Shown here: positions 1-26,405 of the stretch, in pieces
Numbering within the stretch: position 1 is the stretch's first letter
How the letters are laid out: each line of letters begins with the position of its first letter
From: a virus
Strand: one strand, 5' to 3'
Virus record (IMG/VR): IMGVR_UViG_3300006163_000132
Location: 1 to 26,405 of that record
Length of the DNA: 26,405 bases
The notes under the pieces: generated by a model
Databases searched by the model: none
The model's input: the letters and a program-made list of their open reading frames with translations, nothing else
What the model was told of the DNA's origin: nothing
Translations under genes and position numbers: made by a program

Positions 1-604
1 TGGGCGGCGCGGTCTCTGCCTCGCGCACGGGCGGAAAGCTCGCAGTGGGGGGTGGTGGTCCGGGGCGTGGACCAACGGGCGCGCGGTCTACTGACGGAGC
101 GGCTGGCGGTGGTGGCGCGGCGGAGGACGCAGGCATGCGCTTCGCGAAATCCTCGTCGGACTCTTGCAGCTCGTCGACCTTGTAGCCGCGCTCCCTCAGC
201 GCTCGGCTGAATACATCAACCGCCGTGTAGTCCTTGGCGTCCTGAGCCTTCCTGACCGCATTGAGCAATTCGCGCGTATCAGCCGACTTGAGCCGATCCT
301 GACTAAAATCCTGCTCGCTCTTCAGGCGCGCTTCGCCGGCTTCGTTCACTGCCGCGTTGCGCTTGCTGATTTCGTTGGACCTGCGATCGCGCCGCGCTTG
401 CTGGCTCTGCTCGCGTGCCTTGAAGACGTTGGCCTCGTCGTTCTCGCGGCGCCGGTTCGTTTCCTGCGCGCGGTTCTGCATGGCCTGGCTGAGCAGATGC
501 GCGTACTGCGGGTTCTGCTTGCCTGCGTTCGGGTCGAGCGCGACTTCGGGCATGCCGGCGAAGTAGCTTGGGTTGACTCCTTCAATGTCTCGGGCGGCGG
601 CCAT
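1..604 (-). CDS. Putative internal virion protein, C-terminus beyond window edge
   Basis: The reading frame opens with ATG at 604, overlapping the TGA of the upstream gene (TGATG), and stays open to base 1, giving about 201 codons. Residues about 45-150 are rich in Arg, Glu, Gln and Ala with the look of long helices or coiled coil. They are followed by a Pro/Ala-rich stretch (PPPPAAP, PGPPPP) that runs off the edge. I recognise no domain. Its place directly after two other Ala/Gly-rich genes at the distal end of the tail module is where P22- and T7-like phages keep internal or ejection proteins, so a virion role is inferred from position only. Confidence 0.7.
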   Translation of the reverse strand, partial: MAAARDIEGVNPSYFAGMPEVALDPNAGKQNPQYAHLLSQAMQNRAQETNRRRENDEANVFKAREQSQQARRDRRSNEISKRNAAVNEAGEARLKSEQDFSQDRLKSADTRELLNAVRKAQDAKDYTAVDVFSRALRERGYKVDELQESDEDFAKRMPASSAAPPPPAAPSVDRAPVGPRPGPPPPTASFPPVREAETAPP

Positions 605-1836
605 CAGTTCGCCTTTGCTCTGTTGTTGGCGTCTTCGTTGGTTTTGTAGTTGAAGTAGTTGGTGCCGGCCGCGTTGGCGGAGTCCAGGACCGACGCGGTG
701 TGAGAGGCCGCCGTGTTGGCATCAGCGTTGGCACCGCTCACCGCGTCGTTGGCGCTACCTAGAGCCACGTTGTTGGCGGCGTCGGTCGCCTGACTGACAC
801 CCGTGATGGCCTTGCCGGTGCTGTCGGTCCAGTTGCCGGCCTTGGCTGCGGCAACCCTGAAGTTGTCGTCGAACAGCTGCTGGTTCCGGTCTTGGCCCGC
901 CGTCTGCGCGCCGTTCGCTATGTCGTTGAGCCCCTTGGCCCACGAAAACTGGAGAGCGCTATTGCGTGCGTCGGAGGCGTCAGCGCTGCCGGCGAGGTTG
1001 CCTTCGGCGGCGTAGCGGTCGAGCCCGTACTGCGCCGTGTCTTTGGCTTGCTGGGCGCGAAGCGCCATCTCGGCCGCGCCGATTTGACCCGTCGCATTGC
1101 TCGAGCCGTACGAGCCGCGCGACGACATGGCGTTGTCGATTTTGGCGGACGTGAGCTTGCTCGCGTAGTCGTAGTACGGCGACATGTCCTGCGGCTGCGT
1201 CGCGCGGAAGCTGTCGAGCGTGGTCGCGGCTTCGTTGCTGGTCGTAGGAACGCCTTTCTCCGAGTAGTTCTTGAGGATGGAGTCGGCGAAGCTCTCGCCC
1301 TTGCCCTCTTTGGTGAGGTCGATACCGCTCGAGGCGAAGGGTACAGCGGGAGCTGCTGTGGAGGCAGCAGCCGGCGGAGCTTGCTGCTGGTCCTTGTGCT
1401 GCTCTTGCCAGGCTTTCTTCGCGGCCTGGTTCTTGGCCGGCACATCGACGTTGCGCTCCTTCCAAGTATTGTAGTCCGAGGTGCCGTACTGATAGGGATT
1501 TTCGCTCGCCGGCTTCGGCGCAGCCATGGTCGGATCGTACGCATTCGAACCAGCGGGGGCGTTGTTGTAGCGCGAGTTGCCGTACGCATTGACCTGATCC
1601 TGCGTCGGTAGCGGGTAGCCCTCTGAGTCGAACTGACCGGACCCGGCGAAGTTGTTCTTGTGCTCAGCCTCCCACTGGAGGCCCGCCTGGCTCTTTGGAG
1701 GGTACGGGTTGTACAGCGTGGTGTAGGGCTTGTCCGACGGCTGCGTGGGCGCCGTCGGCGGACGGAAGTCGAGCGGCCCGGTGGGAGCAGGGGCGGGCGT
1801 GCCAGGTGGCGGACGGAGGCTTGGATCGTCAGGCAT
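604..1836 (-). CDS. Putative internal virion / DNA ejection protein, Ala-Gln-rich
   Basis: This 410-residue protein starts with an ATG that overlaps the TAA of the upstream gene (TAATG). The first 60 residues are Pro-rich (RPPPGTPAPAPTGP). The middle is Asn/Tyr/Gln-rich, and residues about 200-400 are Ala/Asn/Asp-rich and likely helical. There is no signal peptide or membrane segment. Low complexity and position after the spike and gp10-like genes fit an ejection protein. It could also be a tail-needle or internal scaffolding component. No homologous family is recognisable by eye, so the call rests on position and composition. Confidence 0.6.
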   Translation of the reverse strand: MPDDPSLRPPPGTPAPAPTGPLDFRPPTAPTQPSDKPYTTLYNPYPPKSQAGLQWEAEHKNNFAGSGQFDSEGYPLPTQDQVNAYGNSRYNNAPAGSNAYDPTMAAPKPASENPYQYGTSDYNTWKERNVDVPAKNQAAKKAWQEQHKDQQQAPPAAASTAAPAVPFASSGIDLTKEGKGESFADSILKNYSEKGVPTTSNEAATTLDSFRATQPQDMSPYYDYASKLTSAKIDNAMSSRGSYGSSNATGQIGAAEMALRAQQAKDTAQYGLDRYAAEGNLAGSADASDARNSALQFSWAKGLNDIANGAQTAGQDRNQQLFDDNFRVAAAKAGNWTDSTGKAITGVSQATDAANNVALGSANDAVSGANADANTAASHTASVLDSANAAGTNYFNYKTNEDANNRAKAN

Positions 1837-2309
1837 TACGAGCTCTTCTTGGGAATGTAGCTCATGGTGGCGGGCGCGTTCTGGGTTGGCATCGGCGTGC
1901 CGGGCGCGAAGGTCGGGCTCGAGCTCGGGATGCTCACGCCCTTCATGCCGTCGGCCTTGATGGGTGACGTGTACACGCCGCCTGCGATGTCGGGCGCTCC
2001 CTGGCCGCCGTTCATCGAGTTGAGCATGTTGCTGTTCACGTCGTAGAAGCTGTTGGCCCCGGCGGCCTGCTTCATGTACGCCTCGTTCACGGTGTCGCGA
2101 TAACTGAGGTACTGGTCGGCGATCTTTTTGGCGAGCGCTGCCTTTTCCGCCCGAGCCTTGTCTACCTCTGCGCCGTTGTCGCTGCCGAAGTAACCCACGA
2201 GGCCACCGAGGGCGCCGCCGATGGCCGTACCCCAGCCGGGCATGATGGCCGTACCGGCAGCTGCCCCTGATGCCGCGCCAGATAGTGTGCTGCTAGCCCT
2301 TTTGTCCAT
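1836..2309 (-). CDS. Small virion protein with glycine-zipper membrane segment
   Basis: 157 residues. After a short basic start, residues about 11-42 form a Gly/Ala-rich hydrophobic stretch of GxxxG type (TAIGGALGGLVGYFG), typical of membrane-interacting or oligomerising segments. A charged helix follows (about 46-70), then a Ser/Pro-rich tail. This pattern recurs in small podovirus ejection proteins that insert into the host envelope during DNA delivery. That role is inference from the hydrophobic segment plus its place in the tail/ejection gene block. A holin is less likely because there is one such segment only and no lysis genes are nearby. Confidence 0.6.
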   Translation of the reverse strand: MDKRASSTLSGAASGAAAGTAIMPGWGTAIGGALGGLVGYFGSDNGAEVDKARAEKAALAKKIADQYLSYRDTVNEAYMKQAAGANSFYDVNSNMLNSMNGGQGAPDIAGGVYTSPIKADGMKGVSIPSSSPTFAPGTPMPTQNAPATMSYIPKKSS

Positions 2310-2315
2310 TTTTCC

Positions 2316-3806
2316 TCAGCTGCTCAAAATGTCGAACTCTTCGGTCACCTTGACGAGCTCGAGTGGCTCGGTGCCAGAAAACTCGAAGCGCCACTGCCGG
2401 CGCCGGTACGAACCCAGCGAGCGCAATTCTACCACGGGATGTGTGTCGCCCTGTGCGCCCAGGTCGACGGCCAAAGGGGGGCCGTAGGGGCCCGGCTTGT
2501 CGCGCCAGCTGATGTAGGCAACGGGGCCAACGGGGGCCGTGGTCTGTCCGCGGCGCATCGCCACGCGCACGCAGCGGCAGTGCTTCTTCTCGTCCGTTCC
2601 CCGGTCGAGGTAGCCCGTTTCCACGCGCGCGTTGATGGGGTCGCCGTAGTCCGTCGTGGCGTCGAGCGAAAGCCGCCCAACACGCCCCGAGCTGTCACCC
2701 ACGAGGTTCGCGCCGTTGATGGGCGAAATCTTCGAGCACGTCACCGGAAACGGCGCCCAGTTGCCATTCTTCCAGCTGAGCCATTCTGCCCAACCGCTGC
2801 CCTTCTGGAACGAGAAGGTGCGGCCGTCCTGCTCGAACCGAAAGACCATATTGTCCAGCATGCCCGTCACGACGCGGTAGCCGTAGCAGTCGCCGACGAC
2901 GGCCATGTCGTCGATCGTCTTCTGGATCGGGTCACCGATGAGCTGCTCGGAACGCCCGTCACTCATGACGAAACGGCGCAAGTCGTCGAGCCAAAAGAAC
3001 TGCTGGTTCACCTTGACGATGCTGTAGGGCGCCGTGCAGCCGAGCTCTTTGGTCGTCGACGGCGACCAGCCAGCAGGGATACCGGTGTTGCTCACGAAGG
3101 GATCGGGCGTGAAGACCTGCACCGATTTAGTGCCGAAGCAGAACACCTCGTTCGTGTTCTCGGCGACGGCGAGCACCGGGTCGGGGTTTGCTTCCGCGCT
3201 GAAGTGCCCGGCGCCACCGATGACGACGCCCTCGGTCCACACCTCCAAACCGGCAAAGCTCGAATTGCCGTTGGCGATGCCGCTGAAGCGCACGACGGAC
3301 TTGTCGAACGTGTTGTTGTAGTTGACGTTGGCGATGTTGCCGAGCAAGCGCGAACTATTGGCCGTGACGTGCGAAGCGTAGGGCGGGTTGTCCTTGATGC
3401 GGCTCGACGTGTCGTCGGCGAGCACGATCTTCTGCATCTGCTCGCCGCCCGCAATTGCCAGGATGAGCTGCGTTTCGGCGAACACCGGGCGCAGCCTGCC
3501 CGATAGCGTCGAGTCACTGAGCGGCGCACCGAGCTGAGTTGCGAGGGCAGTGATTCGGTAGATGTTGCGGTAGCTCGGCGTGCTGCCCAGGGCGTACAGC
3601 TTGCCGTCGACGGTCTGATAGATGCCGGAGAGGCCCGTGGGGTCGATGATGCCGCTGAAGAAGCCGGGGATCGCCTCGAGTCCCGGGCGCCGCCTGATTG
3701 CGCCCGTGTCGTCGACGATGACGTTCACCGCCACGGCAGGCGCGCCCGCGAGCTCTTGCTGGCCGGTAGCCTGACGATTCGAGAAGTTGATTTCCGCCTG
3801 AGCCAC
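2316..3806 (-). CDS. Tail hub / DNA stabilisation protein, P22 gp10-like
   Basis: The best start is a GTG at 3806 that overlaps the upstream TAG (TAGTG), with GGAGGT about 10 bases before it. This gives a 496-residue protein beginning MAQAEINFSN; a longer frame to 3869 has no such support. An early arginine-rich RRRPGLEAIPG segment, a VFTPDPFVSNTG stretch and repeated beta-propeller-like strands (WLDDLRRFVMSDG, WAEWLSWKNGNWAPF) resemble the packaged-DNA-stabilisation / tail hub family of short-tailed phages (P22 gp10, analogous to T7 gp12). In those phages the protein sits under the adaptor ring and closes the head after packaging. Family assignment is by motif and position, not by a search. 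Confidence 0.6.
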   Translation of the reverse strand: MAQAEINFSNRQATGQQELAGAPAVAVNVIVDDTGAIRRRPGLEAIPGFFSGIIDPTGLSGIYQTVDGKLYALGSTPSYRNIYRITALATQLGAPLSDSTLSGRLRPVFAETQLILAIAGGEQMQKIVLADDTSSRIKDNPPYASHVTANSSRLLGNIANVNYNNTFDKSVVRFSGIANGNSSFAGLEVWTEGVVIGGAGHFSAEANPDPVLAVAENTNEVFCFGTKSVQVFTPDPFVSNTGIPAGWSPSTTKELGCTAPYSIVKVNQQFFWLDDLRRFVMSDGRSEQLIGDPIQKTIDDMAVVGDCYGYRVVTGMLDNMVFRFEQDGRTFSFQKGSGWAEWLSWKNGNWAPFPVTCSKISPINGANLVGDSSGRVGRLSLDATTDYGDPINARVETGYLDRGTDEKKHCRCVRVAMRRGQTTAPVGPVAYISWRDKPGPYGPPLAVDLGAQGDTHPVVELRSLGSYRRRQWRFEFSGTEPLELVKVTEEFDILSS

Positions 3807-5467
3807 TAGGCGATGACCTCCGTTGCGCACTGCATCCAATTGCCAGCGCCGCCACCCACCGGAACCCACATGAACGGGTAGATACCGCGGCTGATGTTGG
3901 GAATGGTCGCCAGGCCAGCGCGCGGCGCGAAGTTCGTTCCGAACGTCGGGGCGACAGGCGAGCCAGTCGAATTGACGATGAGCACCACGAGTCGGTCGCC
4001 CATGGCCCCTTTGTTGGCATTGATGCTCTGCACGCCGGCCACCGTCCGCAGAATGCTAACGAATGCGTAGTCCTTGGCATTGACGGTCGTGGCCCCACCG
4101 GGGTCGTTTATCCCGTAGCTGCGTTGCTCCCGAGAAGCGCGGCTGCGAAGCCCAGCGGTGTCGAACTGACCGAGCGGGGCGTAGCCGTCCGACGCATCGG
4201 AGTAGCCCTCCATGTTGCCACTGAGCAAGTCACCGAATGAATTTCCCGATTCCCAGCAGCCGAACGTCGGATTTGCCGTCGGGTTGCGAAATGCTCCAAC
4301 AACAGCAGGACCAGCCTTGAACCTGTTATTGGTGAACACGCAGCCACCGAAGCCATTCGGCTGTCCGTACGTGATGTAATAAAGTACGCCACCGGTCAGC
4401 GAGCTCGCGTCGAAGCGGCACCCGTCCACCAGCACGCCATCGATGACGTTGAGTTGCGTAGAGCTGCTCGCTCCAACCAGGGTGCTCTTGAAGTCGCAAT
4501 CGCGCAGCGTGAGGCGCCCGCACGGCAGGCCGGTCTGCAAGATAATCGTGGAGCTCCCGCCTTGGTAAAACGAGCAGCGGACGAAGTTGCAGAGCGAGTC
4601 GATGCTCGACATCGACGTCCAGACCTGGATGCCGACCGAGGTCGAATCATTGCCGACCAGGCAATCCTCGAACACCACGCGCGCCCCTGCGCCGCTGATG
4701 AACAAAAGTTGCGACGAAAAGAAGGTGTTGATCGAACCAAACCACATGCCGCGCACGGTGCGCATGCCATTGTCGGAACCAGTGAATTCGATGCACGCTC
4801 CCGCTACGAGGCTATCGATAGCCAACTTGCACGACGTGCCGCCGGTCCCCAAGATGCAGACGTTCACGGGGATGACGATTTTCGTGGTCGTCCTGTAAAC
4901 CCCAGGCGGGAAGAACACGGTTCCGCCTGCGATGGCGGCCGCGGTCACTGCTGCGGCAATCGCGCTACCGTCGTCCGCTATGCCGCTGCCGATAGCGCCG
5001 TAGCTCTTCACGTTGTAATAGAGCCCAGCGACGCCAGCGACGGCTGCCTGGAGCGTCGTCGGGATACCGGCCACGAGCACATTCCAGTCGGTTGTCCCGG
5101 TGCTCGCCTTGAGCCGGTCGAGCACCGTTGCCAGGTTCGTGGGCTTGGATGCGCCGATGGTGCCGTCGCGGTAGTCGGTACCCGTGAAGCTTTGGCTGAT
5201 GACTTCGACTGCCGCCGCGTAGTCGCCTGCCACGAACTGCCGCACGAGCACTCCGTTCGAGTCATGCACGAGTACGTCGACGAGCTTGTCGACGTACAGC
5301 GTGACGCTGCCGAACGAGTCGAGCGCGATGGGCTGCGCGCTGTACTGCTGCGTCGCCGCGAAGTCTTTGTAGTAAACGGCGTGCGTGGACGTGCCGCGCT
5401 CGAGCAGTTCGACCGAGCCGATTTCTGCGCCACGAATGCCGGCGACGAGAGGATTGATTAGGTGCAT
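3806..5467 (-). CDS. Tailspike with pectate-lyase-type beta-helix
   Basis: The start chosen is the ATG at 5467, four bases after the preceding stop, giving 553 residues (MHLINPLVAGIRGAE). Residues 1-150 look like a virion-anchoring head domain. From about 150 the sequence YNVKSYGAIGSGIADDGSA, then GGTVFFPPGVYRTTTKIVIP, is the classic opening of a Pectate_lyase_3 right-handed beta-helix: G-A-.-G-.-G..DD, then G-G-.-V..P-.-G-.-Y. Short Gly/Val/Cys-rich coils follow to about 430, then a probable beta-sandwich C-terminus. The role is receptor binding, perhaps with polysaccharide cleavage. The catalytic acids cannot be placed by eye. Confidence 0.75.
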   Translation of the reverse strand: MHLINPLVAGIRGAEIGSVELLERGTSTHAVYYKDFAATQQYSAQPIALDSFGSVTLYVDKLVDVLVHDSNGVLVRQFVAGDYAAAVEVISQSFTGTDYRDGTIGASKPTNLATVLDRLKASTGTTDWNVLVAGIPTTLQAAVAGVAGLYYNVKSYGAIGSGIADDGSAIAAAVTAAAIAGGTVFFPPGVYRTTTKIVIPVNVCILGTGGTSCKLAIDSLVAGACIEFTGSDNGMRTVRGMWFGSINTFFSSQLLFISGAGARVVFEDCLVGNDSTSVGIQVWTSMSSIDSLCNFVRCSFYQGGSSTIILQTGLPCGRLTLRDCDFKSTLVGASSSTQLNVIDGVLVDGCRFDASSLTGGVLYYITYGQPNGFGGCVFTNNRFKAGPAVVGAFRNPTANPTFGCWESGNSFGDLLSGNMEGYSDASDGYAPLGQFDTAGLRSRASREQRSYGINDPGGATTVNAKDYAFVSILRTVAGVQSINANKGAMGDRLVVLIVNSTGSPVAPTFGTNFAPRAGLATIPNISRGIYPFMWVPVGGGAGNWMQCATEVIA

Positions 5468-5471
5468 GCGT

Positions 5472-6296
5472 TCACCACTGAACTCGGCTACCGCCGGTTG
5501 CGAGCTGCACATTGCAGCGACCAGTACACGCCGACCCAAAGTTTGCATCCGCGCCCAGCAACAAGCTCAATCCCTCCACCTTCAGCAGCGCGATTGCCGT
5601 TTGCGAAAAGTCCACGGCGGCGAAGTTCGAGAAGCCCACCGTACCGGCGCTCACCACGACGTCCTTCAGCACCAAACCCGAAAATGCGGCTGCCGGCGTT
5701 TTAATCGCCGAGCTTGGCTGGGCGGCCCTGGTCGTGGCAGTCGAGATGAGGGTTGTGTTTTCGACACGGCAGCGAGCCGTACCGATGCTTATTGCGGTTC
5801 CAGTATCCGTAGGCCCGCAGTCGAAGTAGCACCCGCGGACGAGACCATCCGTCCCGGTTCCGGTGAATGCGACTTTGGGCGAGGCATTCGCCTGCAAGTT
5901 TTGTGGGAAGTACAGGTTTCGGAATTCGACGCCCGCGGTTGTTGCGTTGAATAGGGAAGTCGCCGCCGCGTTCATCACGAACGACACGGCTGGTTTGTCG
6001 GAGACGGTCCCCTCTCCGATCAGCGTGAGGCTTTTGGCCAATGTCTGCACAGCCGTCAGCGTTTGCGTGTGCCCCTGAAGGAAAACGATGATGTCTTCAT
6101 CGAGCGCATTGGTCACAGCCTGAGCGAGCGTGGCGAGCGGCTTCTCGCGGTTCTGGCCGGCGGGCGCGACGGCATCGGTGCCGATGAGCGAGCTCACGTA
6201 CCAGACGTTGCCGCTCGTTTGCAGGGGCTTGCAGGTGTCGAGGAAGTCCCCCGGCGGGTAACCTCCGATGCCGTTGGGGTAGTACTGGATGCTCAT
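5472..6296 (-). CDS. Beta-helix virion protein (spike-associated)
   Basis: 274 residues, starting with an ATG that overlaps the TGA of the adaptor gene (ATGA). The opening MSIQYYPNGIGGYPPGDFL is followed by repeated short strands typical of a parallel beta-helix (LTLIGEGTVSD, VEFRNLYFPQN, LVRGCYFDCG, VLKDVVVSAG). The pattern of N/V-rich coils resembles the 7388-8353 protein. It is likely a surface or tail appendage protein that lies between the adaptor and the spike. No enzymatic motif is apparent. Confidence 0.6.
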   Translation of the reverse strand: MSIQYYPNGIGGYPPGDFLDTCKPLQTSGNVWYVSSLIGTDAVAPAGQNREKPLATLAQAVTNALDEDIIVFLQGHTQTLTAVQTLAKSLTLIGEGTVSDKPAVSFVMNAAATSLFNATTAGVEFRNLYFPQNLQANASPKVAFTGTGTDGLVRGCYFDCGPTDTGTAISIGTARCRVENTTLISTATTRAAQPSSAIKTPAAAFSGLVLKDVVVSAGTVGFSNFAAVDFSQTAIALLKVEGLSLLLGADANFGSACTGRCNVQLATGGSRVQW

Positions 6297-7039
6297 CGGT
6301 AACTCTTTCGCCAGGCCGTGCGGTGGTTGATGGACGCCTGCACGTTCACGCTCGGCTTCGAGTAGCCCTTGCAGATGTCCTTCTTCGCGGCGGCCAGGTT
6401 GTCGAGGTAGCCCACGCGGTCGAGCGACATGGAGTTGTCGATGGCGAGGCGACCGGCGAGGGCGTACACGAAGTACTCATCCCAATAGCGCTCGAAGGGC
6501 AGCGTCATGCCGCCGTTCACCACGTCGGGGCGAAGGTTGTGGAAGTTGAAGCGGATGCGGCCGCCGTCCTCGGTTTGCGATGGAGTCGGCCACAAATAGA
6601 GCGTGCCGAGCGGCGCCTCGCGCGCGAAGTAGTAGATGGTCGGGCGCGACGCCGAGCTCTTGCTGCTGAGGTTCTGGTAAGTGTCGCGGTCCTTTTTGAT
6701 GACCGGCGTTTCTGACGATGCTTGGAAGGGAACCTGGCTGACGGTCGGGTCGATGTAGGCGCCGTTGCCCACGCAATCGATCACGGTCTCGGGCAGCGTG
6801 TAGAGGTTCTGGCCCGCGACGAGCAGCACGTAGCCGGGCTGCACCGCGCGCATGGCGATGCCCTCTGCCTGGAGGCCCGTGACGATGGTGCTGAGGATTT
6901 GGCGAGCCACGCCGCCCTGCGCGATGTCGGGCGACTGCTGGACGTTTAGGAGCCCAGCGCGGCGGTACGCCATGGCCACCACGTCGTCGATGGAGGGGAC
7001 GTAGAGGCTCGTGGGAGCTTCGACTTGCGCGTTAGGCAT
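6293..7039 (-). CDS. Head-to-tail adaptor protein (gp4/gp11-like)
   Basis: 248 residues. The N-terminal half is helical (SIDDVVAMAYRRAGLLN, GGVARQILSTIVTGLQAEG). A middle segment reads RPTIYYFAREAPLGTLYLW followed by PTPSQ, with a helical C-terminal part (FERYWDEYFVYALAGRLAID). The phrase LYLWP-.-P together with helical hairpins at both ends is typical of head-tail connector / tail accessory proteins of short-tailed phages (P22 gp4, T7 gp11). These form a ring under the portal. Its position between capsid and spike genes fits. Confidence 0.7.
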   Translation of the reverse strand: MPNAQVEAPTSLYVPSIDDVVAMAYRRAGLLNVQQSPDIAQGGVARQILSTIVTGLQAEGIAMRAVQPGYVLLVAGQNLYTLPETVIDCVGNGAYIDPTVSQVPFQASSETPVIKKDRDTYQNLSSKSSASRPTIYYFAREAPLGTLYLWPTPSQTEDGGRIRFNFHNLRPDVVNGGMTLPFERYWDEYFVYALAGRLAIDNSMSLDRVGYLDNLAAAKKDICKGYSKPSVNVQASINHRTAWRKSYR

Positions 7040-7042
7040 CCA

Positions 7043-7339
7043 TCATCTCGGGGGCCGCGGGCCGTTGGGGTCTTTGAAGCCCGGGAACGGCGGGCACACG
7101 AAGGTGTCGTAGCCGCCGTCGACGGGGCCGATCTCCTTTGGCTGCTGGCTGCGCATGAGCTGCGCGTTGCCCTCGGAAAGCGACACCACGTCGAGGCCGG
7201 ACGCGCAGTCAGGGCAGGCGAGGTTTTCGGAGCGGTCGCGGTGCAGCTGCGAGCGGCGCCATTGGACGCCGCAGTACGAGCACAAAGCTTGGCGGTCAGG
7301 TCCAATCCCAACCGGCCAGCGCTTGCCAATGGTTCTCAT
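7043..7339 (-). CDS. Zinc-ribbon-like small virion-operon protein
   Basis: 98 residues. Four cysteines at 20, 23, 42 and 45 form two CxxC knuckles (CSYC, CPDC) spaced like a zinc ribbon. The C-terminal 30 residues are Pro/Gly-rich. The start ATG at 7339 has a strong AAGGAG about eight bases upstream, but that Shine-Dalgarno lies inside a 9-bp inverted repeat (see 7341-7379). Small zinc-ribbon proteins between capsid and adaptor genes are common in related phage maps but have no assigned function that I know. A structural or assembly role is inference. Confidence 0.65.
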   Translation of the reverse strand: MRTIGKRWPVGIGPDRQALCSYCGVQWRRSQLHRDRSENLACPDCASGLDVVSLSEGNAQLMRSQQPKEIGPVDGGYDTFVCPPFPGFKDPNGPRPPR

Positions 7340-7340
7340 G

Positions 7341-7379
7341 CGGGGCTCCTTCCGGGCACCAGCTCCAGCCGGAGCCCCG
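7341..7379 (-). promoter_or_regulatory. Inverted repeat sequestering the ribosome binding site of 7043-7339
   Basis: CGGGGCTCC at 7341-7349 and GGAGCCCCG at 7371-7379 are perfect complements, 9 bp, with a 21-base loop. On the minus-strand mRNA the 3' arm contains most of the AAGGAG Shine-Dalgarno just before the ATG at 7339. When folded, ribosome entry would be hindered. It fills the short gap between the stop of the 7388-8353 gene and this start. Confidence 0.55.
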
Positions 7380-7387
7380 TCAGCGGA

Positions 7388-8353
7388 TCAGGTGTCGGCG
7401 GCAGGCACCAAGAAGCCGCTCTTGTTCGGGTCGTTGACGGCGAGGTTGTTGAAGAACGCCGTCAGGTTGTTCAGCCCGCCGACCGTGATACCGGTAACCC
7501 CCGGAACTACAGCGCCGGGGGCTGCGACGGCGATGCGGTTGCCCGAGCACACGCCCGTGATGAGGATGTTCGCGTAGCTGATGCCGGCGACACTCCCAGA
7601 GGTGATGTTCAGGATTTCGTTGTCGTCGATGGCCAAGCGCTGAGCGGAAGCAATGACGGCGATGTTGCCCGTCGTAACGGCAGCTCCCGCAAAGATTCGG
7701 TTCTGGGAGATGATGCCGTCGAAGCCGGTCGAGTTGACCACGATGGAGGCAGAAGCGGGCGCCGAGCCCCAACCACGGAAGGCATTGCCGCTCACATCGT
7801 AGCGAGCGGCCGTGCCCGTGATGCCGATGCCGATGGTGGCGTTGCCGAGCGTGTTGCCGAGCTCCACGTCGTTGTAGGTGAAGCCCGAGTCATTGCTCGA
7901 GATGTTGATGGCCTGCGCTGAGTTGATGGGATTGGCGGGGGTGCCCGCCAGCAGGAAACGCATGCCCGAGATGAGCACGTCGTTTTGCGAGATGTTCATC
8001 TGGGCGCTCGGCGAGACCCAGGTGAAGGTCGGCATGTTCGAGCCGCGACCGACGCCAATGATTTTCACGCCGGGCGGGAGAGCGCTCGAGAAGGTCGTCG
8101 CGTCGGCCACGTCTTCCTTGTGACCTGGCAGGCAGATCACGAAGTCGCCGAACCCCGGGCGCACGCGGGGGAAGGCATCCACCAGCCTTTGCACGAGGTT
8201 GGAAGCCAGGAAGGAGTCGTCGCCGTTTTGAATGCCCGTCGAGCGCACGTACGCCGCGACCCGGGAACCCGCCGGCAGGATGAGCCCGTACTGCGTACGG
8301 AGCCCGTTGTTCGAGTAGATTTGCTGTGCGTCGAGCAGGGAGATTCCGGGCAT
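7388..8353 (-). CDS. Beta-helix capsid/tail appendage protein
   Basis: 321 residues with GAAGGAG before the ATG. After about 100 residues (LPAGSRVAAYVRSTGIQNG), the rest consists of repeated beta-helix coils: ALPPGVKIIGVGRGSNMPTF, ISQNDVLISGMRFLL, IVVNSTGFDGIISQNRI and INITSGSVAGISYANILITG. The regular spacing of N-.-I and G-I motifs indicates a right-handed parallel beta-helix. Placed between the major capsid gene and the adaptor, it may be a head fibre or decoration rather than a second spike. No active-site residues can be assigned. Confidence 0.6.
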   Translation of the reverse strand: MPGISLLDAQQIYSNNGLRTQYGLILPAGSRVAAYVRSTGIQNGDDSFLASNLVQRLVDAFPRVRPGFGDFVICLPGHKEDVADATTFSSALPPGVKIIGVGRGSNMPTFTWVSPSAQMNISQNDVLISGMRFLLAGTPANPINSAQAINISSNDSGFTYNDVELGNTLGNATIGIGITGTAARYDVSGNAFRGWGSAPASASIVVNSTGFDGIISQNRIFAGAAVTTGNIAVIASAQRLAIDDNEILNITSGSVAGISYANILITGVCSGNRIAVAAPGAVVPGVTGITVGGLNNLTAFFNNLAVNDPNKSGFLVPAADT

Positions 8354-8364
8354 GGCCTACTCCT

Positions 8365-9282
8365 TCACGCGGCGACGAACAGGATGCAGCGCGGGTCGGA
8401 CCACCCACGCGACCAGCGCGCGTAGATGCCGTACTTGAGCAAGAGCTGGTCGTTGTCGACCCAGCTGCGGGTGTTCGGCTTCTTGCGCCACTTCCACTTG
8501 AAGCCGTTGTCCGCGTTGGACAGGAGACCCCAGTTGGTCGTGGTGTTCGTCCAGTACTTGATGGGCACCGTCTTCAGGCCCAAGTTCTTGACGACGTTGA
8601 TCTCGTTGAAGGCGCCCGCCGTGGGGTCCTTCTCCGACATGTTGAGGCCGTCCCAGATGTACCATTGCTCTTCCGGGCAAAGGTTGGCGACCGGCTCGAC
8701 GCCTTCGATGGTCGAGTCGTGGCCTGGGAATTTGCGCATCTGCGTCGTCGCCGTCGCGACCGCAATGCGGCTCGGGCTCATGGGCGTGGTCATGAGGTTC
8801 GAGAACACGCCGCCACCCGGCAAGGGGTGCGAGGTGCTCGCGAGCGACACGCCGTCGCCGCCCGTGTAGAGCGGGTTCACGGCGCGCTGCAAGATGGCCG
8901 TCGCGTCGATGTCGACGGTCTTGTACATGGCGCGCGGCAGGCGAGCGCCGGCTTGGATGATGGCCGGGTACTTGGAGTCTTCGGCCGCCTCTTCCGTGAC
9001 GATCAGCTTGAGCGCGAACGTGCGCGAGTTGTAGCGAGTGAGCGCACCTTCCTGGATGCCGCCCGCCTGCATTTCGGCGCCTTCCGACTTCTCGGCGGCG
9101 AGCCCAGGGCCGGCCATCTCGAGGTCGTCCTCGTAGTTGTCCTCCATGTTCGACTGCTTCATCCACTTGGGCATGATGAGCTTCGACTTGTAGGTGGTGA
9201 GGTTGTCGTCGACGACCTCATCCAAGGTCAGCTTGAGGCCGTCCGAGATGGTGCTGGTAAAGACAGGAATGCCTGCGGGCAT
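8365..9282 (-). CDS. Major capsid protein
   Basis: 305 residues, preceded by GGAG about 11 bases upstream. The protein opens MPAGIPVFTSTISDG and continues with an acidic, Met-rich segment (KWMKQSNMEDNYEDDLEMAG) that fits the extended-loop region of an HK97-fold shell protein. Next come RYNSRTFALKLIVTEEAAED and a long helix with LPRAMYKTVDIDA (spine-helix-like). The C-terminal half carries WYIWDGLNMS and FKWKWRKKPNTRSW, ending in the hydrophobic GIYARWSRGWSDPRCILFVA. Size, position downstream of scaffold and upstream of the adaptor support the major capsid call. The family is recognised by layout, not by a specific signature. Confidence 0.75.
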   Translation of the reverse strand: MPAGIPVFTSTISDGLKLTLDEVVDDNLTTYKSKLIMPKWMKQSNMEDNYEDDLEMAGPGLAAEKSEGAEMQAGGIQEGALTRYNSRTFALKLIVTEEAAEDSKYPAIIQAGARLPRAMYKTVDIDATAILQRAVNPLYTGGDGVSLASTSHPLPGGGVFSNLMTTPMSPSRIAVATATTQMRKFPGHDSTIEGVEPVANLCPEEQWYIWDGLNMSEKDPTAGAFNEINVVKNLGLKTVPIKYWTNTTTNWGLLSNADNGFKWKWRKKPNTRSWVDNDQLLLKYGIYARWSRGWSDPRCILFVAA

Positions 9283-9285
9283 GGC

Positions 9286-9501
9286 TCAAATCTCCGGTGG
9301 CGCTTGTTCGCGCCGAGGGCGGGGGACGTATGTGTCTACCGGCGCAGCGTCTTCGCGCGGGGCCGGCGTCTCCTCGGCGAACAGGACCAAGTCCAGCTCG
9401 TCGGGTGTAGTTTCTGACCAGTCGCTGGAGGCGAGCTCTTCGGGCTCCTCCGCGACCACGGGCGGCTCGTGGTGCGCCTTGCTCTTGCGCTCCCAAACCA
9501 T
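9286..9501 (-). CDS. Small acidic Pro/Glu-rich protein
   Basis: 71 residues starting at the ATG that overlaps the upstream TGA (TGATG) at 9501. After a basic start (MVWERKSK) it is dominated by Glu, Pro, Ala and Asp and looks disordered. It lies three bases upstream of the major capsid start and is translationally coupled to the preceding structural gene. No family is recognised. A capsid assembly accessory role is possible from position only. Confidence 0.55.
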   Translation of the reverse strand: MVWERKSKAHHEPPVVAEEPEELASSDWSETTPDELDLVLFAEETPAPREDAAPVDTYVPRPRREQAPPEI

Positions 9502-10163
9502 CACGTACCTACGTTCGTGTAGAACGGCTCAGCGCCCTTGTTCACGGTGACCAGCATCTTCACCCACTGGCCGGCGTAGTCCTGATTGTCGAACGTCTGC
9601 GAAACGCCCCAAATACGCATGGACAGCGTCGCAGTCGCTGCGGCGTGCGTCGCGATGGCGAGCACGGGGTTCGCGCTGAAGGGCACCGCGCTGGCAGCGG
9701 CGGCGGCGAGCTGGTGGTCGCAGTTCTCGCCGACGAGGGCTTGATAGGCGAGCAGAGTTGTCGCCGTCACGATGTCGTTCACATCGATCTCCCAAATCCC
9801 CTCGGAAAAGGGCGTGACGAGCACGCGCGATTGCCGGTCGATGCTCGTGCCGTACGACACGCCCGAGGGCAACACCGTCGAGCGGACCATGCGAGCGCCG
9901 TTGAAGTAGCCCGCGCTGCCGAAGCCCATGACGACGCCCCAGGGGGCCGTCGAGGTTGCCGCGTTCTCGTTGCCGCCTGCGAGCACGACGCCGCCGTTCA
10001 CGTCGAGACGCACGGGGTCGCCGACGTTGAGGTTGAGGTTCGTGCCGAAGCCCGAGACCGTGAAGTTCGTGCCCGAGGTGACGGGCAGCTCATGCACGTC
10101 CGGGTGCGAGTTCCGGTTGTAACCACGCGCCCAGCGAAACCCGTATCGTTTTACGTTGTCCAT
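9501..10163 (-). CDS. Virion structural protein, possible capsid decoration
   Basis: 220 residues, with GAGGGAAC immediately before the ATG. The composition is beta-rich: FTVSGFGTNLNLNVGDPVRL, then GGVVLAGG, APWGVVMGFGSAGYFNGARM and SRVLVTPFSEGIWEIDVNDI. A VGDPV...G..V pattern followed by a GV-rich barrel-like stretch resembles small head decoration or capsid-associated proteins that sit beside the major capsid gene. Those protein types are not identifiable to family level here. Its genes on both sides are capsid genes. Confidence 0.55.
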   Translation of the reverse strand: MDNVKRYGFRWARGYNRNSHPDVHELPVTSGTNFTVSGFGTNLNLNVGDPVRLDVNGGVVLAGGNENAATSTAPWGVVMGFGSAGYFNGARMVRSTVLPSGVSYGTSIDRQSRVLVTPFSEGIWEIDVNDIVTATTLLAYQALVGENCDHQLAAAAASAVPFSANPVLAIATHAAATATLSMRIWGVSQTFDNQDYAGQWVKMLVTVNKGAEPFYTNVGT

Positions 10164-10169
10164 GTTCCC

Positions 10170-10649
10170 TCAGCCGAGCGAAATCGTGTTTTCGGAGGTG
10201 GTGTTTTCGAGCGAAATGGCCGCGTTGTTCGAGCGGCCGCGCGTGCCCTGAATGCCGCGGAGGCCATCGACGACGCTGCTCGGCGAAAGGATGCGGCGCT
10301 CCATCGCATCGACTTCGAGCTGGGCAATCGCCTCTTGCTCGGCGAGCTCGGTCTTGTCGATCGACATGAGCAAGTTGTCTTGCCACTCGATGGGCGACCC
10401 ATCGCCGATGCTCTTGCGCAGCGAGGTGCAGTACGGCCCACCCGGGCGCTTTATCTCGATGTCGTACCCGAGGTTCTCGTAGTACCCGACACCGCCGAGT
10501 CCTACCTTGTAGGCCCAGACATAGTGTTTGCTTGGGTCACCGCCGCGGATTTGTCCCTGCTGAAGGCTGCGATCCACCGCGCGTGGGGGCGGGTCCTTGC
10601 GAGCCGGAGCGGACGGAGTCCTACTCTTGATGACGTGATTTGACGACAC
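10170..10649 (-). CDS. Unknown structural-operon protein
   Basis: 159 residues from a GTG start at 10649 with GGAG five bases upstream. The N-terminus is basic and Pro-rich. The middle is a compact segment with aromatic residues (KHYVWAYKVGLGGVGYYENL, then GYDIEIKRPGGPYC). The C-terminal half is helical and acidic (KTELAEQEAIAQLEVDAMER) and ends in a Ser/Thr/Asn-rich tail. It is the first gene after the only sizeable gap in the late operon (10650-10807) and probably starts a capsid sub-operon. I do not recognise a family. Confidence 0.55.
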   Translation of the reverse strand: MSSNHVIKSRTPSAPARKDPPPRAVDRSLQQGQIRGGDPSKHYVWAYKVGLGGVGYYENLGYDIEIKRPGGPYCTSLRKSIGDGSPIEWQDNLLMSIDKTELAEQEAIAQLEVDAMERRILSPSSVVDGLRGIQGTRGRSNNAAISLENTTSENTISLG

Positions 10650-10807
10650 GAGTCTCCAGGTTCTCCACCTTGCCGACTGGTGGGGTCTCCCTGGAGTTCA
10701 GACAACAGCGACGGGAATCGCTGGAGCCGTCAAAGCGTCCGCTGGCTAAGCGTGGCGCCGATGGGTCAAGTATGCAGAGCGCCACGCCCTGGTCAACGAG
10801 GAAAGAT
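10650..10807 (-). promoter_or_regulatory. Intergenic gap with candidate sigma-70 promoter for the capsid genes
   Basis: This is the largest gap in the late operon. On the minus strand TTGACC (10796-10791) and CATACT (10774-10769) are separated by 16 bases, matching -35 5/6 and -10 4/6, and point towards the 10649 gene. Two further GTCAA pentamers (about 10727 and 10765) lie in the gap but have no partner arm. No clear hairpin with a T-run follows the scaffold gene. The promoter call is a hand match only. Confidence 0.4.
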
Positions 10808-11698
10808 TTACTGATTTTTGGCGAGCAGCTTTTTCCCCACGGTTTGCGCCCACTTCTGACACGCCGCGCCCGCGTCCAAATCTGGGTACATGCTGACGGC
10901 CATCTTGTAATAGTGGCTGCCCCTCGGCATGGGGATGGTGCGGCTCGGGGCCGTCGACGCCACGCGGGGGCCCGCGCTGAGGCCCGTTGCGCGCTGTCGT
11001 TCGATGGCGTCGGGCTTGGGGCGCTTGCCCAAGATGCGTTGCCGCGTCTCCTCCATCACCTCGTCATGGAGCTCTTTGCTGTCTTTTCGGCCTTCGGCAA
11101 TGAGCTGGTTCACGCGGCCGGCGGCGAACTGGAGTGCCCGCGCGTCGCCATAAACGTCGGCATTTTCGCGTTCCAGCTGGCGCGTGAGCTCTTCCTGCCG
11201 ACGGCGCGGCGCGGTCAGGATTTCCCGGCGTTCGGCGGCGAGCGTCGCCTTCTGGATGTCGAGCTCGATGGCGCGCTCGCGCATCTCGGTCTCTCTCTCG
11301 GCCGTGAGCGTGCGGCTCTGCTGGGCGCGGGCGTAGTCGTCCTCGAGCCGCTGGAGCTCCGCGTACGTCGAACGAATGCGGCGGTCGACTTCGGCCGTGC
11401 TGGCGCCGGGCGGGGGCGCGTTGCCGGGCACCGGGCGGCTGCGTTCGGCGAGCTGCTCGCGTAGCACCTTGGCCTCGGCTTCGGCGGCGGCGGCGCGCTC
11501 GCGGGAGCTCATGCGTGCGGCGCGCTTGTCACGCCGATTTGGCGCCACCTCGGATTCGTCTTCTTCCTCTTCGGGCTCGGGCGCCTCGACCGACACCTCG
11601 TCGGTCTCGTCCTTGGCCCCCGACATGCGTTCGCGCATGCCGCTGATGTGTTTGCCTACCGCTGCTTCCTCTTGGTCGGTATCGTCTAGTCCAGCCAT
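10808..11698 (-). CDS. Scaffolding protein
   Basis: 296 residues with a TAATG coupled start. The N-terminal 60 residues are strongly acidic (EAPEPEEEEDESE). Residues about 60-210 are a nearly continuous charged Arg/Glu/Ala helix (RERAAAAEAEAKVLREQLAE, then TAERETEMRERAIELDIQ), predicted coiled coil. The C-terminus is compact and basic (YYKMAVSMYPDLDAGAACQK, then WAQTVGKKLLAKNQ). An acidic coiled-coil protein with a small basic C-terminal capsid-binding end, between portal and capsid genes, is the standard profile of an internal scaffold. Confidence 0.7.
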   Translation of the reverse strand: MAGLDDTDQEEAAVGKHISGMRERMSGAKDETDEVSVEAPEPEEEEDESEVAPNRRDKRAARMSSRERAAAAEAEAKVLREQLAERSRPVPGNAPPPGASTAEVDRRIRSTYAELQRLEDDYARAQQSRTLTAERETEMRERAIELDIQKATLAAERREILTAPRRRQEELTRQLERENADVYGDARALQFAAGRVNQLIAEGRKDSKELHDEVMEETRQRILGKRPKPDAIERQRATGLSAGPRVASTAPSRTIPMPRGSHYYKMAVSMYPDLDAGAACQKWAQTVGKKLLAKNQ

Positions 11699-12345
11699 TA
11701 TTCATGCTCCGCGCGCCAGGCGTCCGCCGGCAGCCAGGGTTTCCCGTTCTCGTCGATGAAGGTGTGCTCGACGCTCGTCTCGGTGCGCCGCGCGAGGTAG
11801 CGCACTTCGCGATTTCTGAGGTTCGTCGCGAGGTCTTCGCTGCCGATGATGTCGCCTGCGAGCACGATGATCAGGTGCTGCTCGAGCCCGAGCACCGACT
11901 CGTATCGGATATGGTAGGGCGCGGCGTGACAGAACAAGATTTTGTGGCCCAGATCGACACCGTGCGAGCGCAGCTGGTCGAGCGCGAGAAGGCCAGCGCT
12001 GACGATGATGCCTTGCGGCGCGCGTGATTTCTCACGCTGTTGCACCGATTCGGGCATGTGGATCAGCGAGTCCGACTCGAACCTGTCGCCCTTCTGCATG
12101 GGGATTTGCCACAGGTACACGCGGTCAAACAGAGCGTGGTGAACGAACGCGCCGTCCGTGATGCCGTACTCGAGGCGTCGCTCGTCCAAGAGTTGAGGCA
12201 ATTTAAGCGCGCCCGGTGGCGACATGCGCTTGCGCATGACGGCCGAGCGCCGTTCGGCTTGTTCGCGTTCGCGCGCGTCCAGGATGCTGCTGTTCACTTC
12301 TGGCAGTGCGAACCCGTGCGCGTCGGTGAGGGTGCTATCGGTCAA
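11698..12345 (-). CDS. GroES/cpn10-like co-chaperonin
   Basis: 215 residues from a TTG start at 12345 overlapping the preceding TAG, with GGAAAG upstream. Residues about 73-170 follow the GroES order: FDRVYLWQIP, then a flexible stretch, IHMPES, APQGIIVSAGL, a V-D-L-G-H-K-ILF turn and finally HLIIVLAGDIIGSED. That matches DRV.-..-.P..., G.VV..G, V..GD.V.F and L...DI.G of cpn10. Residues about 82-96 would be the mobile loop that binds GroEL. N-terminal (1-70) and C-terminal (170-215) extensions are unusual for GroES. The role would be adapting the host chaperonin to fold capsid proteins, as T4 gp31 does; its place between portal and scaffold fits. Assigned by motif order only. Confidence 0.55.
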   Translation of the reverse strand: MTDSTLTDAHGFALPEVNSSILDAREREQAERRSAVMRKRMSPPGALKLPQLLDERRLEYGITDGAFVHHALFDRVYLWQIPMQKGDRFESDSLIHMPESVQQREKSRAPQGIIVSAGLLALDQLRSHGVDLGHKILFCHAAPYHIRYESVLGLEQHLIIVLAGDIIGSEDLATNLRNREVRYLARRTETSVEHTFIDENGKPWLPADAWRAEHE

Positions 12346-12574
12346 CGTCGTCTTTCCGCCCGTTCCGGAAGAACGCGGCTAATGTTGCGAGCTCGTTCCA
12401 GTGCGTTGCGGCAGCCGTGACCTTGGGGTCGGTCGACTTGCTGCACGTCGCGAGTAGGTTTTCGAAACAGGTCGCAAGCTTCGCCTCGACCTGTTTGAGG
12501 AAGTGCTGACCGGGGGCCGATCGAATCCAATCGATGACGTCGGTCGACTTTCGGAAGGTGGCGTAGTCGGTCAT
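12335..12574 (-). CDS. Small unknown protein of the head module
   Basis: 79 residues. The ATG overlaps the portal stop (TGATG), and the 3' end overlaps the start of the GroES-like gene by 11 bases, so all three are translationally coupled. The sequence is helical and soluble (TFRKSTDVIDWIRSAPGQHF, then KVTAAATHWNELATLAAFFR). I recognise no family. Short helical genes directly after the portal occur in several podovirus maps without known function. Confidence 0.6.
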   Translation of the reverse strand: MTDYATFRKSTDVIDWIRSAPGQHFLKQVEAKLATCFENLLATCSKSTDPKVTAAATHWNELATLAAFFRNGRKDDVDR

Positions 12575-14913
12575 CAGTGGGGGTTACCGGGTTGGGGTGG
12601 CGGCGGATGCGGCGGCATGCCCGGCGGCGGGCCTTTCATCGGGCCCCCAGGCGGCACCATTCCGGAGGGTGGGTGCGGAGGGCCAGGCGGCGGGCCTCCG
12701 GGGCCGGGAGGGCCTCCGGGGCCAGGCGGTCCGCCGGGCGGCGGTGGCCCACCGGGGGCCATTCCGGGCGGTCCCATGGGGGCGGGGATACCGAGCGGGG
12801 TTTGGGGCGGCGGCGGCGGAGGGCCGAGCAGCGGCACGAGGTTTCGTAGGCCGCGCGCCTCCAGGCATTGCTTCACGATGGCGTGAATCATGGCGATGTT
12901 GTTCTGGAGCTGCGGGATTTCCTTGAACAGGTTGAGTGCGTCGTCTGCCTCGCCCACGCGCTGCGCTTGGGTCGCAAAGCGCATGTCCGCCTTGATCTCG
13001 ATTTGGTAGTTCCGCTCGTACATCTCACGCCCAATTTTGAAGGGCGGCTCCATGCCGAGCGGGATGAGGTTGGCTTCCATTTGGAAGAGCTGCTCTTCGG
13101 GCAGAAAGCGGCTGTTCAAGTAGGCGTTGTTCTTCAATACCTGCGTGAGCACTTGGCGCGCGTAGCTGCCAGTCGTCACGCTGAGCTGTTTGGTCGCCTG
13201 CTCGATTCGAGCGCTGATGCCGCGCGCGGTCTCGCCCGATTTGCCCGCTTCGCCAGACAGCACGGCGGGACCTTGGATAGAGCTCTCGGCCGACTTCTGC
13301 ATCAGCTCGACGACGGTCATCAGGGCGGGGTTCGGGTCGCCGAATCCGAACGGGATGAGGCCGTCCTTGAGCTCAGCTGCTGAAAGCCCGGTCGCGTTAT
13401 TGATGGCGCCGGGCGCGATGATGAACTGCCCGTCACTGTTCCAGGTGACGTTGCCCGCCGTGAGCAATCCTTTGCAGTTAGCGAGCGTTGCCGAGTCGAT
13501 GAACTGCGAAAGGGTCGTGTTGGCGGCGCGCTGGAAGTCTGCCTGCATGCAGCCGTAGCCGAGGCCGAGGTTGCCGAGCGCGGGCTCGATGCACACGCCG
13601 TGAACGAACAAATGGATGGGGGCCTTGTCCGGCTGCTTCGGGGTTTCCTCGGGGTCGTCCGGGTTCTGCATCCACTCGGGCGGCATGGGCGGCTGAGGCT
13701 TTTGCTGGTCGAGCTCCTGGAGCGCCGCGAGTGCCTGCTCGGGGCCGGCCGCGCCTTGCGCCGCCGCTTGCCCGACTTGCGAGATGGCGAATTGGTGTTC
13801 TTGGAGTGCGGCTCGGTGCGCCTCCTGTTCGGCGCGGAATTTCGCGAGCTCGTCGAGCTGGCGTTTATACGCGGCCTTGTCTTGCCACGGCGCCTCTTCG
13901 TGGATGGTGAGCCGGAAGACGTGGCGCGTCTCGTAGTCGACGATGGCCTGCACGAAGCGCTGGCGCTCTTGGTTCGGCAGATCGACCCAGCCCTCGTACC
14001 AGAGTATTTTCCGAGGGGCTCCGTCGTCCGGCATGTCCTGGCCCATGGTCTCGGCGACGGAGGTTGCGATGAGCTGCTCGGGGTCGTTATCGAACGAATT
14101 GACGGGGCGATTGTCCGGGTCGTCGCCGAGCACCTTGTCGATGTCGACCCAGGCTTCGCGCATCGCTTCGATCTCGTGCGGGTACTTCATGTACACGCGC
14201 GTGTAGTGCGGCACGTCCGAGTAGTTCGGCATCGTGGAGTTGAACGTATAAGGCGTCACGAACTCGTCGGCTGACAGCGTTTCGTGGCGGTTCTGTTTGA
14301 GCCGCTCGTCGTAGTACGAGTGAACGGTGCAATCACCGACGGTGAAGAAGTTCATCAGCCCGCGTGACTGCTGGCGGTAGAAGTCGGGGATTTCGTTTCG
14401 GAGCTGCCAGTTGCCATGGAGTGACAAGAGCGCTGCCTGGTCCTGGTCCTTTTGCCCGAGTGAGCTCACGCCGAACACGTTGCTCATGTCGGCGAATAGC
14501 TCGCCGTACGCGCGGAACACGACGCGGGTCAGGTTCTCCATCATGATGGGCACGTTGGCGTTGGCGGCGTTGGCGAACGGCCACTCTTTGGGCGGCAGGT
14601 CGCCCGCGAACAGCTTCCAATCGGCCGCGATGCGTTTCCGGCGTGGCTCACTGAGCTCGAAGTCTTCGTCGAACTCGTCGACGATTTTGTTGCCGAGCTT
14701 CGTGATGGCCTTCTCGCCGTCCGGGTGTTTGGCGAAATCGACGGCGAGGTTCGTCGAGTCCTCGTCATACACGAGCACCTCGGGCTTCGCCTCTTCGCCC
14801 AGGTCGTCGACCGCATACTCGTCGCGCGGGTCCGGCGCGGTGTCGGCGACTGGCTCGAGAGCTTCCTCAGCCGGGTTGTCGAGAGGCTCCGGTTCGTCTT
14901 GTCCGAGTACCAT
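12574..14913 (-). CDS. Portal protein with collagen-like C-terminal tail
   Basis: The start chosen is the ATG at 14913, overlapping the terminase TAA (TAATG) with AGGAG upstream, giving 779 residues. A longer frame to 15057 is a terminase shadow. An acidic N-terminus (1-60) is followed by RKRIAADWKLFAGDLPP, NVPIMMENLTRVVFRAYGEL and QQSRGLMNFFTVGDCTVHSY, typical of P22-type portals, then a long helical stem (about 380-430). C-terminal parts include ETARGISARIEQATKQLSVT and a helical barrel region. Residues about 698-779 are a Gly/Pro tail with repeated GPP and GPG triplets and a run of six prolines, unlike known portal barrels. The portal forms the DNA gate of the head and docks TerL and the adaptor. 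Confidence 0.8.
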   Translation of the reverse strand: MVLGQDEPEPLDNPAEEALEPVADTAPDPRDEYAVDDLGEEAKPEVLVYDEDSTNLAVDFAKHPDGEKAITKLGNKIVDEFDEDFELSEPRRKRIAADWKLFAGDLPPKEWPFANAANANVPIMMENLTRVVFRAYGELFADMSNVFGVSSLGQKDQDQAALLSLHGNWQLRNEIPDFYRQQSRGLMNFFTVGDCTVHSYYDERLKQNRHETLSADEFVTPYTFNSTMPNYSDVPHYTRVYMKYPHEIEAMREAWVDIDKVLGDDPDNRPVNSFDNDPEQLIATSVAETMGQDMPDDGAPRKILWYEGWVDLPNQERQRFVQAIVDYETRHVFRLTIHEEAPWQDKAAYKRQLDELAKFRAEQEAHRAALQEHQFAISQVGQAAAQGAAGPEQALAALQELDQQKPQPPMPPEWMQNPDDPEETPKQPDKAPIHLFVHGVCIEPALGNLGLGYGCMQADFQRAANTTLSQFIDSATLANCKGLLTAGNVTWNSDGQFIIAPGAINNATGLSAAELKDGLIPFGFGDPNPALMTVVELMQKSAESSIQGPAVLSGEAGKSGETARGISARIEQATKQLSVTTGSYARQVLTQVLKNNAYLNSRFLPEEQLFQMEANLIPLGMEPPFKIGREMYERNYQIEIKADMRFATQAQRVGEADDALNLFKEIPQLQNNIAMIHAIVKQCLEARGLRNLVPLLGPPPPPPQTPLGIPAPMGPPGMAPGGPPPPGGPPGPGGPPGPGGPPPGPPHPPSGMVPPGGPMKGPPPGMPPHPPPPQPGNPH

Positions 14914-16430
14914 TAGCAAAGCTCCTGGCCGTAGCCGAGTTGTCCTGCGCGCTTCTGAACCGTCCCCACGTCGTCGTCGTCCCACTCGGATTTGAGCGGG
15001 CGCATGGGAGCAATGGCGGCTTTGCCCTTGGAGGCGTACGCGCAGCCGTAGACGCACGAGTCGTAGGGGTGGTCGTCGCCGCCATCGAGCGGCTCTTCGC
15101 TGTTCTGCGGGTTAGTTTGGATCGACGGTAAAACCTGGACGATCCACTTGCACGAGCTGAAGAAGACGATGCCGGGAGTCTTGGTTTCCTCCTCGTGGTC
15201 TGTCAGGCGCTTGATGAGATGCTGTGCGTTTGTCTGGCGGCTCCTCTTGTCGGCCGGCACCCACGGCACGCCCTTTTCGTGGAACACCTCGCCCATGTTT
15301 TTGCCCGCGTGCCCGCGCTGCTCCCAGAGCTGAGTGTCGGCGGGGCCCGTGATGCGTGAGCATTTCCCGCGTTCGTCCCAGAACCCGAGTAGCTCCTCGG
15401 TGGCGCGCACCATGGCCGCCACCTCGTCGGCGGTCTTGCCTTGGAAACGGAGCTCGTAGATCACATACAGCGTGTTCTCGTCGTCGAGCGCGAACCAATG
15501 GATGCAGCCGGGCGCTTTGTAGCCCCAGTCCATGGAGCGGAAGATGCGCCACTCGCTCGACACGCGGAACGGGCGCACGACGTGCAGGCGCTCCTTCCAG
15601 TACTCGGCGAAGAACGAGCCGACAGTGACGTACCAATTGCCGTCGAGTAGCGCCGCGCGAATGTGCGGCTTCTGCTTGAGCAGCTGGAGCTCGTACTGCG
15701 CAACGAACGCTTTATTGGGGTTGTCGGCGAGCTTCGCCGGCATGTACACCCACTTGGTATACGAGAACGTGCCGTCCTGGCGCGTGAGTTTGCGTTTGAA
15801 TACGACGTTGCCGTCCTTGTGCGGGTCGACGAAGCGCTTTCTCACCCAATTGGCGTCCTTCACCGTGAAGGTCTCGCCCTCGTTCCTCATGAGCGGATTG
15901 CTCATCGAGCGAATGCGCAGCATCTTCGAGAGCACGGGGTCGTCGGAGCGTAAGCGCGTGCTGATTTGGTCGTACTGCTCTTCCTCGAAGCCCGTCAGCT
16001 CGTCGAAGTAGATCGCCGTGAACGCCGACGACATGTACTGCTCGTAATCGTGCGGGTCCTTGCAGTGGCCGAACTGATATTTCAGCCCGCTCGAGAACGT
16101 CCAAGTCGTCTCGCTCTCGCTCCACACCGCGCCCGGGTCGACGGCTCGGAACATTCGATGGCTGAGCGCGATGGTCTGCTTCAGCATCTTGACCGTGCGG
16201 CGCAGATGCAGAGCCCAACCTGAAGACGTGCCCCAGATGAGCGGATGGGCGTGGTTCGGATCGGTGCAGCGCTCGTGTTCGACGGCGACCTGATCCATGA
16301 TGTCCATGGTCAGGCACAGCGTTTTGCCGGGGCCTGCGCTGCCAGCGCCGAGCACCTCGTCGATGCCTTGCCTCACCGTGTCGTGGTAAGCCTGCTGCCA
16401 CGCCGAGGGCTGATAGATGATGTCGGTCAA
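14913..16430 (-). CDS. terL: Terminase large subunit
   Basis: 505 residues. Walker A is GSAGPGKT at about 30-37 and Walker B is AIYFDE at about 139-144, both for the packaging ATPase. The nuclease domain has MDWGY (Asp301), GPADTQLW (Asp365) and HPYDSC (Asp458), the expected spread of three metal-binding acids of an RNase-H-fold terminase. Length is normal for the family. The start is a TTG at 16430 that overlaps the upstream TGA, and no good Shine-Dalgarno is visible, so coupling to the small upstream gene is likely. It cuts and pumps DNA into the prohead through the portal encoded directly downstream. Confidence 0.9.
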   Translation of the reverse strand: MTDIIYQPSAWQQAYHDTVRQGIDEVLGAGSAGPGKTLCLTMDIMDQVAVEHERCTDPNHAHPLIWGTSSGWALHLRRTVKMLKQTIALSHRMFRAVDPGAVWSESETTWTFSSGLKYQFGHCKDPHDYEQYMSSAFTAIYFDELTGFEEEQYDQISTRLRSDDPVLSKMLRIRSMSNPLMRNEGETFTVKDANWVRKRFVDPHKDGNVVFKRKLTRQDGTFSYTKWVYMPAKLADNPNKAFVAQYELQLLKQKPHIRAALLDGNWYVTVGSFFAEYWKERLHVVRPFRVSSEWRIFRSMDWGYKAPGCIHWFALDDENTLYVIYELRFQGKTADEVAAMVRATEELLGFWDERGKCSRITGPADTQLWEQRGHAGKNMGEVFHEKGVPWVPADKRSRQTNAQHLIKRLTDHEEETKTPGIVFFSSCKWIVQVLPSIQTNPQNSEEPLDGGDDHPYDSCVYGCAYASKGKAAIAPMRPLKSEWDDDDVGTVQKRAGQLGYGQELC

Positions 16431-16552
16431 AACGGCCCCGCGCTGGGCCAGTCGCCGCCGCTACCGCCAGAATTGCGAAAGAGCCACGCGCATGTAGCGA
16501 GGAAGGCAATGCTTCCGAGCAGGCTCAGCCAAAAACACCAATCGTCGGTCAT
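16427..16552 (-). CDS. 41-residue single-pass membrane protein
   Basis: A short frame missed by length filters. The ATG at 16552 overlaps the upstream TGA (ATGA), and its own TGA overlaps the terminase TTG. Residues about 6-25 are one hydrophobic segment (CFWLSLLGSIAFLATCAWLF), followed by an Arg and a Gly/Ser-rich tail. T7-like phages place holin and spanin genes next to terminase, so a lysis-accessory role is conceivable, but nothing specific supports it. Confidence 0.55.
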   Translation of the reverse strand: MTDDWCFWLSLLGSIAFLATCAWLFRNSGGSGGDWPSAGPF

Positions 16553-16782
16553 GGCGTGGTCGCGTTCTTGAGGACGCCTGCTTTGTCGAGCGCGGCCAGA
16601 ACCAGCGTGAGCACGGCGGCGGTCGAGCCGCTGACTGAGCCGACGACGGTGGGCGGCGCGACGGGCGCGAGTTTCTCGACCAAATCGCCGGTCTGCTGCA
16701 AATAGGGAATCACCTCGCGTTGCATCGAGATGAGCAGCGTGTCTTCGGCGAGCGGGCGCGTCGTCAGGCGCTTACGGGCCAA
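16549..16782 (-). CDS. Small protein with hydrophobic C-terminal half
   Basis: 77 residues from a TTG start at 16782 with a strong GGGAGG about five bases upstream, inside the 3' end of the previous gene (11-base overlap). A basic start (MARKRLTTRP) is followed by a helical region, then VVGSVSGSTAAVLTLVLAAL, a mildly hydrophobic stretch, and DKAGVLKNATTP. I recall short phage proteins with a similar VVxGS...ALxxLLxxLAxxG-(I/L)-I ending in comparable positions. Their function is unknown to me. A membrane or oligomerisation role is possible. Confidence 0.55.
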   Translation of the reverse strand: MARKRLTTRPLAEDTLLISMQREVIPYLQQTGDLVEKLAPVAPPTVVGSVSGSTAAVLTLVLAALDKAGVLKNATTP

Positions 16783-17206
16783 GCTTGCCTCCCATGGCGA
16801 GCAGGATGGCCTTGTACACTTGGCGGCGCGGGCCAGTCTTCGCCTTGGGGCCGTCCGTCATCCAATCACGGCGCTGCTTTTCCGACAGGTCCACCCACAG
16901 GCGTTGCGCGATGTCTACTTGCCCGAGCGCGCGGCACACTTCCTTGTCGGCCACGAACGCGACCATCGCGATTTGGTGCAAGCTGAAGAGCGGCACCTCG
17001 TCGACCATCTTCTTCCACTTGTGCAGCTCGTGCGTGGTGTCCTTCGCCATCGCGCGGTCCCACTTGATTGCGGGCTTGCCGTCGCGCTGAACGAGGTAGC
17101 CGCGATCACCAGTCTCCAGATGGAGGTAGTACTCGCGCTTGCCAGGGGGCGGGTCATTGGCCTCTTCGCTATTCGGGTAGCGGTTGAGCGCCGTCGGTGT
17201 TTTCAT
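16772..17206 (-). CDS. Unknown protein upstream of terminase
   Basis: 144 residues with an ATGA-coupled start. The charged, mixed sequence includes REYYLHLETGDRGYLVQRDG, an aromatic middle (ELHKWKKMVDEVPLFSLHQI) and a basic end (GPKAKTGPRRQVYKAILLAM). No motif is recognised. Being among the first genes of the late operon and close to TerL, it is one of two candidates for a small terminase subunit (the other is 17373-17867), but no helix-turn-helix is evident. Confidence 0.6.
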   Translation of the reverse strand: MKTPTALNRYPNSEEANDPPPGKREYYLHLETGDRGYLVQRDGKPAIKWDRAMAKDTTHELHKWKKMVDEVPLFSLHQIAMVAFVADKEVCRALGQVDIAQRLWVDLSEKQRRDWMTDGPKAKTGPRRQVYKAILLAMGGKLGP

Positions 17207-17376
17207 TCGCTCACCACCGGATTGACGAAGCTGTCCATCGCAGACTCCGCTGCGTTCAGCTCTTCCCGGGCGCGCTCGATGCGCTTGGCTCGTTCACAGT
17301 ACGGGCAGTCTTTCCACCCAAACTCTGTTGAGTTGCAGCGTACGCACGGGACAATCTCTGGGAATCGGAAGTTCAC
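17203..17376 (-). CDS. 57-residue zinc-ribbon protein
   Basis: A GTG at 17376 overlaps the TGA of the upstream gene, and the stop overlaps the next ATG (ATGA), so this short frame is embedded in the operon. Cysteines at 11, 14, 24 and 27 (CVRC, CPYC) make a compact zinc ribbon. A charged helix follows (ERAKRIERAREELNAAESAM). A longer frame through the same region up to 17901 is a shadow of the 17373 gene. Function unknown; nucleic-acid or protein binding is likely for such ribbons. Confidence 0.6.
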   Translation of the reverse strand: MNFRFPEIVPCVRCNSTEFGWKDCPYCERAKRIERAREELNAAESAMDSFVNPVVSE

Positions 17377-17867
17377 TCGGTCACCTCGCGTTCCTCGAAC
17401 TGTGGGATCGCAGCGGCGTTGATGATGACCTTGCCGATGTTCAGCGCGGGAGCGGCGCCCTTCTCCTGGGCGTTCGCCTTCAGGATGCCGACGGCGATGG
17501 TCGCCGCGAGCTTGAGTGCCGCGGGGGCTTCGGCGTTGGGCCTCCACGCCGACTTGGCGACGCGGTAGGCTCGCTCGGCGTCGAGCTCTCCTAACTCGTC
17601 CTCCAGACGTAGGTAGTTTGGGTCTGCCTCTTTCGGGAGATTCTCGTCGATGTCGCGGAAGCGCATCGCATCGCGAATGACACCCATGGACTCGGCGAGC
17701 AGTTCGTCTCGAAGCCCGATGAGCTTGTCCCGCTGCTCGCGTTTCCGCTGGAGCGGGTCCTTCTTCGGGATGATTACCGGGGGGTCGTCGAAATTCCCGA
17801 ACGGCACCCGGTCGACCGCCAGCTTCGCCTTGGCTTTTTTCGGCGGATTGGGGGCCACGCACCCCAT
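17373..17867 (-). CDS. First gene of late operon, candidate small terminase subunit
   Basis: 164 residues. The N-terminus is basic and Pro-rich (PNPPKKAKAKLAVDRV), followed by helical segments (REQRDKLIGLRDELLAESMG, then NYLRLEDELGELDAERAYRV) and a C-terminal Ala/Ile-rich part (ALKLAATIAVGILKANAQEK) ending acidic (QFEEREVTE). No good Shine-Dalgarno precedes the ATG at 17867. As the promoter-proximal gene of a packaging operon without another obvious TerS, it is a reasonable TerS candidate. The helical make-up agrees but no family signature is seen. Confidence 0.6.
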   Translation of the reverse strand: MGCVAPNPPKKAKAKLAVDRVPFGNFDDPPVIIPKKDPLQRKREQRDKLIGLRDELLAESMGVIRDAMRFRDIDENLPKEADPNYLRLEDELGELDAERAYRVAKSAWRPNAEAPAALKLAATIAVGILKANAQEKGAAPALNIGKVIINAAAIPQFEEREVTE

Positions 17868-17923
17868 GGTAGCGCAGGAGAGCCACGGTTGGGGGGTACA
17901 TCCCCCAAATTGTTTGACGTGAT
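17868..17923. promoter_or_regulatory. Divergent promoter region with 7-bp hairpin
   Basis: This 56-base gap separates the late operon (minus) from the 17924 gene (plus). TTGGGGG and CCCCCAA surround a six-base loop (about 17889-17908), forming a perfect 7-bp inverted repeat. TTGACG at 17914-17919 could be a -35 box reading rightwards, but no good -10 follows. A late promoter for the leftward operon should lie here but is not recognisable as sigma-70. Confidence 0.4.
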
Positions 17924-18226
17924 ATGCTCGGCTGCGCAGTGAAGCCCGTTCGTCAGCTAGCTCGGCCTGTTCGGCCTACACCTCGAAAGGAGGGGCTGAT
18001 CAATCACATCGCGTTGCGGGAGTTTCTGGGCAATCCCGACAATCGGCACTGGAAGCAGCTGCTACGGGCGGCGCAGGTGGAGCTGCGCTGGTCGAAAAGC
18101 CTGCCGACGGACGGCAGCCGGAACCATCCCCACCGCTGCGGTTTGAACCGAAACCAAGTGATGCGGGTGATGCGCGCCCGCTACGCGAGTGTCGGCGAGC
18201 ACCTCATCAAGCGTTGGAAGCTCTAG
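17924..18226 (+). CDS. Basic unknown protein next to regulator
   Basis: 100 residues if started at the ATG at 17924, which lacks a Shine-Dalgarno. A strong AAAGGAGG lies inside at about 17988-17995, so translation could begin later, near GLINHIALRE, from a non-ATG codon. The protein is Arg-rich (NRNQVMRVMRARYASVGEHL) with several Trp/His residues. No known domain. Its position directly before a DNA-binding protein suggests an early or regulatory unit. Confidence 0.5.
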   Translation: MLGCAVKPVRQLARPVRPTPRKEGLINHIALREFLGNPDNRHWKQLLRAAQVELRWSKSLPTDGSRNHPHRCGLNRNQVMRVMRARYASVGEHLIKRWKL

Positions 18227-18344
18227 CACTCGTCAAAGGTTTGTGTTACATCCCTATCGCCGGGTCGGCATGGTGAGCGGCGAGACGCCGTTACTGGGTC
18301 TGCATTGGGGCCTCTTTGAAACACTGACCCGGCTCTTTTCCGCC
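18227..18344 (+). promoter_or_regulatory. Gap upstream of the LexA-like gene with degenerate dyad
   Basis: CGTCAA at 18231-18236, eight bases and GTTAC at 18245-18249 resemble the GTCAA-N8-TTGAC dyad found elsewhere, with three of five bases kept in the right arm. A small GGCGAGACGCC hairpin lies near 18278. No convincing promoter can be placed. Confidence 0.3.
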
Positions 18345-18632
18345 ATGAGTATCATCGCAGCGCATCACAAAAACCTACTGCCGACCGGCAAGGAGCTGGC
18401 CGTTTTGCACGCCATCTCCGAACTCGAGGAAGAGCTCGGCGTGCCTCCGCACTTGCCCGACGTTGCGGAAAGGTACGGCGTAACCCGCCAGGCCATTCAC
18501 TACTGGGTGAAGCGCCTTCGGCTGAAGAACCTCGTCGAGCCGGGTCCGGGCGCCGGCCACACCCTGGGCAGCAACACGCCTCCGATCAAGCTCACGCAGC
18601 AGGGTCGCTACTTCATCGCGACGAGCCGCTGA
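18345..18632 (+). CDS. LexA-type winged-helix DNA-binding protein
   Basis: The ATG at 18345 gives 95 residues (MSIIAAHHKN); a longer frame from 18189 lacks coding character. Residues about 13-65 follow the LexA N-terminal domain: TGKELAVLHAISE, GVPPHLPDVAERYGVTRQAI, then HYWVKRLRLKNLV, with a helix-turn-helix at about 37-57. A wing (GPGAGHTLG) and a terminal strand (IKLTQQGRYFIA) complete a winged helix. There is no Ser-Lys autopeptidase, so it cannot self-cleave as LexA does. It is a candidate repressor for the dyads at 21226-21305 and 19310-19970. No clear ribosome binding site precedes the start, so the start is uncertain. Confidence 0.7.
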   Translation: MSIIAAHHKNLLPTGKELAVLHAISELEEELGVPPHLPDVAERYGVTRQAIHYWVKRLRLKNLVEPGPGAGHTLGSNTPPIKLTQQGRYFIATSR

Positions 18633-18639
18633 GCCCCCA

Positions 18640-18852
18640 ATGCGACAGCATCTCTTCAATGTCGGCATGCAGGTCCCGCACGCACTGTGGGAGCGCCCCG
18701 GCAAGCCCGAGTGGCCGGACCAGCTGCGCGTCGTGCTGACTCAGCGTGCGGCGCTCGGAATCATCGAGCGGCTCGCGGCGGCAATGACTTCGGGAGACCC
18801 GCTCGTGTCGTTCGACCTGTTTGGGGAGCTCAGCGAAGAGGAGCCCGGTTAG
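18640..18852 (+). CDS. Small unknown protein
   Basis: 70 residues, beginning eight bases after the regulator stop. It reads MRQHLFNVGMQVPHALWERP, then a helical PEWPDQLRVVLTQRAALGII and an acidic end (FGELSEEEPG). Composition is protein-like, but there is no clear Shine-Dalgarno and no family is recognised. Its stop overlaps the stop of the convergent 18849 gene by four bases. Confidence 0.55.
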   Translation: MRQHLFNVGMQVPHALWERPGKPEWPDQLRVVLTQRAALGIIERLAAAMTSGDPLVSFDLFGELSEEEPG

Positions 18853-19049
18853 GGTTCCGTGTCCTCGTGCTCGGGGCCCTTGTTCTCACACTTGAGCGAA
18901 CCCGGCGCGGCCCGGATGAAGATACCGCCGCCGGGACCCCCGCACGCGCAGCAGACACCCTCGTCGACTCCTATGAGCTCTATGGCCAAGCGGTCAGGGT
19001 TCCGCTGGTTCCAGCAGGCAGTGCAAACCCGATGCGTCCAGCCGCTCAT
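18849..19049 (-). CDS. Cys-rich putative zinc-binding protein
   Basis: 66 residues from the ATG at 19049, coupled to the upstream gene by ATGA. Cysteines at 9, 12, 33, 34, 36 and 54 (CTACW, CCACGG) suggest a zinc finger. The C-terminus is acidic (GPEHEDTEP). Last gene of the leftward small-gene unit and convergent with the regulator unit. Function unknown. Its ..ELIG... and EDTEP ending faintly recall the C-terminus of the 20439 protein. Confidence 0.6.
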   Translation of the reverse strand: MSGWTHRVCTACWNQRNPDRLAIELIGVDEGVCCACGGPGGGIFIRAAPGSLKCENKGPEHEDTEP

Positions 19050-19255
19050 AGCCGCCAACAATATTCGTGCCAAGCGGCTGAAGTGAGCTGGAATGCCGCG
19101 ACGCCGAGGGAGGCCCTGTGAACGACCCGATCGGGGTCGATGTTGAGGTCATCCTCGCGCGCATCGCGCAGCTGAATGCGCTTCGGAACGTTGTACTTGC
19201 GCACGACGAGCTCCTTCTCGCCGAGCCGCCAAATCCTACCGGTTCGAAAGGTCAT
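19046..19255 (-). CDS. Small unknown protein
   Basis: 69 residues from the ATG at 19255. A TTG at 19315 would add 20 residues but lies within the dyad operator. The sequence has strong protein character: TGRIWRLGEKELVVRKYNVP, DAREDDLNIDPDRV and AWHEYCWRL. The stop overlaps the next start by ATGA. The overlapping plus-strand frame at 19118 has a good GAGGGAGG before a GTG, but its C-terminus is poor, so the minus strand is preferred. No family recognised. Confidence 0.5.
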   Translation of the reverse strand: MTFRTGRIWRLGEKELVVRKYNVPKRIQLRDAREDDLNIDPDRVVHRASLGVAAFQLTSAAWHEYCWRL

Positions 19256-19282
19256 TGGGTTCGAGTCCCGTCCCCTCGCAGT
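19246..19282 (+). other. tRNA T-arm-like sequence, possible attachment-site core
   Basis: On the plus strand GGGTTCGAGTCCC, followed by CGTCCCCTCGCA, looks like the T-stem-loop and 3' acceptor strand of a tRNA. Upstream there is no fitting anticodon arm or D-arm at the proper distance, so it is not a complete tRNA. Temperate phages often carry such a 3' tRNA fragment as attP, but no integrase is in the window. It lies in the leader of the 19255 gene. Confidence 0.3.
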
Positions 19283-19309
19283 GAGCGACTTACCTCTAAA
19301 GACCAGCTG

Positions 19310-19350
19310 CGTCAAGAGACCTATTGACGACTTGGGTCATCAGAAAAATC
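19310..19350 (-). repeat. Intergenic cassette copy 1: dyad plus CATCAGAAAAATC
   Basis: CGTCAA (19310-19315), eight bases, TTGACG (19324-19329) is a perfect 6-bp inverted repeat. Nine bases further right is CATCAGAAAAATC (19338-19350), one mismatch to the other copies. It lies upstream of the leftward 19255 gene and just after the stop of the 19349-19507 gene, whose TGA falls within the motif. Confidence 0.75.
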
Positions 19351-19507
19351 ACCTGGGCTTGCAGCGCCGATGGTCGCTGGTGAACGCCTTGCAGATGGCG
19401 ATGTAGACGTTGATGGGCGCCGGGAGCGCTGGCTGATAGCTTTTGCCGCACCGCATGCACAGCAAGTTACCTGGGTCTGACAGCACAATCCACGGGTAGC
19501 GAGTCAT
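19349..19507 (-). CDS. 52-residue Cys-rich zinc-finger-like protein
   Basis: A frame below the usual length cut-off. ATG at 19507, stop inside cassette copy 1. Cysteines 17, 20, 39 and 49 with His46 (LLCMRCGKSY ... ICKAF ... HRRC) suggest a small zinc finger. The aromatic start MTRYPWIVL supports true coding. There is no Shine-Dalgarno; the dyad of cassette copy 2 ends four bases upstream of the ATG. Function unknown, with similar Cys-rich neighbours. Confidence 0.6.
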   Translation of the reverse strand: MTRYPWIVLSDPGNLLCMRCGKSYQPALPAPINVYIAICKAFTSDHRRCKPR

Positions 19508-19760
19508 GGCACGTCAAGCCTAGCAGCTGACGAGACCGAAGCATCAGAAAAATTGGAGGGTGGTGGTGCTACCCTGCGCACGGCAGGCTACCCGCGGGCA
19601 TAAGGGCGGGAGTAAGCGCCGTGGTCGCCACTCGGCCGCCTGCGTCCTTCGGCCTTCCGTTCGGTTATCGTACCCTGATAGCGTATAAGCGAACCGCTGG
19701 CCGGACCCTGACAGCATCAGAAAAATTACCAGCTGGGGTGGTGCGCCACTCGGCCGCCTG
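19508..19760. repeat. Intergenic stretch: cassette copies 2 and 3 with a duplicated 18-mer
   Basis: Copy 2 has CGTCA at 19512-19516, TGACG at 19528-19532 and CATCAGAAAAATT at 19542-19554. Copy 3 has CATCAGAAAAATT at 19715-19727 but no clear dyad. CGCCACTCGGCCGCCTGC occurs exactly at 19626-19643 and again at 19744-19761. A hairpin of 8 matched pairs out of 10 lies at about 19568-19592. On the minus strand no convincing gene lies between copies 3 and 2. The layout looks like a tandem-duplicated gene cassette whose gene was lost. Confidence 0.6.
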
Positions 19761-19937
19761 CTAGTAGGCCGGCCCCATGAGCCGCTCCGCCTCGGCCTGG
19801 ATCTGCTCGACCTCCGCCACGTACGCCCCGACCTCGCGAGTGCTGTACCCGTGGCCGAAGTCCGAGCTCGTCTCCCGGAGCGGCGCCTCAAGCTGGAGCA
19901 GTCGCGTTAAGAGCGCCCTCACCGCAGTTTGGTCCAT
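19761..19937 (-). CDS. 58-residue helical unknown protein
   Basis: ATG at 19937 with a G-run (GGGGG) about six bases upstream; TAG ends at 19761. The protein is amphipathic helical (MDQTAVRALLTRLLQLEAPL, then REVGAYVAEVEQIQAEAERL) with YSTREVG between. This has clear coding character although it is short. Cassette copy 4 lies directly upstream, with its dyad ending 13 bases before the ATG. No family recognised. Confidence 0.6.
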   Translation of the reverse strand: MDQTAVRALLTRLLQLEAPLRETSSDFGHGYSTREVGAYVAEVEQIQAEAERLMGPAY

Positions 19938-19950
19938 GGCCCCCAGCTTA

Positions 19951-19991
19951 CGTCAAGAGTCCGACTGACGGGAGGGGGCATCAGAAAAATT
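19951..19991 (-). repeat. Intergenic cassette copy 4: dyad plus CATCAGAAAAATT
   Basis: CGTCA (19951-19955), ten bases and TGACG (19966-19970) form the dyad. CATCAGAAAAATT is at 19979-19991. Same order and orientation relative to the leftward gene as copies 1 and 2. On the minus strand the motif reads AATTTTTCTGATG and is preceded by GC-rich sequence, so a terminator contribution is possible. Confidence 0.75.
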
Positions 19992-20438
19992 GGGAGCAGT
20001 GGTGGCCCCCCCTGCCAGCCCTCCCCCTCTCCCCCTGGGGTGGGTGTCGCGACTGGCTGGCCTGCGTGGGCTACAGCCCCCAATGGGGGCAGTACACCCC
20101 GCAGCTCCGGGGGCTCGAGACCCCATGCCAACCTGATGGGGGCTAAAGCCCATAGGCTAGAGGCTACCCCCTTCCCTGATTTGGGGGCGTCAACCCACGA
20201 TACTGTGGGGGTTATGGCCTATAGGGGAGAGCAGGCGGGGGTGAGCGGCCCCTAATCCCGTCAAGCGGTGCCCTGCTGTCAGGCCTCCCGGATGGCAGGC
20301 CGATGGCCTCGGGGAGAGGGGAGCAGAGAGCCGCGCGTAGCTTGCGGGGTTCCGGCCGGGCCTGTCAAGAGAGCATGATTCGGGCCGGTTCATATCGGTT
20401 TGAGCGATACATCCGGCCCAATGCTTCGGGCGAGGCGT
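19992..20438. other. G/C-run non-coding region with clustered short hairpins
   Basis: About 450 bases between the 20439 and 19937 genes. It is dense in runs of four or more G or C. Short palindromes recur: GGGCTACAGCCC near 20070, CCCCCAATGGGGG overlapping it, and GGGCTAAAGCCC near 20140. A GTGGGGGTTATGG / TATAGGGG segment lies near 20215, with several G-runs within 40 bases. Frames through it are low-complexity and lack starts with ribosome sites, so I see no gene. It could be a termination region, a structured RNA or a replication origin; nothing decides between them. Confidence 0.45.
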
Positions 20439-20723
20439 TCAGAATGGGCAGTATTGCAGCTCGGGTTCCGTGTCGTTCTCCGGTTCCGAGAGCAGGCTAG
20501 GAGGGGGGCCGTAGAGCTCTAGCGCCATGCGTTCGACGTGGGAGGGGTTCGCGGTGCATCGGCCGGACCCCTCACGGTGTGCGTAGTGGTAGGCCGCACA
20601 CAAGCATGTGCGGTTCCGGCGGGAATCGGACCGGCGGCATCGCGGCCGGCCCGGAGTGCATTTGTGCTTTCCGCCCAGGCGTGCCGGGTCTGTGCACGTG
20701 CAGCCTCGGATCGGAGTGCTCAT
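20439..20723 (-). CDS. Cys-rich putative zinc-binding protein
   Basis: 94 residues from the ATG at 20723, coupled to the upstream gene by ATGA. Cysteines at 8, 10, 22, 29, 40, 42, 56 and 92 include CTC and CLCAAYHYAHREGSGRC, the latter reminiscent of small phage proteins with a C-.-CA-Y-H/F..HR-.-GSG-.-C signature. The remainder is basic and then acidic (SEPENDTEPE). A nucleic-acid-binding role is plausible. An HNH nuclease was considered, but the Asn/His spacing does not fit. Confidence 0.6.
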   Translation of the reverse strand: MSTPIRGCTCTDPARLGGKHKCTPGRPRCRRSDSRRNRTCLCAAYHYAHREGSGRCTANPSHVERMALELYGPPPSLLSEPENDTEPELQYCPF

Positions 20724-20923
20724 TTGCGGCACCCTTTGGTGTGGAGGGTTCCGAGGGTAACGGGCTTGCCGTCGACGTCATTCACAGTGCAGCTAGCGCC
20801 GCATCGCCAGCATTCGAGGCTAGCGCCCTGGCGAGCCACGCCATGGCCAGCGCGGAGCGCCGCGTTATGCACGTCGTTCACTGCTAGGGACAGTTCCGCC
20901 GCAGTCATGCGAGGGGCGCTCAT
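20720..20923 (-). CDS. Small Cys-rich protein
   Basis: 67 residues from the ATG at 20923 (ATGA coupling with the upstream stop). Helical N-terminus (MTAAELSLAVNDVHNAALRA), then LECWRCGASC with a late HTKGC, giving possible zinc ligands C38, C41, H61 and C65. Placed in a row of three coupled small genes. Function unknown. Confidence 0.6.
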   Translation of the reverse strand: MSAPRMTAAELSLAVNDVHNAALRAGHGVARQGASLECWRCGASCTVNDVDGKPVTLGTLHTKGCRK

Positions 20924-21162
20924 TGCGACACCCACCGGTTAGAGCAAGCGGGACGGGCCGCGACCTGGACGGCTTGCACCGTGTCAAGGTTCAAGAAAGC
21001 GCGCGCGCTTTGCCACTCGCGTTGCACGGCGTTTTGGAACGGATCCAAAACAAGCAAATCGGCCAGCATGTGCAATTCCGAGCGCACTTTGCGGGTCACG
21101 CGGAGCCGGCCAACGCTGCTAACTCGGTGTCGGCCTAGGTAATATCGCTTGAGGGGGTTCAT
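20920..21162 (-). CDS. Basic small protein, first gene of leftward unit
   Basis: 80 residues from the ATG at 21162 (MNPLKRYYLGRHRVSSVGRL). A frame extending to 21291 runs back through the operators and is rejected. The start has AGAAAGAAACCCCG directly upstream, the same start-associated sequence used by rightward genes. Basic N-terminus followed by helical segments (SELHMLADLLVLDPFQNAV). No family recognised. Confidence 0.6.
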   Translation of the reverse strand: MNPLKRYYLGRHRVSSVGRLRVTRKVRSELHMLADLLVLDPFQNAVQREWQSARAFLNLDTVQAVQVAARPACSNRWVSQ

Positions 21163-21342
21163 CGGGGTTTCTTTCTGCCGGTTCTTTGTGCCGGCCCGCA
21201 TTAGGTACTCCCTTGCGTGTGATACGTCAAACACTTTCTTGACACTAGTAACGATTGCCACGCCTGGGCAAGAATCGACAGTATAGGTCAATTATCTGTT
21301 TGACCAGCCGAACTAGACGCACTAGAAAGGAGTCCGAAGCCA
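21163..21342. promoter_or_regulatory. Divergent control region with two GTCAA-N8-TTGAC operators
   Basis: Dyad 1 is GTCAA (21226-21230), eight bases, TTGAC (21239-21243). Dyad 2 is GGTCAA (21286-21291), eight bases, TTGACC (21300-21305). Their centres are 61 bases apart. TTGACC of dyad 2 also serves as the -35 of a rightward promoter with TAGAAA at 21323-21328 after 17 bases. The left arm of dyad 1 read on the minus strand (TTGACG) could be a -35 for the leftward unit, but its -10 (TACCTA) is poor. This is a classic autoregulated divergent switch layout. Confidence 0.65.
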
Positions 21343-21372
21343 ATGCGCTTCGGAAAGAAACCCCAAACATGA
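21343..21372 (+). CDS. Nine-residue leader peptide
   Basis: ATG at 21343 has AAAGGAG about ten bases upstream and encodes MRFGKKPQT before a TGA that overlaps the next ATG (ATGA). The real gene downstream has only the weaker GGAAAGAAACCCC before its start, which lies in this leader. Translational coupling to the exported protein is likely. Short leaders can also act in attenuation, but no terminator hairpin is seen here. Confidence 0.5.
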   Translation: MRFGKKPQT

Positions 21373-21662
21373 AACCCTCCTTCCTCCTCTCACTTGCCCT
21401 GCTAGCGCTTCCCAGCGTCGCAAGCGCAGCACCCTACGAAGCGCCCGAGGTCTACTGCCACGATATGGCCGAAAGCGCCTATCAGCTCGCGGTGACCCTA
21501 GCCGACGGCCTGCCGGATGTTGCCTACAACCGCGCAATGGCTCTCTGCGACTGGCAAGCCTATCGCGCACACCTATTCGCTACGCCCGCGGTTCCGCTAA
21601 ACGAGTTGATTGCGTTCGATCAAGATGACCAGACATTCTTTGTAGAGGCCGGCTGGAACTGA
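21369..21662 (+). CDS. Small exported protein
   Basis: 97 residues from the ATG at 21369. A clear type I signal peptide, MKPSFLLSLALLALPSVASA, is followed by the mature APYEAPEVYCHDMAESAYQ. Two cysteines in the mature part could form a disulphide in the periplasm. First gene of the rightward operon, directly behind the operator-controlled promoter. An early exported phage protein could act in superinfection exclusion or envelope modification; that is inference. No family recognised. A longer frame from 21255 runs through the operator and is rejected. Confidence 0.7.
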   Translation: MKPSFLLSLALLALPSVASAAPYEAPEVYCHDMAESAYQLAVTLADGLPDVAYNRAMALCDWQAYRAHLFATPAVPLNELIAFDQDDQTFFVEAGWN

Positions 21663-21673
21663 GTTTTTGAGAT

Positions 21674-21748
21674 CCGCACAACCGCGCGCCGTTCCGACCG
21701 CGCGCGGTAGCGGGCCCCAAAAAAGAAGGCTCGAGAAAAGAACCCCCA
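21674..21748 (+). promoter_or_regulatory. Intercistronic hairpin element D
   Basis: CCGC (21674-21677) pairs with GCGG (21710-21713) around a 9-bp stem (21681-21689 with 21700-21708, CCGCGCGC type). The second GGGCA hairpin seen in the other copies is missing. AAAAGAACCCCC precedes the ATG at 21749. Most diverged of the four copies. Confidence 0.55.
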
Positions 21749-22540
21749 ATGCAAATGCAAGTGTCTACCTCATTCGTACAAGACCAACGTCACGCCTCCA
21801 AATCGGCGCGCTTCGTTCCCGTCCAGCCGAGCCAAATCGCTACCGTGCTAGCCGACCATGGTTTGTTCCTGAACCACTTGAAAACGTCGACGGCGCGCAG
21901 CATTGAGCGCGCCCATCACCAGACCTCGATCGCTCGCTACGTTGCCCGAGACTCGGCCGACATTGTGCAAGCGCTAGGCCATGACTCGACGCTGGATTTG
22001 CTGGTCAAGGCCCCTCACTTGACCGGCGCCATTGAACTCCGGCTCGGCTTTTTCCGCGGTGTTTGCGCAAACCAGTGGAACGCCGGCCGGCTCGTAGGCT
22101 CCGTCAAGATCGCACACACTGGCAATTGCCTCGAAATGCTCAACCAAGCATTGCCGGCGCTCGTAGGCCGTCGGAACGAATTGATCGCTCAAATCGGTGC
22201 CATGTCCGATCGCATGCTCGAAGCGGGCGAGATTGCCGGCCTAGCGCAAGCAGTCGCACAAATCCGGCTTGGCGCGACTGAGGAAGGCTACACGCGAGAA
22301 GTGCACGTAGCCGACCTCCTTCGCTTGCGCCGTCGGGAAGATGCGCCCGCAAACCTGTTTACCGTTGCCAACGTCTTGCAGGAAAACGCATTGCGGTTCG
22401 GCATGCGCTACGACCTGCGAGCGGACGCGGGCGGACCGGTCCGCCACATGAACACCCGGCCGGTTATCGATACGACTGCAACGGCCGTTGCAATGACTGG
22501 TTCGGTTTGGGAAGCGGCCGCTGCTTTGCTTCGAAAGTAG
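21749..22540 (+). CDS. DUF932-like phage/plasmid protein
   Basis: 263 residues; start ATG at 21749 with an AAAAGAA ribosome site (a second ATG two codons on is possible). RFVPVQPSQIATVLADHGLF at 21-40 and IELRLGFFRGVCANQW at about 95-110, followed by a GSVKIAHTGNCLE segment, match the pattern of DUF932 / phage-plasmid-like proteins: L.-G-.-.R..C.N, then ..H.G. These are widespread in phages, plasmids and conjugative elements with no settled biochemical role. The C-terminal half is helical. This is the largest gene of the operon. Family call by motif pattern only. Confidence 0.55.
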   Translation: MQMQVSTSFVQDQRHASKSARFVPVQPSQIATVLADHGLFLNHLKTSTARSIERAHHQTSIARYVARDSADIVQALGHDSTLDLLVKAPHLTGAIELRLGFFRGVCANQWNAGRLVGSVKIAHTGNCLEMLNQALPALVGRRNELIAQIGAMSDRMLEAGEIAGLAQAVAQIRLGATEEGYTREVHVADLLRLRRREDAPANLFTVANVLQENALRFGMRYDLRADAGGPVRHMNTRPVIDTTATAVAMTGSVWEAAAALLRK

Positions 22541-22550
22541 GCCAACGGTT

Positions 22551-22626
22551 CCCACAGTGCGCGCAATCCGAGCCGATTGCGCGCACTAGTGGGCACCGAT
22601 GCCCTCTCCAAAAAGGAAACCCCGAG
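22551..22626 (+). promoter_or_regulatory. Intercistronic hairpin element C
   Basis: CCCAC (22551-22555) pairs with GTGGG (22589-22593) around a perfect 12-bp stem (22557-22568 with 22575-22586). GGGCA-CCGA-TGCCC (22591-22604) then forms a second hairpin sharing GGG with the outer stem. CCAAAAAGGAAACCCC leads into the ATG at 22627. The outer stem differs from copies A, B and D yet stays paired. Confidence 0.7.
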
Positions 22627-22881
22627 ATGAACCGCTACTCCGTGCGCTACGTGCACAAGATCGCTCCTTCCGACAAAGACAAAGGCCCGGACGTTGATCT
22701 ACCAGGCGGCGCTTTTGCCGGGTCGCGCGAACTAGGCAAGGCGCTACGAGCGGCCGGCGTTTTGCTCAAGGGCGCGCGCGTTGCGACCTTCCGAAGTGAA
22801 GCCGATCGGGTGCTTGTGTTCCCGATTGCGCCCGGCCTCACCACTTACTGGCATTGCATCGTTTTGCAGGTTCTACCGTAA
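22627..22881 (+). CDS. Small unknown protein of rightward operon
   Basis: 84 residues; AAGGA with AACCCCGAG precedes the ATG. The sequence MNRYSVRYVHKIAPSDKDKG, then GARVATFRSEADRVLVFPIA, ends TTYWHCIVLQVLP. It alternates basic strands and short helices like a small soluble domain. No signal peptide and no motif. Framed by structured elements C and B. Longer frame from 22507 runs through element C and is rejected. Confidence 0.6.
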   Translation: MNRYSVRYVHKIAPSDKDKGPDVDLPGGAFAGSRELGKALRAAGVLLKGARVATFRSEADRVLVFPIAPGLTTYWHCIVLQVLP

Positions 22882-22887
22882 AGCCTT

Positions 22888-22956
22888 CCGCACACTGCAC
22901 TCCGTTTCGACCGAGTGCAGTAGCGGGCAGTTTTGCCCAACCAAAAAGGAAACCCT
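22888..22956 (+). promoter_or_regulatory. Intercistronic hairpin element B
   Basis: CCGC (22888-22891), ACA, then an 8-bp stem CTGCACTC / GAGTGCAG (22895-22902 with 22913-22920), TA, GCGG (22923-22926). GGGCA-GTTT-TGCCC (22925-22938) forms the second hairpin, overlapping the outer stem by two bases. CCAAAAAGGAAACCCT precedes the ATG at 22957. The central stem sequence differs from A, C and D while pairing is conserved. Confidence 0.7.
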
Positions 22957-23478
22957 ATGTCCGTCATTCGGCCACTTGTAGGCCACACTTCACCCGAAAC
23001 TGCTTTCTTGATTGCCGACTATCCCTACGGCCGCAAGCTCCGGTGCCAGCGTCGAGTTTGGATCGAACACTCGCCTAGCCACGGGTTTCGGTTCGTGGCC
23101 CAAACCACGAATCCCAAAACCGGACGCTGGAACACCCCACACAAAAGCACGTATTCCGAGATCGCCATGGGGCTCTATCTCGACGAGCAAGGCCACGTCC
23201 AGAGCATGGCCGTCACGCAATACGCGAACGTCCTACACGCGCTTAGCTTCGCTCGTGAGTTTGGCCGGCAAGCGGAAGGCGCTGGCATCTTCCGAGTGTT
23301 CGCGCTCAAGAAAGCGCGCTACCTCGAACAGCTTGCGAGCGGTGAAGCGCACTTCACGATCAACGGCAAGCGCGAGGAGACTGCGCCGGCCGAGGCTGAG
23401 CGCAACCTAGCCGAGTCAAAGCAATGGCTCGAAGTCGCGGAGCTTCTAAACCCGGAACGCCTGGGGGAATCGCAATGA
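22957..23478 (+). CDS. Unknown protein of rightward operon
   Basis: 173 residues from the ATG at 22957 (MSVIRPLVGHTSPETAFLIA). The N-terminal half is beta-rich with aromatic and basic residues (QRRVWIEHSPSHGFRFVAQT, then WNTPHKSTYSEIAMGLYLDE). The C-terminal half is helical and charged (EAERNLAESKQWLEVAELLN). No family recognised. It is coupled to the next gene by an ATGA overlap. Likely cytosolic. Confidence 0.65.
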   Translation: MSVIRPLVGHTSPETAFLIADYPYGRKLRCQRRVWIEHSPSHGFRFVAQTTNPKTGRWNTPHKSTYSEIAMGLYLDEQGHVQSMAVTQYANVLHALSFAREFGRQAEGAGIFRVFALKKARYLEQLASGEAHFTINGKREETAPAEAERNLAESKQWLEVAELLNPERLGESQ

Positions 23479-23702
23479 GCGCCCCTACCACGAAGGCCCC
23501 GAAGACACAGCAACCGAACAGCGTCGCCGACCAATGGCGCGAAGTTCAGGAAGCCCAAAAAAAGCGCGACCGCGCGCTTGCAGAAATCCACCTTGCCGTT
23601 GCGCGCTACGGTACCGCGGAGACTGAACTCGGTCTTGCTACCGATCGCTTCAATCAAACGATGGCCGTGACACGCGAGACGCCCGCAACGCCTAAGCCGT
23701 AG
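23475..23702 (+). CDS. Small coiled-coil-like protein
   Basis: 75 residues, ATG overlapping the previous TGA. The centre is one long helix (SVADQWREVQEAQKKRDRAL, then AEIHLAVARYGTAETELGLA) between Pro/Thr-rich ends (TKAPKTQQP, TRETPATPKP). Only member of the operon lacking its own intercistronic element, consistent with translational coupling to its upstream partner, so the two proteins may act together. Confidence 0.6.
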   Translation: MSAPTTKAPKTQQPNSVADQWREVQEAQKKRDRALAEIHLAVARYGTAETELGLATDRFNQTMAVTRETPATPKP

Positions 23703-23708
23703 TGCCAT

Positions 23709-23783
23709 CCGCACACTGCCCGCTATCCGTTCGGATAGCGGGCAGTAGCGGGCAGCATTGCCCGATCCAAAAAGGAAACCCCA
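23709..23783 (+). promoter_or_regulatory. Intercistronic hairpin element A with duplicated 3' arm
   Basis: CCGC (23709-23712) pairs GCGG (23748-23751) around a perfect 13-bp stem (23716-23728 with 23733-23745; loop GTTC). The 3' arm TAGCGGGCAG is repeated immediately as a second TAGCGGGCAG, so the 5' arm can pair with either copy. GGGCA-GCAT-TGCCC (23750-23763) is the second hairpin. AAGGAAACCCCA precedes the ATG at 23784. Confidence 0.7.
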
Positions 23784-24035
23784 ATGAAAAAAGCACTGAT
23801 TGCCATCTCCCTGTTTGTCCCCACCCTTGCGCTTGCAGCCGACCCTGCCAAGCCGACCAAAGCGCACGCTTGCGCAAACTACACCGTTGCGACGACTACC
23901 GACGGCGCGACCATCGGCGTTTGTGGCGCAACGAAGCCAGGCGGGAAGGTCACGTATTTGCGCAGCTATCAAATCGTGAAGCTCGTTGACCCGACGACCG
24001 ACAAGCCGACGACACTCATGGTCGGGTTTCTGTAA
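23784..24035 (+). CDS. Small exported protein
   Basis: 83 residues. The N-terminus MKKALIAISLFVPTLALA-A is a textbook signal peptide. The mature part, ADPAKPTKAHACANYTVATT, continues with two cysteines (CANY, GVCGA) that could form a disulphide, and ends PTTLMVGFL. Likely periplasmic. It is the second exported product of the operon besides 21369; the two mature sequences are not alike. Function unknown. An early exported protein could modify the envelope against superinfection (inference). Confidence 0.7.
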   Translation: MKKALIAISLFVPTLALAADPAKPTKAHACANYTVATTTDGATIGVCGATKPGGKVTYLRSYQIVKLVDPTTDKPTTLMVGFL

Positions 24036-24049
24036 CCAGACCTCGAGCC

Positions 24050-24100
24050 CCGTTCGCCCCTCCGACCTCGGTCCGAGGGGCTTGCGGCATTGAAGGAGGT
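24050..24100 (+). promoter_or_regulatory. Hairpin upstream of the 24107 gene
   Basis: CCCCTCCGACC and GGTCCGAGGGG (about 24056-24079) pair at 10 of 11 positions around a tiny loop, then TTGCGG follows. It occupies the place of elements A-D but lacks the CCGCACA/TAGCGGG frame and the AAGGAAACCCC start motif; the gene uses AAGGAGGT instead. It may be an unrelated hairpin or a terminator without a T-run. Confidence 0.45.
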
Positions 24101-24106
24101 CAACAA

Positions 24107-24304
24107 ATGACCAAGCAAGAAAAGCACGAGAAGGCCGACCGCATTGCGCTGGAGCACGGCTGCGAGTTGCAGCCGACCGCGTTCGGCGGCGTAGCGCTGG
24201 CCATCATGCCGCGTTATCAGGGTGAGCGGCACGAGGAACGCCTCGCGCGCTGCAAGGCCGCGCTACAGGCCGCTGGAGTCCTGCCTGACGGCCTCGTGAG
24301 CTGA
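24107..24304 (+). CDS. Small soluble unknown protein
   Basis: 65 residues with a strong AAGGAGGT before the ATG. Highly charged helical protein (MTKQEKHEKADRIALEHGCE, then RYQGERHEERLARCKAALQA). Last gene of the rightward operon. No family recognised. Confidence 0.65.
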   Translation: MTKQEKHEKADRIALEHGCELQPTAFGGVALAIMPRYQGERHEERLARCKAALQAAGVLPDGLVS

Positions 24305-24316
24305 CCCCAAATAGGA

Positions 24317-24350
24317 CGCGCCCCGATTGCCGTTGAAGGGTCGGGGCGCG
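24317..24350 (+). terminator. 10-bp hairpin at the end of the rightward operon
   Basis: CGCGCCCCGA (24317-24326) pairs with TCGGGGCGCG (24341-24350), loop 14 bases, starting 12 bases after the last stop. There is no T-run behind it but a G-run (ggggacaggggggggg), so it is not a canonical intrinsic terminator; Rho-dependent termination or 3' end protection is possible. Confidence 0.4.
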
Positions 24351-24553
24351 GGGACAGGGGGGGGGACACTGTCTGCCTTGAGGCTATGCCTTCCGGCGAA
24401 TTCTTGCAATCAATGCGCGAAAGCGCGGCCCCGTTGCAACTTGCCCCCATGGCCCCCGCAAAATCGTCTCTGATAGGGACGCTGAAACCTTGCGATTACT
24501 AGATTAGTTTAGTAATCAATTGGTTAGGGTCCTAAAAAGGAGCAGGGAAAACC
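24351..24553 (+). promoter_or_regulatory. Regulator promoter region with palindromic operator
   Basis: GATTACTA (24494-24501), GATTAGTT and TAGTAATC (24510-24517) form a perfect 8-N8-8 inverted repeat, AT-rich in a GC-rich genome. A weak promoter (TTGCGA at 24490, TAATCA at 24513, spacer 17) would lie under it. A GCGC-GAAA-GCGC hairpin lies near 24416. AAAAAGGAG precedes the ATG at 24554. Spacing of eight between arms matches the GTCAA dyads but the arms differ. Confidence 0.6.
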
Positions 24554-25552
24554 ATGATGACCGCGGAATTTCAAGGGGATACGACGGAGCTTACCACCCA
24601 ACAGAAATACAATCGACTGCGCCCGAAAGCGATTGTCGAGGTTCGTTTACTGTCGCACGCGGGAGCCGAGGAGAAATGGTTCCAGGCAAAAATCAAGGAC
24701 AGCAACAAAGAGGGGGCCTACTGCCAAATCACGGGCGGCACGTTGACCAAATTCTGGCACTGGCGAGAGATAAGACCGTGTGCCCTGACCGAGCTACCGC
24801 GCGCCTCGGCGACACTTGGCGAGGTGGTTCAAGCGCACCTTAAACCGGTTGCCGAACTGCCGAGGCGTGAGCCCCTGCCGGCCCCTCCGGCGCTTCGTGC
24901 GGCGCTCGTGGTAGCTGCTGCGCCGACCTCGCCGGCCCCCCTCGTGAGGCTCACGCGACCCGAACCCGAGCAGCAACAGCAAGCGCAGCCGAGCGAACAG
25001 TCGCAGTCAGCGGGCGAGATGATCCGCCAGGCTCGCCAGGCCGCGCATCTCTCGCAGGAGGCTTTAGCCGCTAAGCTTGCCAAGCTCGCGAACGACCCGG
25101 CGCTCACGAACAAACGGCTTAGCAACCTCGAGACCGGCTTTCGGCCGCCGAGTGAGCCCGAGCAGCTAGCCCTCGCTGAGGCGCTTGGAATCGACCTCGC
25201 CCAGCTGATAGCGGCGTGCGAGCGTGACGCGGTTCGACGAGAGCGAGAGGCAAGGAACAAACGGGGCCGCGAAGCCGCACAGCGCAGACGGGAAGAGCGA
25301 GCAGCCATTGACGGCCGAACCCTGTCGCCTCGCACTTCGAAATATCGCCCGCGTGAAGCGCTGATGGCAACACCGAGCCCGGCGCCGACCGCTCGCAAAG
25401 CAGCGACGCATCGCGCATCGGCGCAAGAGGGGACACTGGAGGATTTGATCGATGCGCTGATCGCGATCGTGCCGCTCCCGATGGATGCCGACGAGCGCAA
25501 GAACTGGTTTCGCTGCGCGCGTGAATTGTTCGCGCTATCGGGGGAGCGATGA
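24554..25552 (+). CDS. XRE-family regulator with novel N- and C-terminal modules
   Basis: 332 residues. Residues 20-76 form a compact domain (VEVRLLSHAGAEEKWFQAKI, then CQITGG and FWHWREIRP) that looks beta-barrel-like, perhaps a small SH3- or Tudor-type fold. A Pro/Ala/Gln-rich linker spans about 100-150. Residues about 154-222 are an XRE helix-turn-helix (MIRQARQAAHLSQEALAAKL, then LSNLETGFRPPSE and LALAEALGIDLAQLI). A basic linker (228-290) leads to a C-terminal motif at 294-330 (LEDLIDALIAIVPLPMDADE, then RKNWFRCARELF) shared with the next gene. Likely sequence-specific transcription regulator acting on the palindrome upstream of its own gene. Confidence 0.7.
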   Translation: MMTAEFQGDTTELTTQQKYNRLRPKAIVEVRLLSHAGAEEKWFQAKIKDSNKEGAYCQITGGTLTKFWHWREIRPCALTELPRASATLGEVVQAHLKPVAELPRREPLPAPPALRAALVVAAAPTSPAPLVRLTRPEPEQQQQAQPSEQSQSAGEMIRQARQAAHLSQEALAAKLAKLANDPALTNKRLSNLETGFRPPSEPEQLALAEALGIDLAQLIAACERDAVRREREARNKRGREAAQRRREERAAIDGRTLSPRTSKYRPREALMATPSPAPTARKAATHRASAQEGTLEDLIDALIAIVPLPMDADERKNWFRCARELFALSGER

Positions 25553-26091
25553 TAAAAAGGACGCTACCAGCCCGACGCAGTAACATAGTGACCGAGCCCA
25601 TAAGCCCCCTCGGGATAGCGCTCAAAAATGCTCGCGTTAGTAAGCAGCTCCCGCAGCGGGTGATTGCTGAAGCCCTCGCGGAAAAGTGTGGCGGCGAGCC
25701 GACGAATGTTCGCGTCAGCCAATTCGAGCTGAGCAGGAAGCTACCGACCGATGCCGAGCTGACGGTCATGGCTCAAGTCTTAGGATTGAGCGTTCAGACG
25801 CTTCGCCAGAAGCGCGAGGCGAGCCGCGAGCACCGTGAGGCCCGAGGTAAAGAGATCTACGAGCGGCAGATCGCCAAAGGCCACAAAACCCGGCTCCAGC
25901 CGGTAGCCGCGAAGAAGCCCGCGACGGTAGCGCCGAAGAAGCCCACGCCAGTCAAGCAGGCCCCCGTGCTGGCACTAGCCGAGCTCGTGGAGCAGATAGA
26001 CGAGATTGCGCCGATGCCCGCAGACAAGGACGCTCGCCGTCGCTGGTTTACCTGCGTGAGCGAGCTATCCCGGATCGGAGCTGCATCGTGA
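25549..26091 (+). CDS. Second XRE-type regulator, paralogue of upstream gene
   Basis: 180 residues; ATG at 25549 overlaps the previous TGA (ATGA), GGGGGAG upstream. Residues about 20-86 read as an XRE helix-turn-helix: LGIALKNARVSKQLPQRVIA, EALAEKCGGE, then VSQFELSRKLPTDAELTVMA and QVLGLSVQTLR. A basic Lys/Pro/Ala linker follows (100-140). Residues about 142-176 (LAELVEQIDEIAPMPADKDA, then RRRWFTCVSELSRI) match the C-terminus of the 24554 protein: L-.-.LI/V-.-.I..I.P-.-P-.-D-.-D-.-R..WF-.-C..EL. It lacks the N-terminal barrel domain. Probably a partner or antagonist of the first regulator. Confidence 0.7.
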   Translation: MIKRTLPARRSNIVTEPISPLGIALKNARVSKQLPQRVIAEALAEKCGGEPTNVRVSQFELSRKLPTDAELTVMAQVLGLSVQTLRQKREASREHREARGKEIYERQIAKGHKTRLQPVAAKKPATVAPKKPTPVKQAPVLALAELVEQIDEIAPMPADKDARRRWFTCVSELSRIGAAS

Positions 26092-26405
26092 ACACCAAAG
26101 ACGATCCGAACGGCTACACGGAAGAGGAACGCGAGGCCATGCTGCTAGGCATGCGCGCCGCATCGGGAGTTTTCTACGCGCAGGCATTCCGGATCGGCTG
26201 CCATCCGTTTATCGAATTCTGCGGACTGATGAACGAATACATCCAAATGTGCGAACGAGCCCACAAGGGCGGGCTCGACTTCCCGCACGCGAGCGCGCAC
26301 AGCGGTATCTCAATCCCGATGGCTACCCACGAAGCCGCGTATCTCGGGGAAAAGCTCGGATGTATCTACGGGCCCGCGCTCCAAGACCCGGCAAACCTGC
26401 GGGCG
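26088..26405 (+). CDS. Hypothetical protein, C-terminus beyond window edge
   Basis: A GTG at 26088 overlaps the preceding TGA (GTGA). The frame is open for 106 codons to the edge. Residues read VFYAQAFRIGCHPFIEFCGL and MNEYIQMCERAHKGGLDFPH, then ATHEAAYLGEKLGCIYGPAL. It is well-formed and aromatic-rich, of a type common in phage early regions but with no known function to me. Coupled to the two regulators, so it may belong to the same regulatory unit. Confidence 0.65.
   Translation, partial: MNTKDDPNGYTEEEREAMLLGMRAASGVFYAQAFRIGCHPFIEFCGLMNEYIQMCERAHKGGLDFPHASAHSGISIPMATHEAAYLGEKLGCIYGPALQDPANLRA

Follow-up and report, generated by a model that had tools for sequence, protein, structure and literature searches.

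What are the structured segments that recur in the gaps of a small phage operon, and what might they do for its genes? The window, i.e. the whole stretch of 26,405 nucleotides analysed here, is a 26.4-kb linear IMG/VR virus record. Leftward genes for tail, head-closure, capsid and terminase proteins occupy its left part, and a rightward operon of small genes starts at 21.3 kb. The initial annotation described four gaps in this operon with a common design (element starts at 21674, 22551, 22888 and 23709), and a copy is indeed found at each of these places. Every copy has an outer stem, an inner stem and a further hairpin (hairpin B) built from the 3' strand of the outer stem. A third, outermost helix (helix C), absent from the initial annotation, is formed by bases 5' of CCGC, which pair with bases 3' of GCGGG. 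The parts in the window are as follows:

21664..21733, plus strand: copy 1, whole element, preceding the DUF932 gene (21749)
21664-21671, plus strand: copy 1, 5' strand of helix C
21673-21677/21710-21714, plus strand: copy 1, outer stem
21681-21689/21700-21708, plus strand: copy 1, inner stem
21711-21716/21728-21733, plus strand: copy 1, hairpin B, with a long loop
22539..22605, plus strand: copy 2, whole element, with helix C flanks
22551-22555/22589-22593, plus strand: copy 2, outer stem, CCCAC/GTGGG
Copy 2, plus strand: inner stem of 13 bp
22591-22595/22600-22604, plus strand: copy 2, hairpin B
22878..22938, plus strand: copy 3, whole element, with an ACA/TA loop
22878-22884/22930-22936, plus strand: copy 3, helix C, including the stop codon TAA at 22879-22881
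22887-22891/22923-22927, plus strand: copy 3, outer stem
Copy 3, plus strand: inner stem of 9 bp
22925-22929/22934-22938, plus strand: copy 3, hairpin B
23699..23764, plus strand: copy 4, whole element
23699-23705/23755-23761, plus strand: copy 4, helix C, including the stop codon TAG at 23700-23702
23708-23712/23748-23752, plus strand: copy 4, outer stem
Copy 4, plus strand: inner stem of 14 bp
23749-23754/23759-23764, plus strand: copy 4, hairpin B
22608..22622, plus strand: conserved Shine-Dalgarno (SD) segment CCAAAAAGGAAACCC, after copy 2
22941-22955 and 23767-23781, plus strand: the same SD segment, after copies 3 and 4

The SD segment has three exact matches, each located just 3' of an element. 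The whole element is a three-helix irregular hairpin of 21-27 bp, extending from about the upstream stop codon to shortly 5' of the next SD, with the outer stem 24-40 nt upstream of a start codon. Central stems of 8-13 bp had been claimed to stay paired; the pairing is kept, and the length in the window is corrected to 9-14 bp. The short inner stems of the window carry a C×C mismatch plus 2 bp capped by a UUCG-like loop.

Relatives and distribution of the element

Five related phages are present in IMG/VR (G001, G002, G003, G005 and G006), with terminase identities of 90-95%; the DUF932 protein is 89-94% identical in three of them. G003 encodes an integrase, RecT and a LexA-type domain, and hence the group is probably temperate, as judged from gene content. 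Among the named phages of INPHARED the portal protein has no match, the DUF932 protein a single match at 28% and the terminase about 30% identity at best, i.e. no close named phage. In GTDB genomes, a strict element pattern gave 0 matches and a capsid search found no prophage.

Homologous gaps of the five relatives contain 17 further copies, which brings the total to 21, all of them on the sense strand and in gaps of one operon. Five gap positions are occupied: after the first small gene, after the DUF932 gene, before a 173-aa gene, before the next small gene, and before an 83-aa gene. The last of these is without an element in G001. G005 lacks the DUF932 gene and has different genes in its place, with the element still present at the border. 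The G005 element at 7105-7200 combines position-1 flanks, an inner stem resembling that of G003 position 2, and a downstream gene of the position-2 type; judged by its sequence, this might reflect loss or exchange of genes at that border.

The 21 copies served to build a covariance model (R1), with which 257 kb, including both whole 44-kb relatives, were scanned; it returned exactly these 21 as sense-strand matches, each of at least 50 bits. Lower-scoring matches were the antisense strands of the same palindromes (at most 34 bits) and a few chance matches. The model found 0 elements outside the gaps of this operon in the two 44-kb relatives, and none in G010 (71% terminase identity) or in other more distant or fragmentary contigs. 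Searching G010, G014 and G015 de novo for long hairpins of a similar kind was uninformative, because G+C-rich phage DNA abounds in long hairpins. Fold z-scores of the 21 copies range from -3.1 to -7.8; the case for the element is covariation, not energy.

Some other features of the window lie outside the gaps. At 24316-24373, past the operon, a strong GC hairpin is followed by GACAG, a G-tract with a run of 8-9 G, ACA and CTGTC. This stretch is identical in G002, G003 and G005, and could be a terminator-like or G-quadruplex element. A short inverted repeat, GATTAGTTTAGTAATC, is located at 24502-24517 upstream of a gene for an HTH regulator; it is retained in G003 and G005, the version of G002 reads TTAGTTTAGTAATCC, and it probably belongs to the operator or promoter region of the regulator gene. 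In the small-gene region ahead of the operon, CATCAGAAAAAT(T) occurs four times (about 19338-19350, 19541-19554, 19714-19727 and 19979-19991). Read on the opposite strand it is AATTTTTCTGATG; it may be a repeat associated with starts or operators of the leftward genes.

Pairing, covariation and the coding strand

The initial annotation had inferred from compensatory change that an RNA structure is under selection. Such change is seen among the four copies of the window and also at homologous gaps of the relatives, and the covariance test on homologues supports the pairing. On the MAFFT alignment A2, 96.4% of the cells of the outer and inner stems are paired (81.4±1.3% after shuffling), and both sides have changed in 60 cells (shuffled, 17.5±4.7). 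The covariation score is 0.514, compared to 0.219±0.021 for shuffled and 0.05-0.09 for slid partners, and R1 recovers the 21 copies. Comparisons inside homologous positions yield 86 pairs that differ on both sides and are still paired, 32 that differ on one side and are still paired, and 38 with an unpaired member, 20 of which come from position 2, a group whose alignment is shifted.

Manual segmentation of the outer and inner stems gives 303 Watson-Crick pairs, 18 G·U pairs on the coding strand, one C×C, which is a segmentation slip, and no A·C; many of the 18 G·U represent one conserved position and are not independent events. Had selection acted on the fold in both strands of the DNA, wobbles of either kind would be expected; G·U in the absence of A·C therefore points to the RNA of the coding strand as the selected form. 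Together with the covariation and the sense-only placement of the copies, this strongly supports the original claim, and we regard structure and selection at the RNA level as nearly certain.

Helix C is the least perfect of the helices and includes A·C mismatches. For k=3..10 it is paired to 69.6%, compared to 48.0±3.7% with partners shuffled among copies, and 0 of 20,000 shuffles reach the observed value; the mean duplex energy is -6.9 kcal/mol, against -3.9 kcal/mol with shuffled partners. When partners are shuffled solely inside homologous groups the effect is smaller (20 of 1000 reach the observed value), because group members share flanks. A stop triplet is located 4-13 nt 5' of the outer stem in all 21 copies, and inside helix C in several.

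Hairpin B had been noticed in three copies of the window. It exists there, and copy 1 has one as well (CGGGCC...GGCTCG), in which the loop is longer and one pair is G-U. In nearly all of the 21 copies the 3' strand of the outer stem and 24 downstream bases fold into GGGC...GCCC or a close variant, with a mean energy of -8.5 kcal/mol as compared to -5.4 kcal/mol when the downstream bases are shuffled. Covariation cannot test this hairpin, since the outer stem already constrains its 5' strand; its predicted fold is supported by energy and presence. Since GGG(C) is common to hairpin B and the outer stem, and hairpin B also overlaps helix C, hairpin B and the full hairpin are mutually exclusive, which lends computational support to the earlier proposal of two competing folds. 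The full hairpin is predicted to be the more stable one in 21 of 21 copies, by 2-15 kcal/mol. In the predicted folds the SD is unpaired with a probability of 0.56-0.97 and the start codon is mostly open; simple occlusion of the ribosome binding site (RBS) is therefore not supported. The suggestion of an attenuator did not hold, as no T-run follows the hairpin on the sense strand; the combination of stem and sense-strand T-run expected of an intrinsic terminator or attenuator is missing. A sigma-70-like promoter was not found in the gaps.

The internal loop and a second phage lineage

The near-invariant part of the element is an asymmetric internal loop, C-ACA-C/G-YA-G, whereas the surrounding stems vary. 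Within the 21 copies (the first family) the 5' strand of this loop is looser, being mostly ACA with a few cases of CA, AAA or CC, and the 3' A is fixed. A pattern derived from one class of copies matched seven further IMG/VR contigs (L064-L070) that belong to a different phage lineage. This lineage has a terminase with a weak match to a PHROG and encodes a 202-aa protein about 30% identical to a Felixounavirus protein; no protein is common to both lineages, save for one short match of an open reading frame overlapping other genes. R1, which was trained without this lineage, scores its main copy at 31-37 bits (E 2e-5 to 3e-4).

In the second lineage 3-8 hairpins stand in a row, on the sense strand only, in the intergenic region after the gene of the 202-aa protein. 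Two of these arrays are:

G025 (51 kb), about 44863-45174, sense strand: hairpin array
G026 (34 kb), about 28866-29171, sense strand: hairpin array

The stems of these units mostly differ from one unit to the next and from the first family (GTCCAC, GCCTCTC, GGCAAAC and others). The loop has ACA on its 5' side, CA or UA on its 3' side, and C-G closing pairs on both sides; the arrays are without hairpin B. Such hairpins are absent elsewhere in the 51 kb. The contigs of this lineage were chosen by the motif, and the independent part of the evidence consists of the further units, whose stems are different, of their confinement to the sense strand and of the absence of such hairpins elsewhere.

Across 24 cores from both lineages, 99.3% of the stem positions are paired, and the covariation score is 0.740, compared to 0.226±0.024 for shuffled and at most 0.124 for slid partners. 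The A and C of the 5' loop strand and the A of the 3' strand are identical in 24 of 24 cores and the third 5' base in 23 of 24; the cores were picked as clean examples, and these counts are descriptive. When 60 loop combinations were tried, ACA/YA gave 43 structured matches and ACA with TG/TA, which has TA in common with it, gave 21, whereas the others gave 0-5. A second covariance model (R2) yields 54 sense matches above 21 bits in both lineages, the next best match in 472 kb, T7 and other phages included, being at 18.5 bits; R2 has no match in T7. Searches of named phages and plasmids with an array unit, and of named phages with a P4-type element, returned short chance matches only. In L063 a sequence match had suggested an element, and no hairpin is present there.

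The hairpins in the intergenic region of L070 have between them a degenerate pentamer, (GGCNN)n, repeated many times over. Mycobacteriophages of the genus Cheoctovirus have a gap filled with a comparable run, e.g. Mycobacterium phage Saal at 36.6-36.8 kb (L073, about 1405-1660).

Possible functions and comparison with known systems

The element is probably a site at which a long message is cut or bound, giving each gene its own protected message. We tentatively favour, at a little short of an even chance, a site of endonucleolytic processing, of the RNase III type if the R sites of T7 are a guide. In this scheme the ACA/YA loop would be cut on its 3' strand by an endonuclease. That would leave the upstream message with the inner hairpin at its 3' end as a block to exonucleases, and the downstream RNA would begin with AG-CGGGC...GCCCG. 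The GCGGGC thus released could then pair with GCCCG, and the resulting hairpin B, lying a few nt inside the new 5' terminus, would shield the downstream message while the RBS stays open. Each cistron would thereby become an independently stable, separately translated unit, which would suit an exchange of genes between elements. One cut giving two protected ends and an open RBS would account for hairpin B, the shared GCGGGC, the free sequence of the inner stem and the kept loop. For RNA starting at the 3' strand of the loop, a hairpin at most 4 nt from the 5' end is predicted in 15 of 21 copies, compared to 24% of random operon starts; in the other 6 of 21 the fold predicted as the minimum for the cut RNA does not have this 5' hairpin. 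Stem-loops at the 5' terminus can reportedly stabilise mRNA in E. coli (Emory et al. 1992, cited in PMC5371410). We count in favour of processing the covariation, the sense-only wobble, the restriction of copies to gaps, the T7-like size and anatomy, hairpin B, the placement of stop codons and the open SD; the second-lineage arrays without hairpin B count against it, since simple separation of cistrons does not explain them. Among the candidates named by the initial annotation (processing site, protein-binding leader, translational switch), processing fits best and an RBS-occluding switch least.

The main rival, which we judge somewhat unlikely, is a binding site at which a protein of the phage or, more likely, of the host recognises the C-ACA-C/G-YA-G loop in its helix. 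In the present phage such sites ahead of several RBSs of the operon would tune translation or decay, and in the second lineage arrays of 3-8 loops would form a high-affinity platform or a sponge. The arrays strengthen this explanation, as do unpaired loop bases identical in 23-24 of 24 cores across two lineages while the adjoining pairs change; two lineages without a common protein make a host factor possible. Free stems with a fixed loop are the opposite of what T7 sites display, and recognition by a specific protein thus fits at least as well. However, the SD is more than 20 nt downstream of the loop and is not sequestered by it, hairpin B is left without a reason, and no binder is known. 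Hairpin B has a place in a ribosome-responsive switch, which we consider improbable: a ribosome terminating at the stop codon would open helix C and the outer stem, hairpin B would form and alter re-initiation or RBS access at the next gene, and neighbouring genes would be coupled. That each copy has a stop triplet within helix C or at its base agrees with this, as does the mutual exclusion of hairpin B and the C and outer helices, but the SD is predicted to be open in the ground state as well, and the fixed loop, the inner stem of 9-14 bp and the second-lineage arrays would be left unexplained.

More improbable still, in our view, is a passive hairpin, neither cleaved at its loop nor bound by a dedicated protein, which would insulate cistrons or stop exonucleases coming from the 3' side. 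The free stem sequence of the element, with pairing alone kept, speaks for this; a near-invariant ACA/YA loop, common to an unrelated lineage, would be needless in such a hairpin. Least credible of all is a DNA element, i.e. an attC-like site of recombination or gene exchange that folds as a hairpin. Genes between elements are exchanged while the elements stay (as in G005, where the border element is kept without the DUF932 gene), and a variable palindrome with fixed ends resembles attC. Against this stand 18 coding-strand G-U pairs versus no A-C in the outer and inner helices, the single orientation relative to the genes, the fixed placement between stop codon and SD, and the lack of an integron integrase among the proteins scanned.

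Possibly, though with considerable doubt on our part, the C-ACA-C/G-YA-G loop between free stems is a new RNA recognition module, which a factor of the host reads and to which unrelated phages have put two uses: one lineage has single copies placed between a stop codon and an RBS, and the other has arrays of 3-8 hairpins. If so, unrelated phages would exploit or titrate the same RNA-binding or RNA-cutting protein of the host, and the loop in the second lineage would point to an unrecognised RNA-protein recognition in uncultured phages. The design is compact: every border between genes would need a single cut or a single bound protein, and the RNA itself would provide for the refolding into a 5' hairpin.

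The element represents a covariation-backed class of structured RNA that is absent from Rfam, where no family reached the gathering score with the element of the window or of its relatives; a description of this loop or element was not found in the open-access papers searched. Integron attC sites, too, are palindromes of variable sequence located between genes; their ends are conserved, and they have extrahelical bases. In the present element no R-box consensus was noticed, the evidence is for the RNA strand, and no integron integrase accompanies it among the scanned proteins. TIGR arrays (alternating edge and loop repeats of 8-12 nt with 9-nt spacers, beside a Nop-domain gene) differ in layout from the second-lineage units by inspection. 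The inverted repeats of Cluster O mycobacteriophages (PMC4351075) and Cluster EG Microbacterium phages (PMC7302621) are likewise many, short and often intergenic, but are fixed-sequence palindromes without compensatory change, thought to bind dimeric DNA-binding proteins.

The element also sits at a recurrent place in phage operons where start-associated repeats have long been reported without a mechanism. The SAS/ESAS of Cluster K mycobacteriophages (PMC3203893) are, as here, repeats in gaps of non-structural genes just before starts, kept while the genes differ, clade-specific and in a single orientation; start-associated repeats also occur in Microbacterium Cluster EF (PMC7302621). However, the arm sequences of ESAS are conserved, and the Cluster K authors found scant support for RNA pairing (PMC3203893), whereas in the present element the arm sequence is free, the pairing is conserved and the motifs are unrelated. 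Neither the conserved 13-bp GGGATAGGAGCCC nor the conserved 17-bp inverted arms of SAS/ESAS are present in the element gaps, where arms vary in a compensatory manner.

Ten T7 regions taken to be RNase III sites (R0.3-R18.5) were folded, and most show an upper stem, an asymmetric loop and a lower stem, followed by an RBS. For T7 R1.1, a 60-nt RNA whose internal loop is asymmetric has been described (PMC6121014). Like the T7 sites, the present element is an irregular intergenic hairpin (21-27 bp) that has an asymmetric loop and ends a short way ahead of the next RBS. T7 sites have in common the upper-stem sequence AAGGTC...GGCCTT, whereas the stems of the element are free and differ from those of T7; the element differs from them further in its fixed ACA/YA loop and its additional hairpin B. 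We do not class it as a T7-type RNase III site, because the T7 stem sequence is missing; by analogy of anatomy and placement, the element may nonetheless work most like the RNase III sites of T7.
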